Below, in pieces: positions 1 to 64,000 of a DNA stretch of 64,000 nucleotides (the first letter of the stretch is position 1; the number at the start of each line of letters is the position of its first letter). The notes below the pieces were generated by a model. That model was not told the DNA's origin, ran no database searches, and saw only the letters and a list, made by a program, of their open reading frames with translations. The stretch spans positions 1-64,000 of the IMG/VR virus record IMGVR_UViG_3300020207_000018; one strand, written 5' to 3'. This DNA comes from a virus. The translations under genes and the position numbers were made by a program.

Positions 1-639
1 ATTGTTTGTTGTGAGTGAAAGATAATGGTCACCTTGTCTTTGATGTGTATAGATGTCATTGTAATCACTATAAAGATTTACGTATGCTTGTATAGTATCA
101 CCTGAGTCATCATTTCTTTGTGTTCCAATATATGTGTTATAGTCACCATGTATATCTAATCTCATATACATTCCACCATATTCATCATTGTCGATATAAA
201 AATCACCTGTATCCGTGACTCTAAATCCTTGTCCAAATTTTACTGTATTATAATTACCTTGAATATGAAATCCAAAATAGTTATTTGTTGGATTGTTTCC
301 TGTTGAAGTGTTTTGTTTAATAGTTAGAACATTATCAGTTCCATCTAAATCACCACCCCAACTATAACCTGAACCCCATGTATCAGTCCACTTGACTGTA
401 TTGTTTGCACCTGTTTGAAGTATGTCTATGGTGTTGTCTGCACCACCGATTGAAAAGTAAACCTCTTGGTCAAAACCTCTCTGTTCAATTGTAAGGTTTA
501 AATCATCAGATGCAGTTGGTGTTTGAATATTGATTTCATTGTCGTCTGCAAAAGCAAGAGATCCCCAAACTAATAAAATACACCACCCTATCCATAAGAG
601 TGGTGTATCTTTTGTTTCTTTATTATCTAAATTATCCAC
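1..639 (-). CDS. Curlin-like repeat protein, partial (C-terminus beyond window)
   Basis: This gene is read leftward and runs off the window start, so 213 codons are visible. The only start that fits is a GTG at 639; it lies inside the last codons of the 48-aa gene upstream, which suggests translational coupling. The N-terminus has a short charged stretch, a hydrophobic segment and an AFA-type signal-peptidase site before DDNEIN. The exported part shows curlin-like Q-x-G-x-x-N signatures, for example QTGANN, with alternating strand-like Ile/Thr/Val residues. By family it would be an amyloid-type subunit exported through the CsgG pore encoded upstream. Curlin assignment is from motif pattern only; another beta-rich secreted protein is possible. 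Confidence 0.6.
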   Translation of the reverse strand, partial: MDNLDNKETKDTPLLWIGWCILLVWGSLAFADDNEINIQTPTASDDLNLTIEQRGFDQEVYFSIGGADNTIDILQTGANNTVKWTDTWGSGYSWGGDLDGTDNVLTIKQNTSTGNNPTNNYFGFHIQGNYNTVKFGQGFRVTDTGDFYIDNDEYGGMYMRLDIHGDYNTYIGTQRNDDSGDTIQAYVNLYSDYNDIYTHQRQGDHYLSLTTNN

Positions 640-773
640 ATTAATAATAATCCTATAACCAGTCCTTCGAAGAATGCAAACCACATTACTCCGTAGTGAC
701 TCATGTCGAATTGGTTCATCCACCATTCAACATTTTTTTCATGCCACTTAAAGAATTTTTTAAGTATATCCAT
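627..773 (-). CDS. Small Trp-rich membrane protein (48 aa)
   Basis: This short gene has a strong Shine-Dalgarno sequence (AGGAGG) seven nucleotides before the ATG, which decides the start. The product begins MDILKKFFKWHEKNVEWWM, an amphipathic Trp/Lys-rich segment, followed by one hydrophobic helix (FAFFEGLVIGLLLMWII) that ends the protein. No family is recognised. It sits between the FecR-domain gene and the second curlin-like gene and overlaps the latter by 13 bases, so it belongs to the curli-like operon. A role in anchoring or membrane perturbation is possible but not shown. Confidence 0.7.
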   Translation of the reverse strand: MDILKKFFKWHEKNVEWWMNQFDMSHYGVMWFAFFEGLVIGLLLMWII

Positions 774-793
774 AAGTTGCCTCCTGCTTATAT

Positions 794-1939
794 TTAGTTA
801 GATTGATTAATGTAAATCTCAATGGTTGGGTCACCATTACCAAATTCTATGACTCCTTGATAACCTTCAACATTTGTATCAATAAATCCAGAGTTGTCTC
901 CAGCAATTATGATTTCAATAACTCCGTTTACATTTCTGTATAGATATAGATCACCGTCTTGTATAAAGATATTGTATTGTGAATCTTTGTTGAAACCTAA
1001 TTGAGCACCCTTAAGTGTTACTGTACTTGACCCAGCGCCTTTTTGTACATCACTCAATGATACTGTAGTCTTTGTTAGATCATCAATAACATCTAAGAGA
1101 TCGGTAAGAAAATCTACGTCTAATAAGTCTATGTCTAATTCTGAAAACTCTAAATCGCCCTTAGTATCCTCTAATGCATCTTGTTCTAATTCGTTAAATT
1201 CTAAGAAGTCAACGTCTAATATTCCTTGATCTTGGTTCTGATCGTCTCTAGCGCCTTCTTCTATTTGTTGTCTGATTTCTGTAGGTGGATTAACAATGAA
1301 CATATTGTCAATCATGTTTGGTGTTATGTTTGCTAAAGTTAGTGGTGTCGCTGGTGTTTGATCAAATGATACGACCATAGTTGCCTGATATGCCTGGTCC
1401 AGCGTGACGCTACCGCCGTCATTAAAAACTTCTATAATTCCAGATGGATTTCCATCCTGATCAGGAAGCAAAATTACTAATGTTCTTCCGATCTCATCTA
1501 TGGTTGTGGTAAAATCTGTACCTTTAATTGATATTTGAGCAGCAGGTGTTGATACGTCTACGTTTGCTTTTTTAATTTTCTTTCCTGCGCCTGAGGTGAA
1601 TCTTGCTGTGCCTCTGACCATGCGAATTGCCATTTCAGATTTGTTTGGGTCAGGATCATAATATGCTTTATCGATATAAGCATAGGTGTGTTCTGTCATA
1701 TCCAGAACTTCATCATCTAAGAAGACGATCTTCATTCGACCGTTACCAGTCTTTGCTTCGTCTTTGAGTAGTATGTCTAAACCTACATCATTGCCAATAC
1801 TCTCTGTATTACGAGTGATATTACCAATGCCTGTGGATTCACGGATATCACCAATGGGATTGCCAAAAGCAACCCCACTGAGTAATAAAAAATTAAGAAT
1901 CGGAGTTCGAATCTTTTTGTGTAAGTTGAATGATTGCAT
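794..1939 (-). CDS. FecR-domain secreted protein
   Basis: The product is about 381 aa. I choose the ATG at 1939; a GTG two codons upstream is also open. A signal peptide is visible (KIRTPILNFLLLSGVAFG). Residues about 50-180 match the FecR beta-domain pattern: V-x-F-L-D-D-E-V, a V-R-G-T-A-R-F sequence, then STPAAQISIKGTDFTT. The C-terminal half is acidic with LDVDFL-type repeats and a beta-rich end. FecR domains occur in iron-signalling regulators and in exported proteins; there is no TonB receptor or ECF sigma gene nearby, so regulation of iron uptake is unlikely. It overlaps the upstream curlin gene by 47 bases. An accessory or surface part of the curli-like system is inferred. Confidence 0.7.
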   Translation of the reverse strand: MQSFNLHKKIRTPILNFLLLSGVAFGNPIGDIRESTGIGNITRNTESIGNDVGLDILLKDEAKTGNGRMKIVFLDDEVLDMTEHTYAYIDKAYYDPDPNKSEMAIRMVRGTARFTSGAGKKIKKANVDVSTPAAQISIKGTDFTTTIDEIGRTLVILLPDQDGNPSGIIEVFNDGGSVTLDQAYQATMVVSFDQTPATPLTLANITPNMIDNMFIVNPPTEIRQQIEEGARDDQNQDQGILDVDFLEFNELEQDALEDTKGDLEFSELDIDLLDVDFLTDLLDVIDDLTKTTVSLSDVQKGAGSSTVTLKGAQLGFNKDSQYNIFIQDGDLYLYRNVNGVIEIIIAGDNSGFIDTNVEGYQGVIEFGNGDPTIEIYINQSN

Positions 1940-2627
1940 TATCACTAGTTACATCTAAAACAATGACACCATTAGGTGTTGAACAAGATGCATTAGATGG
2001 TGAACAAGTACCAGATATCTGAGTGATATCTACATCAGCACTGTCTCCGTCTAAAACAAAATCTATACTACCTGCACCGTCATTCTGTAGTGTATTGATA
2101 TTACTAGAACCGCCTGTAATGTCAAAATTCCAAACTAGGTCATCTGCTTCCCAATCAATGTCAAAAACATTTGAACTACCAATAATTATGAGATCGGCAT
2201 CAAGTCTTTCAGCACTGTAAACATAACCTTGATCTAAGTCAAAAGTATTGCTACTTCCTGTTACATCAAAATTAATATCTGAACTGTCAGCACTACCGAT
2301 GTATCCGATATTCCAGTCGATCTCGTTTGAATCACCTGTAAAGTTTAGCGTATAGTAAGAACTATCTGCAACTACAGGACCAAATAAAATGTTTGAATTA
2401 CCAGTAAAATCTAAATCGAACTCAAGTGTAGTACCAGTTATACTCATAGAAGATAAACTTCCTGAACTTGCATCGTCTCCACCAATTTTGTTTCCAAAAC
2501 CGATTTGGTCGATATAAAGTTTCAAAGTATCACCAGTTTGAGTGATCTTAATTTCGTTATCATCAGTGGCTTGTGCGAAAACGAATGATGTCGACATAAG
2601 TAAAAATAAACTAATTAGTTTTTTCAT
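1893..2627 (-). CDS. Curlin-like amyloid subunit (CsgA/CsgB-type)
   Basis: The product is 244 aa with a clear signal peptide (MKKLISLFLLMSTSFVFAQA). Just after it comes a classical curlin signature, IDQIGFGNKI (Q-x-G-x-x-N). The rest contains at least five spaced G-x-S-N turns (TGNSN, TGDSN, TGSSN, IGSSN, GGSSN), each followed by alternating Asp and hydrophobic residues, as expected for a beta-solenoid or amyloid subunit. Two Cys occur near the end. A GAGGGG sequence lies upstream of the ATG, and the gene overlaps the csgG-like gene by 17 bases. It is the likely substrate of the CsgG/CsgF secretion module. The Asp-rich repeats differ from E. coli CsgA. Confidence 0.7.
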   Translation of the reverse strand: MKKLISLFLLMSTSFVFAQATDDNEIKITQTGDTLKLYIDQIGFGNKIGGDDASSGSLSSMSITGTTLEFDLDFTGNSNILFGPVVADSSYYTLNFTGDSNEIDWNIGYIGSADSSDINFDVTGSSNTFDLDQGYVYSAERLDADLIIIGSSNVFDIDWEADDLVWNFDITGGSSNINTLQNDGAGSIDFVLDGDSADVDITQISGTCSPSNASCSTPNGVIVLDVTSDNAIIQLTQKDSNSDS

Positions 2628-3549
2628 TTTCGTTATACCCCTCTATTTCCCAAAAACCTCTTCTGTGTCCTTGGTAGATTAATTCCAACACTGCAGCTTC
2701 AATAGCTGTTCGTGTTGCGTAAGTCACCGATTCATTATTACCAACTCCGTCTTCATACTCCACTAGTCTAGTGCCTTGTTCGATGAATCTAAACACATCG
2801 CCTGTAGCACCATAACTCAGTATAGTTTTCCGAGTTTGTACATTAAGTAAAACTTCTCCAGTAAGAACTGAAACAGCTCTCATGGAAACTGTGACAACAT
2901 CTTGTCGATATTGTCTCGCACTACCAATCCCTAGATACCTTGCGCCTCGGCCTCCAGTTAAAATATTGGTATCATAACCAATTACACCACCTTCTATTAT
3001 CATTCCTGCAAATAGAAGTGGTTGTACTCCTTGTAGTTCTTCGCCTGTAGAGTCTGCGTATTCTTGTCTTGCAGTTCTAATGATTTGTCTTTCTCTTACA
3101 AGATGATCTAAACCATTTCTCTCTACGACTCTGAACCATGTTCCGTTACCAGCAGTTTTAAGAGCATCAATAACTAACTCTGGTCCGCCTTGAGTTACTG
3201 CTGTACTAAATGATGCAATGTTGTCTACACTTTTTCTTTGTCCTGTTTTATCTAAGAAATTATAGACAGTGACAATTGGTCTTTCTTTTGCTGGTGGTAA
3301 TTGTAGCAACTCGATATAAGAAGGTAATTTAACAACTTCTGGTTCTTCAACACAAATGTAAGGCATTGCCCGTTCAAACGTTCTGCCAGCTGCCTTTGCC
3401 AGATTCCATACATCGTTTGGATAATCTACGCCTTCTTCCCATGTTGCTGGGTTACAGTCTTGAGGATTATCAGACCATCTTGGTACAGATGCACATCCAC
3501 TTATTAGAAGTGTAAGTGCTAGTAGATATCTAACCACCATTTCCACCAT
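2611..3549 (-). CDS. csgG: CsgG-like curli secretion lipoprotein
   Basis: CsgG forms the nonameric outer-membrane pore that exports curlin subunits. The product is 312 aa, slightly longer than E. coli CsgG (277 aa). A lipoprotein signal with lipobox LISGC is present. The body matches the family: a P-x-V-T-V-Y-N-F-x-D-x-T-G-Q-R segment, WFRVVERNGLDHLVRERQII, a predicted pore-loop region after LLFAGMIIEGGVIGYDTN, and VSMRAVSVLTGEVLLNV. An insert of about 40 residues follows the lipid-anchor Cys (PATWEEGVDYPNDVW). Either ATG at 3549 or at 3540 could start it. It overlaps csgF-like by 20 bases. Confidence 0.93.
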   Translation of the reverse strand: MVEMVVRYLLALTLLISGCASVPRWSDNPQDCNPATWEEGVDYPNDVWNLAKAAGRTFERAMPYICVEEPEVVKLPSYIELLQLPPAKERPIVTVYNFLDKTGQRKSVDNIASFSTAVTQGGPELVIDALKTAGNGTWFRVVERNGLDHLVRERQIIRTARQEYADSTGEELQGVQPLLFAGMIIEGGVIGYDTNILTGGRGARYLGIGSARQYRQDVVTVSMRAVSVLTGEVLLNVQTRKTILSYGATGDVFRFIEQGTRLVEYEDGVGNNESVTYATRTAIEAAVLELIYQGHRRGFWEIEGYNENEKTN

Positions 3550-4015
3550 CAGGATCTTGTGCGAAGTTTCCTGTTCCTACTGGTATGGTGATCTCTGTGG
3601 TTGTACCATCTTCTGCTACAACAATCAGTCTGATAAACTCAGCACCTGTTTCATCTGTGATAACTTCCCATGTAATGGTGTTACCTTCTAATACAAATGA
3701 ACCGAAACCTGCTGGGTTATCATTTGCGAACATAGACTCTACTAATTGCTTAGCAAATTGAGCGTAGATTCTACTTTCTAAGTTACGTATAAATTTTGCT
3801 AGGGTTGAATTTTCTGCCTCTCTTTCAGCTGCCTTTCTGGCCGATTCAAGTGCATCTTCAATTGCCTTTTTTCTTGAGAACTCTTGGTTTTCAATGGTCA
3901 GATAGTGTGCGCCTGTGCCGACACCACTAAAGGATGGATTTTTAAATCCAAATTTAATCTCGTCTGCTAAAACTGGTAGTGATAGTAGACTAAGAACTAG
4001 AACTCTTTTTATCAT
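3530..4015 (-). CDS. csgF: CsgF-like curli assembly factor
   Basis: CsgF binds the outer mouth of the CsgG channel and links nucleation to secretion. The product is 161 aa with a signal peptide cleaved near VLA-DE. The mature N-terminus, FGFKNPSFSG, closely resembles the CsgG-binding segment of CsgF (F-x-F-x-N-P-x-F-G/S-G). A helical Ala/Glu-rich centre and a strand-rich C-terminus follow, as in CsgF. The gene lies directly upstream of csgG-like. No CsgE or CsgC gene is visible in the window. Confidence 0.88.
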   Translation of the reverse strand: MIKRVLVLSLLSLPVLADEIKFGFKNPSFSGVGTGAHYLTIENQEFSRKKAIEDALESARKAAEREAENSTLAKFIRNLESRIYAQFAKQLVESMFANDNPAGFGSFVLEGNTITWEVITDETGAEFIRLIVVAEDGTTTEITIPVGTGNFAQDPDGGNGG

Positions 4016-4280
4016 TGGTTTTTACCTTGCCCTTTTTCTTCTCGTTTTCTCTATACTCTAAAACTACATCAACCTTTTGTTGTAGTCGTATAAGGTCTTG
4101 GTCTAACATTCTAGTTTGGTCTATTACTCTTATCAATGCAAAATGCATCTTTTCAATTTCGGGCTCTATGTGTTCACCAATGAACCACCACACATAGTAA
4201 ATAAAGTAACCTAGACCAATTGCTAGTATAATAGGAAATCCGTACTCTTGGACTTTTGAGATAATGTCAAATTCTTCCAT
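3990..4280 (-). CDS. Small membrane protein, YvrJ-like (96 aa)
   Basis: The N-terminus has one membrane helix preceded by a Y-G-F-P-I sequence (EYGFPIILAIGLGYFIYYVWW). A helical, coiled-coil-like segment and a Lys/Ser-rich tail follow. The GFP-plus-helix start resembles the YvrJ-type small membrane proteins seen in phages and bacteria; that match is by memory of the pattern. The neighbouring upstream gene encodes a paralogue with the same N-terminal layout. It overlaps the csgF-like gene by 26 bases and abuts the upstream gene with a TAATG-type junction, so it is part of the curli-like operon. Its function is unknown. Confidence 0.7.
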   Translation of the reverse strand: MEEFDIISKVQEYGFPIILAIGLGYFIYYVWWFIGEHIEPEIEKMHFALIRVIDQTRMLDQDLIRLQQKVDVVLEYRENEKKKGKVKTNDKKSSSS

Positions 4281-4573
4281 TAATCTCTTCTCACATCCAA
4301 TTTACCGTCTTCGATAAAGTTCTCTGCACGAGCAACTCTCTCAATATCAGGTCGAAGTTCCAATGCTGACGATACTAACATGTCTATCTTAATCATTTCA
4401 TTAGACATGGTTCTTGCACGATTCTCTAGTGACTTACAGAACATAGTAAGCGTCTGAATGTCATCAACTATACCTTGAAGTATTTGTTTAATGATAATGA
4501 ATATAAAACTTCCCATAACTAAGGCGATAGCTACAGGGAAGCCCAACTCAGTTATCATTTCGAATACATCCAT
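4280..4573 (-). CDS. Small membrane protein, YvrJ-like paralogue (97 aa)
   Basis: The longer open frame begins with a TTG at 4609; I place the start at the ATG at 4573 because a TATAAATA late-promoter octamer lies just upstream (4582-4589) and would be inside the longer frame. The product begins MDVFEMITELGFPVAIALV with one membrane helix, then a helical region containing CKSLENRARTMSNEM. The ELGFP-helix layout matches the next gene, so the two are probably duplicates. It is the first gene of the curli-like operon. Confidence 0.7.
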   Translation of the reverse strand: MDVFEMITELGFPVAIALVMGSFIFIIIKQILQGIVDDIQTLTMFCKSLENRARTMSNEMIKIDMLVSSALELRPDIERVARAENFIEDGKLDVRRD

Positions 4574-4581
4574 TATACTCT

Positions 4582-4589
4582 TATTTATA
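4582..4589 (-). promoter_or_regulatory. T4-type late promoter (TATAAATA) of the curli-like operon
   Basis: A perfect TATAAATA octamer reads leftward, eight nucleotides before the ATG at 4573. In T4 this element alone is recognised by RNA polymerase carrying gp55, which is encoded in this window. No Shine-Dalgarno sequence separates it from the ATG. Confidence 0.65.
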
Positions 4590-4624
4590 TAAATAAAGGT
4601 ATCGTTCAACCCTTTTTCTAGGGT

Positions 4625-4653
4625 CGGAAGTAGTCATAAGACGAAGGAACGCA
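4625..4653 (+). repeat. Leader repeat copy 1 (CGGAAGTAG ... GAAGGAACGCA)
   Basis: The first of two copies of a bipartite motif upstream of the 50-aa plus-strand gene. CGGAAGTAG is followed after 9 nt by GAAGGAACGCA. The end of the copy can fold as GAACG/CGTTC. The orientation relative to function is inferred from the downstream gene. Confidence 0.6.
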
Positions 4654-4677
4654 TTGTTACGTTCATCTATTTTTAGA

Positions 4678-4708
4678 CGGAAGTAGGCAATGGTGCTGAA
4701 GGAACGCA
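4678..4708 (+). repeat. Leader repeat copy 2 (CGGAAGTAG ... GAAGGAACGCA)
   Basis: The second copy: the same two half-motifs, here 11 nt apart, followed directly by a small AATCT/AGATT stem-loop that carries the CGGAG ribosome-binding site of the 50-aa gene. An RNA-level function (structured leader) is possible. Confidence 0.6.
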
Positions 4709-4726
4709 ATCTTTTCGGAGATTGAC

Positions 4727-4879
4727 ATGACTAAATATCAAGCAATGCTCTTTCAAAGAGCAGTCAAAAAATCTCTTAGGGAAAAACATCTAAGCTCTAG
4801 GGCTAAGAATTATAAAATTGAAAAGAAGGAATCTGTAGAATTACCAAAGTATATTACAGATAACCCTTTTTATCCTTAA
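4727..4879 (+). CDS. Small basic protein (50 aa), plus strand
   Basis: The ATG at 4727 follows a CGGAG Shine-Dalgarno sequence at 4716-4720. The product is 50 aa and basic (MTKYQAMLFQRAVKKSLREK, then a Lys-rich middle and a YITDNPFYP end). No family is recognised. It is one of only two genes on the plus strand, has a duplicated-motif leader, and is followed within 10 bases by a rho-independent terminator, so it looks like a self-contained transcription unit. Confidence 0.65.
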   Translation: MTKYQAMLFQRAVKKSLREKHLSSRAKNYKIEKKESVELPKYITDNPFYP

Positions 4880-4887
4880 GATAAAAA

Positions 4888-4910
4888 AAAGGGGACGTTA
4901 TGTCCCCTTT
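4888..4910. terminator. Bidirectional rho-independent terminator
   Basis: An AAAGGGGAC/GTCCCCTTT stem with a five-base loop. A run of eight A's (T's on the minus strand) on the left makes it a strong terminator for the leftward genes ending at 4929; the plus-strand side has a weaker T-rich tail and serves the 50-aa gene. Confidence 0.85.
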
Positions 4911-4928
4911 GTTATTTTTAACTAAAAA

Positions 4929-5210
4929 TTACTTTAGTTGAGAATGGATCTCATTGATTACTTCAGCTTTTGTTCCTGATCTCTTAACTTTGAGATTCTT
5001 CTTCTCTGCCATATCAAGTAGTTGAACTTTCGTTAACTTCTTTAGCTCGAATTTAGAAACAGCACCGTCAGCATTTCTATCTACAGAGACACCTGGTCTT
5101 GTAGAAGGAACTGGAGATGGTGTGACAGTGGTAGAAGTATTACTTTTACCTCTGTTTACTATGAAGTAACCGATCACAAATACTGCAACTGCAATCAAAA
5201 AATATTCCAT
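4929..5210 (-). CDS. Membrane-anchored protein with EF-hand-like loop and SAP/HeH-like motif
   Basis: The product is 93 aa. An N-terminal hydrophobic helix (YFLIAVAVFVIGYFIV) is followed by a Ser/Thr/Pro linker, a single EF-hand-like loop (DRNADGAVSKFE) and a C-terminal helix-extended-helix motif (LTKVQLLDMAEKKNLKV ... TKAEVINEI) of the SAP/Rho-N type that often binds nucleic acid. The combination in a membrane-anchored protein is unusual. It lies downstream of the holin-like gene and ends just before the terminator. The function is not known. Confidence 0.65.
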   Translation of the reverse strand: MEYFLIAVAVFVIGYFIVNRGKSNTSTTVTPSPVPSTRPGVSVDRNADGAVSKFELKKLTKVQLLDMAEKKNLKVKRSGTKAEVINEIHSQLK

Positions 5211-5253
5211 AATGTACTCCTAATTAGGTTTTAGTTACCATCCTATCAGATCG

Positions 5254-5460
5254 TTACTTATCTAACAAGGGGTTTTTATCTTTTGCTTTACCAATTGCTA
5301 GGGCAAGTACTTCTAACCATTTGTAGACTTTTGCCCATAATTTGTCATCTGCTGGTGTTGGTGTCATAGCGACAATAACACTACAAATTGAGATAACAAC
5401 TGGAACTATCATAAGTAGATTCCAGATTCCCATTATAAAATCAATTATGCCTGAAAACAT
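5254..5460 (-). CDS. Small membrane protein, possible holin-like (68 aa)
   Basis: A good Shine-Dalgarno sequence (GGAGG) precedes the ATG. The product has one long or two short hydrophobic segments (IMGIWNLLMIVPVVISICSVIVAM), then a TPTPADDKLWAKVYKWLEVL amphipathic part and a Lys-rich end. Similar small proteins with an A-D-D-x-x-W-x-K-x-Y-K motif occur in T4-like marine phages as I remember them. Holin function is only a guess from size and topology; no endolysin is visible in the window. Confidence 0.6.
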   Translation of the reverse strand: MFSGIIDFIMGIWNLLMIVPVVISICSVIVAMTPTPADDKLWAKVYKWLEVLALAIGKAKDKNPLLDK

Positions 5461-5485
5461 ATTGACCTCCTATTTTTTATGGTAT

Positions 5486-5893
5486 TTAGTTGTTTATATT
5501 ACCAATTGAATACTTAGTTGTAAGTTTCCAATCTGATTTTTCTTTATATGATACTACCTTTATTTGAGATAAAGGCGACTTAGGTTCTGATATTTTAGAT
5601 GGATCATTAACCTTCAATAAGTTCCATTGTTGTAAAAGATCAATGATTGTGTTTCTTCTACCAATGTCTGACTCATCAATATTGGTTTGTTTACCGTCTA
5701 GTAAAAATAGTTCTTTAAAGTGTACGATATAATACTTGCCTTTTTTATGAAGAATGTGACATGATTGAAATAACTCTTTGTCTTTCCTCGAAGCTACGCC
5801 TATACGTGATAAGGTTTCTCTTATCTTTAAAAAATCGTCTTTTTCGGGGAATGTTATTTCGATTAAGTCTTTTACTATATCGTGTTCATCCAT
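5486..5893 (-). CDS. regA: RegA translational repressor of early genes
   Basis: RegA binds early mRNAs near their start codons and blocks translation. The product is about 135 aa (T4: 122). The family match is extensive: IEITFPEKDDFLKIRETL, KDKELFQSCHILHKKGKYYI, VHFKELFLLDGKQ and the ending WKLTTKYSIGN. I choose the ATG at 5893; a GTG four codons upstream is also open. The gene overlaps the end of gene 62 by eight bases, the T4 order (44-62-regA). Confidence 0.95.
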   Translation of the reverse strand: MDEHDIVKDLIEITFPEKDDFLKIRETLSRIGVASRKDKELFQSCHILHKKGKYYIVHFKELFLLDGKQTNIDESDIGRRNTIIDLLQQWNLLKVNDPSKISEPKSPLSQIKVVSYKEKSDWKLTTKYSIGNINN

Positions 5894-6278
5894 TATTCTT
5901 ACCACCAGTTTTCATACTCTCTTTCAAGTCACGGTATTGTTTATCGTCTAATAACTCTAAATACTCTTTCGCTATTTTAGTTGATACACCATAAGATTCT
6001 CTTACAGTGTCTATTTTTTTAGATTCATATGGCTTCTGCCACTTGCTGAACCTTTTTCTTTTTCTAAGAGTATTTATTAAAAAAGAGTATTGAAGACGAC
6101 TGTCCAGACTGTGCCGGACATTCATTTCGTTGACGAAAAAGAGCGAATCTTGGTGATAAGATAATGCTCGATTTACTAGGAATGGTTGATAAGACTTCTC
6201 TTCTACCTCATCAACCATGATATCGACTTTGTCAAAACTGACATTTTTAACATAGTCGAATGGATTTCTTTTGGACAT
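5886..6278 (-). CDS. 62: Clamp-loader small subunit gp62
   Basis: gp62 pairs with the gp44 ATPase to load the gp45 clamp at primer ends. The product is 130 aa, shorter than T4 gp62 (187) but typical for the marine T4-like group, which carries the N-P-F-D-Y-V-K start and the PFLVNRALSYHQD and RKRKRFSKWQ motifs seen here. The gene lies between 44 and regA, as expected, and its ATG overlaps the upstream stop codon. Confidence 0.88.
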   Translation of the reverse strand: MSKRNPFDYVKNVSFDKVDIMVDEVEEKSYQPFLVNRALSYHQDSLFFVNEMNVRHSLDSRLQYSFLINTLRKRKRFSKWQKPYESKKIDTVRESYGVSTKIAKEYLELLDDKQYRDLKESMKTGGKNNG

Positions 6279-6577
6279 TAAGCAAGTGCTTGTTGTGTGA
6301 CAGAAGGCAATACTTTTCTTTGATATTCATTAATCAGTTCATCGCCTTTAAGTTCTTTACCAAAGTATACGATAGAACCATCATCAAGTGTTCTTTCAAT
6401 AAGTCCACTATTGAAACTTCTATCAACGACACCTTTACCATCTTGAGTATCTTGTGGTCTAGTGTCGTACCACATACTACTCAAACTATGAGCATGAATG
6501 CCTGAAACACCTTTTGCCCATTCTTCTGCTTCTAAGAGAACTCTTTGTCTCTCTACTTTATTTTTAAACTCCGTCAT
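6278..6577 (-). CDS. Conserved hypothetical protein in the clamp-loader operon (99 aa)
   Basis: The product starts MTEFKNKVERQRVLLEAEEW, continues with SMWYDTRPQDTQDG and ends in a helical QRKVLPSVTQQALA. No family is recognised and there is no signal or membrane segment. The ATG overlaps the previous stop (ATGA) and the stop overlaps the gene 62 ATG, so it is tightly coupled to the replication genes. Confidence 0.7.
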   Translation of the reverse strand: MTEFKNKVERQRVLLEAEEWAKGVSGIHAHSLSSMWYDTRPQDTQDGKGVVDRSFNSGLIERTLDDGSIVYFGKELKGDELINEYQRKVLPSVTQQALA

Positions 6578-6699
6578 GTATTGTCTCCATCATTATATTT
6601 AACCCTTGACTTGTCAAACTGTCGATTTGCTGTTCTTTGAAAAGACTTTTCAATCTGTCTGTCAAACCACCTTCTAAACCATTGTCTAAGTTTACCCAT
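6574..6699 (-). CDS. Small basic protein between genes 44 and 62 (41 aa)
   Basis: The product begins MGKLRQWFRRWFDRQIEKSF and is rich in Arg, Trp and Phe, forming a basic amphipathic helix. Its ATG overlaps the upstream stop (TAATG) and its stop overlaps the next ATG, which is the main evidence that it is a gene. No family is recognised. Confidence 0.55.
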   Translation of the reverse strand: MGKLRQWFRRWFDRQIEKSFQRTANRQFDKSRVKYNDGDNT

Positions 6700-6875
6700 T
6701 ATGACCAACCTCCGTCTATCTCTTGTAAGACTTCGTTAGTTGCACCTAGGATATCGGTAAGAGGTTCGTCAAAGATTGCGATATCTTCATGACCCTCTTC
6801 TATTAATGCTTTAACTATTTCACCAGCATCAACAATGATTTGTAGCTGGTATTTCATTTCTTCTGATATACTCAT
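6699..6875 (-). CDS. Small acidic protein between genes 44 and 62 (58 aa)
   Basis: The product is acidic and helical (MSISEEMKYQLQIIVDAGEI, then IEEGHEDIAIFDEPLTDIL). Its ATG overlaps the TGA of gene 44 (ATGA junction), and the next gene's start overlaps its stop. No family is recognised; its position suggests co-translation with the clamp loader. Confidence 0.6.
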   Translation of the reverse strand: MSISEEMKYQLQIIVDAGEIVKALIEEGHEDIAIFDEPLTDILGATNEVLQEIDGGWS

Positions 6876-7813
6876 TTGAATTTACACTCCGACATAATTT
6901 CTGTTAAACATGCAACGAAATTGATTTCTGAATCCATTGCAAAGGCAGACTTATGTTGATAGTCTGCTATTAATAAAACTGAAGCAGGTATACTAGATGG
7001 TTGTAATTTCTTTTCTAAAGCATTGAACAACTTCCTATATAGAGTGTTGAAGTCCTGATCAGAATTCTGACCGACCCACTTTCTCATACCAGCCCAATCT
7101 TTGTCCTTTAACATGTCAAGTAATGGTGTTAGTTTCTCTTCTGATAAAGTTGCAAGAAGGCCTGAGTCAATCTCACCACTTGCACCATATCTTTGCACTT
7201 CATTTAGACATCTTCTAAAGTCAGGAAAGAATTTGAGAATAAGTTCTACTAGTACTTGTGTATCATATTTGATGCCTTCACTATCACAAATCTCCATGAG
7301 ACGTGAGAGAAATACACTTGCTAGTCTTTGTTTCTCTTCTGGTGTGATACTGAAATCTATAACAGTACAACGAGAATGAAGAGCAGGAATAATCCTGTTC
7401 TTATAGTTACACGTGAATATGAATCTACAGTTAGAAGAGAACTCTTCAATAAAGTTTCTCAATGCAGGTTGAACTGAGTCAGCAGATATGTAATCTGCCT
7501 CATCTAAGATAACAACTTTAGGACCACCTGCAAGTGATACTGTAGATGCAAAGTTTTTGATCTTTGTTCGTAGGGTGTCAATCAAACGGCCCTCGTCTGA
7601 GCCGTTAATGACAATAAAGTCTGCACCCAATTCATTACATAATGCTTTTGCAACTGTAGTCTTACCAACCCCAGCAGAACCACTTAGTAATAGATTTGGT
7701 ATTTCACCATTCTTTACGAACTCAAAGAATGATTTTTTGATAGATGCAGGAAGTATCGTGTCCTCAATTGTTTGAGGACGATACTTTTCAACGTAAAGAA
7801 ATTCCTTACTCAT
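6872..7813 (-). CDS. 44: Clamp-loader ATPase gp44
   Basis: gp44 is the AAA+ ATPase subunit of the sliding-clamp loader. The product is 313 aa from the ATG at 7813 (T4: 319); the frame is open to a TTG at 7822, but the N-terminus MSKEFLYVEKYRPQTI fits the family. The Walker A motif is GSAGVGKT (residues 45-52), Walker B is VVILDEADYI, sensor 1 lies in RFIFTCNYKNRI and the SRC arginine-finger motif follows (HSRCTVIDF). About 100 bases without a gene separate it from gene 45. Confidence 0.96.
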   Translation of the reverse strand: MSKEFLYVEKYRPQTIEDTILPASIKKSFFEFVKNGEIPNLLLSGSAGVGKTTVAKALCNELGADFIVINGSDEGRLIDTLRTKIKNFASTVSLAGGPKVVILDEADYISADSVQPALRNFIEEFSSNCRFIFTCNYKNRIIPALHSRCTVIDFSITPEEKQRLASVFLSRLMEICDSEGIKYDTQVLVELILKFFPDFRRCLNEVQRYGASGEIDSGLLATLSEEKLTPLLDMLKDKDWAGMRKWVGQNSDQDFNTLYRKLFNALEKKLQPSSIPASVLLIADYQHKSAFAMDSEINFVACLTEIMSECKFK

Positions 7814-7929
7814 GGAGACCAAACCCCTCCGAATGGTCGTGTAGAATACCCAAGATTGATGATGAGATCACTCTACTCCCATGATTGAAGCGGAGACTGG
7901 CACTTCTATCACACTTATTAATATATATG

Positions 7930-8595
7930 CTAAACATTATATTTTGAATCAGGTTCTAGTGCAATAAAGTACTCTAAGTCCACATCTTTGTTTTTGAAGT
8001 TTGATATACCTTTAGAAGATACAAACACTTCATAATTACCTTGTAAGATTTTTAAATTTTCAATTTTGAAGTTCATAGAGAATGAAACACCATTGCCTTC
8101 ACCTACAATTCTACTGAATGTATTAGATGTTGCATTCTTCTTATCAGTAACTACAAACTCAATCTTGGTACCATCTGATTTAAGAATTAAATCATTTACA
8201 CCTAGAACACTTGCAGCTTTCTGTAGTTCATCTAGTAGTGTTGATGATAAATCAATCTTGACCTCTGCATCTGGCATTGTGATCATCTTTTCAGGTGAAG
8301 TCACCATACCCTCACTTGCATAGAAGTAAGTCATAGCAGAATCATTGTCTGAGATAGATGCTGAACTTTCATTGAAATTGAATTCAGGATTATCCAATAA
8401 CGAAGTTGCACCTAAGAACTCTGCAAGATTGTAGATACTAAACTCTTGGCTGAATGTTTCAGGCACCGTTGCCACTGCCAAGATATTTTTCATATTCGAG
8501 ATTGTCTTAAGTTGATTACCTGAATCGACTTTGATTCCCGAATTTATAGTTGCGAAGTTTTTTAATATACTTCTAGTTTCATTACTTATTTTCAC
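7930..8595 (-). CDS. 45: Sliding clamp gp45, GTG start
   Basis: gp45 is the trimeric DNA polymerase clamp and also the activator of late transcription with gp33 and gp55. The open frame extends to 8637, but an AAGGAGG sequence sits six bases before a GTG at 8595, and the protein from there (VKISNETRSILKNFATINSG) matches the usual clamp N-terminus; it is 221 aa (T4: 228). The two-domain beta-rich pattern continues to EYFIALEPDSKYNV. It is separated by about 100 bases from gene 44. Confidence 0.93.
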   Translation of the reverse strand: MKISNETRSILKNFATINSGIKVDSGNQLKTISNMKNILAVATVPETFSQEFSIYNLAEFLGATSLLDNPEFNFNESSASISDNDSAMTYFYASEGMVTSPEKMITMPDAEVKIDLSSTLLDELQKAASVLGVNDLILKSDGTKIEFVVTDKKNATSNTFSRIVGEGNGVSFSMNFKIENLKILQGNYEVFVSSKGISNFKNKDVDLEYFIALEPDSKYNV

Positions 8596-8890
8596 TGTTA
8601 GCCTCCTTGTCGTGAACGTGTAACATGAACATGGCATAATGAATTACTTTAAGTAAGTCTGCCCTATTCTTCCCATTTTTCTTTCCGTATCTTTGTGCAT
8701 ATTTCATTATGTTTCCGATACAGAAACCTTCACCATGTCCACTGTCAATAATAAATTCAGTGGATTGGTATTTGTTCAGTGAGTAATGTTGATCATACGT
8801 CTTATCAATATAAGAGGACAACTCCTTCAGGAGTTTGTCCTCGTTATACTTGTAGTCAATCTTTCTCTTAAACATACTCATCGGTATCAT
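8582..8890 (-). CDS. DUF3310-type protein (102 aa)
   Basis: The product carries the DUF3310 pattern: an acidic helix, then GEGFCIGNIMKYAQRYGKK and a DLLKVIHYAMFML helix. This family is common in phages and has no settled function; it has been described as nucleotide-kinase-like. ATGs at 8890, 8881 and 8875 are possible, and all overlap the end of the AAA ATPase gene. The 3' end overlaps the gp45 start region, where the gp45 Shine-Dalgarno sequence lies. Confidence 0.8.
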   Translation of the reverse strand: MIPMSMFKRKIDYKYNEDKLLKELSSYIDKTYDQHYSLNKYQSTEFIIDSGHGEGFCIGNIMKYAQRYGKKNGKNRADLLKVIHYAMFMLHVHDKEANSENK

Positions 8891-10082
8891 TATACTCTGA
8901 AGTCTCTGATTCGTCTAGAGGATTTTCATCATTAAGTGAAACACCCTCATCGACTTTAGTGTAGAGGTCAAGAACAGCAGCTCTTGTCTCTTCATCGAAC
9001 CTTGAGATACACATTTCGATTGACTTGAGTTTGTCGTCAAACATTCTGAAAGCGTTGACGATGTGAACAAGTCTTCTTGTTGTGATAACATCATCGATTG
9101 CACCCTCGTAGTATGTCTTTCTGATTATGTCAGCCCAATCTACTAACTTGGTTGTGAACTCAGTGTCGACTTCACCAGTCAATGCCATTTCTTTCTCAAG
9201 AATTTTTCTCTCAGTTGTCACTGGAGGATATTCTTGTTGCATAGTGATCGCAAACCTTTCAAGCATCGCTTCGTTCATGATCTGAGTTCCGATGAACTTG
9301 CCATCTTCTGAACCTTGACCTTTAGTGTTTGCAGTCGCAAGAATAGTGAAACCCTCTTTAGGTGTCACCCACTCACCAGTTTTCTTGATCAAGTAACCTT
9401 TACCTTCAAGAACTGATTGTAAACACATAAGTTTGTTAGAACCAAGATCGACTTCGTCTAAGAGAAGAACAGCGCCTTTTCTCATTGCCTTGATAACAGG
9501 GCCTTCTCTGAACTCAATGTTACCATTGACTAGAGTGTGACCACCCATTAGATCATCTTCATCGGTCTCAATAGTGATATTGACTCTGTAGAGTTCTCTC
9601 TTCAGTTGAGCACAAACCTGTTCGATCATCAAAGTCTTACCGTTACCAGAAAGACCTGTGACAAAAACAGGGAAGAAAATCTTCGACTTGATTATGTTCT
9701 TGACATCTTTGAAATGTCCGAAAGGAACATAATTAGTCATTTTCTCAGGAACAATTTTGACATTGTCTTCTAAGATGTTAATCGATTCTGTCTGAGCAGC
9801 AACAGGCATGTTGCTTTGAACTTTAGCAGGAATCGCCCTTGTTGTCATAGGAACAACATTACTATTGATCAAAGGTGTTAGATCAAAAGTAGTTTTAGTA
9901 TCATTCGTAAATGGATACTTTTTAGATTTTACCCAATAGGGTACATAATCCAGAGTGTCTAAATCCTCTTTCGAGAAAACAGACTGATCTGGAAAATTAG
10001 TTTTTAGAGTGTTTATAAACTCTACTTTATCTGGTGATAACCTAAAATTCTTATCACCTAGATTGATAACTTCACTTCTCAT
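8868..10082 (-). CDS. cobS: MoxR/CobS-like AAA+ ATPase
   Basis: The product is 404 aa. Residues about 125-330 form a MoxR/CobS-type AAA+ domain: Walker A TGLSGNGKTLM, Walker B AVLLLDEVDLG, and a polar ATANTKGQGSEDGKFIG loop followed by MLERFAITM. Marine T4-like phages carry this gene under the name cobS. No cobaltochelatase large subunit is visible, and the nearby VWA protein suggests a MoxR-VWA chaperone-type pair rather than cobalamin synthesis (inference). The start has an AGGAG sequence. Confidence 0.88.
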   Translation of the reverse strand: MRSEVINLGDKNFRLSPDKVEFINTLKTNFPDQSVFSKEDLDTLDYVPYWVKSKKYPFTNDTKTTFDLTPLINSNVVPMTTRAIPAKVQSNMPVAAQTESINILEDNVKIVPEKMTNYVPFGHFKDVKNIIKSKIFFPVFVTGLSGNGKTLMIEQVCAQLKRELYRVNITIETDEDDLMGGHTLVNGNIEFREGPVIKAMRKGAVLLLDEVDLGSNKLMCLQSVLEGKGYLIKKTGEWVTPKEGFTILATANTKGQGSEDGKFIGTQIMNEAMLERFAITMQQEYPPVTTERKILEKEMALTGEVDTEFTTKLVDWADIIRKTYYEGAIDDVITTRRLVHIVNAFRMFDDKLKSIEMCISRFDEETRAAVLDLYTKVDEGVSLNDENPLDESETSEYNDTDEYV

Positions 10083-10123
10083 ATAGTCTCCTTAAAAATA
10101 TCAGTTAATCTCATCATGATTCC

Positions 10124-10153
10124 ATCCTACTAAAAAACAGCACCCATTGTCAA
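10124..10153 (-). promoter_or_regulatory. Sigma70-like promoter upstream of the AAA ATPase gene
   Basis: TTGACA at 10148-10153 and TAGGAT at 10124-10129 with an 18-base spacer, reading leftward. The -35 context TTGACAATG is repeated at two other sites (12768-12797, 13061-13090). It would give a leader of about 35 nt for the gene starting at 10082. Probably an early promoter served by the host polymerase. Confidence 0.45.
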
Positions 10154-10158
10154 CCATG

Positions 10159-10428
10159 TTATTCGATTGGTTTCAATAGTCTGCCTAGATCAACATCAAT
10201 AGATGTCTTCTTCTTTTTTCTCATAGTGAAATAAGAATCGTTGTTGACCCAATATCTGAATGCCTTACATTCTACTTTTTCTAAGGCACATTCTTCTTGC
10301 CTCTTACAGTCAAACTTTACACATGGGCCTTTACCCACCTGAATCATCGCTTCTGCAAGTTTATTTGTATTAAATCCTGGATCTCTAGGACTTTCATACT
10401 CGGTTATATCAATTGCTAAATTTCTCAT
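10159..10428 (-). CDS. Four-cysteine protein between the AAA and VWA genes (89 aa)
   Basis: The product has four closely spaced Cys (GPCVKFDCKRQEECALEKVEC, spacing 4-5-6), followed by a FRYWVNNDSYFTMRKKKK basic segment. The Cys cluster could bind zinc or an iron-sulphur centre. The ATG overlaps the stop of the VWA gene (TAATG), and a GGAG sequence lies upstream, so it is co-translated with that gene. No family is recognised. Confidence 0.65.
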   Translation of the reverse strand: MRNLAIDITEYESPRDPGFNTNKLAEAMIQVGKGPCVKFDCKRQEECALEKVECKAFRYWVNNDSYFTMRKKKKTSIDVDLGRLLKPIE

Positions 10429-12761
10429 TATGCGATCTCCTTTATGAACTCGTTTGTTAAAAATCTAGAAGTAGTTTTAGATTTCTGATTTCTTTTGAAA
10501 GCAGAAAGTACTTTAGACTTCTTAGCACCCACTAAGTCTGTGTCTAACTCATCATCACCTGAAGCAAGTAGGTTGTTTGATGTAGTTAAGAATAGTTTGT
10601 TGTAGCCTTTTGAGTTAACTACTAAACCTGTTTTTTTCATTTGTCTCCAAGAAGAAGCTTCTTCTGACCATGAAATCTCTTTGAGATAGTAAACTAGGTT
10701 TGAGAAGTCTCTCTTTTTACTGAAGATAAAGTAACCTGTGATAGTGACACCAGTTGTATCTGATATCCATTCTAATAAATTGCAAGTTCTATTCCATGCA
10801 TCAATGTAATTACCATCGAACAGATAAGACGCCTTTGTGTACGGATCTTTTAGATATCTGTGAGACGTGCCTCTCCATGAATCTTCTGTTTCTTGTGATC
10901 TCTGATCAGCATACTCTTCATCTGTTTTCTTTAACATTTGAGATTCGTGGGAAAAACCGTCAGTAACAACTGTTAAGATTGATTTTTCAATACCATATCT
11001 TTTGTTAAATGCAGGTACTAACTTTCTCATAGCAATGATACTGTGATCAAGTGGAGTACCACTGAAATTGTATTTGTTAGGAACAATATTCCAAGTTAAT
11101 GATCCTGAGTCTTGTGTAAGGTCATAACCAGTTGCTTCAAAGAATGCTTCTGTCTTCTCATTAGTTTGCCAGTAGTTAATGTTTCTTGCCCATGACCCAA
11201 TGTAAAGTTGAGATATAGCATTCAAAGCTTTTTTATGTTCTCTACCTGTCATTTCATTTGAAAGAATCTCAATTAATCTTCCGTCATGGTCATACCAAGA
11301 ACTGTCTGGTGAATAACAATCTGAGAACAAATAAACTCTGTAAGGTAGTTGAACTTTTCTACAGAACTCAGCAAGAATAATTGCTTGTTCTAAGATATCT
11401 TTTGCTTCGTTAGCAATCGAACCAGACCAGTCAAGTAAGACTTGCACACCGTGATTCTTACCTTTAGGAAGATATGTCATTTGTTTGAACACATCATCAA
11501 TAATCTGATACTTAGCAAGTTTGTTCATGTCAAGTTTACCAGACTTAGCAACTCTAGCTCTCACTGCAAGTTTAGCTGTTTGTCTCATATCAAATTCTTT
11601 TGCCATATGCATGACAACTTTTTTACTTTTGTCGCTTAAGTATTTTGTAACCTTCTCTGACATTTCAATCCATCTAGGATATTCTTTATTGTGCCATTCA
11701 CTTCTATATTCTTCAGCAGGTTTAGGTCCATTGTGAGCATCAAAGTCTTTGAAAACATCTTTGTAACCTACGATTATCTTGTCGACAACACCGTCTTTTG
11801 CGAAGAATGTGTCGAGGTTACAATAAGTTTTGATACTTGCATTTTCATCAATAAAATCGTTCTCGTTACTGTGAGCATTGTGTTCTGTGATTGACTCTCT
11901 AGCACCATCTTCTGAATCGAACTCACCACCCATTTTACCAGAAGTATCTTTACTTAAGTCTCTTTCTTCTTCTGATTCTTCTTCGGTGTTTTGTTCAGAA
12001 GAATCATCGCCTTTAGACGCTTGTTCTTCATCTTCTCCGTCTTCTCCAAAAGTATCTTCGTCTTCATTGTCTTCGTATTCATCGTCTGTGTCCTCCCATT
12101 GATCACCAAAAGTTGGTTCTTCATCTTCTTCATCAAGGTCGATATCGAAGTCGTCACCTAGGAGTGTCTTAACAAGTTGACTATCATCTTCATTTCTTGA
12201 CTCGTTTTCTTTTGACCATTCATAGATTGCATTTGCAACTTGAACAACATCTTCCCATGTCTCACACTTGTAAGAGGCATCTAAGAATGCTTGTTCTACA
12301 TCATTAAGTTTGATGTTAACTCTTGAACCTACTTTTGTAATTAAGTTAATTTTATCAATCAAAGATAGAGATTGAAGGTCTCTATTTTTGATACCAAAGA
12401 AATCTTTTTGCATTAGTTCATCATATGCTTTGAAGAAAGACTTTCTTAGACCTGCAAATTTGTCTCTGATCTTTCTCTCAATTCTAACGTCTTCTATCAC
12501 ATTGAGATAACCTTTCAATGTTCTATTGTTTTTGATAGTAGAGTGTAGACCCTCATAAGGAGTATACAAAGCATGACCTACTTCGTGACCCATAAACAGA
12601 TCATAAAGTTCGGATGAAATATCATCTTTGAATGTAGGACAGGCAAGAACCCTGTTCTTAACATCAAAGTATGCAGTTGGAATTGCTTTGTGAACAACAG
12701 TAATATTCTCTGTTGCCATTAGTTTTGCAAGCGTGTCTTTTTGTTGTCTTATCTCAGTCAT
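10428..12761 (-). CDS. cobT: CobT-like VWA protein with N-terminal metallopeptidase motif
   Basis: The product is 777 aa. Residues 59-63 are HEVGH, within MGHEVGHALYTPYEG, the zinc-binding motif of gluzincin/M48-type peptidases; a following Glu-rich helix (VIEDVRIERKI) could supply the third ligand. Residues about 200-300 are a very acidic Asp/Glu linker. The C-terminal part has a VWA domain with MIDAS sequence VLLDWSGSIAN and later SILTVVTDGFSHES. Such proteins are annotated CobT in marine T4-like phages. It probably works with the AAA ATPase to remodel or cleave a protein substrate (inference). Confidence 0.85.
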   Translation of the reverse strand: MTEIRQQKDTLAKLMATENITVVHKAIPTAYFDVKNRVLACPTFKDDISSELYDLFMGHEVGHALYTPYEGLHSTIKNNRTLKGYLNVIEDVRIERKIRDKFAGLRKSFFKAYDELMQKDFFGIKNRDLQSLSLIDKINLITKVGSRVNIKLNDVEQAFLDASYKCETWEDVVQVANAIYEWSKENESRNEDDSQLVKTLLGDDFDIDLDEEDEEPTFGDQWEDTDDEYEDNEDEDTFGEDGEDEEQASKGDDSSEQNTEEESEEERDLSKDTSGKMGGEFDSEDGARESITEHNAHSNENDFIDENASIKTYCNLDTFFAKDGVVDKIIVGYKDVFKDFDAHNGPKPAEEYRSEWHNKEYPRWIEMSEKVTKYLSDKSKKVVMHMAKEFDMRQTAKLAVRARVAKSGKLDMNKLAKYQIIDDVFKQMTYLPKGKNHGVQVLLDWSGSIANEAKDILEQAIILAEFCRKVQLPYRVYLFSDCYSPDSSWYDHDGRLIEILSNEMTGREHKKALNAISQLYIGSWARNINYWQTNEKTEAFFEATGYDLTQDSGSLTWNIVPNKYNFSGTPLDHSIIAMRKLVPAFNKRYGIEKSILTVVTDGFSHESQMLKKTDEEYADQRSQETEDSWRGTSHRYLKDPYTKASYLFDGNYIDAWNRTCNLLEWISDTTGVTITGYFIFSKKRDFSNLVYYLKEISWSEEASSWRQMKKTGLVVNSKGYNKLFLTTSNNLLASGDDELDTDLVGAKKSKVLSAFKRNQKSKTTSRFLTNEFIKEIA

Positions 12762-12767
12762 GTGTAT

Positions 12768-12797
12768 ATCCTACAATTTTTTGGTGGTCATTGTCAA
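12768..12797 (-). promoter_or_regulatory. Sigma70-like promoter upstream of the VWA gene
   Basis: TTGACA at 12792-12797 and TAGGAT at 12768-12773, spacer 18. The -35 element is followed by ATGACC, as at 13085-13090. The -10 element overlaps the possible AGGA ribosome site, so the transcript would start almost at the ATG, which weakens the call. Confidence 0.4.
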
Positions 12798-12804
12798 GCG
12801 TCTC

Positions 12805-13032
12805 CTAACCCATTGGGCCAGGGGCTTCCATCGCTTCTTCAAAAAATTGTTCAGAGATTCTATTGATTAGAAACTCTCTTGCTTCATCTAAGTCTAGCTT
12901 CCACATTGGTATATTGATACCAAAATTTAGATGTAGAACCTGTTTTACTTTGATATTTGACATTGCATCGACTACATCGATTGCATCTGAAATTGCTTTA
13001 TCAGCAATTAGATCGTTTGAAAAATGTGACAT
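12805..13032 (-). CDS. Hypothetical helical protein (75 aa)
   Basis: An AGGAG sequence lies before the ATG. The product is helical and mildly acidic (MSHFSNDLIADKAISDAIDV ... LDEAREFLINRISEQFFEEA) and ends APGPMG. No family is recognised and there is no export signal. It has its own sigma70-like promoter candidate upstream and precedes the VWA gene. Confidence 0.65.
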   Translation of the reverse strand: MSHFSNDLIADKAISDAIDVVDAMSNIKVKQVLHLNFGINIPMWKLDLDEAREFLINRISEQFFEEAMEAPGPMG

Positions 13033-13060
13033 AATTTACTCCTTTTTTTATTTGATGGTA

Positions 13061-13090
13061 ATGGTACCAAAAAATGGAGGTCATTGTCAA
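13061..13090 (-). promoter_or_regulatory. Sigma70-like promoter upstream of the 75-aa gene
   Basis: TTGACA at 13085-13090 and TACCAT at 13061-13066, spacer 18, followed by a leader of about 20 nt and an AGGAG ribosome site. The upstream part is nearly the same as the promoter at 12792-12797 (CTTGACAATGACC). Confidence 0.45.
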
Positions 13091-13093
13091 GCT

Positions 13094-13753
13094 TTACAAG
13101 CGTACTGAGTCTTCGTCTAGGTCTAAGTTGTGAATAGGGTGTTGTATCATTTGTTTGTCTGGATCTGTAGAGAACCAAAATGATATTGTGTGACGTGAGT
13201 TTCTTCTCACTTTTGAGACACCATGAGGAATGTAGATGCCTTGAAACAATAGTCCTGTACCTGCTTCTGGTTCAAATGTTTCACCATCTGGAATGTATGT
13301 TCTACCACCTTTGAAGTCATCGTTCAAATATAGTATACATGTCCATTCTCTGGCAGGTACTATTGTATCTTTTCTTTTTATTTTTGTTTCTTGGTTTGAA
13401 TATGTATCTAAGTGTGGGTCTTGTATACCACCGATTGGCCATTCGTTTAGAGATATCATTTCAGGCCAAACAGTTTGACGTGAAGTAAGTTTAATTTCTC
13501 CAACTAAATCGTAGATGCAACGAAATATAAGGTCTCTGACCCATTGAGTTTTAATGTGTAGAAATCTGATACCTACGTAATCAGAACCGTCTCCAACAGT
13601 CTCTAAGTTTCTATGCGCTTTGTGAAATAGTATCAGATTCTTCGCTTCTTCCTTCGTCAACAGATGTTGAATCATCTGAGGTTGAAACGGACTCTGACTC
13701 TGCGAGTTCTTGTTGTTGTTGGATGAATCTTGCGATTGCCATTCGTTTTTCAT
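13094..13753 (-). CDS. 2OG-Fe(II) dioxygenase (prolyl-hydroxylase fold)
   Basis: This fold uses 2-oxoglutarate, oxygen and Fe(II), usually to hydroxylate proteins or small molecules. The product is 219 aa at most. The iron ligands are visible: H-x-D in QDPHLDTYS, the distal His in YIPHGVSKV, and the 2OG-binding Arg in RHTISFWF. The LYLNDDFKGGRTYIP strand is typical of the family. The first ~26 residues are low-complexity Asn/Gln/Ser and overlap the deformylase gene by up to 143 bases; a start at the ATG near 13675 is also possible. The substrate is unknown. Confidence 0.82.
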   Translation of the reverse strand: MKNEWQSQDSSNNNKNSQSQSPFQPQMIQHLLTKEEAKNLILFHKAHRNLETVGDGSDYVGIRFLHIKTQWVRDLIFRCIYDLVGEIKLTSRQTVWPEMISLNEWPIGGIQDPHLDTYSNQETKIKRKDTIVPAREWTCILYLNDDFKGGRTYIPDGETFEPEAGTGLLFQGIYIPHGVSKVRRNSRHTISFWFSTDPDKQMIQHPIHNLDLDEDSVRL

Positions 13754-14255
13754 ATTCTAATCGTTTTCTTTCTTCCTTTGGTCGTGCTTTCAATGCTCTT
13801 TCGAGTTTTAATCTTGAGGCACGTTGTAAGAAGATTACACCATTTAAGTGATCTATCTCGTGTTGTACACATCGAGCTGCTAGACCATCTAGCACTAACG
13901 TATGTTTTTCACCATCACTATCTTGGTATTCAAACTCTATTGTCTTTGATCTTTTGATCATTAGATAGATGTCTGGAAAAGAAAGACAACCCTCTTTCAT
14001 AAGATCGGTATCTTGTGATGCTTTAGTTAACTTAGGGTTAAAGAAACCTACTGTACCTTTATCAGCAGTTTTCATAACAAACATTTTGTATGGTAGACCA
14101 ACCTGATTTGCTGATAGGCCAATACCACCGAATTTATCCATCGCCTCTGCCATATTCTTTTCGATTTCCTTAGGGTCTTCCTTAGGGTTCTCAAAGTCAA
14201 ACTCGGGTGGTGGAGTTCTGAGTACTTTACTTGCTTCTTCTATAAGTTCATACAT
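13611..14255 (-). CDS. def: Peptide deformylase
   Basis: Peptide deformylase removes the N-formyl group from new proteins. The product is 214 aa. All three metal-site motifs are present: GIGLSANQVG (Gln51), EGCLSFP (Cys90) and QHEIDHLNG (His132, Glu133, His136). Ser replaces the usual first Ala in motif 1. Residues about 145-180 are basic and helical, and the last ~30 are Ser/Glu/Asp-rich, an extension that is absent from small phage deformylases and overlaps the next gene. Deformylases are known auxiliary genes of marine phages. Confidence 0.93.
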   Translation of the reverse strand: MYELIEEASKVLRTPPPEFDFENPKEDPKEIEKNMAEAMDKFGGIGLSANQVGLPYKMFVMKTADKGTVGFFNPKLTKASQDTDLMKEGCLSFPDIYLMIKRSKTIEFEYQDSDGEKHTLVLDGLAARCVQHEIDHLNGVIFLQRASRLKLERALKARPKEERKRLEYEKRMAIARFIQQQQELAESESVSTSDDSTSVDEGRSEESDTISQSA

Positions 14256-14263
14256 AGTTTTAT

Positions 14264-15982
14264 TTATTGCACTGAAATTCTTGAGAAGTTCTTATACTTC
14301 TCAAATCTAATGACCTCTTCAAACTTATCGTAGAGTTGGTCGCCTTTGTGTGATATGATGAAAGCATTTGTCTTCTCTGATAGAGTATTTAACAATCTTA
14401 AGAAGTCATCGGTACCTTGAGCATCTAATGAAGAATCAAAAACCTCATCTAATATTAATAGGTTAGTGTTCACCGAATTCTTCATTCTTGCAACTGCTCT
14501 CCATGTAAAGAGAAGCGCAAGGTCAATTCTCATCTTTTCACCTTGTGAGAAGTTATCATATTTGAAAACGTCTCTAAATCTGGACTTGATAGTCTCTTCG
14601 AAACCTTCATCAAGTTCAAACCCAACATAAAACTCCAATGATGATAGATACTTGTTGATTAACTTGTTCATCACTGGAACATATTGTTTAATAATTTTTT
14701 GTTTGACACCCTCGTCTCTTAAGAGTAAGGCTGCTATCTCATAGTAATGACTCTTTTCTGTTAGAGATTTCTTTTTACTCTCTAGTTTATCTAGGTCGTC
14801 TTCACTTGAGGTTAGTCTGTCCTGTACACCACCGTCACTCTGGATGCTATTTCTAAGTTCTTCTATCTGAGAGGTTATCTTCTGTATGTACTTTTGATTA
14901 GACAACACTTCGGTCTGTAGAAGTCCTATTTCTCTTTGGACTTCTGTGATTTCTGATTGTATTCCTGTGATTCGATCAACTTCGTCATTGAGTTCTTTAA
15001 GTTGGTCGTCAAGAGTAGACATCGCCGTCTTGATCTCAGAGATTTTATCAGATTTTTCCTGAATGTGTTTCTTCTTGTGTTCATGATCTAAACCTTGTTT
15101 ACAGGTTGGGCAGTTGTCATTGTTTTCGTAGAATTCAATATCTGCAAGTGCTTTCTTTCTAGCTGCTTCGAGTTGTTTCTCCACATCAATAACTTGTTTA
15201 AGTTTATTTTCTGTAGAATCTTTACTCTTGATGGCGGATTCTTTCTCCACCACATTTTCCGTCTTTTCATTGATTTTCCCCATTAAAGATTGAATATTAG
15301 TTTCAGTTTCTTTCACGGTTTTTTCATACTTATCAATTTGTTCATCACGTGTTTGTTGAAGTGCATTCATCTGATCAGTCAAGCCAGCAATTCTTTCTTC
15401 CATAATCTCGACTTGATGTTCAGTGTCTTTCAGTTCAATTCTATGATCTGCAAATTTCTTCCTTAGTATGTCTTTCATAGTAGAGAAGATAGAAATATCT
15501 AATAGGTCTTCAACTAGTTTACGTCTATCACGAGCTCTTAGCTGCATGAATGGAGTAAAGTTAGCTGAACCTAAAATTGCCACTTGAGTGAAGGAACGAT
15601 AACTCATTTTGAGTATGTTCTTTTCTAAGTGATCTTGGTAGTCTCTCATTGTTGCATCTTGGTTGATCAGGACATCACTAAGATAGAGTTCGAATTTATT
15701 TGGTTTTGCACCACGAATTACTTTGTAGTTTTTCTTACCTACAGAAAATTCGATCTCAACAATGAGTTCTTTTTCATTTATTGAATTGATTAATAGTTCT
15801 TTCTTAAGGTTTCTAAAACCTTTACCATATAAACCAAAACAAAGGGCATCAAGTAAAGTAGATTTACCTGCACCATTTTCACCAAGAATTAGTGTTGTTT
15901 GTGAACGATCTAATTCGATGGTGGTAAACTTATTACCAGATGAAAGTAGATTCTTCCATCTAATCTTTTTAAAATGTATCAT
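14264..15982 (-). CDS. 46: Recombination nuclease ATPase subunit gp46 (SbcC/Rad50-like)
   Basis: gp46 with gp47 resects double-strand ends for recombination-dependent replication. The product is 572 aa (T4: 560). Walker A is GENGAGKSTLLDAL near residue 35. A long coiled coil is broken by the zinc-hook motif CPTCKQ. The C-terminal half carries the signature FSQGEKMRIDLALLF and Walker B LLILDEVFDSSLD. The gene overlaps gene 47 by four bases. Confidence 0.96.
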   Translation of the reverse strand: MIHFKKIRWKNLLSSGNKFTTIELDRSQTTLILGENGAGKSTLLDALCFGLYGKGFRNLKKELLINSINEKELIVEIEFSVGKKNYKVIRGAKPNKFELYLSDVLINQDATMRDYQDHLEKNILKMSYRSFTQVAILGSANFTPFMQLRARDRRKLVEDLLDISIFSTMKDILRKKFADHRIELKDTEHQVEIMEERIAGLTDQMNALQQTRDEQIDKYEKTVKETETNIQSLMGKINEKTENVVEKESAIKSKDSTENKLKQVIDVEKQLEAARKKALADIEFYENNDNCPTCKQGLDHEHKKKHIQEKSDKISEIKTAMSTLDDQLKELNDEVDRITGIQSEITEVQREIGLLQTEVLSNQKYIQKITSQIEELRNSIQSDGGVQDRLTSSEDDLDKLESKKKSLTEKSHYYEIAALLLRDEGVKQKIIKQYVPVMNKLINKYLSSLEFYVGFELDEGFEETIKSRFRDVFKYDNFSQGEKMRIDLALLFTWRAVARMKNSVNTNLLILDEVFDSSLDAQGTDDFLRLLNTLSEKTNAFIISHKGDQLYDKFEEVIRFEKYKNFSRISVQ

Positions 15983-17046
15983 AGATAAGCGTGTTCATCC
16001 AATGCTTCATTATACAACGAAGTTATCATTTCTGACAATTGGGTTTTGTCACCTTGTATCTCCAGAGAGTCAATATATTTACTGAGTATTGTTAATGTAT
16101 CTTCCACGCCTTCGAGTTCTTCATCTGATAGTAAGTCCATGTGTTTATGGTCATCTACTACAGTCATGTGTAAAGGATTAACTGCATGTAACTTATCTAT
16201 CATACTGTCAAATAGATATGGATTTTCTTTGTTGACTACGACCACCTTAACAAATTTGTTTGAGTACTTGTCGTAATCTTTATTCATAATGGTCTCAAAG
16301 GTTTCTTTTTCATCATCATAGAATACCTTTTCAAACATTGTTAAAGGGTTTAAAACTGGTGTTAACTCTTGTGTTTCTGTATCAAAGATATGGAAATATT
16401 TTGGGTCTCCATAATCTGACCATGTAAATTGCATTTGACTTCCTAGATATCTACAGTTCTTCACTTCAGATTTACTATGAAAGTGGCCACTGTAAACTTT
16501 ATCGAATCTTTTTAAGTAACTGATATCTAAACCGTGAGAACACACGGCACCAGGCATCATCAATGCACCTTCGATTTCAAAGTGACCCATACAAACACTA
16601 GCATTTGCTGATAACAGAAAGTCTACTGAGTCTGCATAGTTTTCATTATTAATCCATGGTACAAGTGCAATATTAAAACCATCGTATTCTTTTACTGAAG
16701 GTTCTGTGATCACATTGATTGAATCATCACCAAATAGTAATAACTCTGGTGCATTCACATCGTTTGTTGATTTATAATAGACATCATGGTTACCTATAAT
16801 AAGGTCCATAGATATGCCTTGTTCAAGCATAGGTTTAATAAAGTGTTCTCTATTTGCCTTAAGACTTGCAAAGTTTACATACTTACGTCTATCAAAGTAA
16901 TCACCCAAATGAATGATGTGTTTGATGTCATGTTCAGCTAGGTATGGAAAGAAGACTTCATTGTAGAAACGACCTTGATATTCGGCCATTGCAACCATGT
17001 CACCTCTGACACCTGCATGAGTATCATTTAATAGAGCTATTTTCAT
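15979..17046 (-). CDS. 47: Recombination nuclease subunit gp47 (SbcD/Mre11-like)
   Basis: The product is 355 aa (T4: 339) and has the calcineurin-type phosphoesterase motifs in order: NDTHAG, GDYFDRR, GNHDVYY, MGHFE and SGHFHSK, which bind the two catalytic metals. It pairs with gp46. The ATG overlaps the stop of gene 55 (ATGA) and the stop overlaps gene 46. Confidence 0.96.
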   Translation of the reverse strand: MKIALLNDTHAGVRGDMVAMAEYQGRFYNEVFFPYLAEHDIKHIIHLGDYFDRRKYVNFASLKANREHFIKPMLEQGISMDLIIGNHDVYYKSTNDVNAPELLLFGDDSINVITEPSVKEYDGFNIALVPWINNENYADSVDFLLSANASVCMGHFEIEGALMMPGAVCSHGLDISYLKRFDKVYSGHFHSKSEVKNCRYLGSQMQFTWSDYGDPKYFHIFDTETQELTPVLNPLTMFEKVFYDDEKETFETIMNKDYDKYSNKFVKVVVVNKENPYLFDSMIDKLHAVNPLHMTVVDDHKHMDLLSDEELEGVEDTLTILSKYIDSLEIQGDKTQLSEMITSLYNEALDEHAYL

Positions 17047-17594
17047 TCAGTAAAGTTATCTAAGTTTTTTTTCGTTGTTGCTTTCTTTGTTCTTTTTGAT
17101 TTTCTTGGTTCGTACTCGACTGGATTCATATTCTCTTGCATCCACTCAACGTTTGTATTTGACAAACTAGGGTCATATACTCCATCTATTGTATCGAATC
17201 CTACCTCTGTTAAGCCTGTTTCATTGATAAGTTTTTGCTTTACGAATACTTGTTTTTTCTCCTTTTGTATTCTTCTTAAAAATGCATAGTAACAAATCTG
17301 TGTTACGTAGGCAAAGGCATTGTCTGATTTTTCTCTGTTGAAATTGTTGATATATTGTATGCAGTTTTCAATTGCATCACAAATCATTTCATCCCTATAA
17401 GTATAGTTGATGAAGTTTGGTCTAGTAGATAGTCGTGTAGCGATCTTATAGATGCATTCGCCTATGTAGTTTGACATTTGGGGAGGTGTTTTCCCCTTTG
17501 ACTCGGCAAGTTTAACTGACTCATTAAACTCGGCGACAGCTGCTGTGAACTCTTTGTTGTTTACATAGTGTTCATTTTGTTTTTTCGTAGTCAT
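17043..17594 (-). CDS. 55: Late-transcription sigma factor gp55
   Basis: gp55 directs host RNA polymerase to TATAAATA late promoters with gp33 and the gp45 clamp. The product is 183 aa (T4: 185). It shows the expected basic, helical layout, with a region-2-like part: NRDEM-type core (YTYRDEMICDAIENCIQYI), then NFNREKSDNAFAYVTQICYYAFLRRI. It precedes genes 47 and 46, as in the marine T4-like group. The many late-promoter octamers in this window fit its role. No gp33 gene was recognised. Confidence 0.93.
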   Translation of the reverse strand: MTTKKQNEHYVNNKEFTAAVAEFNESVKLAESKGKTPPQMSNYIGECIYKIATRLSTRPNFINYTYRDEMICDAIENCIQYINNFNREKSDNAFAYVTQICYYAFLRRIQKEKKQVFVKQKLINETGLTEVGFDTIDGVYDPSLSNTNVEWMQENMNPVEYEPRKSKRTKKATTKKNLDNFTE

Positions 17595-17726
17595 AAAGGG
17601 ATATTACACTAAAAACGTTGATCCTGTAAGGGGTTTTTAGGTATTTATTAAATCTAATTTTTTTTGGAAAAGGGGGTGTTTGGATTTCAAATCATATGAT
17701 ATGATTATTATGTTCGCTGAGAAGCC

Positions 17727-17951
17727 TTATCCTATTAGGTAGCCACTCAACATCATTACTGCCCCCATTGCAAAGACACAACTTAATTGAATGATTGTTG
17801 GTATTACTACAAACAAAAGAAGTGGATCGAAATCACCCTTTGAAAAGAAGTCTTCTTCTCTCCACTTCTCAAACTCTTCAGGCGTAGCGTCTGTAGTTTT
17901 ATTTAGTTGTAGTTGTAACTGTTGCGGATATCTCATCTTTATGTTTTGCAT
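17727..17951 (-). CDS. Small membrane protein (74 aa or less)
   Basis: The product has a polar N-terminus (LNKTTDATPEEFEKWREEDF) and a C-terminal membrane segment (FVVIPTIIQLSCVFAMGAVM). The ATG at 17951 lies inside the upstream 53-aa gene; a second ATG at 17936 is also possible, so the exact start is unclear. It is the last gene of a small cluster of exported and membrane proteins. The function is unknown. Confidence 0.55.
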   Translation of the reverse strand: MQNIKMRYPQQLQLQLNKTTDATPEEFEKWREEDFFSKGDFDPLLLFVVIPTIIQLSCVFAMGAVMMLSGYLIG

Positions 17952-18060
17952 TACTGCTGTTTTGTTGATATAAAATATATTCGATCTCGCTCATAGGAGC
18001 GTGCTTCAAATACGCAACACTTATTACAATACTTGTGAATAAAATAAGTAAAACTTCCAT
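17899..18060 (-). CDS. Small membrane-anchored protein (53 aa)
   Basis: The ATG overlaps the stop of the EF-hand gene (TAATG), which is the main support for this short gene. The product starts with a hydrophobic segment (MEVLLILFTSIVISVAYL) and ends polar and Thr-rich. A competing open frame in the same area (17951-18169) reads through the EF-hand gene and is rejected. No family is recognised. Confidence 0.55.
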   Translation of the reverse strand: MEVLLILFTSIVISVAYLKHAPMSEIEYILYQQNSSNAKHKDEISATVTTTTK

Positions 18061-18311
18061 TATGCCCTAGGACATCTTCTACGAATGATGTAGTCAGATG
18101 CTTTTCGTAGTTCTTTTTTCGATAATACGCCATCGCCGTTTTTATCGGCAGCTTTAAATAGGCCAACACGTACCGTACAACCTGAATCTCTCAATTCTTG
18201 TTGAGTAACGAAACCGTTACTATCTAGGTCAAATTTTCTCATTCTCCAATCATCGGCGAAAGCCTCACTTGTGATCAAGAGCATTGTAGTTAAAGCAAAT
18301 AATTTTTTCAT
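18060..18311 (-). CDS. Exported protein with two EF-hands (83 aa)
   Basis: The product has a signal peptide (MKKLFALTTMLLITSEAFA) and two canonical 12-residue calcium loops, DLDSNGFVTQQE and DKNGDGVLSKKE. It should therefore bind Ca2+ in the periplasm or outside the cell. A GGAG sequence precedes the ATG. The C-terminus is Arg-rich (IIRRRCPRA), with one of two Cys. Its substrate or partner is unknown. Confidence 0.75.
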   Translation of the reverse strand: MKKLFALTTMLLITSEAFADDWRMRKFDLDSNGFVTQQELRDSGCTVRVGLFKAADKNGDGVLSKKELRKASDYIIRRRCPRA

Positions 18312-18320
18312 GTTTTCTCC

Positions 18321-18455
18321 TTAGACTATTGGCGCAATCGCTACTGTGCATGAAATGAATACAAAACATAGAACAATAAGTTCTAAGGCATCTACTAAGT
18401 TAGATTCATCCAACTCAGAAATTTCATCTTTTAATTTTTTAACTAGCTCAGTCAT
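18321..18455 (-). CDS. Small membrane protein (44 aa)
   Basis: The ATG at 18455 follows a GGAGA sequence. The product has an acidic amphipathic N-terminus (MTELVKKLKDEISELDESNL) and one C-terminal hydrophobic helix (ALELIVLCFVFISCTVAIAP). It lies nine bases upstream of the EF-hand gene. An A+T-rich stretch with TATATTATATAAT upstream may contain its promoter. No family is recognised. Confidence 0.6.
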   Translation of the reverse strand: MTELVKKLKDEISELDESNLVDALELIVLCFVFISCTVAIAPIV

Positions 18456-18548
18456 GATTCTCCATTAATAAGTAAATTATATAATATAATATAATTCTTG
18501 GTTATAAACGCAATTATTTAGTAAGTTAATGAACCTAACAAATAGGTT

Positions 18549-19061
18549 TTAGTGAATTTTTTTAGGGTCTTTTGGAACTTCTGCGAATTCAAAATCATCG
18601 TACTCAGACATTACTTCTTCAAACTCATCTAGTTCTAGGTCAGTTGCATTTTCAATGAGTTCATCCATAGCTTTTCTAATCTTGCTATCGAGTTTATTCA
18701 TAAAACTACCTTTGACTGGTATCGGTCTACCATCATCTAAAGGTATACTGCCCTCTTCAATCATCTTAAACCATTTTGATGAAGCACTATCATAAAATGG
18801 AATGAATTGATCATTCATAATACTTCTATGCACCACATGATCTTTTGGTATTGTAATCTTTTCATCTGAGGTCAAAGGCGCATATGGGTAGAATGTTGCC
18901 TGAGTTTTTGGTGTGCCTGGTATTATAGACAAATGGCAGATCATTGGCAATGTGATTTCTAAAGATGTGTCGGTTTCTCTGGTCATACCTACAACTTCAG
19001 TGCCAGTTTTAAGTTTAATTACTTCATATCTTGTTGGTAATAAATCTTTTGGTGATGCCAT
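18549..19061 (-). CDS. Conserved hypothetical protein beside uvsW (170 aa)
   Basis: The N-terminal 60 residues (YEVIKLKTGTEVVGMTRETD) resemble an Lsm/Sm-like beta-barrel fold, a pattern I recall for proteins next to uvsW in marine T4-like phages. The C-terminus is acidic and helical (ELDEFEEVMSEYDDFEFAEV). The ATG touches the end of uvsW (19061). RNA binding is only a suggestion. Confidence 0.65.
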   Translation of the reverse strand: MASPKDLLPTRYEVIKLKTGTEVVGMTRETDTSLEITLPMICHLSIIPGTPKTQATFYPYAPLTSDEKITIPKDHVVHRSIMNDQFIPFYDSASSKWFKMIEEGSIPLDDGRPIPVKGSFMNKLDSKIRKAMDELIENATDLELDEFEEVMSEYDDFEFAEVPKDPKKIH

Positions 19062-20467
19062 TAGTCTAAGTCAAATTGTTTGATTTCGTATGGAAATTGT
19101 TCTCCATTATAGATATTTATCCTTTCTTTCAGGTGTTCAAGGGTATAATTATCACATTGGAGATCATCGGCAATATCGAACAATCTCATAGCATCTTTGC
19201 CTTCTGTCTTACGTAGACCTCTACCAATAGACTGTAGATTACGAATACGTGATTTAGAAGGACTTGCAAAAACAATATTATCAATCTTTTTAATATTGAC
19301 ACCTGTAGAGAAAGTTCCGTATGACGCTAGTATGACACTGTCATTAGATTGCTCAACAAGTTCTCTGACTTTCTCTCGGTCTTCGGTGTCTGTACCACCA
19401 TAGACATAGTGTAAACTGTTCACTCTCTTCTCAATCATTGGGTACAATACTTCACCGTGTTTTTCTACGTATTGGAACAACACTAGGGTATTGCCTTTGA
19501 GAGAGGCAACTAAATTAGTTATGAATGCATTACGTTTCTCATTAGAAACTAGATAATCCATTTCTTCTTGGTATGACATTTTATGACACTTTTGATGTTT
19601 AAGTATAATACAATCAATGTTAATATTTGCAATTGTGCCTTCTTCAATTAACTGAGCAGAAGATATAACTTTCTTTACAGGCCCAAAAAGACCCTCAAGT
19701 TGTAATCGGTGTACTTCACTACCGTCTAACGTACCTGTTGTACCAAATCGTACAGCAGTCTTCTTCATTTTCTCTAAAATGCCTTTTAAAGTTGTTGCTT
19801 TAAATAGATGTGCTTCATCTCCTATTACTACGTCAAATCCTTCCAAGATTTCTTTAGGTGCTTTACTAAAACTCTGCCATGTCGATATCGTAATGTCAGC
19901 AGAAAATACAGGTTGACCACTATAAATTTTACAAATGTCTTTATCATATCCATAATCTTCGAAGTCCTTTGCCATCTGTTCTACCAATGATGTAGTAGGT
20001 ACAATGACAATTGTTTTTTTGTTGTAATATCTTGCAAGTAGATATATGATTAATGATTTACCACTTGCAGTTGGTGAGAGTAGAAGTTGTCTGCCATATT
20101 GAATAGCAGTATTGAATGCATCTATCTGATATTCTCTAGGTTCAAAGGGAAGGTTTAAATCTGCCAACCATGATTGACTACACTTGTCTCTTTGTTTTGT
20201 TCCAAGTACTTCTTCAACACCTTCAAATTCATATCCTCTTTCTCTACAAAACTCATCGACATATGGTAATAATCCAATATAGATTCTTTTTGTTTTAATT
20301 GAAAATAATCTTACTTTACCATCCCAATATCTGTTCTTAACAGAAGGCATAAACTTTGCATTTGGTACTGTAAAAGAAAAGAAGTCATATAAATCACGTG
20401 CAAGACCATCATCACAATTGACCTGCATGAAAACTTCGTTGACTTTAGAAACTGTTACTTTAGACAT
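19061..20467 (-). CDS. uvsW: UvsW-like DNA/RNA helicase
   Basis: UvsW is an SF2 helicase that branch-migrates recombination intermediates and clears R-loops at origins. The product is 468 aa (T4: 503). Helicase motifs are clear: Q/I region LPFEPREYQIDAF, Walker A SPTASGKSLI, DEAH box VVIGDEAHLF, motif III GTTGTLDG and motif VI QSIGRGLRKTEGK. It overlaps the oxygenase gene by eight bases and belongs with uvsY. Confidence 0.95.
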   Translation of the reverse strand: MSKVTVSKVNEVFMQVNCDDGLARDLYDFFSFTVPNAKFMPSVKNRYWDGKVRLFSIKTKRIYIGLLPYVDEFCRERGYEFEGVEEVLGTKQRDKCSQSWLADLNLPFEPREYQIDAFNTAIQYGRQLLLSPTASGKSLIIYLLARYYNKKTIVIVPTTSLVEQMAKDFEDYGYDKDICKIYSGQPVFSADITISTWQSFSKAPKEILEGFDVVIGDEAHLFKATTLKGILEKMKKTAVRFGTTGTLDGSEVHRLQLEGLFGPVKKVISSAQLIEEGTIANINIDCIILKHQKCHKMSYQEEMDYLVSNEKRNAFITNLVASLKGNTLVLFQYVEKHGEVLYPMIEKRVNSLHYVYGGTDTEDREKVRELVEQSNDSVILASYGTFSTGVNIKKIDNIVFASPSKSRIRNLQSIGRGLRKTEGKDAMRLFDIADDLQCDNYTLEHLKERINIYNGEQFPYEIKQFDLD

Positions 20468-21131
20468 AGGGTTTGCCGTGAAACCAACTCACTAAAGATA
20501 TTCTAGTACCCTTAGTTACAGGTGTCACTTGGTGATATACAAAAGAAGGAAACACAATTAAAGTACCAATCGACTTGGCTGAAAATGGAACTGTGTTTAT
20601 ATAATTGCCTGCATCTATATTTGTATTGCGCCCTAATTTATCAAATACTCCTTGATAATTGATATATTGAAAATGACCACCTTCGTAGTCATCTGGATGT
20701 GATAGTTGAACTGTAGAACTTAGTTTTCTGATACCATGATCACTCTGATTCATATCAGATGAATCTGTATGCCATGTGTAATGATCTCCTGTTACAGGAG
20801 AATCTGGTCTATGATTATACACTGTATATTGATGTGGTTCAGGCCAAGTCCATTCATGATGCCAACCTGCCTCTGCATTTGCCATATCAATACCTGCATG
20901 AAGTTTTTCTGTAAGTTCTTCAGGTAAAAAGTCTTGTTCAAACCATTTTACATCTGATTGTCTGATATGAGAGTCTTCTGTACCACCCTCTGTTTCACCA
21001 TCTGGATCTTCTGCCTTGTTACCAACTTTACCAATTTGGAAAGGCACTTTTTCACTCATAGCATTGATCGTTTTGACCTCTTCTTCAGTGAAATAGCTTT
21101 CGTAAATCCAAATATAGTTTCTTAAATTCAT
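20460..21131 (-). CDS. 2OG-Fe(II) dioxygenase (PKHD/prolyl-hydroxylase type)
   Basis: The product is 223 aa and matches the PKHD-type hydroxylase layout. The H-x-D pair is in YTWHTDSSD, the distal His in FVYHQVTPV and the 2OG-binding Arg in GTRISLVSWFHG. LSHPDDYEGGHFQY is the typical central strand. It is inserted between uvsY and uvsW with overlapping junctions on both sides (TAATG; eight-base overlap). Many marine T4-like phages carry such genes; the substrate is not known. Confidence 0.9.
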   Translation of the reverse strand: MNLRNYIWIYESYFTEEEVKTINAMSEKVPFQIGKVGNKAEDPDGETEGGTEDSHIRQSDVKWFEQDFLPEELTEKLHAGIDMANAEAGWHHEWTWPEPHQYTVYNHRPDSPVTGDHYTWHTDSSDMNQSDHGIRKLSSTVQLSHPDDYEGGHFQYINYQGVFDKLGRNTNIDAGNYINTVPFSAKSIGTLIVFPSFVYHQVTPVTKGTRISLVSWFHGKPYV

Positions 21132-21574
21132 TATGCACCTGACATAAATTTACGCCACTCTATTGTGTTCTTAATAGTTTGGTGACGCCATGTTATGTTG
21201 TCCATTGCCCTTTTTAGAAAGTCGATTACTTCTTTAAAGTATTCTATTTGTGCTCTTGCTTTCTGTAGATCGGGATCAGCGTCAAAGAAAACAGGCATAT
21301 CATTTTTCATAATTTTTAGACCATCAAAAGGGTCATCTTCCCAGCCAAGTTCTTTGATTTTTGTTTGGTCCATTTTACCATGAAACCATAACCACTTATC
21401 TTTTAAAAGTAGTTGGTATTTTAAGTTGGCATTTTTGAGTTGAATTGATGCATCGGTCAATAACTCTGAGTACTTAGCATGTAGTTTTGGTACTTCTAAA
21501 CTAGACGTATCTAATTCGATATCATCTACCTTACAATCTTCTTTCCACATTGCTTTTAATTCATCTAAGTTCAT
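21131..21574 (-). CDS. uvsY: UvsY recombination mediator
   Basis: UvsY helps load UvsX recombinase on gp32-coated DNA. The product is 147 aa (T4: 137). It is helical and carries WKEDCKVDDIELD at the N-terminus, KYQLLLKDKWLWFHGKM in the middle and AQIEYFKEVIDFLKR towards the end, matching the marine T4-like UvsY pattern. It stands upstream of uvsW, with one oxygenase gene in between. Confidence 0.9.
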   Translation of the reverse strand: MNLDELKAMWKEDCKVDDIELDTSSLEVPKLHAKYSELLTDASIQLKNANLKYQLLLKDKWLWFHGKMDQTKIKELGWEDDPFDGLKIMKNDMPVFFDADPDLQKARAQIEYFKEVIDFLKRAMDNITWRHQTIKNTIEWRKFMSGA

Positions 21575-21620
21575 AAAATATCCTATAATATACCCTATAG
21601 TATATCATATTTATTACGAT

Positions 21621-22160
21621 TTAAGAAGTTGTTTTTATCTCGTAGTAGGTAAATCTAAAAGATACAGTACAGATAACTGCTTCTGCATCGGCACCAGACT
21701 CTAATTCAATAGAACCTAATGATATAGGGAAACAGTCATGGAATCTAAAATATCTATTTGGTATATTTTTATTTGTATTTGTTACCAATGTGATATCTGA
21801 ATACTGATTGAGGTCGTTTTCTACGGCACTTAACGTACCTGTTTGTGTTTTGATTGTACGTGTATAGTTTTCATACAGTCTAGGGTCAGCAACAGGAACA
21901 ATAGAATCCATCCAATCATATATTTCTTTGAAGTTTTCTAAGTCTTCATCTACTAAAAAGGATACATCTAGTGTATCATAAGATACCTTGTCGCCTGGAA
22001 AATAAGCATCGATACCAACACCAGCAGCTTGAACTGTTTCACCAAATGTAAGTCCTGGTATGTTGACCGTTCTTACATAGTATTCAACTGCTGGTACTTT
22101 ATCAATAAGAAGTCTGAAATTATTCTTATTGAGAATCGATTTATTAATACTAGTTTCCAA
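21621..22160 (-). CDS. Tail-tube-fold protein (gp19-like; position of gp3)
   Basis: The product is 179 aa. The pattern FRLLIDKVPAVEYYVRTVNI, IPGLTFGETVQ, then LDVSFLVDEDLENFKEIYDW and the ending VSFRFTYYEIK is that of small tail-tube-fold proteins of marine T4-like phages. Between uvsY and gene 23 this group usually has gp3, the tail-tube terminator, so gp3 is a possible identity, but I cannot separate it from a baseplate tube initiator by reading alone. Confidence 0.75.
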   Translation of the reverse strand: METSINKSILNKNNFRLLIDKVPAVEYYVRTVNIPGLTFGETVQAAGVGIDAYFPGDKVSYDTLDVSFLVDEDLENFKEIYDWMDSIVPVADPRLYENYTRTIKTQTGTLSAVENDLNQYSDITLVTNTNKNIPNRYFRFHDCFPISLGSIELESGADAEAVICTVSFRFTYYEIKTTS

Positions 22161-22368
22161 GTTTTATAATCCTTTTATTAGTAGTTGTATCATGGTAGTC
22201 ATCGCCTTTGTAAACTCTTGTTACAGTCTCTTCACATAGAAAACCATCTTCTACGTATTGAGTTGTGATTGTACGATTCAATACATTTGTTGTTTCTTTG
22301 CCTTTAGGAAAAGCACTTCTTTCCCACGGTCCTTCTAACACTGTTACACTTTTTGCATACTCTGACAT
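22150..22368 (-). CDS. Hypothetical beta-rich protein (72 aa)
   Basis: The product starts MSEYAKSVTVLEGPWERSAF and continues with alternating strand residues (NRTITTQYVEDGFLCEETVT). A perfect late promoter (22388-22395) and a GGAG ribosome site stand upstream, so it is probably a late, virion- or assembly-related protein. It overlaps the tail-tube-fold gene by 11 bases. No family is recognised. Confidence 0.65.
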   Translation of the reverse strand: MSEYAKSVTVLEGPWERSAFPKGKETTNVLNRTITTQYVEDGFLCEETVTRVYKGDDYHDTTTNKRIIKLGN

Positions 22369-22387
22369 AATTTTCTCCGTATAGTAC

Positions 22388-22395
22388 TATTTATA
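22388..22395 (-). promoter_or_regulatory. Late promoter TATAAATA
   Basis: A perfect octamer, 19 bases upstream of the ATG at 22368, with a normal leader and ribosome site. It follows directly after a stem-loop (22399-22417). Confidence 0.75.
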
Positions 22396-22398
22396 TAG

Positions 22399-22417
22399 GT
22401 GGGGCATTGCGCCCCAC
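22399..22417. terminator. Stem-loop GTGGGGC/GCCCCAC
   Basis: A perfect seven-base-pair stem with a five-base loop. A T-run follows on the plus strand only (TTTTTATTT); on the minus strand the late promoter follows instead. It could end plus-strand antisense transcripts or mark the end of the 72-aa gene at 22421. Confidence 0.55.
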
Positions 22418-22420
22418 TTT

Positions 22421-22639
22421 TTATTTCTCGTTTACAAAATCATTGAACTGTTTTGCAGTTTCAATAACATCTTGAGCAGTATAAGTCCTCAAAGGAATTT
22501 CCTTTTTAGACTCAGCATGATTGTCATTCCATGAATATATGGTCTGCCTCTCATTCTCAATATTATTGATAATAAGACTTTCTGCTAGATTAAGTAAGTT
22601 GGCACGAATCTCGTACCCAGATTTTTGTGAATTAGTCAT
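22421..22639 (-). CDS. Conserved hypothetical protein (72 aa)
   Basis: An AGGAGG sequence precedes the ATG. The pattern S-G-Y-E-I-R-x-x-L-L-x-L-A, a central NDNHAESKKEIP and YTAQDVIETAKQFNDFV recall a small protein often found in marine T4-like phages; its function is unknown. Its upstream region carries a TG/CA microsatellite and faces the divergent plus-strand glycosyltransferase gene. Confidence 0.75.
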   Translation of the reverse strand: MTNSQKSGYEIRANLLNLAESLIINNIENERQTIYSWNDNHAESKKEIPLRTYTAQDVIETAKQFNDFVNEK

Positions 22640-22649
22640 AATTTCCTCC

Positions 22650-22669
22650 TGTGTGTGTTTGTGTGTGTA
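22650..22669. repeat. TG/CA microsatellite in a divergent intergenic region
   Basis: GTGTGTGTTTGTGTGTGT-type tract between two divergent genes, immediately upstream of the ribosome site of the 72-aa gene. Length variation here could affect expression of either gene. Confidence 0.6.
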
Positions 22670-22686
22670 TGACTAAATAGTATTTA

Positions 22687-23526
22687 GTGAATATTTTTAT
22701 ATCAATTGCCTCGTTTATGGACCCACAACTTGAAGATACCATATCTTCATGTTTGGATAATGCTGACTCTAATAGAATTCATATTGCAGTATGTGATCAA
22801 TCAGAACAGTACAACGAAAACGTTGCAAAAATGGTCAAGTACTATAACTTCATGGACTGGCGTAGTGCTAGAGGTCCATGTTTCGCTAGACATCTAATTC
22901 AGAATCTTATAGAAGATGAACAGTGGTATCTACAGATAGATTCTCATACTAAATTTGAAGTAGGTTGGGATACTATTTTACTCGGTCAAATGAGTAATCT
23001 TCCACCTAATTCTATAATAACTGGTTATCCTAGAGATGTAAAAGACCTAGGTGTTAAAAGTAGTCACACACACGTTCTTAGAGTCGATAAGAACAATCTA
23101 TGGCAGTATGACACACATTTCAATACTCAAATCTCTGTTTCAGATACTCCAAACATTCATCAAGGTTATCTGTTATCAGCAGGCAATCTGTTCAGTAGTA
23201 CAGACTTCTGTAGAGATGTGCCATATGACCCTCACTTTTACTTTGAAGGAGAAGAACCCTCGTTAGCTCTCCGTGCATATTGTATGGGTTATGACATATA
23301 TCATGTACCTAATAACCCAATATTTCATGATTATAGAAAAAACATTAGACCACTACATTGGGAGAAACACCAAGATTGGGGTAGAATGAGAGATAGATCA
23401 ATGCAAAGATACAGTGATATCATTCACGGAAAGATCAAAGGAGTCTATGGGATAGGGTGGAAAAGATCGCTCAATGATTATAAGAACTTCTCTGGTATAG
23501 ATTACATCAATAAAACAATCGTATAA
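22687..23526 (+). CDS. GlcNAc-transferase-like glycosyltransferase (PF11397-type), plus strand
   Basis: The product is 279 aa from a GTG; the frame is closed just upstream by a TAG, and the N-terminus IFISIASFMDPQLEDTI fits the GlcNAc family. Family marks are AVCDQSEQY, SARGPCFARHLIQNL, the metal-binding D-S-H in YLQIDSHTKFEVGWD, and FYFEGEEPSLALRAYCMGYD. This family includes enzymes that add GlcNAc to hydroxyproline (Skp1 type). The gene is isolated: it is opposite in direction to all its neighbours, starts next to a microsatellite and ends at a terminator, like a moron gene. No Shine-Dalgarno sequence is obvious. Confidence 0.82.
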   Translation: MNIFISIASFMDPQLEDTISSCLDNADSNRIHIAVCDQSEQYNENVAKMVKYYNFMDWRSARGPCFARHLIQNLIEDEQWYLQIDSHTKFEVGWDTILLGQMSNLPPNSIITGYPRDVKDLGVKSSHTHVLRVDKNNLWQYDTHFNTQISVSDTPNIHQGYLLSAGNLFSSTDFCRDVPYDPHFYFEGEEPSLALRAYCMGYDIYHVPNNPIFHDYRKNIRPLHWEKHQDWGRMRDRSMQRYSDIIHGKIKGVYGIGWKRSLNDYKNFSGIDYINKTIV

Positions 23527-23528
23527 AA

Positions 23529-23552
23529 AAAGGGGTCTAAAAAGACCCCTTT
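23529..23552. terminator. Bidirectional rho-independent terminator
   Basis: AAAGGGGTC/GACCCCTTT stem with a six-base loop and A/T runs on both sides, between the convergent glycosyltransferase gene and gene 23. It can end transcripts in both directions. Confidence 0.88.
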
Positions 23553-23571
23553 AAAATTCAAAAAAGAATTA

Positions 23572-24876
23572 TTACAGAATGTTAGAAACTGCCATCTTTC
23601 TGAAGTACTGGTTGTTACCTCTACCACCTGAAACTGAACTCAATGGAGTTGAAGTTACGAATGGGTTAGGGATCATTCCATATCTGGTTTTGAAACCGAT
23701 TTTTGGTTGGAATGTATTCTCGCCAACTGCACGAACCATTTGTAAAGGTACGTATGGGCAATAGAATAGACCAGCGTCATAAGGATTTGAACCTCTGTAA
23801 CCAACTGTCATATAATCTGAACCAGCATATGGATCGATATAGACTTTAACTCTACCGTTAAGAAGACCAGCAAATGTGTTGCCTGTGTCGTCTACGTTTA
23901 AGTTTGTTGATAATGCAGGTGCGTAATCTAATACGCCTGCCATTGAAAGAGCAGATGCTACGTCTGAAGAACAAAGGATAAAGTTACCTTTTCCTCTTCT
24001 TGTGTCTTTAGCGATAACATTTGATTCTCTTTCGATTTGGAACAATAACCCTTTGAATTTCTCAACTGACCAACGACCATTTGCATCAACGTCTAAGTTG
24101 AATGTGCCTGGTGAAGCTGTTGCGGAAGCACCTGTTTTTGCTTGTAGGTTTACTTCTCTTACAACTTCTCTGTTGATTTCAGCAAGAATTTCAGCTGAAA
24201 GGATGTTTGCAAGTTCTGATTCTGCATCAAGACCGTGGATTGCTTTTAAGTCTTGTGCAAGTTCGAGTGTGTACTCGGCTTTAAGTGCTCTGGATACTGC
24301 TGTAACAGTTGCCTTTTCAATTGTGAAAGACATTTCGTTGAAAGCATTTGAGGCTGAATCGCCTAATGCTTCAGCAGAAGCTGTGCTCATACCTGAAGAT
24401 GTATCAGTTGCATATGCACCAGCGAAAGGATCGCCAGATGGATCTGAATCAACACCAGCAGAACTGTTAGGCCCAGCAGTTGCTGAGTTTGAAGTTCTTG
24501 CTTCGTTGAATAATGCTTCTGATTGACTTTCTCTTCCTGCGGAAGGATAGTCGGCATATCTTGCTTTCATAGCAAAGATAAGACCTGTTGGTCCTGTCAT
24601 TGGTTGAACACCGCAAATGTCGTATGCAACGAGATTTGGCATAGCTCTTCTTACTAGAGAAATTAGGATTGGGTCCCAATTTGAAATAGCTGAAGAACCA
24701 GTAGCATTTAAAGGTGCAACCTCGTCAAGTTGTGATCTTTCTTCTGAAAGAGCTTTCTCTTGGTTTTCGAGGATAACTGCTGTAACGGCTTTCTTGTAGT
24801 TGTCACCGATCTCTGGAAGATCGTTGTGTTCTAGAATAGGCTGCCACTTTTCTACTAAATTTTCTGATAAAAACAT
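23572..24876 (-). CDS. 23: Major capsid protein gp23
   Basis: The product is 434 aa (T4: 521; marine T4-like proteins are shorter). The pattern SNWDPILISLVRRAMPNLVA and YDICGVQPMTGPTGLIFAMK is diagnostic. The prohead propeptide probably ends after Glu52 (SQLDE-VAPLNATG), a gp21-type site with a hydrophobic residue two positions before the Glu. The C-terminal part (FFCPYVPLQM-like LFYCPYVPLQMVRAVGE, KIGFKTRYGMIPNPF) also matches. It lies at the end of the head operon, before the terminator. Confidence 0.97.
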   Translation of the reverse strand: MFLSENLVEKWQPILEHNDLPEIGDNYKKAVTAVILENQEKALSEERSQLDEVAPLNATGSSAISNWDPILISLVRRAMPNLVAYDICGVQPMTGPTGLIFAMKARYADYPSAGRESQSEALFNEARTSNSATAGPNSSAGVDSDPSGDPFAGAYATDTSSGMSTASAEALGDSASNAFNEMSFTIEKATVTAVSRALKAEYTLELAQDLKAIHGLDAESELANILSAEILAEINREVVREVNLQAKTGASATASPGTFNLDVDANGRWSVEKFKGLLFQIERESNVIAKDTRRGKGNFILCSSDVASALSMAGVLDYAPALSTNLNVDDTGNTFAGLLNGRVKVYIDPYAGSDYMTVGYRGSNPYDAGLFYCPYVPLQMVRAVGENTFQPKIGFKTRYGMIPNPFVTSTPLSSVSGGRGNNQYFRKMAVSNIL

Positions 24877-24899
24877 TTTAGTTTCCTGTTTCCTTTAAA

Positions 24900-26270
24900 T
24901 TAACCTAATGGTTTTAGTTTTGATATTGCAGTAGAATATCTGTTCATTGAAGGATCAAGAACTTTCTCTTCGCTAGTTGCGAATTCGCCAGTTCCTTCTT
25001 CAACTACAGTTTCTTCTGCGATAGTTCCGCCCTCTGAAGGAAAGTATGCTTCTTTTAACTCAGAAACTTTCTCTGCGAAATCTTCTGAATCTGTGAAGTC
25101 TACACCTTTTGAAAGTGAAACTAATTTCTCTTGCTGTGACTCAGACAAGTCTTTACAGGCTTCTCTGATCACTCCGTCTCTTTTAAGACTTTCGTTTTCC
25201 TCAACGATTTCCATATTTTTAGATACTTCAGCGTCAAGTTTATCTTCCATCTCATCGAGACGATTTGCGAGTTCATCAATAACGTTGTACTTATCTTCTG
25301 GTACTTCTACATAATGTTCAACGAACAATGTTTTAAGTCCTTCAATGAAGTTCTCGGTCATTTCTGATCTCAAACCTCTTTCAATTGCGAGTTCGTTTTC
25401 TTTTGTCCACTCTTCTGCACAATATGATAGATACTTATCAACTGCTTCTGCGAGGTCGCCTTTGACTTTTTCTACTGAGGTTTTTAATTCTTCTGAGTAC
25501 TGAGACTCAAGTTGTTCTTTAACTTCTTCAACTTTTGAAGATACAGCTGCTTTGAAGATTGTTCTAGCTTTCTCTTGATTCTCTTCTGATAGTTCAAGAG
25601 CTTCTGAGATTTTCTCTAGGTCGTCTTCTACTTCGATCTCAACTAATGAAGCTTCAAGTGCTGATGTTGACTCTTTGACTTCTTCTTCGTCTTCGTCTTC
25701 ATCTTTATTCTCTTCAACTTCTTTTTCGTCTTCGTCTTCTTTATCTTCTTCTTCTGTGAAGAATGCGTTGTAAGTTTCGTCTACTTCTTCCTCATCTTTT
25801 TTCTTCATGAGTTCAACGATTGATCTTGCGATCTCTGCTTTAGTCAAGGATTCATCAACGTCATCTTTTTCATCAGACATTTTACCGTACATTGCCTGAA
25901 GTTTTTCTTTATCCATATCTTTCATAGCGTTGACCATAGCCTTGATCATTTCCATTTTTGAAGGTTTCTCATCTTCTGAGTCTTCTTCTTCTGAAACTTT
26001 TTTCAACTTAGGTTGTGCATCAGGCTTTGATTCACCTTTTTGTTGTGCATCACCAGAAACTTCTTTAGTTCCTTTTTCTGCACTTTTAATGCTAGCAACT
26101 GCTTTGTCAACAGGATTTTCTTCAGGTTTGACGACTTCACCTTTGCCGCTTTCAATTTTTTCAGCATCGGATGAACCTTGCTTAACAGGTTTTTTGTCAC
26201 CGTCTACAGCTTTAGCGTTGGGCTGTTGACCCTCTTCAACTGTTTCTAGGTTATTTTCTAACTCTGCCAT
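24900..26270 (-). CDS. 22: Prohead scaffold protein gp22
   Basis: gp22 forms the internal core of the prohead and is degraded by gp21. The product is 456 aa, longer than T4 gp22 (269). It is extremely acidic and helical: an N-terminal Glu/Lys/Pro-rich part, a Glu/Asp cluster (EDKEDEDEKEVEENKDEDED) and a C-terminal coiled-coil region ending YSTAISKLKPLG. The added acidic N-terminal region is typical of the marine group. A ribosome site (AGGAG) and a late promoter precede it. Confidence 0.9.
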   Translation of the reverse strand: MAELENNLETVEEGQQPNAKAVDGDKKPVKQGSSDAEKIESGKGEVVKPEENPVDKAVASIKSAEKGTKEVSGDAQQKGESKPDAQPKLKKVSEEEDSEDEKPSKMEMIKAMVNAMKDMDKEKLQAMYGKMSDEKDDVDESLTKAEIARSIVELMKKKDEEEVDETYNAFFTEEEDKEDEDEKEVEENKDEDEDEEEVKESTSALEASLVEIEVEDDLEKISEALELSEENQEKARTIFKAAVSSKVEEVKEQLESQYSEELKTSVEKVKGDLAEAVDKYLSYCAEEWTKENELAIERGLRSEMTENFIEGLKTLFVEHYVEVPEDKYNVIDELANRLDEMEDKLDAEVSKNMEIVEENESLKRDGVIREACKDLSESQQEKLVSLSKGVDFTDSEDFAEKVSELKEAYFPSEGGTIAEETVVEEGTGEFATSEEKVLDPSMNRYSTAISKLKPLG

Positions 26271-26299
26271 TTTTTTCTCCTGTTTGAGTAATACTCTTT

Positions 26300-26307
26300 T
26301 ATTTATA
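26300..26307 (-). promoter_or_regulatory. Late promoter TATAAATA of gene 22
   Basis: A perfect octamer 30 bases before the ATG of gene 22; the leader carries a GGAG ribosome site. It probably drives the scaffold and capsid genes 22 and 23. Confidence 0.8.
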
Positions 26308-26309
26308 TA

Positions 26310-26963
26310 TTATAGGTTCTCAATGAACTTTTTCCATAGATTTAATTTGGTTTCCTCAAGTTTATTGCGCTTAGCAGTTCTGAGAGTATCTCTCATTTTG
26401 CCTGCATCCACTGCTTTAAGGATACCTGATTCATATATCCACTCTACTCCTTCCATGATGCCCTCTACGAAAGCCTCTGGAGCAGACGGATCTGCAACGA
26501 TATCAGCGGCTGTTGCCAACTGAAAATCATTCTTAACAACTTGTGCGCCACCTTTTTGTTCTAGTGAACCTAGACCTCTAGAGGATACTCCAAGTTTTGC
26601 ACCATCGTCAATCAAATTTCTCACAATCTGACCATTTGGTGTTGATAAAATTTTTGCTCGTCCCACATAATTATCACCGTCTGATTCTAATTTGGTGATA
26701 AGGTGAGATACTTTGTCTAAATTAATTGTTGGTCCATCTGGATGACCAAGTTCGCCGAATGCTCTGTCCTTTTCAACGAATTCTTTAACGTAACGATTTA
26801 CTTCTTTATCCATTACGTCTTTAGGATATATTCTACCGTTTCTGTTTTTAATCGCAGCTTGCATGAATATTCCCTCGATGAAGTAATCTTTTTTACCTTG
26901 CTCGTTCTCTTCAACGATAATTGGTGATACTCCGTAATCTACAAATTCAGATATTAGTTTCAT
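26310..26963 (-). CDS. 21: Prohead protease gp21
   Basis: gp21 is the serine protease that matures the prohead. The product is 217 aa (T4: 212). Family marks are AAIKNRNGRIYPKDV, the catalytic His region AFGELGHPDGP and the catalytic Ser in KLGVSSRGLGSL. The C-terminal MEGVEWIYESGILKAVDAGK follows. It lies between the core-protein gene and gene 22, as in T4, and overlaps the upstream gene by 17 bases. Confidence 0.96.
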   Translation of the reverse strand: MKLISEFVDYGVSPIIVEENEQGKKDYFIEGIFMQAAIKNRNGRIYPKDVMDKEVNRYVKEFVEKDRAFGELGHPDGPTINLDKVSHLITKLESDGDNYVGRAKILSTPNGQIVRNLIDDGAKLGVSSRGLGSLEQKGGAQVVKNDFQLATAADIVADPSAPEAFVEGIMEGVEWIYESGILKAVDAGKMRDTLRTAKRNKLEETKLNLWKKFIENL

Positions 26964-27249
26964 TTATAACTCCTAAAATTTCTTCTAATGAGATGTTTTC
27001 TTCACCCATTTGTAACATTACATTCTTAATATTCTTCATCTCTTTTTCGGCCTCTTTTACATTTTTATATGTGCCGATTTCTATATCATCCATATAAACA
27101 TGGATTTTTTTTCTTCTGTCTTCAGCGTATACGATGTTGACAGTTTTGCCTGAAACTTTTTGTGTTTCACGCTTAACTTCCTTTTGATCTTTAGGAAGTG
27201 TAAACTTCGCTTCGTTTAACTCAGCTGTTATCTGTGTCCAAGTTTTCAC
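26947..27249 (-). CDS. 68: Prohead core protein, gp68-like (100 aa)
   Basis: The product is 100 aa and mixed helix/strand (MKTWTQITAELNEAKFTLPK ... VYMDDIEIGTYKNVKEAEKE). The location between the small core gene and gene 21 is that of T4 gene 68, and the length is similar (T4: 141). The sequence match to gp68 is weak by eye, so the name rests on synteny. Confidence 0.65.
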   Translation of the reverse strand: MKTWTQITAELNEAKFTLPKDQKEVKRETQKVSGKTVNIVYAEDRRKKIHVYMDDIEIGTYKNVKEAEKEMKNIKNVMLQMGEENISLEEILGVINETNI

Positions 27250-27400
27250 TTTTGTTTACCCAATCGACCTGCATTTCGACACGTTTCATGTCTACTACGT
27301 CAGCAGCTTTTGCTTTAATACCATCAAAAATACTATCTTTAGCATCTTGTAGTTTACCTGCTTCAATTTGGTCTACTATTTTGTTTGCTATATCACTCAT
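27221..27400 (-). CDS. 67: Prohead core protein, gp67-like (59 aa)
   Basis: The ATG at 27400 lies just after the portal gene. The product is a small helical protein (MSDIANKIVDQIEAGKLQDA, then KDSIFDGIKAKAADVVDM). T4 gene 67, a small internal head protein, holds this position. It overlaps the next gene by 29 bases. Identity rests on synteny and size. Confidence 0.65.
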   Translation of the reverse strand: MSDIANKIVDQIEAGKLQDAKDSIFDGIKAKAADVVDMKRVEMQVDWVNKSENLDTDNS

Positions 27401-27403
27401 TTA

Positions 27404-28930
27404 TTAAAACCCCATGTCATCGTCTTCTCCGTCACCGTCAGCATCAATCTGTTGTTGCATGTTTTCGATGTCTTCATCTGACTGTTTTAAGAAGAACTTT
27501 TTAACATACTCTTTAGAGAAATATGAACCTACATATGACTCTGCTTGTGAGAGTAAGTCTAATCTTTCTTTAAATAACTCTTGCTCTTTTAACTCTGTAA
27601 AGTAGTTATCAGTAGCAAAGTCATAACGTATAAAATCTTTGACTTCGTCAAATTCATCGCTAGATACAATATTCTTAAGAATCAATTGTGTTCTTAATAG
27701 ATCAGTGAAGCATCTAGCAAACTTCACCTGAAGTCTATGTGTGAACTTGTTAAACTTAAGTTCATCTCTACTGATCTCTGAAGAACGGCCCATATTGAAG
27801 CCGTTATCTGATTCCATTCTGGAAACAGGTACATTCAGTGATCGATATAGTTTCTTTTTAAAGTATTCTATATCATCAATCTCTGAAAGATTCTGTCCAC
27901 CTGGTAATGTAGAGATTTCTGTACCTCTACCACCTTCTCTACGTGGTAACCAAAAGTCTTCCATCATCGACATGTGGCGTCTATCATCTTTGATTTCGCC
28001 TGTATCTGCATTATAAACAAGTTTGTTTCTGTACTTGTTCATAACATCGGCAAGATACTGTTCTGCCTTTGCCTTTGGAAGGTTACCTACATCGATGTAG
28101 AATATTCTTCTTTCAGGTGCTCTTGCAATTCTGTAAATTACTAGAGCGTCTTCTAACATTGCTAACTGATTAGCAGTTTTCAATGCCTTATGAAGATGTC
28201 CGATTACGATGTTCTGTGTGTAATCTAACATACCAGAAGTTGTATAACTTACTGCTTCTGGTGCAATTTTAAGAGTATTGCCTTCTGTTGCACTACCCTT
28301 GTCAAAACCTTTATCGTTGAAGACGTAAAACTCTTCAACCTTTTTAATGACCTCTACTTGGGTCTTTTTGTCTTTATCTTTTTCGACATTTCTGATCTTC
28401 TTAATTTTTAGAGGATCAACGTTTCTAATGTCGACCATGCCCGCTTGAGGACGTGAAGAATCTACTACTTTATGAAAGTAGATTCTACCATCGATGTACC
28501 ATTTTCTGAATAATTCATGAGAGTTCACATTGAACTTCATTAAAGATAAGATATGTTTAAACTCTAGTTGCATCTTCTTCTTGATGCTATCACTGAGCTC
28601 AACATCTTTGAGATCGAGAGACACTATCCTATCTTCAGTATCAGAAACAACACATTCGTTGACTATGTCTTCGATAGCTGCATCACATTCAGGTACTAGA
28701 GAAGTCTCTCTGTATCTGCGAATAAGAGCAACTTCATTCTTGATGCCGCCTTCCATATCAACGTAGGTGCCATATGCACCACCTGATATGAAGCCTGATT
28801 GCGAAGTTTGAATGACAGGTGTGCCGTCATCTTCCACTGGCGCAACGAAAGAAGGAGCTGACTTCTTCTCTACGTCTACTTCTCGTAACTCGTCTTTTTT
28901 ACGAGTTATTTCAAACCCAAATATTTCCAT
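27404..28930 (-). CDS. 20: Portal vertex protein gp20
   Basis: gp20 forms the dodecameric portal. The product is 508 aa (T4: 524). It begins MEIFGFEITRKKDEL, the usual marine portal start, and contains ETSLVPECDAAIEDIVNECV, YRIARAPERRIFYIDVGNLP, EDFWLPRREGGRGTEISTLP and RLQVKFARCFTDLLRTQLIL. No Shine-Dalgarno sequence precedes the ATG; a TATAAATA octamer ends six bases before it, which suggests a leaderless transcript. Confidence 0.97.
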   Translation of the reverse strand: MEIFGFEITRKKDELREVDVEKKSAPSFVAPVEDDGTPVIQTSQSGFISGGAYGTYVDMEGGIKNEVALIRRYRETSLVPECDAAIEDIVNECVVSDTEDRIVSLDLKDVELSDSIKKKMQLEFKHILSLMKFNVNSHELFRKWYIDGRIYFHKVVDSSRPQAGMVDIRNVDPLKIKKIRNVEKDKDKKTQVEVIKKVEEFYVFNDKGFDKGSATEGNTLKIAPEAVSYTTSGMLDYTQNIVIGHLHKALKTANQLAMLEDALVIYRIARAPERRIFYIDVGNLPKAKAEQYLADVMNKYRNKLVYNADTGEIKDDRRHMSMMEDFWLPRREGGRGTEISTLPGGQNLSEIDDIEYFKKKLYRSLNVPVSRMESDNGFNMGRSSEISRDELKFNKFTHRLQVKFARCFTDLLRTQLILKNIVSSDEFDEVKDFIRYDFATDNYFTELKEQELFKERLDLLSQAESYVGSYFSKEYVKKFFLKQSDEDIENMQQQIDADGDGEDDDMGF

Positions 28931-28936
28931 AATATG

Positions 28937-28944
28937 TATTTATA
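28937..28944 (-). promoter_or_regulatory. Late promoter TATAAATA abutting the gene 20 start
   Basis: A perfect octamer six bases before the portal ATG, with no ribosome site between. It overlaps the leftward end of a stem-loop (28942-28965). Confidence 0.7.
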
Positions 28945-28965
28945 TCGCCCTAAAAAGGGCGATAT
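28942..28965. other. Stem-loop between genes 19 and 20
   Basis: ATATCGCCCT/AGGGCGATAT, ten base pairs with a four-base loop. It lacks a T-run after it on the minus strand. It may end or stabilise the gene 19 message and shares bases with the late promoter. Confidence 0.7.
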
Positions 28966-28973
28966 TCAAAAAA

Positions 28974-29471
28974 TTAAACGACTCTTTCCCAGTGTGAGTA
29001 TTGGAATTCAACATCAAATGTCTCCAATGCATCGACTGTTTCGTAAGATAGGTCAATCGCACCAATATTGGTTGGGAACATGTTGAAGAATTCGTATCTT
29101 GCTAACACTGAATCGTCTTTGTTAAGTTGTTCGACAAATGCTCTGTCTACGAGGTAATCTAATGATGTGATACCTTCACCAGAATCTAAAGCTTGAATGT
29201 CTTGTTGCCAATTTTCAATAGCTGTTCTTGATGAAAACTCAATATCATTAATAATTGTAACAGTCCAAGGTTCGAATGTTCTATCTCCTGCGAGTTTAAG
29301 AACATGTCCTCTGAACTGTTGTTCAACTACACCTACTGTAGCAGCTGGGATTTGTGCAGCCTGACATAAGAATTCAATCTTATTGCCAGATCGTGGTATA
29401 AAAACTCTGAATCGGTTAGCTCTTGGCCCACCGCCGAGTAATTGTGCTTTAAATTGATCTATAGTTGCCAT
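28974..29471 (-). CDS. 19: Tail tube protein gp19
   Basis: gp19 builds the inner tail tube. The product is 165 aa (T4: 163). ANRFRVFIPRSGNKIEFLCQ, AAQIPAATVGVVEQQFRG, KLAGDRTFEPWTVTIINDIE and the ending DVEFQYSHWERV match the family closely. It lies after gene 18, the T4 order. Confidence 0.96.
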   Translation of the reverse strand: MATIDQFKAQLLGGGPRANRFRVFIPRSGNKIEFLCQAAQIPAATVGVVEQQFRGHVLKLAGDRTFEPWTVTIINDIEFSSRTAIENWQQDIQALDSGEGITSLDYLVDRAFVEQLNKDDSVLARYEFFNMFPTNIGAIDLSYETVDALETFDVEFQYSHWERVV

Positions 29472-29482
29472 TCTTTACTCCC

Positions 29483-31486
29483 TTAAACTGCTCCGTATAT
29501 TTCTTCGAACTCTACGCCACTTCTTGCAGCTACAAAGTTCAAGGTTATATAGTTGATTGACTTAGCAGGTTTCACAAAGATTGAACAAACAAATTCGTTT
29601 CTATCAATCACTGTGTCTGTGTTATTTGTTTCGTCACAAAGAACTGAGAAGTCTACTAAACCTCTTCTATTTTTAACGTCTCTTAAGAAAGGTTCTACCG
29701 CAGCTCTAAATTGTGCTCTTGTGAATGCATCGTTGAATTCAAAGAGTTGTGCTTTAGCAGCTGTTGCTATTGCTTTCTCTAATACTATGAACAATCTTCT
29801 AACGTTAATTCTGTCAAAGGCGCTTGGTACTGATAGTGCTGTTTTGTCACCGAATAGTACTGTACCTTGTCCAGCAAATGTTACGATTGGGTTGATTCTG
29901 TTTCTATACAGATCGTCTCTTGAGGATTGTGAAGGATTGAAAGCAAGTTTTGAAATACCAAGATACTGACCTCTATTAAATCCTGCTGGTGAGAACCATG
30001 GATCTTGTAGTAAATCTGATCTTGACATAACTCCTGCTGTGTGTCCACAACCTGGTACCCATACGTACTTGTCGTTAAATCTGTCATATTGATATACCCA
30101 TCCTGAGTCTATAACTGCATATGATGATGAAGTAATGCCTGCAAAGTCAGCAATAACGTTTGTTGCTTGAGTTGACTCTGAAGATACTCCAACTACAGAT
30201 GCTCTATCTGGTGAACAAACTACTAAACAATCTTTTCTTAATTCAGCAATGTTGATCGCTTCGTTAATTAAAGAATTTGAATGTACTTGAGCTGCCCCAC
30301 CGTCAATGTGCATAGCTGCGCTTTCATATACTCTGTTTGAACCTACGATTAGGAAAGAGATATCTACTGTTTCTGCATCAGCAAAGTGTGTGTTCCATGC
30401 TGAGGTTTTTTCTGCTACTGAGTTGTAATTACCGTCTGCACCACCTGATAGTGATGAATTCTCTGGTAATGCTGGTCTTAAGAAAGCAGTACCTACTGCT
30501 GTTGCAAGTGTTCTGTGTTCACTAGCTGTTGTCAACATTGCTGTTGAGTGACCTGACCAGTATATGTAATTTGAGTCTCTTGCTATTACGTCTCTGTAAT
30601 AGTTTGATGAACCTTGTGAATCTTTAGCGTCTGAGGCTAACGATACAAATCCAAAGGTTTCTAAAACTTCGTTTTTAGTTCCAGATATTACGCCATCTTC
30701 GTCTACGACTACTACGTGAATTTCATCGTTAGATGCACCTACTAGAGCAGCTGATGCTGAACTTCCTGGTGCTTTGTCGAATAGGTTATAAAATTCCCAA
30801 TATCTGTCAATATTTGTGTTGTCCAAAACGTCTTCTACCAAACCTGTACCTGATGGTTTGTTTATTGCTTCGATTGAAAGATCATTAATCGCAATAGCTG
30901 TCACTCTGTATAATTGTGAATGACTTGCAAATTTAATGATATCTCTAACTAAGAACGCTGAACCATCGTCAACTGCGATTGTTGAATCGCCTTTTGAATA
31001 GTTCAATGCGTTGTCTACAGCTGAGACTGCATCATTAAAATAAGCATTGCTAGATGCACATACTGAAACTTTAATTGAGTTTCCTAATGCACCTGCGTAT
31101 TTTGAGATCCATTTTCCGACTGTTGCTGATGATGAGCCGCTTTCAAATGAACCTTCATAATCACTTTCGTTCTTTAGAAGTGTTGCTGAGTTTCCTGCTT
31201 GGTTTGCACTAAAGAGACCAGAATTATTAATTCTAACCACTCTAAGAGCAGAACCGTATCGCAAAAATGAGTCTGCTGAGTAAAAATCTTCAGCCCCAGC
31301 GTCTGAGTCTGCTGGTTTGTAGAACTCATCAACTAACTGTTGTCCGCTTGAAACTGTCTTTACCTCATCAACAGGGCCCCATTGAAAAACACCAGCGAAT
31401 GCACCTACTGTAGAAGATACTGCTGGAACAACATTCGAAAGGTCAACTTCTCTGACCTGTACGCCTGGTGATACTTGAAATGCCAT
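29483..31486 (-). CDS. 18: Contractile tail sheath protein gp18
   Basis: gp18 forms the contractile sheath. The product is 667 aa (T4: 659). MAFQVSPGVQVREVDLSNVV is the standard start. The C-terminal domain has LTLNF-like YITLNFVAARSGVEFEEI and the central part RINPIVTFAGQGTVLFGDKT and NVRRLFIVLEKAI, all typical. A late promoter (31525-31532) and a GGAG ribosome site precede the ATG. Confidence 0.97.
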   Translation of the reverse strand: MAFQVSPGVQVREVDLSNVVPAVSSTVGAFAGVFQWGPVDEVKTVSSGQQLVDEFYKPADSDAGAEDFYSADSFLRYGSALRVVRINNSGLFSANQAGNSATLLKNESDYEGSFESGSSSATVGKWISKYAGALGNSIKVSVCASSNAYFNDAVSAVDNALNYSKGDSTIAVDDGSAFLVRDIIKFASHSQLYRVTAIAINDLSIEAINKPSGTGLVEDVLDNTNIDRYWEFYNLFDKAPGSSASAALVGASNDEIHVVVVDEDGVISGTKNEVLETFGFVSLASDAKDSQGSSNYYRDVIARDSNYIYWSGHSTAMLTTASEHRTLATAVGTAFLRPALPENSSLSGGADGNYNSVAEKTSAWNTHFADAETVDISFLIVGSNRVYESAAMHIDGGAAQVHSNSLINEAINIAELRKDCLVVCSPDRASVVGVSSESTQATNVIADFAGITSSSYAVIDSGWVYQYDRFNDKYVWVPGCGHTAGVMSRSDLLQDPWFSPAGFNRGQYLGISKLAFNPSQSSRDDLYRNRINPIVTFAGQGTVLFGDKTALSVPSAFDRINVRRLFIVLEKAIATAAKAQLFEFNDAFTRAQFRAAVEPFLRDVKNRRGLVDFSVLCDETNNTDTVIDRNEFVCSIFVKPAKSINYITLNFVAARSGVEFEEIYGAV

Positions 31487-31524
31487 ACTTTTCTCCTGTT
31501 AATGTAAAAAGTTGTTTACACTTT

Positions 31525-31532
31525 TATTTATA
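31525..31532 (-). promoter_or_regulatory. Late promoter TATAAATA of gene 18
   Basis: A perfect octamer 39 bases before the gene 18 ATG, with a normal leader carrying a ribosome site. It probably drives genes 18 and 19. Confidence 0.8.
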
Positions 31533-31544
31533 TTATTATGTACT

Positions 31545-33125
31545 CTAAGACTGCTCTAAAAACCATCTATCGCCATTTGAGTCAACAAAAGTATCATTTT
31601 CTTCTTGACCAAATACGCCTGGTGGCAAGATATCATCTTCAATTAACTTCTGCTGTTCAGCATACAGTAAGTTTTTTACCGCATGATCAGTTAAATGGAA
31701 GAAGTAGTCGGTTGTAATAAACCAACTAAAAAGAACTAAATTCATGACCATGTCGTCATGATATCCTCTATCTGCTTCGAATGATGAACCCTTGTTAACA
31801 AAGGTCATTAACTCCGTGATTGTAGCACGGTCTACGAGTAATAGTTTATTTTCCTCTAATAATTCTTTCATGGTAGAACAACCAACCCTTTTGATTCTTC
31901 TACTCATTGTTATCCCTATGTCATCTGCTTTAGTCTGTCCTTGAACAAATACGTTTGGGTATTCTATATCATAATGTAACTGTTTTGCTACCATGCCACC
32001 TTCGGCATTGTTCTCAATAATAACTAATGCATCATTATAGGGTCTGCAATACTTATTTATAAAATCTGGGTAGAGCATAGGACTTATAGTATTATCTCTA
32101 TAAGTACACACTTGTTTAAATGGTTTAGATGTAACATCGAAGATACTAAATGTAGAGAAGTCAATACCTCTTCCTTGAGATACATCAACGGTACAAACAT
32201 ATACGTGGTCCTTAATAGGTTTTTCGTAGACGTTAACACCATCTCTATTCCAATCTGGATCAACTGCTCTCATACCTAATAAAGTATTACTATTGATCAG
32301 TGTGTTACCTGTACCTAAGAAACTATTACCATACTCTTGTTCAAACTGTGCTTCTGAGGTGTTTGCAATGGTTTCTTTCTTCCATTCTTCATCTCTGCCA
32401 GGCACATCATACCAGTTGATTGTGAATGGTTTATACTCAGATTGTTCATGTATTGCAGATTCGTATATCTTATGGAACATATTACCCACACCATTTGCAG
32501 TTGATGTAATGATAACTTTAGAGTCTTTACCTGAGGTAACTACAGGATATGTAGCAGTATAGAATGTCTCTGCATCTTCTACGAATGCAAACTCATCGAG
32601 GTATAACATGTTAATTGACATACCACGAATAGATGATGAAGATGTTGCAGCTGCCACGATCTTGGAATCGTTACCAAATTCTATATTACCCTTGTTAAGT
32701 ATCTTTACACCTGGTTGGAGAAAGAATGGAACAGTCTCCAACATGGTTACGATACGTGCTATCATCTCCCTTGCAATTGCACCTTTGTTCGCTAGGATCG
32801 CAACCGTGACTTCGGGAGTGAACAGTAGATACCATAGTAGATATGCACAAGAAGTAATAGATTTACCTGACTGTCTAGCAGCTAGAACTACACTAAAACG
32901 ACTATCTTTGAAATGATTAATTAACTTTTCTTGGTAACCACGAAGATTAAATGGTACAAGACCTTCATCTAGTGATATAATTTGTGTATAGTTTTGAATA
33001 AAATGACAAGGGTCAGTAGAACACTTCATGTATTCTTTCAACTCTTCTTCGGTATATTGGTGTTCTACTCCTGCACGTTTGACAAGATTATTACCAAGAT
33101 AACCTTCGTTTTTTGCCTTAACCAT
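31545..33125 (-). CDS. 17: Terminase large subunit gp17
   Basis: gp17 is the packaging motor and nuclease. The product is 526 aa (T4: 610). ATPase motifs: Walker A LAARQSGKSIT, Walker B NMLYLDEFAFV, coupling motif IITSTANGVG. Nuclease acidic residues: VCTVDVSQGRGIDFS, ALVIIENNAEGG and GYHDDMVMNLVLF. The ATG overlaps the stop of gene 16 (TAATG). Confidence 0.97.
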   Translation of the reverse strand: MVKAKNEGYLGNNLVKRAGVEHQYTEEELKEYMKCSTDPCHFIQNYTQIISLDEGLVPFNLRGYQEKLINHFKDSRFSVVLAARQSGKSITSCAYLLWYLLFTPEVTVAILANKGAIAREMIARIVTMLETVPFFLQPGVKILNKGNIEFGNDSKIVAAATSSSSIRGMSINMLYLDEFAFVEDAETFYTATYPVVTSGKDSKVIITSTANGVGNMFHKIYESAIHEQSEYKPFTINWYDVPGRDEEWKKETIANTSEAQFEQEYGNSFLGTGNTLINSNTLLGMRAVDPDWNRDGVNVYEKPIKDHVYVCTVDVSQGRGIDFSTFSIFDVTSKPFKQVCTYRDNTISPMLYPDFINKYCRPYNDALVIIENNAEGGMVAKQLHYDIEYPNVFVQGQTKADDIGITMSRRIKRVGCSTMKELLEENKLLLVDRATITELMTFVNKGSSFEADRGYHDDMVMNLVLFSWFITTDYFFHLTDHAVKNLLYAEQQKLIEDDILPPGVFGQEENDTFVDSNGDRWFLEQS

Positions 33126-33523
33126 TAATCTTTATTCTTTTTTAAAAACTTTTGCAACTCAGACGTTGACCCAACATACAAGTGATTGTGTTGTGTTCCT
33201 ATCTTTTGTGTTTCTTCGTCTTCTAGTTTCTTTAACTTGCTTTGTAGGTCTATAAGTTTTTCTGCTGTTTCACCCACTGTTTTAATAAGTTGACCTGCAA
33301 CTTCATAGGCCCGTGGATGTTCTGTCTCTTTGGATAGTTCTAAGATGCCATCGATTGCATCTTGTCCTCGTTCTACGAGATTATAGAGATTCTCTCTAGC
33401 GTATCGGTAGTCTGTTTCAATGTTGTCTGTTCTATCAGGCAACTTCTTAACAACTTCAGCTGTTTGAGTTTTAATTTCTGATTCGATATCCAAGATATCG
33501 TTTAATTTTTCGTCTGTGTTCAT
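33125..33523 (-). CDS. 16: Terminase small subunit gp16
   Basis: gp16 recognises phage DNA and stimulates gp17. The product is 132 aa (T4: 164). It is helical, with DYRYARENLYNLVERGQDAI and EVAGQLIKTVGETAEKLIDL, the marine gp16 pattern. It lies directly before gene 17 with overlapping stop and start. Confidence 0.88.
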   Translation of the reverse strand: MNTDEKLNDILDIESEIKTQTAEVVKKLPDRTDNIETDYRYARENLYNLVERGQDAIDGILELSKETEHPRAYEVAGQLIKTVGETAEKLIDLQSKLKKLEDEETQKIGTQHNHLYVGSTSELQKFLKKNKD

Positions 33524-33537
33524 ACTATATTTGACTA

Positions 33538-34584
33538 TTATGTAGAGTCTGTTGTAACTGTATCGGCATAATCGATGTTTGTACCATCGTCATAGAACGT
33601 TACAGTTTCAGCAACTACAAAGGTGTCACCTGGTTCTACAGAACCTACAAACATAATAGTTTTAGGTTCATCTAAAGTTATTGCAGCTGATAAAACTATT
33701 GATAATCTATCTTCTGCAATACTACTAATCGTTGGATTAGGTGTGTTACCTGTATAAAAAACTTCGTCTTCTACATTTATCTTACTATTTATTGCAGTAT
33801 CAAAAGTCACTGTTGTAGAATTAGATACGACATTTGCAACAGCTGAAAATGCAGGTTCATAGTGTTTGACTTCTTTAACTAGACCAGAACTATTGATTTG
33901 AGATGTTGTAAACTGTCCAGATCCGTCTGATATAAAGTCTCTTTCGATAACATTAGTAATGATATCACCTGTGTAAACTGGTCCAAAGAAGTATAACTTC
34001 ATTGTAAACCCTAATGTATATTCTATAACTCTTCTACTTTCAAAGTCTGCCTCGTAATCGTCTGTCATAGACACACTGTTTAAAACAATAGGCACGTCTC
34101 TGACCTCAGACATATCATCTATCATCTTCATTGTTACTGTATATTCAGGTTGAAAATATGGTAATATTTGTTCTACAATCTGCAATGCATCGTTTTGATT
34201 TTTAGCTAGTACTGATAACTCAAACTCTATATCATATGGTGCTGGTGAATACTGAAATTTTCTATCGGTGTTGTTTGTCTCTATTGTTGCTTTCTTTGTT
34301 CTTATTAACTTGTTCTGTTGTCTATTTGCATCGTAGTTAAATGCTGAAATTTGGAATGCCATTCTTGGCAAACTAATAGCACTTCTATTGTTATCTGTTA
34401 GATCAGGCTCTTCTGCTAGTCTGTTTATAAATTTTTGAGCAGGACCATATGAGATTGGCACTAATGTTCGAGATAGTACTGTACCATCTGATTTTGTTTT
34501 TTTGATATAGATATTATTGAACAAGGTACCAAATATTGATACCGATCTCTTAATAGTTTCGTTATAAAAATAAGTACCGAACAT
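33538..34584 (-). CDS. 15: Tail sheath stabilizer/completion protein gp15
   Basis: gp15 caps the tail and joins it to the head. The product is 348 aa (T4: 272). MFGTYFYNETIKRSVSIFGT and FNNIYIKK are the usual start; SYGPAQKFINRLAEEPDL, MAFQISAFNYDANRQQNK and the DIEFELSVLAKNQNDALQIV region match well. The last ~120 residues form a beta-rich extension beyond the T4 length. Its ATG touches the end of gene 14. Confidence 0.93.
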   Translation of the reverse strand: MFGTYFYNETIKRSVSIFGTLFNNIYIKKTKSDGTVLSRTLVPISYGPAQKFINRLAEEPDLTDNNRSAISLPRMAFQISAFNYDANRQQNKLIRTKKATIETNNTDRKFQYSPAPYDIEFELSVLAKNQNDALQIVEQILPYFQPEYTVTMKMIDDMSEVRDVPIVLNSVSMTDDYEADFESRRVIEYTLGFTMKLYFFGPVYTGDIITNVIERDFISDGSGQFTTSQINSSGLVKEVKHYEPAFSAVANVVSNSTTVTFDTAINSKINVEDEVFYTGNTPNPTISSIAEDRLSIVLSAAITLDEPKTIMFVGSVEPGDTFVVAETVTFYDDGTNIDYADTVTTDST

Positions 34585-35438
34585 TATGGTTCACCAAATG
34601 GATTAGTTTCACTGAAGTCTAAGTATGAAGACTCAGCATCTTCAAATTCTTTATTGTCTGCCTGAGGATCGTTAGACATAGTCATAACGTCATCAACCGA
34701 TGAGACTGTAAATGAGGCTGATGAAACAGCACCTAGTAATACATCACCAGTCTCTAGTGTTGTTGTATTATCTTTAAGTCTGAGTAATCTTGTATCTGCT
34801 CTCCATAGAACAACTTCACCCACAACTGTACCATTTAGTGTGACATCTTCATTGACTGCAAACGTTCCTGTACCACCAGCATCCATTGTTAGATCAATGC
34901 TGTATGCTTGTTCGTCTTCTATCTGATCTATGCCTGAGATATCTGTATCAAAATCTTCACCACTATATTCAAACAATTCACATCTAAGTTTAAATACAAA
35001 TAGTTTACCAACTTGATAGAAAGGGTCTTCGTGTTCTACAAATTTGATTTCAAACATTGAACCTGATAAAGGAAAATATATCAGATCGCCTTCGTTAGGT
35101 CTTAGTGATGTTGCAAGGTTTGTATCTAAAGAAATGAATCTTTCCCATGACCTCAGAGAAATGACAAAGGTCGCTTGATCTCTAACTTGAATACCAAACT
35201 TAGACATGAGATCGCCTTCGCCTTCAAAACCATCAGTGTTTTCGATATACATCTCAACACTGTATGCATCACCAAAAGTGGACTGAACATCTTCATTAAA
35301 GATTGTGTCTTCTTCTACAATTTCTCTTGGTAAATAAAATGTTTCATGACCATACATACGTAGAGCTTCGACAACGATATCTTCATAAAGATGTTGCTCA
35401 GTGTTAACTGCATGATTAAAAAACACATTTGTTGGCAT
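34584..35438 (-). CDS. 14: Neck protein gp14
   Basis: gp14 forms the neck with gp13. The product is 284 aa (T4: 256). MPTNVFFNHAVNTEQHLYED, IVVEALRMYGHETFYLPREI and LIYFPLSGSMFEIKFVEHED match the family. A beta-rich insertion near residues 185-240 (GTGTFAVNEDVTLNGTVVG) is typical of the marine group. The gene starts three bases before the end of gene 13. Confidence 0.95.
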   Translation of the reverse strand: MPTNVFFNHAVNTEQHLYEDIVVEALRMYGHETFYLPREIVEEDTIFNEDVQSTFGDAYSVEMYIENTDGFEGEGDLMSKFGIQVRDQATFVISLRSWERFISLDTNLATSLRPNEGDLIYFPLSGSMFEIKFVEHEDPFYQVGKLFVFKLRCELFEYSGEDFDTDISGIDQIEDEQAYSIDLTMDAGGTGTFAVNEDVTLNGTVVGEVVLWRADTRLLRLKDNTTTLETGDVLLGAVSSASFTVSSVDDVMTMSNDPQADNKEFEDAESSYLDFSETNPFGEP

Positions 35439-35440
35439 AA

Positions 35441-36256
35441 TTAACCTATCATATCAAGTACTGGCATTTCGTGGTTCAGTCTTGATTCTTCTTCTAATCT
35501 TCGAATTTCTTCCTGTGCTTCTGATTTCATTTGAGAAGCATCTAATTGTACACCACCTGGCAATGCAATACCTGTAAACTTGGATAAATTTTCACCCCAT
35601 TGATACTTGACTAATGCTGTGGCATATTTCTTTAACCACATATCATCGTATACATCTGTAAATGTAGTTGGGTCTAACTTTCTATAACACTCAATGATAA
35701 TGTATTCATTGGCGCTAATACTATCGACATCCATATCTAGGTACAATCTGTTCATATGTTGATTGTATCTAATTGGTTGTCTGCCAACTAACACTCTATC
35801 TAACAACTGAATGTGTTGTTGTACTTGTGTGTAGTATAAGATATTTGTTGAAGTTAAATCCCAAAGATCATTCAATCTTAATTGATATCTAAGATCAAAC
35901 ATATTGAGGTTGTTTTTGTCGTGGAATGGAAAGATGTTCATTACTGCTGTAACAAACTCAGGCAATACGATATAGTTTTGTTGAAGTTCAAATGCTTCAT
36001 CATCGTATGCATGTGTACCAGCTGCACTCTCAGTTAAAGACTCATTCGTCTTCATAGTAGTTTTTTTGGCACTGGTTATCTTGTGCTTTAGATACACCTT
36101 CATCGAGCCATCGTAATGGTACTGATAAAAGTACTGTAGCGCTTCGTCTACTCTATCATCTAATTGATCTTCATCAACGTTGATTTCAAGAACAGGCGCA
36201 CCAAGTTTTCTTTTGATGTATTCTTTTAATTCGTCTTTGGTTGTTGGTTTTGCCAT
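35441..36256 (-). CDS. 13: Neck protein gp13
   Basis: The product is 271 aa (T4: 309). MAKPTTKDELKEYIKRKLGA, PVLEINVDEDQLDDRVDEAL, QYFYQYHYDG and the ending region LVKYQWGENLSKFTGIALPG match gp13 of marine T4-like phages. An AGGA ribosome site and a late-promoter variant (CATAAATA) lie upstream. Confidence 0.95.
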   Translation of the reverse strand: MAKPTTKDELKEYIKRKLGAPVLEINVDEDQLDDRVDEALQYFYQYHYDGSMKVYLKHKITSAKKTTMKTNESLTESAAGTHAYDDEAFELQQNYIVLPEFVTAVMNIFPFHDKNNLNMFDLRYQLRLNDLWDLTSTNILYYTQVQQHIQLLDRVLVGRQPIRYNQHMNRLYLDMDVDSISANEYIIIECYRKLDPTTFTDVYDDMWLKKYATALVKYQWGENLSKFTGIALPGGVQLDASQMKSEAQEEIRRLEEESRLNHEMPVLDMIG

Positions 36257-36281
36257 AAGTAGTATTCCTGTCTGCTACTAC

Positions 36282-36289
36282 TATTTATG
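36282..36289 (-). promoter_or_regulatory. Late promoter variant CATAAATA of gene 13
   Basis: One mismatch to TATAAATA, 26 bases before the gene 13 ATG, with a ribosome site in the leader. It may drive genes 13 to 15 and the terminase. Confidence 0.55.
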
Positions 36290-36295
36290 CAAATT

Positions 36296-36556
36296 CTAAT
36301 CTTGGAAATATGTTTTAGTTTGGAGTCTATCAAGTTTTTCGTCAATTCTCTCCATAGTTTCGATGATACGACCTAAATCTTTGTCTAGTTCAGTTCTGGT
36401 GACATATTCTTTTGCTACTTCTTCACGTGTCTTATTGATTAAAATATCTAATCTTTTTTGTTCGGACAATATGTTACGTACTAGCAAACCTATCGGTGCT
36501 AATATAAACGTAAGAAGTACATTCCATATGATGTGAGCGTCTATAACTATTTCCAT
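36296..36556 (-). CDS. Membrane-anchored coiled-coil protein (86 aa)
   Basis: The product has an N-terminal hydrophobic helix (IIWNVLLTFILAPIGLLV) and a long charged coiled coil (EEVAKEYVTRTELDKDLGRI ... MERIDEKLDRLQ). Similar small proteins occur beside neck genes of marine T4-like phages. A spanin-like role is possible but there is no lipobox. A perfect late promoter ends six bases before the ATG and no ribosome site is present. Confidence 0.65.
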   Translation of the reverse strand: MEIVIDAHIIWNVLLTFILAPIGLLVRNILSEQKRLDILINKTREEVAKEYVTRTELDKDLGRIIETMERIDEKLDRLQTKTYFQD

Positions 36557-36562
36557 ATAATC

Positions 36563-36570
36563 TATTTATA
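36563..36570 (-). promoter_or_regulatory. Late promoter TATAAATA abutting the 86-aa gene start
   Basis: A perfect octamer ending six bases before the ATG at 36556, the same spacing as at gene 20, with no Shine-Dalgarno sequence between. It overlaps the last codons of the upstream oxygenase gene. Confidence 0.65.
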
Positions 36571-37261
36571 GGATCAAGTTGCCGCTTTCGTCTATATCAT
36601 ACTCAAAATTTGAATCATTCCAACCAATTCGTGAATTTTTATCATCCATGCAATTGACATCTAAATTAAAAGATATACTGTATCGATCTTTGTTTGTTAG
36701 ATTGGGTTCGACCATATGCATTAACCCACTAGGAAAAATGTATAAGTGACCTGTCTTAGGTTGTATCTGATAAGATTCAATCATTCTATTGTTGCCAGGA
36801 AATGCTCCTGCAACTTTATGATTTGTATCTATGAAAGTTAAATCGCCTTCGTCACCATCAGCATGTATATAAAATACACCTGAATAGAAACAACCATTGT
36901 GTAAGTGAGGTCTGTTCCATGCACCATTGTCATTAATGTTAGCCCATGAGTTATGCATATCAACACGGTGTGCATCTTTGTTTAATCCCATGAAAGGTAA
37001 TAACTCGTCTCTGACTAAACGTTTAATTGATCTTATACATTTAATAAAAGTTGGATGTTGATCGCAACCATCATTTGATTGCCAACCTGTATATGCATTT
37101 GATATCTTTCGACCAACAGGATCTTTCTTTCGCATACCATCAATCTCTCTTTTTAAGAGATCAAAGTATTCTGCATTCATCAATGTAGGTTCTTTATCTG
37201 CATCTTTGCCTAAAAAATCTCTATGAAAAACAAATGCAGGAAATAATAATTTTACACTCAT
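36566..37261 (-). CDS. 2OG-Fe(II) dioxygenase-like protein (PF13759-type)
   Basis: The product is 231 aa. SWANINDNGAWNRPHLHNGC with YSGVFYIHADGDEGDLTFID, then LYIFPSGLMHMVEPNLTN and RYSISFNLDVNC give the PF13759 pattern; the two His of H-L-H, the distal His and the Arg are all there. Such proteins are frequent in marine T4-like phages. Its stop and the next gene's start overlap (37258-37261 area), linking it to the DUF6065 and oxygenase genes. The substrate is unknown. Confidence 0.87.
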   Translation of the reverse strand: MSVKLLFPAFVFHRDFLGKDADKEPTLMNAEYFDLLKREIDGMRKKDPVGRKISNAYTGWQSNDGCDQHPTFIKCIRSIKRLVRDELLPFMGLNKDAHRVDMHNSWANINDNGAWNRPHLHNGCFYSGVFYIHADGDEGDLTFIDTNHKVAGAFPGNNRMIESYQIQPKTGHLYIFPSGLMHMVEPNLTNKDRYSISFNLDVNCMDDKNSRIGWNDSNFEYDIDESGNLIL

Positions 37262-38106
37262 TCTTCTACCTCATTATGAAAAGGACATTCAGGTGGTGGT
37301 TCATCTTCTTTGAAGTATTTACCTTTTTCTTGCCAATAACCTTCGTTTCTATATGGCCCAAGTTTAGTTCCCCTTAGTCTTGATTCATCGGAGTATTCTC
37401 TTCTACCTTGTTCATCCATAGACATCATTTCTGCATGTGAAGTTACTGAACTTCTGTTGTCCTGAAATTCTCTAGGACTACGTAATGTATACGTAGAATT
37501 CCATTCTTCTCTTTTAAAAGGAATAACCTGACACAATGGTGTGCCTTTTTTTATAGTAAATGAATGATTAACTCTAGGATAAAAAATTATTTGTGAATTA
37601 TCTTGGCTCACATTGAACTTATCTGTATCGATAATTCCTTGCCATGTAGCAAAGTATCTATTTTGAAATAAGAAAGGGTCTAAGTAAAGACATGAATAAC
37701 CCTCTGGTGTTATAATGTTCCATGGGTTTCTCATTTTAAATGCATCTTTGACAGGACCATCATCGCCAAAATAATCGAAAGCATTTTCAAATTGTTCTTT
37801 GGGGTGTGTAGGTGAAGCGTAATGTTCTCCTGAAGGATCGAAAGTTCTAACGTCTGTTGTACTTACACCGTCTTTTGCATTGTTACCTACGATAACTTCC
37901 ATGTCTCTGTTTGCAAGTAGGTACCAACCACTCTTTAACCAATCATCCATAGCAGGACATGCTCTGATAGTTTGAGTATTAACACCACGTACTACTGCAT
38001 TTACTTTAATTCTTTTCCACCAATCTGGATGCCATTTCTTTGCAAGAACTGGTTTAAAGTCTCTGAGAGTCTTCTCGTTATATGTAATAAAGTCTATCGT
38101 TGGCAT
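37258..38106 (-). CDS. DUF6065-like protein (282 aa)
   Basis: The pattern C-P-A-M-x-D-W-L-K-S-G-W-Y-L-L-A-N-R-D, NPWNIITPEGYSCLYLDP, FATWQGIIDTD, FYPRVNHSFTIKKGTPL and CQVIPFKREEW is that of the DUF6065 family, a group of unknown function whose members sit near sugar or oxygenase genes. The C-terminus has ECPFHNEVE. No export signal. It overlaps oxygenase genes at both ends, which suggests one functional unit. Confidence 0.78.
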   Translation of the reverse strand: MPTIDFITYNEKTLRDFKPVLAKKWHPDWWKRIKVNAVVRGVNTQTIRACPAMDDWLKSGWYLLANRDMEVIVGNNAKDGVSTTDVRTFDPSGEHYASPTHPKEQFENAFDYFGDDGPVKDAFKMRNPWNIITPEGYSCLYLDPFLFQNRYFATWQGIIDTDKFNVSQDNSQIIFYPRVNHSFTIKKGTPLCQVIPFKREEWNSTYTLRSPREFQDNRSSVTSHAEMMSMDEQGRREYSDESRLRGTKLGPYRNEGYWQEKGKYFKEDEPPPECPFHNEVEE

Positions 38107-38815
38107 TATAAAACTCTTCGCTAACTCCTATCTCTACTTCATCGCCTCTTAAAACAATTGATCTTCTATCCATGTATCTAGCAGTTTCATTTGGTGCATC
38201 TGCACCGTGTGGTATTCTGCCGTCAAACATTACTAATCTATTTGGTACAAACTCCACTTCAGCGATTTGGTGGTTTTTAATATGTTCGTTTCTACCTTCT
38301 AAACCCTGTTGAGGTTCATCATATAATCTTAATGTGCCACCCCATTCGGGATTCCAATATGTATTGTAATAGTATAAGAAAGATAAATTCCATGAATCAT
38401 TAGTATCACAATCTGCATGAGTTGTTCCATGACAACCCATTGTCTGTGAGTTTAAACCCATGTACTGAAATCTTTTCCATTTGAAACCGAAATCTGTACA
38501 TATTCTTCTATTTAGATAGTGAGCAGGATAAGAATCTTTCTTATCAATATCTCCTTCAACATTGTGAAATCCGAAATCTTTATTGTCCCGATCAGCCTTG
38601 AAGAAACTTGCACCCCAAAAACTATGGTGAGGTAATCCTGTTGGGCTTTCGCTACCCACTTGATTTGTTTTAGACCAAATATTACTGCTTGTAAATCTTT
38701 GATTAATCCAATGCCATATAGAAGTCTCTAAGTAATTATCAATTATGTAGACTTTATCTAAAGGTAATGATTGAATATGAAAAGGAGAATCAACCTTTTC
38801 TACAAGCAGGCTCAT
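38078..38815 (-). CDS. 2OG-Fe(II) dioxygenase-like protein
   Basis: The product is 245 aa. The H-x-D pair is in GTTHADCDTND, followed by LSFLYYYNTYWNPEWGGTLR, the distal His in GRIPHGADAPNE and the Arg in RRSIVLRGDE, as in prolyl-hydroxylase-type oxygenases. The WNPEWGGTLRLYDE strand is the clearest mark. It overlaps the DUF6065 gene by 29 bases. Together with the gene at 36566 this makes two oxygenases in a three-gene unit; the substrate is unknown. Confidence 0.88.
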   Translation of the reverse strand: MSLLVEKVDSPFHIQSLPLDKVYIIDNYLETSIWHWINQRFTSSNIWSKTNQVGSESPTGLPHHSFWGASFFKADRDNKDFGFHNVEGDIDKKDSYPAHYLNRRICTDFGFKWKRFQYMGLNSQTMGCHGTTHADCDTNDSWNLSFLYYYNTYWNPEWGGTLRLYDEPQQGLEGRNEHIKNHQIAEVEFVPNRLVMFDGRIPHGADAPNETARYMDRRSIVLRGDEVEIGVSEEFYNANDRLYYI

Positions 38816-38816
38816 T

Positions 38817-39368
38817 TTATGCTATTAATGACTTTTGAGGTGATGGAAAATTATTTGAATAATACTCAAAGTCTTGTAGTGTGTCTTCTCTTGTTTCGCC
38901 TATTTCATTACATACATTAACGTATACATTCCATATAACGTCTGAATATTCCATAACTCTTCTTGCATCTGATCTTAAAGGGTGATTTGAGCCCTCTCTT
39001 CCTGCTATAGTTACTTCTAGTAAATCACGGAAACCATATGCTTGTACTTGATCATCGATATAGTTTTGAGCCATATCAGATAGTTTGTTTGCATACTGAT
39101 TGTTTAATGAAACACCAGCAGGTGGTTCAGACTGATTGATATATTCTTCGATAGCATCTATTTCATCTGAGTTTAGATTTATTTTGACCTGATCGTTAAA
39201 ACATTTATCTTCTTCCCATTTCTCAATTTTAACTTCGATGTCATCGTACACCAATACATCATATTCAAAACCAAGATTTGGTCTATCTGTGTTTTCGAAA
39301 GAGTATTCTAATCCATTTGGTTTTCTAATGATTAGATTACTGTTTTCATCATAAATTAACATATTCAT
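38817..39368 (-). CDS. Hypothetical acidic protein (183 aa)
   Basis: The frame is open to a GTG at 39386, but a GAGG sequence stands before the ATG at 39368, which I choose. The product starts MNMLIYDENSNLIIRKPNGL, has a strand-rich N-terminal half and a helical C-terminal half (QYANKLSDMAQNYIDDQVQA). No family is recognised. It ends one base before the oxygenase gene and probably shares its message. Confidence 0.65.
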   Translation of the reverse strand: MNMLIYDENSNLIIRKPNGLEYSFENTDRPNLGFEYDVLVYDDIEVKIEKWEEDKCFNDQVKINLNSDEIDAIEEYINQSEPPAGVSLNNQYANKLSDMAQNYIDDQVQAYGFRDLLEVTIAGREGSNHPLRSDARRVMEYSDVIWNVYVNVCNEIGETREDTLQDFEYYSNNFPSPQKSLIA

Positions 39369-39402
39369 AATTACCTCATTATACACTTGTGTGTGTTAAA
39401 TT

Positions 39403-41007
39403 TCAAGAGACTTTATTCGCTCTCGCATACGCTCTTTCATATACGTCTAACATATTTATATCACTGGTATCCATGTCTTTTATCCATGGGCCACCACGTG
39501 TCCAGTGAATTGCTAAAGCATGTGGTTTGTCTAAATGTGTTTCATATCCTTCAGTTATAATATGTCTAGGTGGTATTCTACTGATCTTGTCTGTCCATTC
39601 AAATTGATGTAAATACTTTCCTGACTCTGTATTCACTACTTCTGGTGTTAACTTCTTACAGTCTTCGTGTGCATTATTGAATACCATAAGACTAGACCAC
39701 AATTTCTTAGGATAAGAAACATTCTTTTCGCCATCAAATTTAGTATCACTATGATTTTCGAAATCGTATTGTACACAAGCAATAGCATCTTTTGGGTCTA
39801 AGAAATAGAATAGTGGTAGTATAGACTTACTAAACAATATGTCATCATCTAAGAAGATACTGAAACCTTCATAATTTTCTAGGTAAGGTATTAAGAATCT
39901 ACTATATGTAAACTCTGTTGATTGATTAGCATACTCTCTAGTGTATTCAGGTATCTTTGATACATCTAGTATCTTAATATTAGGTTGCCAGTCTTTTATA
40001 AATTCATACATGTCACCTTTACCAAAACCATATTCAATTCCTTTTTGAAGCAACTTAACATTTGTTTCAGCAAGATCACCATGACGACTATCGTAACCCA
40101 CATAGATTGATATAGGTTTGCCTTTTGCCATTTTCATAATGTTTTTATTGAAGTCTGTAACTGTACTTCTAAAACCGATATCAGCAAAAGCACTATGCAT
40201 TTCTATAAAACCCTCTGTATATGTAAATGAAAGATGTGTTGGTTTATCTTTCTTTTCAACAAAGGCTTTCCATAATTCAATTACTTGTTCAGCTGATAGA
40301 ACTTCTGAATCAAATAAATCAAACTTATCCCATACAAACATTTCCATATCTGGATCATCTATCATTTCAAATACTGCTGATCTTACAGAACCTGGATGTA
40401 TTCTAAGAGTGTATCGTTCTTCTTCTGAAGAAGGTTTGTTCACTACACCTTGGATTGGATTCCAAAGGCCTTCATGTTTGATACTATCAATTAACCAGTG
40501 TGCTTTAGCACTGTGATAATAAGTTGAATTATTGATTTCTAATTGTCTTTCAGTTGGGCCTTCTGCACCAAAAACATATTTTGTATAGTCTGTTATCTTT
40601 TGATATTCATCATTTCGGTTTTTGAAATCAAAGCCAGAATGACCAGGTATTGGTGTTTCAGGTTTTTCAGTATAACCGTACTGCAAATAATATTGATAGA
40701 CATATGCTTGATGTTGTAATTGATTAAACGGTTGTAATTTTGTTGTATCAGAATAATCGTATAATCTTTCGTCTATCAATTTAGAAGCTTCTTTCCATTT
40801 AACATGCTTTAGTTTTGGTAATTTATTCTTCATCAACCAATCTAAAGACTTATATGCTTCAGTTTCCTTGTAGTCTTTGGATAGTTCGATACTACCAATA
40901 TGACAATGATCCATGAAAATGACTTCATCGCCACTATCTGGCCCAAATGGTGATCTTCTATTTTGAAATGCTTCTTGTACGGCTTCTAAGGTTTCTAATT
41001 TTCTCAT
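39403..41007 (-). CDS. Two-domain protein with C-terminal GT8-like glycosyltransferase
   Basis: The product is 534 aa. Residues about 300-530 form a glycosyltransferase of the GT8/GT-A kind: ISIYVGYDSRHGDLAETNVK, STEFTYSRFLIPYLENYEGF, the metal-binding FLDDDILF, and HALAIHWTRGGPW near the end. The N-terminal ~290 residues are not a known transferase part; a segment with YHSAKAHWLIDSIKHEGLWN and LRIHPGSVRSAVF resembles a ParB/sulfiredoxin-like fold (weak). It is the only gene between the oxygenase unit and the Pro/Tyr-rich repeat proteins and has its own late-promoter variant. Confidence 0.78.
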   Translation of the reverse strand: MRKLETLEAVQEAFQNRRSPFGPDSGDEVIFMDHCHIGSIELSKDYKETEAYKSLDWLMKNKLPKLKHVKWKEASKLIDERLYDYSDTTKLQPFNQLQHQAYVYQYYLQYGYTEKPETPIPGHSGFDFKNRNDEYQKITDYTKYVFGAEGPTERQLEINNSTYYHSAKAHWLIDSIKHEGLWNPIQGVVNKPSSEEERYTLRIHPGSVRSAVFEMIDDPDMEMFVWDKFDLFDSEVLSAEQVIELWKAFVEKKDKPTHLSFTYTEGFIEMHSAFADIGFRSTVTDFNKNIMKMAKGKPISIYVGYDSRHGDLAETNVKLLQKGIEYGFGKGDMYEFIKDWQPNIKILDVSKIPEYTREYANQSTEFTYSRFLIPYLENYEGFSIFLDDDILFSKSILPLFYFLDPKDAIACVQYDFENHSDTKFDGEKNVSYPKKLWSSLMVFNNAHEDCKKLTPEVVNTESGKYLHQFEWTDKISRIPPRHIITEGYETHLDKPHALAIHWTRGGPWIKDMDTSDINMLDVYERAYARANKVS

Positions 41008-41033
41008 AATATAAAATATAGTTTATTTAACTA

Positions 41034-41041
41034 TATTTATG
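41034..41041 (-). promoter_or_regulatory. Late promoter variant CATAAATA before the GT8-like gene
   Basis: One mismatch to TATAAATA, 27 bases before the ATG at 41007. The leader is A+T-rich and lacks a clear ribosome site. It overlaps the end of the repeat-protein gene. Confidence 0.5.
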
Positions 41042-42167
41042 ACGTAATTGGAGATGCTGGCCACTGTTGTGACAATACACCGTCCCAACGATTCACTGGT
41101 GTTCTACCTTGTGTAGCGTAAGTACTTGGTGATCTATGTTGATAGGTAAACGGAGTTCTACCTTGTCTAGAATATGTACTTGGTGATCTATGTTGATAGG
41201 TAAACGGAGTTTGACCTTGTCTTGCATATGTCACAGGTTGCCTATGTTGATATGTACTTGGCGATTGTGTTATTCTAGGATCTCTGTAAGTACTTGGTGA
41301 TCTGTGTTGATATGTGCTAGGTACACGATATGCTCTAGGATCTCTGTAAGTACTTGGTGATCTATGGTTATACGTGCTAGGTACTCTATAACTTCTTGGA
41401 TCACGATATGTAGATGGTGATCTGTGTTGATATGTGCTAGGTACACGATATGATCTTGGGTCTTGATATGTAGACGGCGATCTATGTTGATATGTGCTAG
41501 GTACACGATATGATCTAGGATCACGGTATGTAAATGGCGATCTATGGTTATATGTAAACGGTGACCTATGTTGATACGTAAACGGTGATCTATGTTGATA
41601 AGTCGAAGGTTGTCTAGCGCCTCTAATATTAGGTTCTTGTGCTGATACAGGGTGTCTGTAACCTGCTGGTTGTTGTGCTGATCTAATATTAGGTTCTTGT
41701 GCTGATACAGGGTGTCTATAACCTGCTGGTTGTCTAGCATTACCAATTACTGGTTGTTGTGCTGATACAGGTGCTCTATATGCTGCTGGTTGTCTAGCAT
41801 TTCTAATATTAGGTTCTTGTGCTGATCTGATATTAGGTTCTTGACCGCTTCTAATATTAGGTTCTTGTGCTGATCTAATATTAGGTTGTTGACCATTCGC
41901 AATATAAGGCGACTGGAAAGTAAACGGTTGCCTTGCGTTATTAGGTTGTTGAGCATTTGCAATATAAGGCGACTGGAAAGTAAACGGTTGCCTTGCGTTA
42001 TTAGGTTGTCTAGCATTTGCAATATAAGGTGACTGATATGTAAATGGATTCTGGAATGTAAATGGATTCTGGAATGTAAATGGATTCTGGAAAGTAAAAG
42101 GTGTCTGCACAGGAACAGAAGCCTGTGTAATACCTTGAGCATTTGCTGGATAAAAACCTGTTGCCAT
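41037..42167 (-). CDS. Pro/Tyr-rich repeat protein A (376 aa)
   Basis: After a short start (MATGFYPANAQGITQASV) the whole protein is repeats. Three types follow in order: SPYIANAQQPNNARQPFTFQ, QEPNIRSA and QPAGYRHPVSAQ types, then YQHRSPSTYRDPRSYRVPST types. Prolines are mostly 6, 6 and 8 residues apart, giving a 20-residue (60-base) period. There is no globular tip domain; the end is GVLSQQWPASPITS. It starts 12 bases after repeat protein B and is probably a fibre or adhesin component; no family is recognised. Confidence 0.8.
   Translation of the reverse strand: MATGFYPANAQGITQASVPVQTPFTFQNPFTFQNPFTFQNPFTYQSPYIANARQPNNARQPFTFQSPYIANAQQPNNARQPFTFQSPYIANGQQPNIRSAQEPNIRSGQEPNIRSAQEPNIRNARQPAAYRAPVSAQQPVIGNARQPAGYRHPVSAQEPNIRSAQQPAGYRHPVSAQEPNIRGARQPSTYQHRSPFTYQHRSPFTYNHRSPFTYRDPRSYRVPSTYQHRSPSTYQDPRSYRVPSTYQHRSPSTYRDPRSYRVPSTYNHRSPSTYRDPRAYRVPSTYQHRSPSTYRDPRITQSPSTYQHRQPVTYARQGQTPFTYQHRSPSTYSRQGRTPFTYQHRSPSTYATQGRTPVNRWDGVLSQQWPASPITS
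41280..42110 (-). repeat. 60-base tandem repeats in repeat protein A
   Basis: Several blocks repeat with a 60-base period, for example 41281-41520 (Tyr/Arg type), 41641-41760 (QPAGYRHP type) and 41881-42030 (SPYIANAQ type, nearly identical copies). They are coding repeats, not a CRISPR array: there are no spacers. Confidence 0.85.
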
Positions 42168-42178
42168 TTTACTTTAGA

Positions 42179-43954
42179 TTACTTAGGTGATGGTTTAAAG
42201 AAGAAGAAGTTGTGAGCTAATACACCATTTGCAAAGAAATTGTGATTGTCGCCAACGTTCTTCAAGTTATACACCTGTTGTGAATCTTTCTCCTCTATTT
42301 TAATTATTTCTAGTCCTATTTCTGTACCTAGTACAGCATCTGTCATGGTCATCAAATGATCACCGACTGCGATTTCTGAATTTACAAATTCATCTCCACC
42401 TTCTTCTTTGTGGAATTCTTTAAATTTCTCTAAGTTGATAACACCCCATTCACCATTCATTGTTCTAAATGGATGTTCTGAAGTTGTTTCAAGTATTCTA
42501 CCGTCTGATAAATGTATCTCATGTATTGATACTTCTCTTGGTTGCATCAACTCTTCGACTACACCGATCTCTAATTTATTTGTCTCTTCGTTCCAAGTCA
42601 TTACGTCTTGACCAACTTCTACTGTTTCAATTGGTACATGACTGCCATCGCCCAACCATATCATTGTGCCGGCAACAAAACATCCTTTGCCACCTCCAGG
42701 AATGTTACCAGGTATTGGACCAAACGGTTGATAGAAGTACACTGCTGGGAAGATAAATGGATATCTTGCTGTTTGTTGTGTAGTACTTGGTTGCCTTGCG
42801 TTATTTGGTTGCCTTGCGTTGTTTGGTTGCCTTGCGTTATTAGGTTGTCTAGCAGCAACTGGTTGTCTTGCCTGATACGTAAACGGCGCACGGAATGTAA
42901 ATGGAGTCCTTGCGTTATTAGGTTGTCTTGCCTGATACGTAAACGGCGCACGGAATGTAAATGGAGTCCTTGCGTTATTAGGTTGTCTTGCCTGATACGT
43001 AAACGGCGATCTATGGTTATACGTAAACGGTGATCTGTGGTTATATGTAAACGGTGATCTGTGGTTATACGTATACGGTGATCTATGTTGATACGTAAAT
43101 GGCACCCTATATGATCTTGGATCACGGTATGTAAATGGTGATCTGTACGCATACGTAAACGGTATCTGATATGATCTTGGATCACGGTATGTAAATGGTG
43201 ATCTATGTTGATACGTAAATGGCACCCTATATGATCTTGGGTCTCTATATGTAAATGGTGACCTATGTTGATACGTAAACGGTGTTTGTGCGTTTCTGAT
43301 ATTTGGTTCTTGTGCAGACCTAATATTTGGTTCTTGACCGCTTCTAATATTAGGCTCTTGAGCAGCAACTGGATGTTGATAAGATGCTGGTGTTTGTCTA
43401 TTTCTTATAAACGGAGTCTGAGCACTTACAGGGTGATTATACCCAGCTGGTGTTTGTGCGTTTCTGATAAACGGATTCTGTGCATTAACAGGATGTTGAT
43501 AAGAAGCAGGTTGTTGTGCGTTTCTGATAAACGGATTCTGTGCATTTACTGGATGTCTATAGAATGCTGGTGTTTGTCTATTTCTTATAAACGGATTCTG
43601 TGCATTAACAGGATGTCTATATGATACAGAGTTTTGTGCATTCGCAATATAAGGCGATTGAGCATTCGCAATATAAGGATACGGCTGTTGTGCATCTCTT
43701 ATAAATGGATTCTGTCTATTAGCAATATAAGGATACGGCTGTTGTGCATCTCTTATAAATGGATTCTGTCTATTAGCAATATAAGGATATGGCTGTTGTG
43801 TAGGTTGTTGACCTGATGCGTTATTCCACCCACTAGGAGTTTTAATGTAAATTTGATCTACATCTTTCCAAGTGTTTGAAGCAGTTTTAACCCATGCACC
43901 TTGGGTTGAATTCCAACCTGAGGGGGTTTTTACTTTCTGTGAGCCTGTCGCCAT
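42179..43954 (-). CDS. Pro/Tyr-rich repeat protein B with C-terminal Hint domain (591 aa)
   Basis: The N-terminus has two copies of a short motif, KTPSGWNSTQGAW and KTPSGWNNASG. Residues about 55-400 are 18- and 20-residue Pro repeats (QQPYPYIAN, NPFIRNAQ, QPASYQHPVN, SPFTYRDPRSYRVP). After a PFGPIPGNIPGGGKG linker comes a Hint domain (residues 425-582): Cys425 in CFVAGTMIWLGDG, T-x-x-H in ETTSEHPF, and the ending NFFANGVLAHN (His581, Asn582). Only nine residues follow (FFFFKPSPK), and the +1 residue is Phe, so self-cleavage is more likely than splicing. It is probably a virion or surface protein. Confidence 0.85.
   Translation of the reverse strand: MATGSQKVKTPSGWNSTQGAWVKTASNTWKDVDQIYIKTPSGWNNASGQQPTQQPYPYIANRQNPFIRDAQQPYPYIANRQNPFIRDAQQPYPYIANAQSPYIANAQNSVSYRHPVNAQNPFIRNRQTPAFYRHPVNAQNPFIRNAQQPASYQHPVNAQNPFIRNAQTPAGYNHPVSAQTPFIRNRQTPASYQHPVAAQEPNIRSGQEPNIRSAQEPNIRNAQTPFTYQHRSPFTYRDPRSYRVPFTYQHRSPFTYRDPRSYQIPFTYAYRSPFTYRDPRSYRVPFTYQHRSPYTYNHRSPFTYNHRSPFTYNHRSPFTYQARQPNNARTPFTFRAPFTYQARQPNNARTPFTFRAPFTYQARQPVAARQPNNARQPNNARQPNNARQPSTTQQTARYPFIFPAVYFYQPFGPIPGNIPGGGKGCFVAGTMIWLGDGSHVPIETVEVGQDVMTWNEETNKLEIGVVEELMQPREVSIHEIHLSDGRILETTSEHPFRTMNGEWGVINLEKFKEFHKEEGGDEFVNSEIAVGDHLMTMTDAVLGTEIGLEIIKIEEKDSQQVYNLKNVGDNHNFFANGVLAHNFFFFKPSPK
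42776..43800 (-). repeat. Coding tandem repeats in repeat protein B (60- and 54-base units)
   Basis: 42861-43008 holds two and a half perfect copies of a 60-base unit (TPFTFRAPFTYQARQPNNAR). 43081-43260 repeats a 60-base Tyr/Arg unit with few changes. 43681-43794 repeats a 54-base unit (QNPFIRDAQQPYPYIANR). The identical DNA copies suggest recent duplication. Confidence 0.88.
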
Positions 43955-43977
43955 TTAATCCTTTCTCGCTTTTTATC

Positions 43978-43985
43978 TATTTATC
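43978..43985 (-). promoter_or_regulatory. Late promoter variant GATAAATA of repeat protein B
   Basis: One mismatch to TATAAATA, 24 bases before the ATG at 43954, with an AAAGGA ribosome site in the leader. It probably serves both repeat proteins B and A. Confidence 0.55.
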
Positions 43986-43987
43986 AA

Positions 43988-46285
43988 TTATGAATAAAGA
44001 ATCCATAGATCACCAACTGCTCCGTCACCTGAAGTAGGTGCAGAAGTTGATTGATATATGTTTCTCGCAACACCACCACTATTTGAAGCGTATGATGTTG
44101 AAATTTGTGATGCTCTAAAGTTTGCGTCTGTTAATGTTAACGAACCTGTAGAAGCACCAGTTGCAGTTGTTGTAGCAACTACAAACTCATCAGCACTTTC
44201 GTCCCAACCCATAAATGCGTTGTCGCCAGTTGAACCTCTTTCTAACACAAGACCAAGGTCATTTGAGTTAGCACCTGTGTTACCAGACCCTAATTCAATC
44301 AATGCATCACTGATTGTTGTATTTGTAGAATCTACAGTTGATGTAGTACCATTAACTGTTAGGTTACCAGATAATGTTAAGTTACCAAATTGTACGTTAC
44401 TTGTTGTAGCAACTGCCTGACCAATACTTATTTCACCTGAACTAATTGAGACACCAGTTCCTGCACTAATATGACTTCTAACTTCTGAAGCGCTTGGGCC
44501 AGTATATGTGATTACACCAGTAGATGAATTGTATGCTAAACTTCCATCACCACCTGAATCAGTAACAGAGATTGAACCTCTTGCATCTGAATCAGCATAT
44601 TGTGTAATTGTTGTTGCAAGTGTTAAGGTACCATTTACATCATCGTATGTTGATGTGATGCCTGTACCTGCTGTTACTAAAGCATTTACTCTGTCATCAA
44701 CTCTTTCCTCTGTGAAGTATAAGTTTGATGAACCTTCTGTTAACGAATCTGTATCTGGTAATAATGCATTAACTCTAGCATCTGCTCTAGCGTTTGTAAA
44801 GTAAAGGTTTGAACCTTCTGAAATATGAGCAGTTGTTGAAGGTATTGTAATAGCACCTGTACTTGAATCATATGCACCTGCACCAGAGTTTGTACTTAGA
44901 GATGCTCTTGCTCTAGCATCTGTATAGAATAAGTTTGTTGAACCTTCTGTAATGTCATCTGAATCACCACTTAGTTCACTTAATGCATCTGCTGTATCTA
45001 CTTGTGCATCAACATAAGTTTTGACTGCTAACTGAGAAGGTACTAAAGTATCTGAAGCACTACCAAAATTAACATCTGTATCGATTGCATTTTGAACTCT
45101 AGCGTCTGCTCTTGCATTTGTAAAGTATAAGTTTGTAGAGCCTTCTGTTATTTCATCTGTATTGTCTTTACTTGCGACTTGTGAATCTACATATGCTTTA
45201 ACTGATTGTTGAGAAGGTATTCTTGTTTCACTATTAGACACCATATTATCTTCATCGATAAGAGCTGCTGTGATTCTAGCATCTGCTCTAGCGTCAGTGA
45301 AATATAAGTTTGAACCTTCTGCTAAATCACCAGTGTCATGGTTAGCAATACTAGTAACTGTACCAGTTACGTTACCAGTTAAGTTTCCTTCGAATGTTCC
45401 TGCAACAAAAGTTTCTGAACCGACTGTCCATTTATCGTTGGTCTCATCCCATAAGAATGTTTTTGCAGTTGAACTACCTCTAGTTACACTCAAACCAGCA
45501 TCTTCTGTTGGTGAACCTGAAGTAAAGTTACTGTTTAATGCGATTGTGTTGTCTGCAAGGTTAATTGTCTCTGAGTTTACAGTTGTTGTTGTACCTGAAA
45601 CTGTTAGTGAACCTGAGATTGTAACATCATCGTTAAGTGAAATAACACCATTTCCGTTACCACTCAATACTAAGTTAGTATCAGCTGATCTGGACACGAT
45701 TTGATCAACTGCAATATTGTTACTAAATGTGATGTTGTTTCCTGCACTGTTGGTAATATTGTTACCGTCTTCGATTTGAACTGGACCTTTAAGTGCAATA
45801 ACACCTGATCCTGTTGCATCTAACTCTAAATCACCAGAACCACTTGTCTGTATAGACATGTTTTGGTTAGAGTCAGCACTAAAGACGATTGTACCTGAGT
45901 CATCTGAAATAACCTGTTGTCCGTTAACATATAAAGAACCAGGTCCAACGTATACGTCTTTCCATGTTCTACTTGATGAACCTAAGTCGTATGTGTTATC
46001 TGCGCTTGGTATGATGTTACCTGCAAATGTACCACCACCTAAGTATGATAATACATCTGAGTCGCCGTATTGGGCTGCACCTGCGATTGTTAGTGTGTTA
46101 GCAGCATCATCGTATGTTAATGTGATGCCTGTACCTGCTGTTAAAAGTTGAGCGACTCTATCGTCTACTGACTCATCTAATGCTGATGCTGAAATTGAAC
46201 CAACGTATGATCCAGAAGAGCTAATAACCTCTGTTCCACCGATTGACAGGCCGTTTTTAATATTAAAATTCTTTTCCCCTGCCAT
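43988..46285 (-). CDS. Tail fibre protein with EGSNLYFT repeats (765 aa)
   Basis: The product starts MAGEKNFNIKNGLSIGGTEV. It contains ADNTYDLGSSSRTWKDVYVG, the standard phage fibre motif, two [20 protein letters not shown]-type segments, and about five copies of E-G-S-x-N-L-Y-F-T-x-A-R-A-D-A-R. The C-terminus is short, ending GAVGDLWILYS. These features are common in tail fibres of marine T4-like phages and form beta-rich shafts. Its ATG overlaps the stop of the 86-aa gene. Confidence 0.85.
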   Translation of the reverse strand: MAGEKNFNIKNGLSIGGTEVISSSGSYVGSISASALDESVDDRVAQLLTAGTGITLTYDDAANTLTIAGAAQYGDSDVLSYLGGGTFAGNIIPSADNTYDLGSSSRTWKDVYVGPGSLYVNGQQVISDDSGTIVFSADSNQNMSIQTSGSGDLELDATGSGVIALKGPVQIEDGNNITNSAGNNITFSNNIAVDQIVSRSADTNLVLSGNGNGVISLNDDVTISGSLTVSGTTTTVNSETINLADNTIALNSNFTSGSPTEDAGLSVTRGSSTAKTFLWDETNDKWTVGSETFVAGTFEGNLTGNVTGTVTSIANHDTGDLAEGSNLYFTDARADARITAALIDEDNMVSNSETRIPSQQSVKAYVDSQVASKDNTDEITEGSTNLYFTNARADARVQNAIDTDVNFGSASDTLVPSQLAVKTYVDAQVDTADALSELSGDSDDITEGSTNLFYTDARARASLSTNSGAGAYDSSTGAITIPSTTAHISEGSNLYFTNARADARVNALLPDTDSLTEGSSNLYFTEERVDDRVNALVTAGTGITSTYDDVNGTLTLATTITQYADSDARGSISVTDSGGDGSLAYNSSTGVITYTGPSASEVRSHISAGTGVSISSGEISIGQAVATTSNVQFGNLTLSGNLTVNGTTSTVDSTNTTISDALIELGSGNTGANSNDLGLVLERGSTGDNAFMGWDESADEFVVATTTATGASTGSLTLTDANFRASQISTSYASNSGGVARNIYQSTSAPTSGDGAVGDLWILYS

Positions 46286-46545
46286 TAGATAGTACCTCCG
46301 TCAACTTGCGGTAATGAAAACTCACCCGTTGATGAGTTATAAGATAAATTCGTTTCTCCAGATGCTAATGAAATAGCACCTCTTGCTTTTGCGTTAGTAA
46401 AATATTGATTCGTTGCACCTTCTGTGATGTCATCTGAGTCTAGTGCGGATACTGATCCAGCGGTAATTTTACCAGCACTAGTTATGACCTCTGTAGAACC
46501 GATGTTTAATCCGTATTCTATAACAAAATTATTTTGTGTTGCCAT
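46285..46545 (-). CDS. Mini tail-fibre-like protein (86 aa)
   Basis: The product looks like the first part of the next gene's protein: MATQNNFVIEYGLNIGSTEV matches MAGEKNFNIKNGLSIGGTEV, and one EGATNQYFTNAKARGAI repeat follows. It ends in VDGGTI, a motif shared with two other fibre-type proteins. It may be a fibre adaptor, or a fibre gene shortened by recombination; the intact frame and TAATG junction favour a real gene. Confidence 0.75.
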   Translation of the reverse strand: MATQNNFVIEYGLNIGSTEVITSAGKITAGSVSALDSDDITEGATNQYFTNAKARGAISLASGETNLSYNSSTGEFSLPQVDGGTI

Positions 46546-46633
46546 GGTTAGTGTGTCCTAATTGAGTGTATACAGTATTATTTAGTAGAGATTACTCTTC
46601 AAAAAGGTGGTTTAAACAAAATTTAAACAAAAA

Positions 46634-47374
46634 TCATACTTTAATTAATTGACGTGACCATTTGAATACAGTCGAGTTTGCAGAAGCAGGTGTAATCTTT
46701 AAAACTACATTACCACTTTCAACTGCAACTGATACTGAATACAACGAACTATTTGTAACTATCTCAGCGTATTGTGTAAAGTAAGCAGTTGAACCGTCAT
46801 GAATTACAACAACTTCAGATGTGTGATAGTTTGTACCCTCTGTTGCTTGTAAAATATACTTAGCACTTCGATAATTTGATAAAGAAAACGAATCTAAGTC
46901 TGTTTCCGATGTTGTAGTGGTTGTTGTACCTGTATTACTATCAACAACCAAACTATCGATTGTTAATGTGTCTGAAGCAGTGATAGTAGTGCATGTTAAA
47001 TCACCAACTTCTAAAGCTGCTTTAGCGTAACCTGTGCCTGAAGTGTTAACTGTTGTAGTAGGTTCTACTTCTAAACCGTCAAATAATTTCCATGTAGAAT
47101 CACTAGCATCTCTAAAAAGACCTGTGAACTCATTGCCGCTGTCTGATAAACCATCATCGTAGTTACCATATAACCCTATGTCAACTGTATCTGAACTCGT
47201 GTTTGAGTTCGCAAGTTCGATCATTGAGTCTATAACAGACGTGGTTGTACTGTTAACGGTAGTTTGTGTACCATTAACTGTTAAATTGCCTGTGATTGTC
47301 GCATCGCCATCGACCAACAGGTCTTGACCTGTTTCTAGTCCTATGTCTGCATAAAATTTTGATTTTGTTGCCAT
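46634..47374 (-). CDS. Tail fibre-like protein with shared C-terminal module (246 aa)
   Basis: The N-terminal part has [20 protein letters not shown] and IDSMIELANSNTSSDTVDIG, the usual fibre shaft motifs. The last ~85 residues (YRSAKYILQATEGTNYHTSE, then VVVIHDGSTAYFTQYAEI ... KITPASANSTVFKWSRQLI) form a module that recurs in the next two genes. A late-promoter variant is 29 bases upstream. A virion fibre or its head domain is likely. Confidence 0.8.
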   Translation of the reverse strand: MATKSKFYADIGLETGQDLLVDGDATITGNLTVNGTQTTVNSTTTSVIDSMIELANSNTSSDTVDIGLYGNYDDGLSDSGNEFTGLFRDASDSTWKLFDGLEVEPTTTVNTSGTGYAKAALEVGDLTCTTITASDTLTIDSLVVDSNTGTTTTTTSETDLDSFSLSNYRSAKYILQATEGTNYHTSEVVVIHDGSTAYFTQYAEIVTNSSLYSVSVAVESGNVVLKITPASANSTVFKWSRQLIKV

Positions 47375-47402
47375 AATAATCTCAAAAATATATTCTCAGT
47401 AC

Positions 47403-47410
47403 TATTTATG
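47403..47410 (-). promoter_or_regulatory. Late promoter variant CATAAATA
   Basis: One mismatch to the octamer, 29 bases before the ATG at 47374. It lies directly after the terminator at 47431-47450. Confidence 0.55.
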
Positions 47411-47430
47411 ACTTTTTGGAAGTAAAAGAA

Positions 47431-47450
47431 AGGGGATCATGTGATCCCCT
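47431..47450 (-). terminator. Rho-independent terminator
   Basis: AGGGGATCA/TGATCCCCT stem followed on the minus strand by a T-rich tail (TTCTTTT). It ends the message of the 136-aa gene just before the next late promoter. Confidence 0.75.
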
Positions 47451-47470
47451 CTCAAGAAAGTTGCTTAGTT

Positions 47471-47881
47471 CTAAGCGCCTACTAAAGTCCTGTGGAATTT
47501 AATAGTTGTACTGTTTGCTGAGGCAGGTGTAATTCTGAGTCTCAAGTCGGAACCATTAATGTCAGCATCGAATGATGCAACACTAGTGTTTTTCAATGTA
47601 CCGTATTGAGTCATGGTTACTGCGCTTCCGTCATGTACTAATACTATCTCAGTTGAATGATAGTTAGAACCTTCTGACATTGCAATAACATATCTAGCAG
47701 CTCTAAAGTCAGCATGGGCAAAAGTGTCCAAGTCGACTTGAGATGTAGATGTTGTTGTTAATGCTGTAGACGTTCTATGTTTAGTATCCAACTCTTTAGA
47801 AGTAGTGATGACATCATTAGATGAATCGTAAGACAATACTCTAATTAACTCAGCGACTTTAAATGCATTTGTTTTAGCCAT
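47471..47881 (-). CDS. Shared C-terminal module as a stand-alone protein (136 aa)
   Basis: The product consists of a ~50-residue N-terminus and the module FRAARYVIAMSEGSNYHSTE, IVLVHDGSAVTMTQYGTL, LRLRITPASANSTTIKFHRT. The same module ends the proteins at 46634 and 47892. The stand-alone form suggests an independently folding unit, perhaps a trimeric cap or binding domain. The function is inferred. Confidence 0.78.
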   Translation of the reverse strand: MAKTNAFKVAELIRVLSYDSSNDVITTSKELDTKHRTSTALTTTSTSQVDLDTFAHADFRAARYVIAMSEGSNYHSTEIVLVHDGSAVTMTQYGTLKNTSVASFDADINGSDLRLRITPASANSTTIKFHRTLVGA

Positions 47882-47891
47882 TGTCTACTCC

Positions 47892-48719
47892 TTATGATAA
47901 CCTAATTTGGAAGGTTTTGAATGTTGTATTAGTATTTGCAGGAGTCACAAGCAATCTCATGTTTCCTGAATTTACATCTGAACTTAACGTGAATAATGAA
48001 GACGCTGAATATACATCGCCATATTGAACGAAGTAAGAATTCGAGCCATCATTAATCAATAATACTTCTGCTGAATGTGTGCCAGCTGATGCATGTGATG
48101 CCATGATCACATACTTAACTGCCTTGTTGGCAATTGCGTTTGCTGATAACACCTGATCTGCTGTAGTAGCAGTAGCTGATAATGTAGTGAAGTAACCTTG
48201 AACAAGGTTAGCTGCACTAGTAATAGCGACTACTTCAACAACATCACCATTTAAAGCATTTTCCGTTAATGTGATAGTTGATGAGCTGGTAGCAGTATAG
48301 TCTGCACCACCACCTACTAACTTAACACCGTTAATGTACACTTGTTCATAACCTGAGGTATATGAAAGTGAATTACCATTATCATCGTTACCTGTAATTG
48401 AAGTACCAGTTGATGATATAGTGTAAGTGAATGTTTGTACACCCGAAGATGGTTGGTCTGACCAACTCAAAGTTCCTGAACCATCAGTTTTTAAAATCTG
48501 ATTTGAGGAACCATCACTTGTAGGAAAAGAGAAAGCATCATTAACAGTTAAAGAAGCTGGATTCGATCCAACTTCTACAACAGCAGCTGAGCCGTCATTC
48601 TTCTCGGTATAAAATCTACCATGATAAGTATTGACAGCTAATTCACCTAGTGATAGATCACCTATACCAGGCAAAGCGCTTTGTGTAGAACTCCTTTTAA
48701 ATTGTATTAATGTTGCCAT
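47892..48719 (-). CDS. Tail fibre-like protein, Mtd_N-like start and shared module (275 aa)
   Basis: The N-terminus (ATLIQFKRSSTQSALPGIGD, LSLGELAVNTYHGRFYTEKN) matches the short N-terminal domain of phage tropism and fibre proteins (Mtd_N type), which mounts them on the baseplate. The middle has GYEQVYINGVKLVGGGADYT, a known fibre motif. The last ~90 residues are the shared module (KAVKYVIMASHASAGTHSAE ... LLVTPANTNTTFKTFQI). It is therefore a three-part fibre. Confidence 0.8.
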   Translation of the reverse strand: MATLIQFKRSSTQSALPGIGDLSLGELAVNTYHGRFYTEKNDGSAAVVEVGSNPASLTVNDAFSFPTSDGSSNQILKTDGSGTLSWSDQPSSGVQTFTYTISSTGTSITGNDDNGNSLSYTSGYEQVYINGVKLVGGGADYTATSSSTITLTENALNGDVVEVVAITSAANLVQGYFTTLSATATTADQVLSANAIANKAVKYVIMASHASAGTHSAEVLLINDGSNSYFVQYGDVYSASSLFTLSSDVNSGNMRLLVTPANTNTTFKTFQIRLS

Positions 48720-48747
48720 TGTTCTCTCCTATAGATTAGATGTTAAA

Positions 48748-50316
48748 TTAGAATGTACCACCGTCTATAGCAGTAACAGATACAGCACCTGAAGAGACTG
48801 TAAAGTTACTTGAGTCGAATGAAGCAATACCTTTAGCAGATGTTGTAGCATCATCGATTGCAACATCACCAGATGTTACAGTAAAGTATGAAGCTGAGAA
48901 AGATGCGATACCTTTATTAGCGTCTGTTGCATCTTCACCTGCTATTGTTATACTACCGTCAGCGTTTGTTACATCGATACCTTCGCCAGCTGAAAGAGCA
49001 GCAAGTTCCATATCTCCGTTAGAACCATTACCAATTAGTAATTGTCCTGCTGTAGGAGCTGCACCGTCTATAGAAGTAATTGAACCTGAAAGTGCAAGTC
49101 CTGAAACTTCTAAGTTACCGAATACTGCGTTACCTACTGAACCAGAGAATACTGAAGATGTGTCTGTAGCGTCTTGGATAAATTTAAATTTACCGTCAGA
49201 ATCATCCATACCAAAGAAACCAATTTTAGCAGTAGAACCATTGTGCCACTTAAATTTGATACCTCTGTCTAGGTTGTCATCTGAAGCGTCATCACCGATT
49301 TCAAACACTGGATCTGCAACTGAAGTAGTTGTAGAGTTTACAGTAGTTGTAGTACCGTTAACAGTCAAGTTACCTGAAACTGTTAAGTTACCTGAAGCGG
49401 CAATATTTGTTGATGTAATGTCATCTGAAGTTAGTGTACCATCTACTTGTACGTTGTTAAACTGTACGTTTGATGATGTGCCAACATCCTGACCGATTGC
49501 TAATGTTACGCCGTTGCCTGAAGCAGTTGATGAAACACCAGTACCACCTAAAACAGAAAGTACTTCTGAGTCAAGGTCGATAGCAATAGATGTAGTACCA
49601 TCTGAGATGTCTAAATCTTGTGCTGTTACTTGTGAATCAACATATGCTTTAACAGATTGCTGTGTAGGAACTTTAACGTCTGAATCAGAAGCCATGTTGT
49701 CTTCGTCAACTAAGAAGTCAATGTTTCCTACTTGAACTGCGTTAGCTTGAATTGCAGTAACACCTGAAGCGTTAACTGTTATGTCACCTGAAAGTGAAAC
49801 GTTATCAAATGAATCTGTACCATCATAGATCAAAATTTGACCTGATGAAGGAGCAGAAATATCTGAGTCTGATGCACCAGCAAGTGTTGAAGTTGTAGAT
49901 ACGAAAGAAAGGTTTCCTGAAGCATCTGTTGCAAGAACCTGGTTAGCAGAACCATCAGCTGATGGTAATGTAAAGGTTACTGAACTTGCAACTGAATCAG
50001 GAGCTTTCAGACCAACGAAGTTTGAACCGTTGTCTGAATCTTCTCTAAGTTGTAATGAAGCACCAGAAGTTGCACCGTTACCAACAATAAAGTTTGAAGG
50101 CGTTGGAGCATCACCGTCTACGATATCGGTATAATATTTACCGCCGATTTCGTGAATAACAGCTGATGAGCCTGAGTCTACTGACTCGATATACAATTTA
50201 GCAGAAGCACCGTCATTCGATCTATCCTGTACATACGCTAATTCGCCTTCGCTCAAGTCTGAGACTGTTGGCGCACTCGCTCCTGTACTTCTTTTAATTT
50301 GAATAACTGTTGCCAT
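48748..50316 (-). CDS. Tail fibre protein ending in DGGTF (522 aa)
   Basis: An Mtd_N-like start ([30 protein letters not shown]) is followed by a shaft with [60 protein letters not shown] and [20 protein letters not shown]. It ends [16 protein letters not shown] ... AIDGGTF. Similar fibres are found across marine T4-like phages. A late promoter lies 140 bases upstream, so the leader is long. Confidence 0.83.
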
Positions 50317-50455
50317 TTTTTTCTCCTAAAAAATGAATTGGGTTTAATATAAAATTTGCAAATTTCTAGTTCACATATCCCTAGAAGATCATTATCTATC
50401 TCGTCCTCTCACAATGAGGGTCGTGTCTCACTGAATGACACCTTGATTGTAATAG

Positions 50456-50463
50456 TATTTATA
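50456..50463 (-). promoter_or_regulatory. Late promoter TATAAATA with a long leader
   Basis: A perfect octamer 140 bases before the ATG at 50316, just before the stop of the 80-aa gene. The leader can form GTGTC/GACAC and CTAG/CTAG hairpins; no gene was seen in it. Confidence 0.65.
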
Positions 50464-50466
50464 AGA

Positions 50467-50709
50467 CTAAAATGTTCCGCCGTCTATAACAGTGGTAGTA
50501 ACCCACTTATCAGACGATGCGTTATATGCCAATAGGCCGTTATCTGTTTCACTAGCATCTACATCTGATAGTTCTTGTATAGATTTAGCTGATAGATTGA
50601 CATTAGTAGATGAGTTACCAATTGCAACTTGTTTTACTCTAAAGTTACCTTGACCTTGCACCTTTCCTGAGATGCCTGCTACTCTTCCTACTACACCTTT
50701 AATTGCCAT
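50467..50709 (-). CDS. Small fibre-associated protein ending in DGGTF (80 aa)
   Basis: The N-terminus is Gly/Val-rich and basic (MAIKGVVGRVAGISGKVQGQ). The second half, SIQELSDVDASETDNGLLAY and NASSDKWVTTTV, is the L-S-D-V-D/N-A-P fibre motif, and it ends IDGGTF. It might be a connector between baseplate and fibre. No more specific family is recognised. Confidence 0.7.
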   Translation of the reverse strand: MAIKGVVGRVAGISGKVQGQGNFRVKQVAIGNSSTNVNLSAKSIQELSDVDASETDNGLLAYNASSDKWVTTTVIDGGTF

Positions 50710-50711
50710 AC

Positions 50712-51047
50712 TTAACTCCTAGTTACACCTGGCGTTATAATAGCTTGTCCTTCGACAACTCTACTAGTTTGACCACCAGAACTTGTTATGTTTAAGTCAT
50801 ACAGATATCTGCCTGGATTTAGAGCAGTTGTTTGTGTATCTGTTAAAGACAAAGTGACCTGACCTGAAGCCTCTGAAATAGATGTAGAAAATGTTGCACT
50901 TACTGAAGAAGACGTATATGTTTTTCTCATTTGTGCAGCTGCTGAATAACCTGATAGGTCTAAAACTGAACCATCAGAGTTTGTTACATCTACTGTAATG
51001 CTGAAGTCTGAACCTTGATCTATGTAAAGATTTGCTATAATTGCCAT
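50712..51047 (-). CDS. Ig-like/BppU-like virion protein (111 aa)
   Basis: The product is all beta: ANLYIDQGSDFSITVDVTNS, LDLSGYSAAAQMRKTYTSSS, then LSLTDTQTTALNPGRYLYDL. This resembles the small Ig-like domain of upper baseplate (BppU-type) proteins. A perfect late promoter ends five bases before the ATG and there is no ribosome site, so the message may be leaderless. Confidence 0.75.
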   Translation of the reverse strand: MAIIANLYIDQGSDFSITVDVTNSDGSVLDLSGYSAAAQMRKTYTSSSVSATFSTSISEASGQVTLSLTDTQTTALNPGRYLYDLNITSSGGQTSRVVEGQAIITPGVTRS

Positions 51048-51052
51048 ATTAC

Positions 51053-51060
51053 TATTTATA
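51053..51060 (-). promoter_or_regulatory. Late promoter TATAAATA abutting the 111-aa gene start
   Basis: A perfect octamer ending five bases before the ATG at 51047; by T4 geometry transcription would begin at the ATG itself. No Shine-Dalgarno sequence is present. Confidence 0.65.
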
Positions 51061-51064
51061 CGGA

Positions 51065-51994
51065 CTAATTATTTAATTGGGAATATGGGACTTTTGTATG
51101 TATTTTTTCTACTGTAGTTGGATCAGTTTTTACGTATGCTTCTTCTAATTGTTTTACAGTACCGTCTGCATCTTTAACATAAACTTGTTTAACTTCTGCT
51201 ACAGGACCTATAGGTCTTCTGCTAGAATATGTTATCTGATATGTAAATGGTGATCTATGTTGATATGTAGTTTGTACAACAATGTTACCACTTCTTGTAT
51301 TCTGAGCATTTGCAATATATGGTGAAGGTTGAGAAGCAGAAACCCTATATGTATCTGGCGATCTATGTTGATACGTAAATGGTATTCTATGTTGATAGAA
51401 CGATGGTGATCTATGTTGATACGTAAATGGTGTTCTACCTGTTGTAGGATATGTTATAGGTTGCCTATGTTGATATGTTGTTGGTGTTCGCCCTGTTGCC
51501 TGATATGTTGAAGGCTGTCTTGCATCTCTAATAAATGGATTCTGTCTATCAACAGGATGTCTGTAAGTTGTAGGTGAAGGTTTATTTCTTATAAACGGAT
51601 TCTGTTTATTTACAGGATGTCTGTAATTAGCTGATATACGATAGCTACCAATTATCGGATTCTGTCTGTTAACAGGATGTTGATAAGCTGCTGGTTGACG
51701 TTGATTTGCAACATAAGGTGATGGTCTATTTCTAATAAACGGATTCTGTTGTTGTGCAATGTATGGTGATTGAAATGGACTTCTTGCGATAGCAGCTGTC
51801 TGTGCGTTTGCTATGTAAGGAATAGGCACTCTAGTATTAGCAACTGTCTGAGCGTTTGCTGATGCACGGGCATTAGCAATGTACGGCACAGGCGTAGTAC
51901 CGTTAGTAGAATTTTGTCTATTAGCAATATAAGGATACGGCTGTTGTCCTGGCGTTGCGTTTGAATTGCTATATGTTACTTGTACGGTTGGCAT
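51065..51994 (-). CDS. Pro/Tyr-rich repeat protein C (309 aa)
   Basis: After a short start (MPTVQVTYSNSNATPGQQPY) the protein repeats the units PYIANAQ, NPFIRNKPSPTTYRHPVDRQ and TPFTYQHRSP, mostly 20 residues long. The C-terminal ~60 residues are not repetitive: RRPIGPVAEVKQVYVKDADG, then EEAYVKTDPTTVEKIHTKVP. That ending recalls the K-x-x-W-V-K-T motifs of repeat protein B's start. It is one of four members of this repeat family in the window. Confidence 0.8.
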   Translation of the reverse strand: MPTVQVTYSNSNATPGQQPYPYIANRQNSTNGTTPVPYIANARASANAQTVANTRVPIPYIANAQTAAIARSPFQSPYIAQQQNPFIRNRPSPYVANQRQPAAYQHPVNRQNPIIGSYRISANYRHPVNKQNPFIRNKPSPTTYRHPVDRQNPFIRDARQPSTYQATGRTPTTYQHRQPITYPTTGRTPFTYQHRSPSFYQHRIPFTYQHRSPDTYRVSASQPSPYIANAQNTRSGNIVVQTTYQHRSPFTYQITYSSRRPIGPVAEVKQVYVKDADGTVKQLEEAYVKTDPTTVEKIHTKVPYSQLNN

Positions 51995-51995
51995 T

Positions 51996-53660
51996 TTATA
52001 CTATTATTGGCCCCCCACTACCTGCATTATATGCTGCTCTTAAACTTATGGGGCTTGATGACCAAGAACCGTTGAAGTATGAAGCTATATGAAAATATGT
52101 ATAATAAGTGTCTGTGCCTTTTGTTGCTTTTATTCCAAAATAAACATCATTTGATGTTAATTGTACTGGATTACCTGTGCTGTCGTATACACCCCACTTA
52201 AAAAATCTAGCAGTGCGAGTACCATTAAATCCACCCCTTGAAGTTGAACCAGACCAGAAATTATAATATTGGCCTCTGGTTTTTCCACAAACATGTGGAT
52301 AAAATCCATAACTGTTTCCACCTCCTCCGTAACAATTTGTTTGAGCTTGAGTACCTGATACCGATTCACCACTTGCATAATATGCTACATCAAAATTCCA
52401 AGTATCGTCAATTATACCATTAGCATTCAAATCGGTAATAGGCATATAAAATCTATAATAAAAACTCCAACCACTATTACTAAAAGAGTTATAATGACCA
52501 TACGATATTCTAAAAGCCCCTAAAGGATTTGTCTGAACAGTATTATTGTTAGCTGCAAAATCAAATTGCATATAACAACCACATTCGGTATGATTAAAAC
52601 CAGGATTACCAGTTGCTAATTGAAGAGTATTCCAACTTGGTACACTAAACATAGAAGCAGTTCCTGAAGGTGGGTCAGAATTTATATAATTCGTACTACC
52701 ACCAAAAGGATATACATCCCAAACAGGATTACTTATACCTGAGCCCCAAGGTTGAGGGTTCGGTTGATTAGCTAAAGTTGCACTTGTTGCTGTTGAACTT
52801 CCAGACAGTGCTGATTCGCCTACAATACCTTCATATGATGTTGGTACCTGAGCAGTCGATGGTGACTGATATATGTAAGGCGTTTGGCCTTGTGCTGAAT
52901 AAGTCGAAGGCGATTGATAAATGTAAGGCGATGGTCTTTGCGCCTGATACGTAAACGGATTTTGATAAATCGATGGCACCCTATATGTTTGAGGACTTCT
53001 TTGTTGTGCTTGATAAGTTGAAGGCACTCTATAAGGTACAGGTTGTTGATTTGACTCCTGTGCGTTTATATTTGCTGGTGACTGGTGTTGATACGTAGTA
53101 GGTTGTTGTGCCTGATATGTTACAGGATTTCTGTAACTTCTTGGGTCACGATATGTACTAGGTGATCTATAAGCATAACTTACAGGATTTCTGTAACTTC
53201 TTGGGTCACGATATGTACTAGGTGATTGATGTTGATACGCAACTATAACCTGTGCATTTCTTGGGTCTCTATAAGTTGAAGGACTTTGATGTTGATACGT
53301 AAACGGTGTTTGTGCGTTTGCAGGATACGGATACGGATTCTGTCTATTAGCAATATAAGGTGATTGTGCATCGGCCTGATAAGTATACGTTTGTTGTGCG
53401 TTTCTTATAAAAGGATTTTGTCTCGATCTTATGTTAGGTTGCTGTGCGTTTCTTATAAAAGGATTTTGCCTATTAACAGGATTTCGATAAATTATTGGTT
53501 GTTGATTCTGATAAGTCGAAGGAGACTGAAACGTATAAGGAACAATCGATGGTTGTTGTCTTATATTTGGTGCTTGAATGTTAGCAGGTTGCCTTGCTAT
53601 GTAAGGTTGCTGAAAACTACCGCCATTTAAATTGTGTTTAATGTAAATTTTATCTGCCAT
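51996..53660 (-). CDS. Pro/Tyr-rich repeat protein D with globular C-terminal domain (554 aa)
   Basis: Residues about 15-270 are the Pro/Tyr repeats (NPFIRNAQQPNIRSRQ, SPSTYRDPRSYRNPVSYAY types). Residues ~280-554 form a non-repetitive domain rich in aromatic residues, Gly and Ser, with several Cys (FNHTECGCYMQFDFAANNNT, NCYGGGGNSYGFYPHVCGKT) and an Asp loop (TDLNANGIIDDTW) that could bind Ca2+. The layout of a stalk and a large tip suggests a receptor-binding fibre. The domain is not recognised. Confidence 0.8.
   Translation of the reverse strand: MADKIYIKHNLNGGSFQQPYIARQPANIQAPNIRQQPSIVPYTFQSPSTYQNQQPIIYRNPVNRQNPFIRNAQQPNIRSRQNPFIRNAQQTYTYQADAQSPYIANRQNPYPYPANAQTPFTYQHQSPSTYRDPRNAQVIVAYQHQSPSTYRDPRSYRNPVSYAYRSPSTYRDPRSYRNPVTYQAQQPTTYQHQSPANINAQESNQQPVPYRVPSTYQAQQRSPQTYRVPSIYQNPFTYQAQRPSPYIYQSPSTYSAQGQTPYIYQSPSTAQVPTSYEGIVGESALSGSSTATSATLANQPNPQPWGSGISNPVWDVYPFGGSTNYINSDPPSGTASMFSVPSWNTLQLATGNPGFNHTECGCYMQFDFAANNNTVQTNPLGAFRISYGHYNSFSNSGWSFYYRFYMPITDLNANGIIDDTWNFDVAYYASGESVSGTQAQTNCYGGGGNSYGFYPHVCGKTRGQYYNFWSGSTSRGGFNGTRTARFFKWGVYDSTGNPVQLTSNDVYFGIKATKGTDTYYTYFHIASYFNGSWSSSPISLRAAYNAGSGGPIIV
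52850..53640 (-). repeat. Coding Pro/Tyr repeats in repeat protein D
   Basis: Units of about 60 bases, e.g. two nearly identical copies at 53101-53220 (TYRDPRSYRNPVSYAY type) and two 48-base copies around 53393-53473 carrying NPFIRNAQ. Same repeat style as in proteins A to C. Confidence 0.8.
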
Positions 53661-53661
53661 A

Positions 53662-55569
53662 TCATATCACAAACCATAAATGTCCAACTTCTTTACCTGT
53701 ACCACTTGGTGTACCAGATAGTGAAGAAGCACTAACAACTTCATAATCTAACTCAACATCATCGCCGTCTAATTTAACACCGTTTGATGTGTTCACTGAT
53801 AAAGTAGCAACACCATCTAATGAATCACCTGAAGAACCTGCGTTATAAGATTTCGCAAGACCTGAACCAGCAGATATGACACTATTTACTCTATCATCTG
53901 TAAAGTATTTATTAGTTTGTTCTGATATAGAATCGGTACCTGTTGAGTTATCTGCAACTTGTAAATCACCATTAGAATCAAATACTAGTATTTGACCAGC
54001 AGATGCACTAGATGTACTACCTACATCTGTTAAATCAGATATAGCAGAGTTCATTGTTGTGTTTATTGATACATTGCCTTTAGCAGTCTGTGTGACTGAA
54101 CCTGTAACTGCACCAGTCAATGAAAAGTCTGAATTATCTAAAACTAAATCTAAAGTATTATCTGAGTCATCATAGGTAACTGAAAGACCTGATTCAGTGT
54201 TTGAACTAATCATTGTACCGACTGTGTCAGCAATTCTTTCTACAATGTCATCAACTACAAAACTAGAACCGTTGTACTTAAGAACACTATTAGTATTTGC
54301 GCCACTTGTATTTACATCTGAAAGATCATCGATACTAGCAGCTGCGATTCTAGCGTCTGCTCTACCGTCTGTATAATAAAGATTAGAACTTCCTTCTGTT
54401 AAATCATCAGTGTCATGGTTTGATAAACTTGAAACTGTACCTGTAAGATGTCCTGTTGATACATTTAAAACTGTTGTTGAACCGTCTGCTGTAATTGTAG
54501 ATAATCTTGCAGTAGCATCGGTACCATTTGTACCGTTATCGATGATTGTTTGACCACCACTTGATAGAACATCACCTTTTAGATTACCATTAAAAGTAGT
54601 TGCAGTCATGTCTGTTGCATGAATGTTCTGCCATTTTAGTATACTACTTCCAAGTTCGTGTGTGTTGTTAGCACTTGGTAAAACATCTGAGTCTATTGAA
54701 CCTGTGAATGATATTGTATCACTAGATGCGTTACCTAAATCGATGTTACCATTCAGTGATGATAATCCATTAACTGTTAAAGCGCCAGTAGTTGTAACTG
54801 TTGAGGCATTTAAATCACCGCCTGTAAGTGTTGCAGTTCCATCACTCAATGTACCCACGTTGACTGTTGCGCTAAAGTTTGCATTTACACCACCAGTAAT
54901 ACTACCTGAGTTGATACTCATGGTGCTATCAGTAATTGTAGGCGCAGTCATTACACCGCCTGTTGTGATTGTTATATCATCTTCTGCAAATGTTTTACCT
55001 GCAAGTTGAATGTTGAAACCAGTCTCTAATTCTGTTGTGTTATTTGTGTTTGAAGCATTAAGAATAACACCATTTGAGTTGTTGTTAAAGATTGAGTTTG
55101 TATCTGATAACTGCCAGTATGAAGCACCTGTACTTGCTAATGCAGTACCTAAGTATGAACCTGTGTAAGAATATAGAACGAATCTATCGCCATTTGATAA
55201 ACCAGAACCGTATGTAGCACCTTGTAAGTTAATTCTTCCATAACTACCATCTGAATTTTGGCTAGTGATCTGATAGTCTATACCTTCTATTAAGTGAGAA
55301 CCGTTGACAAAGACCTGAATTCGGTCTTGTACAAATTTCATCACATTGTTAAACTGATCAGCGCCTTCGAAATGCGTTTCACCACCAGTTGCAATATACA
55401 CATACTCTTGGAAGTAAAATGCTTTATCTTCTACACTATTAACAGCGTCAACTAAAGTTGCTTGAGCAGTAGTTCTAAGACCACTAATATCACCCACGTC
55501 ATTAGCCAACACATTATATTGTTGTCTAAAATTTTCTATAGTACTGAAACTGTCTACTGTTTTAGCCAT
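53662..55569 (-). CDS. Tail fibre protein (635 aa)
   Basis: The N-terminal ~160 residues (FSTIENFRQQYNVLANDVGD, FVQDRIQVFVNGSHLIEGID, GSGLSNGDRFVLYSYTGSYL) form the baseplate-attachment domain seen in marine T4-like fibres. The shaft has LPSANNTHELGSSILKWQNI and two T-E-G-S-S-N-L-Y-Y-T-type repeats, then LDDLSDVNTSGANTNSVLKY. It ends SGTGKEVGHLWFVI, close to the ending of the fibre at 43988. Its start overlaps the 67-aa gene by eight bases. Confidence 0.87.
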   Translation of the reverse strand: MAKTVDSFSTIENFRQQYNVLANDVGDISGLRTTAQATLVDAVNSVEDKAFYFQEYVYIATGGETHFEGADQFNNVMKFVQDRIQVFVNGSHLIEGIDYQITSQNSDGSYGRINLQGATYGSGLSNGDRFVLYSYTGSYLGTALASTGASYWQLSDTNSIFNNNSNGVILNASNTNNTTELETGFNIQLAGKTFAEDDITITTGGVMTAPTITDSTMSINSGSITGGVNANFSATVNVGTLSDGTATLTGGDLNASTVTTTGALTVNGLSSLNGNIDLGNASSDTISFTGSIDSDVLPSANNTHELGSSILKWQNIHATDMTATTFNGNLKGDVLSSGGQTIIDNGTNGTDATARLSTITADGSTTVLNVSTGHLTGTVSSLSNHDTDDLTEGSSNLYYTDGRADARIAAASIDDLSDVNTSGANTNSVLKYNGSSFVVDDIVERIADTVGTMISSNTESGLSVTYDDSDNTLDLVLDNSDFSLTGAVTGSVTQTAKGNVSINTTMNSAISDLTDVGSTSSASAGQILVFDSNGDLQVADNSTGTDSISEQTNKYFTDDRVNSVISAGSGLAKSYNAGSSGDSLDGVATLSVNTSNGVKLDGDDVELDYEVVSASSLSGTPSGTGKEVGHLWFVI

Positions 55570-55765
55570 TTATTTTCTCTTCTATCTTTCTAAGAAGTTC
55601 CTTAACTTCGGTTACTTCTTGTCTTAAACTATTTATTTCCTTTTTCTGAGAAGCAATGATTTGTCTTCTTCTCATTACCAATTTAAACTGTTCAACATCT
55701 GTATTGATAATTGCTTGTGAACGTTCTTCTCTAATTAGATTTGAATGTCCTTCAACCTTTATCAT
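55562..55765 (-). CDS. Small coiled-coil protein beside the DUF4815 gene (67 aa)
   Basis: The ATG at 55765 overlaps the stop of the large gene (ATGA), which fixes the start although the frame is open five codons further. The product starts [20 protein letters not shown], then a basic [20 protein letters not shown] coiled coil. Similar small proteins occur in marine T4-like phages. It may be a fibre or baseplate assembly factor; the function is not known. Confidence 0.75.
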
Positions 55766-58700
55766 GCTAATGCTATACATCTAAGACCAGAAATTATTGG
55801 TACTTGAGATGTGTTTGTAGCCTGTCCTACAATCTTAATTACAAAACCTGTAAATTCAGGTAAGTTGTCTGCTGTGTATTCGTATTCTTTAAAGTTTCTA
55901 GCGTCTTGATCAATAGCTGTGTCAGGACCACCAGTTGAGTTAAAGAATTCAAATCCTAAATCATCTACTGGTGTATCTTCATCGTTTTTGATGAGTTTGT
56001 ATAAAACTTTAATGTCTGAGTTAGGTGGTCTAAAGTTATCTGATAAAACTTTCAATGATGTAGCAGGATTCTTTAAACTTACCAATCTTGTTGTGTATAC
56101 CATTGCGTTGTTATCGCCATCTGGTTCTGTTGATGGTACGTAAACTTCACCATCTGATAGATCGGCAGCAGAATCAATATCATTAATTCTGTTCATAATA
56201 CCTAGACAACCAATTGTACCTGTATCAATGTAAGGTGATACGTTTGGATTTGATGATCTCATTTGTAGTAATAATCTAAATGATCTCTGGTTACCCATTC
56301 TCTCTAATTCGTTGAGGGGTGATGCAACAACACTTGGTCTACTGAAGTAAACGTTATCGTTTAATTTAATAAAGTCATTTGCAGTTCTTCTTACATATTC
56401 AGTATCTAAGTTTGAATCTTCTGGTGAACCCATACCTGTTCTATTAATACTTGAGAATATTTGAGTATTATTAAATGTTATAGAAGGTATCATTGTATGA
56501 ATTGCATCATAATAGATGTTTCTTGTACTTCTAACTTGACTACCACCGCCATCTACACTTTGAGTTGCAACAAAACTTGTGCCGCCTTCTAAGTCATAAG
56601 ATGACATTACAGATGTTCTAGGTAGAACATTAAATGAGTCTATACTATAATCTTGTAGACTCTCGTGTGTACCGTTAATAGCTGCAACTGGAATACCACC
56701 CAATGTGTTTTCAACATTGGTGACACTTACTGTAAATGTTTGACTGTCGATTGTGACTGTAATAGTGTCGTTCACTGCGTAGTCACTACCTGGATCAGTA
56801 ATCTTAATTGAGTTTACTGCATCTAAATCTCCAGCGTCTACAACTACTTTGACTTTAAGACCTGTACCTGTACCACCTGTTACAACAGCATCATTACTTC
56901 CACCAGTCTCGTATGTCTGTGCTGTTACGGCAGCACTAATAGCACTTGGTGTGCCAATCTCTACTACGCCATCTTCTTTATCGCCTTTCACGCCTGCTAT
57001 TGTTACGTGTGAAGTTGTTTCGTACATACCGTGTGAGTAGTTTAATATCTTAACATAACTTTGACCAGCAAATGTTTGAACTGGATTCTCTTGTAGTTTT
57101 ACATCTCCGATAAAATCGTTTTCAAACACAACTTCTGCAACTTTTGAGGTATCGAATTGTGCAATCTTAAGATTGAACTTGAGATCGTCTGTTTGTTCTG
57201 CTGTCCATGTTGATGCGTTTTGTGATAAGAACAATGAACCAGCATATGGTTGTCCTGAAATTGTTTCACCAGTAATTAAATCGTTTTCGCCCATTCTGGA
57301 TATGAAACATTCGTATTCGTTTGAGTTTGATAAAACTACGAAACAGTATTCTTTACCTTTCTCTAGGTATACAGGCGAATCAAATGTAAATGTTGTAGCA
57401 CTTGAACCGTCTTCTGAAATATTAACTTCGTTTGGATTCTTAGATACTGTTGAGAATGGTAATACTAACTGACCTGGATAACCATTCACCATGTTTCTAA
57501 CTTGTACTGACACTGGTAGTGCATCGTCTTTAGTTCTAAAGAATAGATCAACTGAAGACAACATCATGCCACCATCCATATCTACTAAGAATGATTCTGC
57601 TAATGGATCGACCCACTCTGTCTCACGCAATTCTCTCTCATCGAATATTCTAGGAATTCTAGGATCAACGTCCCAAAAATCTCTAGGGTCATCAATAGGC
57701 GGTGGTGACGGTATCGGCGTACTTGTTGGTGTCGGCGTTGGTGTCGGTGTCGGTGTAGGCGACGGTGTAGGCGCAGGAGTTGTTGTCGGCGCTGGCGTCG
57801 GCGTAGGTGTCGGTGTAGGACTTGGTGTAGGCTCTGGAGTCGGTGTTGGACTCGGTATAGGTGCCTCAGTAGGTTCTGGTGTAGGTGTAGGTGCTGGAGT
57901 TGCAGGTGGTTCTGGACTTGGCTCAGGTGGTGTACCTGTACCAGGTGTTACGTTTAATAACTCACCTCTTCTTACTATTTGTCTCTCAGCAGATAGCCTT
58001 TCAATAACTACTCTACCATTCCTTGTTGATACAATTTCAGTTTGTGAAGCTTGTAATAAACCTTGTGCTTGATAGATTGCATTACCTCGTGATGCTGGGT
58101 TAGAAAGGTTATTTGAACTTGATGTAATAACCATTTCTCTAGCACCAGTTGGGAATCTCTGGAATCTATCGTTAGGTAAACTGAATGTTGCTCTTAATCT
58201 ACCGTTACCATCTGTTTTTACTATTTGATCGTATGATGTACCACCATCTTTACTGTACAGTGTACTGAATGGTTTTACATATGAGTTTACATCGATACCA
58301 TCAAAGAATACGTAATGGTTTGTGTTTGGTTTTAAGTTAACTGCATCTATTTCAATGTCTCTTGGTCTACAGAATGGTACAATTGTGACACTAACAATTC
58401 TATCGTTACGTGTTTCAACTAACTCTTCTACAACCGATGTTCTAACACCTGTTCTGATCTGAGACTCAGGTGTTTCTGTTACATTTCTTGTAACAGTAGT
58501 ATTAGGTGTATATTCACCACCTTGTGAAGGATCACCGTTCCAAGCTGCTGGAACACTTGATAATGTCTCTGTCTCTACAACTGTAGGTTCACCTACCCAT
58601 GTAGTCTGCCATGCGTTCCAAACAGTGCCTAATGCGTTTTCGTTCTCTGCTAATACTGCATCGAAGTTGCCTTCTCTGTTAACTCTTACTTCTGGTAATT

Positions 58701-61700
58701 GTTCTGTGTCTTGCCAGATGTCTGTCTCTGGACTTAGTTTAACGTGACCAATAAATGCAAACACAGCGTATGGGTTAACATTTAATGACCTAGATGCCTT
58801 ATTTTGATTAACAAATGATCTTTCTGTATATGGTAATGTGATAATATCACCAGACTTCTTATAGTTACGTGACAATGCTGAGTTAGCAATGATATCAAAG
58901 AACTGAGTATGGTGTTTAGGTCTTAATTGACCTAGTTTTGTATCGATAGCACATTCATAGTCTGGATGTGAAACATCACCAATCTTATGACCTCTAAAGT
59001 TATCTACTAAGAAGCCTGATTTATATCTGTCAAATCCGTCTGCATCTAAAATTTGTTTTGATTGTGTATCTTTTTCTAATAAAGATAGTGCTGTAATTCT
59101 TTCAATGTTTGTAAGTCTTTGGTTTATTCTACCAATATCTTTCATCGTATATCTACGATGATCAAATTGTTTTAAATTGATTTCTTTTAAGTTTGATGTG
59201 TAAGCAGGTATGAACAATTCGAACATTTCAATTGCATCATCTAACTGATTTGGTTTTTGAGGACTAATATCAGGATAACCAATAGAAACTTCAAACTTAC
59301 CATTTCTAGTTAAGAATACTTTATCAATTCTAGGTACATAGAAATCTATATCTGCTGTCACTGAAGATGTAGGCATTGGACATGAAATTGTTCCATTGTC
59401 GACATCGTTAAACACCCTTGATGTGTATACAAATGGTGCAGCTGTTACTTTTGTATTATCTGATAAGTTTAATGGATCGTTCTGATCATAAGCATTTGTA
59501 TCATCATCTTGGAAATTAGTGCCAGGTAAAAAGTCTGTTGATGGTCTAAAGTCTACTGCATCTGATAATTCGAACTTACCGTCTGGTTCAAAACCACCTA
59601 AGTCTACTTTATTTGGTGAGTAATTTGGTATATCTTTGTACTCAACATCAGCACTGTTATAAGAATTTACTGAGTAGTAATCTCCTGTACCACCTCTACT
59701 AAACATGTCAAAGATAACAGTCACAGGATTGTTAGGTGCTGATCTACCTTGTTTTAAAACTAGTTTTGAGAAGTCATAATAACCATCTCTTTGGCCATTG
59801 TCTAAGAAATAGTTGTTCTTAATGTTTGGTGAACCTGCACTTAAGTTTGATAGTACAGCGATACCTGAACTTGTTTGGCCAACAATTGTCTCACCGTCAA
59901 TGAAAGGTATATCATTTAAGTATACAAAGTATGATGTGTTTGTATCACCACCCCAATTGATCAATAATGCTCTTGCTGTTGATGATTGACCTACAATCTC
60001 TTCTTTTAATGCAAAAGAACCTGAACTTATTGTTACAGTTGCGTTTGGTGGTGTTGCCTGACTATTTGAACCTGAAGTTGTGCCTGGAACTGCCTCTAAA
60101 ACTGCATGTATTTTATAGACATCTGGTACACATAGATTCAATTCTTTGTGATCGTATGCAAGACCATAGAAAGGTTTATCACTATTAGATGATCTAAATG
60201 AAACTGATCTGAATTTTTCTAAAGCTTTTGACTTTACAGCAGGTGCTGTTCTCTTAACAGTATAAGTTGCTAATATTTGAGCACCTGATCCTGAATCACT
60301 GAATGTAACATCTAATGAAGTACCTGGTGTACCAAAAGTTACATCGTCTGCGACTAACACGTCACCTAATGCTACGACATCACCAGTTCCGTTTAGTGAT
60401 AATTTAGTAAATTGATATTTGTCATCACCAAAGTCTGAGAATGTTTCGTCTGACTCTTTTGTCAAAGTGATTGTACCATTTGACATTGAGAACAGTCCTT
60501 GTTTTCTGACTTCTACTGTTCCTGTTGGTGTTACATCTGAAACGTAATCTCTAGGCCATGCAAATATATTTGATGTCTGATCTTGGTCTGCAAGTTTTGC
60601 TCTTTTTCTGATAACTGCTACTTGTGTTGCCGCTGAAGGTGTCACTGCACCACCAGCTGTTGTAACTACATTTAACGATGTATCGTTAGTAACAACTGAA
60701 ACTCTATGTTCTGTACCATTAACAACGATATGATCACCAACTTTTACTTCTTTAGTAAACTGTGAACCAACACCTTGTAATTCATTTGTTGAGCCATTAA
60801 ATGTACCTAAACCAGATATTACTGATATATCATCTAATACTACATCGGCACTAAAGTCTAGTCCTACGCTAGCAGGTGAAACTTGACCGACTGAGTGAGA
60901 TTGACTTACATTAAAGACCTGAACACTAGTTGATGCTACTGCTGATGCAGTTCCCTTACCTCTAACTGATACATTATTACCTGATACAAATTGTCCTACT
61001 ACATCATGTAGATAAATGTTATTACTATCGACATATGCAACAATACCTGTTGCGCCTGTAATATCGTCTGTTAGTTTATCACCGTTAGCATATAATGTTG
61101 AGGTTGCTGTTGTAACTCCAACTTTAGTAAACATTTTAATATCAAATAGATATAATTGATATTCATCTGTAGCTGACTCATCAAAATGTCTAACTCTTGC
61201 AAAACCAATATTCTCTGCACTACCACTTAATGCTGATGCAGAAGATTTAGGTAGACTGTAAAGTTTGATTGGTTCGAAAGCATTTGTTGAAGCTGAATCA
61301 CCAATTTCTGGCATTCCATAAATGTTGTTGATTTTTAATTTATTACCTATTCTAACTGGTGTTGATGCGTTAGATAGTTCTGCTGTTGTTCTTGCTTTAT
61401 TAATTGTTAGGTTTGATGTACCTGCTTTTTCAATTTCGTATCCTCTAACATAAGCTTTACCAGCAGATATCTGCATGATAAACTTCTCTTCTTGTCCGCC
61501 TTCTGCTATTGGATAAAACCCTTTGTTATCTGAAGTTTTTAAATGTTCTCTGAAATTACTAGTAAATGGTCTTACAACAAAATCGCCATTGGCATCAAAG
61601 GTTCTTCGTGCCATAGTATTTTCTATTTCAGAATAGATTGGTCTATTGATTGATAGTTCAATGATACCATTGTTAACTCTTGCTAATTCAATGAAGTTAA

Positions 61701-62529
61701 CACTTGTAGTATCTGTTAGTGCTACTTTAGATAATGTAAGATCAAATTTTAATCTATCGGCACCAGGCGCATTATCGTTTGATGAGCCTTGTGCATTGTC
61801 TAAGAGACTATTATCTTCTGTTGATGATATGATAGTTTCATTGATAGAAAGACCAACTCTATATGAAGGATTACCTGCATATTTTTCTAATACGATAAGT
61901 TGTTTGTCTACCTTTACAAAGAAACCTCTTGTAAAAACTACACCTTCTGAAATTTCTGCAATTGAAGCACGACCAGTTGGTGTTGATGATTGTGATAATG
62001 TTTTAAAGTAGTTGTTGTTTGTTGCTACAGCAGAAGTTGATCCAAAACCGTCAGCTGAGAATTCTACTTCTCTTATTTCTTCTGAACCTTTGAATATAAA
62101 AGAACCATCGCTGTCTGTACCTTGTGATAATGCTTTTACAAATAGTGTTATAGAATCATCTTCAGTTTCAGCAGTTGATGAAATAACTTTTGCTACTACA
62201 CCTGTTGTTAAACCTTGAATGAGTTTGCCGTGAAAACTAGTTCTATAAGATTCTACGTTTAGATCGCCGTTTGCATTTGGATTTGAATTTTGTACTTTGA
62301 CAAAATAGATGTCCATGTCAATGTTTGACTGAGCACCTGAAACAATAGAACCTTCTTTAAAGAAATGATCACCAAATTTCTCTACCTGATCTTGTAGAAT
62401 AGATTGAGTTTGAGTTAACTCTCTCGCTTGAATTGGTCGACCAGCACGATACAGAACTTTATGAAATTTCTTGTCTGCATCGTAATCATCGTAATATGGT
62501 GTAATATTTAGATCCGTTTTCTCTGACAT
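55762..62529 (-). CDS. Giant DUF4815 virion structural protein (2255 aa)
   Basis: The N-terminus ([55 protein letters not shown]) is the DUF4815 domain of baseplate-associated proteins in marine T4-like phages. The long middle part is beta-rich with many G-T-x-x-V-V repeats. Residues about 1530-1613 are a Pro/Thr-rich linker ([16 protein letters not shown] kind). After it come [32 protein letters not shown] and a C-terminal [12 protein letters not shown]. It is probably a peripheral baseplate or fibre-support protein. It lies between gene 8 and the fibre genes. Confidence 0.88.
57690..57945 (-). repeat. Pro/Thr-rich (mucin-like) linker in the DUF4815 protein
   Basis: About 80 codons of alternating Pro with Thr, Ser, Ala or Glu. 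The DNA is a degenerate six-base repeat. It is an in-frame flexible or extended spacer between two folded parts. Confidence 0.9.
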
Positions 62530-62567
62530 AGTTTTAAATTTTATTTAATGTTGTTTAAAACAACTAA

Positions 62568-64000
62568 TTACATTTCAATGATCAGTTTGATATCTTCAAT
62601 CTGATCGGCTGCCCTTGACACAGGACCTCTATTCTCAACATAGAGAATATCACCAGTAAATCTTCTCATCTCTGGATGATCTGCATCTACACCAGCGGCA
62701 TTCACTGAAGTTACAATTGAACCAGAAGCATTGATGTAAATATCATCATTGTTTTGGAACAATATAAACTCACCACCGCCATTTGCTATCGGTTGATAAC
62801 TTATAATATTACCTGACTTAGATACAACTCTACCAACTGCTGTTGATGCGTTGTTTGTTGTACTATCTGTTATAATATCATCTACTGATATACCTGAAGC
62901 ACTACCAACTGTAATTCTATTTGTTACAGTCATTGTTGATAGTGTTGAAATAGCACCGTCTGAGTCTTGTAAAGGATTTTTAATTAGACCAATTTGTCTA
63001 AAATCGTTGTCTGTTGGGAAATCACCTGAGCCTTCGCCAAACTCTAATCTTGAGTTTACTACTACGAAGTTACCGCCTAGTTCGTCAACTGGATTTGCAC
63101 CATGACCACCAATTGGTGACATTACAACGTGAACTTCTGCACCTGAACCTGATGCTATAGGTGTAGCAGCTGAGTCATCTACGATGTTTGCATCGATAGT
63201 ATCTAATGATGCACGTCTGTAACCTGAACCGTATGATGATGAATCTTTAAAATATGCATCTACTAATTCACCTGAGTCAAATGATAATGTTACAACAGCA
63301 CCTGAACCGTCACCTTGGACTGGAATGTCACATGTGAATGTACTTGAACCTCCACTTGTCGCAGTATAACCTGAACCAGCAGATTTAACAATATATCTAA
63401 ACACTGCACCGTCAACCGCATCGTTTTCTACATCCCATTGAGCAGAACCGTCATCGGTTGCTGATGAACCGAATCCACCGTTTGTACCGATACCAGCAAT
63501 TCCTGATTTAGCACCGAGAGTCTTTACAGGAATAAAATCGTTAGTTACAAATTTAATAACATCTGAGGCAGTAATTTGATACATAAATTTCCACATATAT
63601 CCGTCTGAGGTAGTTTCAGGATCAGTGGTACTAACTGAAGTTGGTTGGTCTGTTGAATTAACGGGATTTACACCGCTATAAGGTGTTTTTAAACACTTAT
63701 AGACTTTATATTCGTCTGTAATTATATAACCCTTACCATCAAACCAGTTCACTATTGAACCGTCTGAACTTGAAGGTACTGCTGTACCTACACCGTAATC
63801 GTCTCTATACTCGTCATATACTGTACCTGATGTCCAGTCATATCTTACAAGTCCGTGTGATACATCACCTGAAGAAACTTGTTTAAGAGCAATCATATTT
63901 GATTGTGCTCCTAATATTTCCTCTACTGAATTGTTTGGACTTGGTGGGTTATTATCGTCAATTGATGAATCATCAGCATCTACCCATGCGTGTGATCTAC
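62568..64000 (-). CDS. 8: Baseplate wedge protein gp8, partial (N-terminus beyond window)
   Basis: The frame stays open past the ATG at 63896 to the window end (residues such as SHAWVDADDSSIDDNNPPSP), so the gene starts outside. Family marks of gp8 are YKCLKTPYSGVNPVNSTDQP, TSDGYMWKFMYQITASDVIK, FVTNDFIPVKTL and the ending RRFTGDILYVENRGPVSRAA with DQIEDIKLIIEM. gp8 is a core wedge protein of the T4 baseplate. About 440 residues before the edge are visible; T4 gp8 has 334, so the marine version is longer. Confidence 0.88.
   Translation of the reverse strand, partial: RSHAWVDADDSSIDDNNPPSPNNSVEEILGAQSNMIALKQVSSGDVSHGLVRYDWTSGTVYDEYRDDYGVGTAVPSSSDGSIVNWFDGKGYIITDEYKVYKCLKTPYSGVNPVNSTDQPTSVSTTDPETTSDGYMWKFMYQITASDVIKFVTNDFIPVKTLGAKSGIAGIGTNGGFGSSATDDGSAQWDVENDAVDGAVFRYIVKSAGSGYTATSGGSSTFTCDIPVQGDGSGAVVTLSFDSGELVDAYFKDSSSYGSGYRRASLDTIDANIVDDSAATPIASGSGAEVHVVMSPIGGHGANPVDELGGNFVVVNSRLEFGEGSGDFPTDNDFRQIGLIKNPLQDSDGAISTLSTMTVTNRITVGSASGISVDDIITDSTTNNASTAVGRVVSKSGNIISYQPIANGGGEFILFQNNDDIYINASGSIVTSVNAAGVDADHPEMRRFTGDILYVENRGPVSRAADQIEDIKLIIEM

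Follow-up and report, generated by a model that had tools for sequence, protein, structure and literature searches.

The window analyzed here covers 64,000 nucleotides of a 78,374-base virus record (IMG/VR record IMGVR_UViG_3300020207_000018) from a T4-like marine phage. Pfam and PHROG matches placed a T4-like major head protein, portal, sheath, terminase, neck proteins, and gp8 baseplate wedge protein in this record, and the named phages nearest by capsid protein were Kyanoviridae recorded from Methylophilales and Pelagibacter (63–66% identity), i.e., Methylophilales phage Melnitz (66%) and Pelagibacter phages HTVC008M (65%) and Mosig (63%). Within the window, FibA is a 591-aa repeat fiber protein with a C-terminal Hint domain (42179–43954, minus strand; ATG start, natural stop). 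Next to it is a 765-aa protein that matches the PHROG “structural protein”, and downstream of FibA lie FibB, a 376-aa sister repeat protein without a Hint domain and with neither Lys nor Cys (41037–42167, minus strand), a glycosyltransferase family 8-like gene (39403–41007, minus strand; PF01501, E = 6.8e-5, just below the cut-off), and two 2OG-Fe(II) oxygenase genes. From this position between tail-fiber-like and neck genes, and from its sequence, we infer that FibA is a tail-fiber-like virion protein. At least three other IMG/VR contigs carry the same region at 99.85–99.98% DNA identity with an identical Hint domain. A regular-expression scan of the fiber-to-capsid stretches of Melnitz, HTVC008M, and Mosig returned no such repeat protein or Hint.

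FibA begins with a conserved N-terminus, MATGSQKVKTPSGWN... (aa 1–50; 43805–43954, minus strand), defined from a 32-sequence alignment with 39 invariant columns within the first 90 aa. These ~50 residues comprise three VKT/IKT..W-type units; their model reached a pLDDT of 39.6, and we claim no fold for them. Tyr/Pro/Arg/Gln-rich repeats follow (approximately aa 51–400; 42755–43804, minus strand; self-match offsets of 54 and 60 nt), in units of ~18–20 aa from which Lys and Cys are nearly absent. A Pfam match to Cementoin (E = 2.7e-5) was given no weight, being below the cut-off and falling on these low-complexity repeats. A Phe/Tyr-rich and Gly-rich stretch then leads up to the Hint domain, its last part, IPGNIPGGGKG (42683–42715, minus strand), ending in GGGKG at Gly424, the −1 residue. 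The Hint domain itself (aa 425–582, 158 aa; 42209–42682, minus strand) begins at Cys425 (42680–42682, minus strand), the sole Cys of FibA and the predicted nucleophile of an N–S acyl shift. It includes the block B residue His494 (42473–42475, minus strand) in the motif T491-S-E-H494-Pro and ends with His581-Asn582, in which Asn582 (42209–42211, minus strand) is the predicted cyclizing residue. Phe583 directly follows, opening a 9-residue tail, FFFFKPSPK (aa 583–591; 42182–42208, minus strand), that carries Lys587 and Lys591 and runs to the stop codon. Calculated masses are 49.3 kDa for the part before Cys425, 17.8 kDa for residues 425–582, and 18.9 kDa when the tail is included, in agreement with the ~18 kDa released fragment anticipated in the preliminary description, which gave no strand and left out the sister repeat gene and the tail Lys.

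The identity of the C-terminal domain was evaluated through sequence families, structure prediction, and conservation. On the whole ORF, the Pfam family Intein_splicing (PF14890) matched with E = 5e-8 and 33.3 bits, below its cut-off of 35.8, which it exceeded in the genome search once in-frame neighboring stretches were included; PT-HINT (PF07591, E = 1.6e-4), Hint, and other weaker matches all fell just short of their cut-offs. Only Hint-type Pfam families and one unnamed PHROG family matched this part of FibA, and the best PDB sequence match was a bacterial intein-like (BIL) domain (2lwy, E = 4.5e-6). An AlphaFold model of the Hint domain, built from a 42-row alignment, reached a mean pLDDT of 90.8 and a pTM of 0.87. 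Its nearest structures were those of Tetrahymena BIL2 (6tmm/6y75; Foldseek E = 1.4e-11; VIA-align Z 22.4, 1.8 Å over 149 residues), followed in VIA-align by the DnaB and gp41-1 inteins (Z ~20), 2lwy (18.8), and hedgehog (17.0). Across the 42 aligned Hints, which share 31–51% identity with that of the window, seven columns are invariant: Cys1, Phe2, one Ile, the His and Pro of block B, and the terminal His and Asn. The residues preceding the C-terminal strand vary (NHN in the window, NTGT, HTHT, and others elsewhere), so that the coordination of steps may differ from that of model inteins. The Hint domain of the FibA family is under purifying selection (median dN/dS 0.24 over 113 equal-length pairs with dS 0.05–1.5). 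Overall, a chance motif was rejected on the predicted fold and the conservation. The earlier reading of a complete Hint domain with a nucleophilic Cys, a T-x-x-H block, and a terminal His-Asn at the C-terminus of a repeat fiber is borne out, Cys425, His494, and Asn582 all being conserved; likewise, the residues expected for a Gly424–Cys425 thioester at GGGKG-Cys are present and conserved.

Judged on sequence and fold, the FibA Hint belongs with the type A BIL domains, its activity being predicted. In PMC4031507, type A BILs are described as ending in His-Asn without a +1 nucleophile and as nonetheless able to splice, through formation of a thioester, cyclization of Asn, and aminolysis of that thioester by the released amine, although cleavage products outweigh splicing in published BILs. 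The earlier conclusion that Phe after Asn makes splicing unlikely is not supported; a +1 Phe does not preclude splicing. FibA shares with type A BILs Cys1, the block B His, the terminal His-Asn, and the absence of a +1 Cys/Ser/Thr and of an endonuclease, and with the Clostridium thermocellum BIL 2lwy the fold (1.7 Å over 133 residues at the Z of 18.8 given above). At 158 aa and without a homing endonuclease, it is slightly above the 130–155 aa quoted for type A BILs in PMC9185962. PMC7765530 places these domains in the variable parts of bacterial proteins that are not themselves conserved; the FibA C-terminus is variable, three classes sharing a single locus, but it belongs to a phage protein rather than a bacterial one. 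FibA further differs in that its Hint is the C-terminal module of a phage fiber locus, with a −1 Gly in 33/33 cases and a Lys-bearing tail of 4–29 residues. Type B BILs lack the intein-type C-terminal motif, whereas the FibA Hint has His-Asn. Tetrahymena BUBL1 BIL2, the best structural match, resides instead in a eukaryotic polyubiquitin-like gene, and the Lys that serves as acceptor there is part of a folded ubiquitin-like domain, whereas in FibA it would be part of a short tail; an RGG motif is described for BIL2 in PMC9200820.

Class 1 inteins (Ssp DnaB, Npu DnaB, gp41-1) share the fold, the first-step residues, exteins on both sides, and the existence of Hintless alleles, but FibA has no +1 Cys/Ser/Thr and its Hint sits at a variable fiber end rather than at a conserved enzyme site. 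We therefore rejected a canonical intein for lack of the +1 nucleophile (Phe583 here; 0/33 in the family) and a homing intein for lack of an endonuclease. The hedgehog cleavage site begins with Gly-Cys-Phe, a start that FibA shares with Hog (1at0) along with the fold. However, the FibA Hint keeps a terminal His-Asn and is followed by only 9 residues (4–29 in the family) and no sterol-binding region; the hedgehog parallel drawn initially thus holds for the fold and not for what follows it, and membership in the hedgehog family was rejected. A polymorphic toxin of the PT-HINT kind was rejected as well, the short tails being accompanied by no toxin domain. The ICA domains of tailspikes resemble the FibA Hint as C-terminal modules of a phage fiber or spike, the FibA Hint being predicted to cut itself away. 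PMC3742443 gives ICA domains a Ser-Lys dyad, as opposed to the Cys thioester and Asn cyclization predicted for FibA, and no Pfam match to an ICA domain was obtained at the FibA C-terminus. If the FibA module were merely trimmed off, its role would resemble the C-terminal intramolecular-chaperone autocleavage of tailspikes, in which the module leaves after folding.

Next, we examined how widely this architecture occurs, all family counts being lower bounds from the matches listed. A scan with the repeat part of FibA recovered at least 77 loci with these repeats, a count that still includes 12 loci taken as duplicates by their match rows, which stayed in the locus-wide analyses, and at least two FibB rather than FibA genes (L156 and L158). 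At least 59 distinct complete FibA ORFs could be sorted by their C-terminus into three classes: a Hint domain in 24, an end first called SHORT in 24, and, in the remainder, termed OTHER, another C-terminal domain. The SHORT class was subsequently cut to 20, as L110, L116, and L117 belong to OTHER and L265 has its Hint in a separate ORF. At least 33 distinct fiber-type Hints, picked by HMM score alone (>140 bits) with incomplete ORFs counted, were found among at least 252 distinct Hint-bearing ORFs; another criterion gave 35, and three further FibA Hints from two later scans brought the total to at least 36, some of them in ORFs truncated where the contig stops. Hint length in relatives ranges from 152 to 161 aa. 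All 33 tabulated fiber-type Hints have the −1 Gly, even the 6 in which −2 is not Gly, and all 33 have Cys-Phe and the terminal His-Asn. The +1 residue is Phe in 14, Gly in 11, Met in 3, Tyr in 2, and Leu, Ala, and Ile in 1 each; with the three later ones (Gly, Leu, Met), Cys/Ser/Thr follows Asn in 0/36. Tails vary from 4 to 29 residues across the 33 and, apart from Lys, conserve little.

No degenerate Hint turned up among the 59 complete FibA ORFs: the domain either scored >140 bits or was absent. Two of the scan patterns were pieces of conserved Hint blocks (GCF... and ...H), and scans with them would miss Hints dead at both places, but the repeat-based scan is not biased in this way and yielded no FibA whose Hint had decayed. 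In the phage collection, neither a whole-ORF tblastn with the low-complexity filter on nor a search with the N-terminal 61 aa of FibA (E up to 0.1) gave a match, and 30 named-phage records matched the Hint at 25–38% identity, mostly in proteins annotated as helicase or terminase.

Conserved flanking genes surround all three FibA C-terminal classes: the C-terminal 60 aa of FibB (ending ...RWDGVLSQQWPASPITS in the window) were matched at 57/59 FibA loci, and the glycosyltransferase-like gene at 56/59. A tree of four flanking genes was built for 68 rows (34 Hint, 21 SHORT, 13 OTHER), to which L127 and L129, missed by the N-terminal pattern, were added by hand, and from which L114 and L116, lacking flanking genes, were excluded; identical rows were retained and inflate the row counts. 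On this tree, Hint presence required at least 6 changes compared to 22.6 in shuffles, with 0/500 shuffles as low; a first tree of 55 rows without the window gave 4 changes. The window was placed, on a long branch, in a supported clade of 19 rows that all carry a Hint; long branches leave single placements unsure.

Closely related Hint and Hintless alleles indicate the position of the domain. L269 reads AVYFYGGGG[Hint]ISTK while its near Hintless allele L127 reads VVYFYGGGGGGGGFFPQQLK, and L283 reads PGGGGG[Hint]GEKK against QPPGGEKE in Hintless L148. In both cases (L269 vs L127/L129, L283 vs L148), the Hint domain appears as an in-frame insertion relative to domain-free alleles at the same site, although the Gly run obscures precisely where it begins and ends. 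Hintless alleles of the FibA locus end in a Gly run plus a short peptide, several stopping 3–5 residues past the last Gly run, and four of them (L127, L129, L147, L148) encode a Lys-bearing end directly. From these pairs, the tail looks like the fiber's own last residues, and a Hintless allele looks like the processed product of a Hint allele. Of 20 Hintless ends examined, 18 have a Gly run, and in 10 of these the last such run is followed by Phe, while 14/33 Hint tails start with Phe; this Gly-then-Phe likeness is suggestive only.

A conserved feature of the tail is a lysine, present in all 36 fiber-type Hints and within the last two residues in 35. It is the last residue in 12 of the 33 tabulated tails, next to last in 20, and fifth from the end in 1 (L268), and the three later-found tails (GGYGQKN, LQKR, MGMKF), whose alignments had stopped at Asn, all contain it. 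Lys occurred in the last 4 residues of 32/33 Hint tails compared to 18% of 287 other ORFs from the same loci (33% for Lys or Arg), these being mechanical ORFs rather than proven genes. Clustering at 60% Hint identity left 10 clusters, all with a tail Lys, for which this same control gives a chance of ~8e-6. A relatedness check, run after this raw count, weakens it: Lys lies in the last four residues in 4/21 SHORT and 6/13 OTHER rows, and six independent Hint/Hintless pairs on the backbone tree gave 3 in agreement, 3 ties with Lys on both sides, and 0 in reverse, so that with only six such pairs the link between Hint and Lys is not significant after relatedness is considered. The ties suggest that Lys may be part of the fiber's C-terminal peptide rather than a reactant; whichever its role, its conservation argues that the tail is kept. 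Among other C-terminal Hints of phages and bacteria, a tail Lys was present in 61/67 (42/44 viral, 19/23 genomic) and Lys stood at +1 in 53/69. Internal Hints had Lys at +1 in 54/197 and Cys/Ser/Thr in 83/197, and this frequent +1 Lys calls for caution in extending any lysine rule.

Given these patterns, FibA would be a tail-fiber-like protein in which an autoprocessing, type A BIL-like Hint domain stands between a Gly-rich end and the fiber's last residues. In a first step, an N–S acyl shift at Gly424–Cys425, helped by His494, would place a thioester on the Gly end of the fiber; from the conserved residues and the predicted fold, the domain is very probably active. Asn582 would then cyclize and release the tail from the Hint, a step we consider probable. 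Finally, an amine of the tail would resolve the thioester, either the free alpha-amine, which is how type A BILs ordinarily splice, or the conserved Lys, giving an isopeptide. The C-terminus of the mature fiber would then consist of the Gly run followed by a short peptide with a Lys, like the encoded ends of the four Hintless sister alleles. That a tail amine resolves the thioester, rather than hydrolysis that merely trims the fiber, is an even call, and we give the whole chain, self-removal with rejoining of the tail, an even chance or slightly better. We favor rejoining first and trimming next, because type A BILs can splice without a +1 nucleophile and because BIL2 is reported (PMC8616854) to join its N-extein to a Lys side chain through an isopeptide bond. 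The covalent joining proposed at the outset is thereby kept, but the acceptor is changed from another molecule to the likeliest one visible, the fiber's own tail amine or Lys.

A more specific version holds that such domains are “lysine-capture” Hints, in which the tail Lys replaces the +1 nucleophile and the Gly thioester of the fiber is moved onto the Lys side chain. We put this forward tentatively and regard it as rather unlikely. Lys makes up 0.17% of the repeats in Hint FibA, compared to 9.5% for Arg, and 0.19% in Hintless FibA; this avoidance in the repeats, being equal without the Hint, was not counted as support for Lys chemistry.

Trimming alone, in which water hydrolyzes the Gly thioester, the Hint and tail are discarded, and the mature fiber ends in the Gly run, is the main alternative, which we nevertheless consider improbable on balance. 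It draws support from the dominance of cleavage in the type A BILs studied (PMC4031507), from the self-cleaving C-terminal domains established in phage tailspikes (PMC3742443), and from the several Hintless alleles that end only 3–5 residues beyond the last Gly run. What trimming leaves unexplained is the retention of the terminal His-Asn in 33/33 Hints and of a Lys in a peptide destined to be discarded, and the four Hintless alleles that encode a Lys-bearing end directly also speak against it.

The Hint domain may also be a selfish or passenger mini-intein without a role, persisting since lost activity would break the fiber; we hold this to be rather unlikely. Hintless alleles at the same place and the six or more changes on the 68-row tree would suit a passenger, and a median dN/dS of 0.24 would fit an element obliged to remove itself. 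Against it, the 158 aa and exclusively Hint-type Pfam families leave no homing endonuclease, Hint presence is clustered on the tree rather than scattered (6 vs 22.6 changes), the window falls in an all-Hint clade of 19 rows, albeit on a long branch, and the site is a variable C-terminus.

A third alternative, cross-linking in trans, would have the Gly thioester captured by an amine of a neighboring fiber chain, a virion protein, or the host surface. Precedent comes from the nearest fold, BIL2, reported (PMC8616854) to conjugate a ubiquitin-like N-extein to the Lys of other proteins, and the nearly Lys-free repeats, with no Lys at all in 49/72 FibB, would offer few competing amines. We nonetheless think it quite improbable: no partner gene tracks the Hint within the ~6-kb locus flanks, each of the three C-terminal classes is accompanied by FibB and most of the flanking genes, Hintless FibA is equally Lys-poor, and the FibB of the window lacks Lys entirely. 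An inactive remnant, serving only as a folding or capping domain and never cut, is highly improbable, as the seven invariant columns include the catalytic Cys, His, and His-Asn, contrary to the pattern expected of a dead fold.

The preliminary description regarded a phage structural protein matured in this way as new, which stands in a narrower form. The Hint-fold matches in BFVD include phage proteins with collagen-repeat and fibronectin-III annotations, and the Hint fold is also present in two relatives of a PHROG “tail protein” family, so that the general idea is not without precedent in databases; for FibA itself, the structural role is predicted from gene position and sequence. No phage fiber with a BIL domain was named in the titles and abstract starts listed in searches of an open library. 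Within that scope, the novelty lies in a conserved phage fiber locus that carries a domain of this kind, in the Hintless alleles of the locus, and in the Lys of the tail.

Phage fibers help set host range. That dozens of related phages keep a Hint domain with the same key residues suggests that fibers can be finished by intein-like chemistry. A widespread fiber locus finished by a type A BIL would assign these domains a clear function in viruses and would supply, in its alleles with and without the Hint, a natural series for comparison. If Lys is the acceptor, the FibA Hint would be a compact, encoded, ATP-free means of ligating a protein end to an amine, useful in protein chemistry, and lysine capture, if true, would place an ATP-free, ubiquitin-like isopeptide on a phage fiber, within or between chains. 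It also yields a testable statement on C-terminal Hints, i.e., that a tail Lys substitutes for the +1 nucleophile, a rule that could extend to other C-terminal Hints of phages and bacteria.

FibA is a fibre-like repeat protein that in the window is 591 aa long and ends in a Hint domain predicted to process itself. Among 59 loci with a distinct complete open reading frame (ORF) for FibA, most have three genes in common beside the Pro/Tyr-rich repeat fibres: a glycosyltransferase-8-like gene and a pair coding for 2OG-Fe(II) oxygenases. The oxygenase genes lie at 36566–37261 and 38078–38815 of the window and are conserved in 49/59 and 55/59 loci, respectively, while the glycosyltransferase-8-like gene (39403–41007, minus strand) is conserved in 56/59. 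Names conflict for the second oxygenase gene, i.e., “DNA endonuclease V” in PHROG vs. an oxygenase in Pfam. The fibre repeats might be targets of these products, through hydroxylation by the oxygenases and glycosylation by the glycosyltransferase-8-like protein. Across FibA and its Hintless sister FibB (41037–43804), the repeats are almost devoid of Lys and Cys, with Arg at about 6–10%. Long open alternative frames cross them at 41270–41746 and 42661–43368, probably as a by-product of the repeats.

At some loci (L102–L105, L109, L110, L112, L116, L117, L119, L122, L123, L133, and L143), the FibA Hint is replaced by alternative C-terminal domains, and an ORF of about 90–100 aa follows the FibA gene. 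The 13 rows with such a domain in the tree of flanking genes all fall in one clade. For the four alternative C-terminal parts tested, neither Pfam nor PHROG returned a convincing match; together with the following small ORF, this domain is perhaps a tip plus chaperone. At another locus (L265, around 5275–6510), the Hint ORF stands apart from the one encoding the fibre N-terminus and repeats, a probable frameshift or assembly error.

Hints also occur on other proteins. On viral contigs L186, L208, L181, L174, and L209, single ORFs carry two or three tandem Hints separated by only a few residues (HN, short linker, CF), and those of L186 and L208 terminate in HN-K-stop: these are a kind of poly-Hint protein. 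Proteins of ~620–645 aa with MKGTFFSADF close to the start (L004, L005, L006, and L008) have a single clear Hint ending in HNK, immediately preceded by what looks by eye like Hint-like sequence. Finally, a protein family different from FibA (L282, L287, L288, and L294) shares the C-terminal order of Gly-run, Hint, HN, and Lys-bearing tail. Of these four members, two were scanned against PHROG, and the N-terminal part of each matched phrog_2048 “tail protein” (L282, E 7e-24; L294, E 9e-10). This family suggests that phage tail proteins are recurrent carriers of C-terminal Hints.
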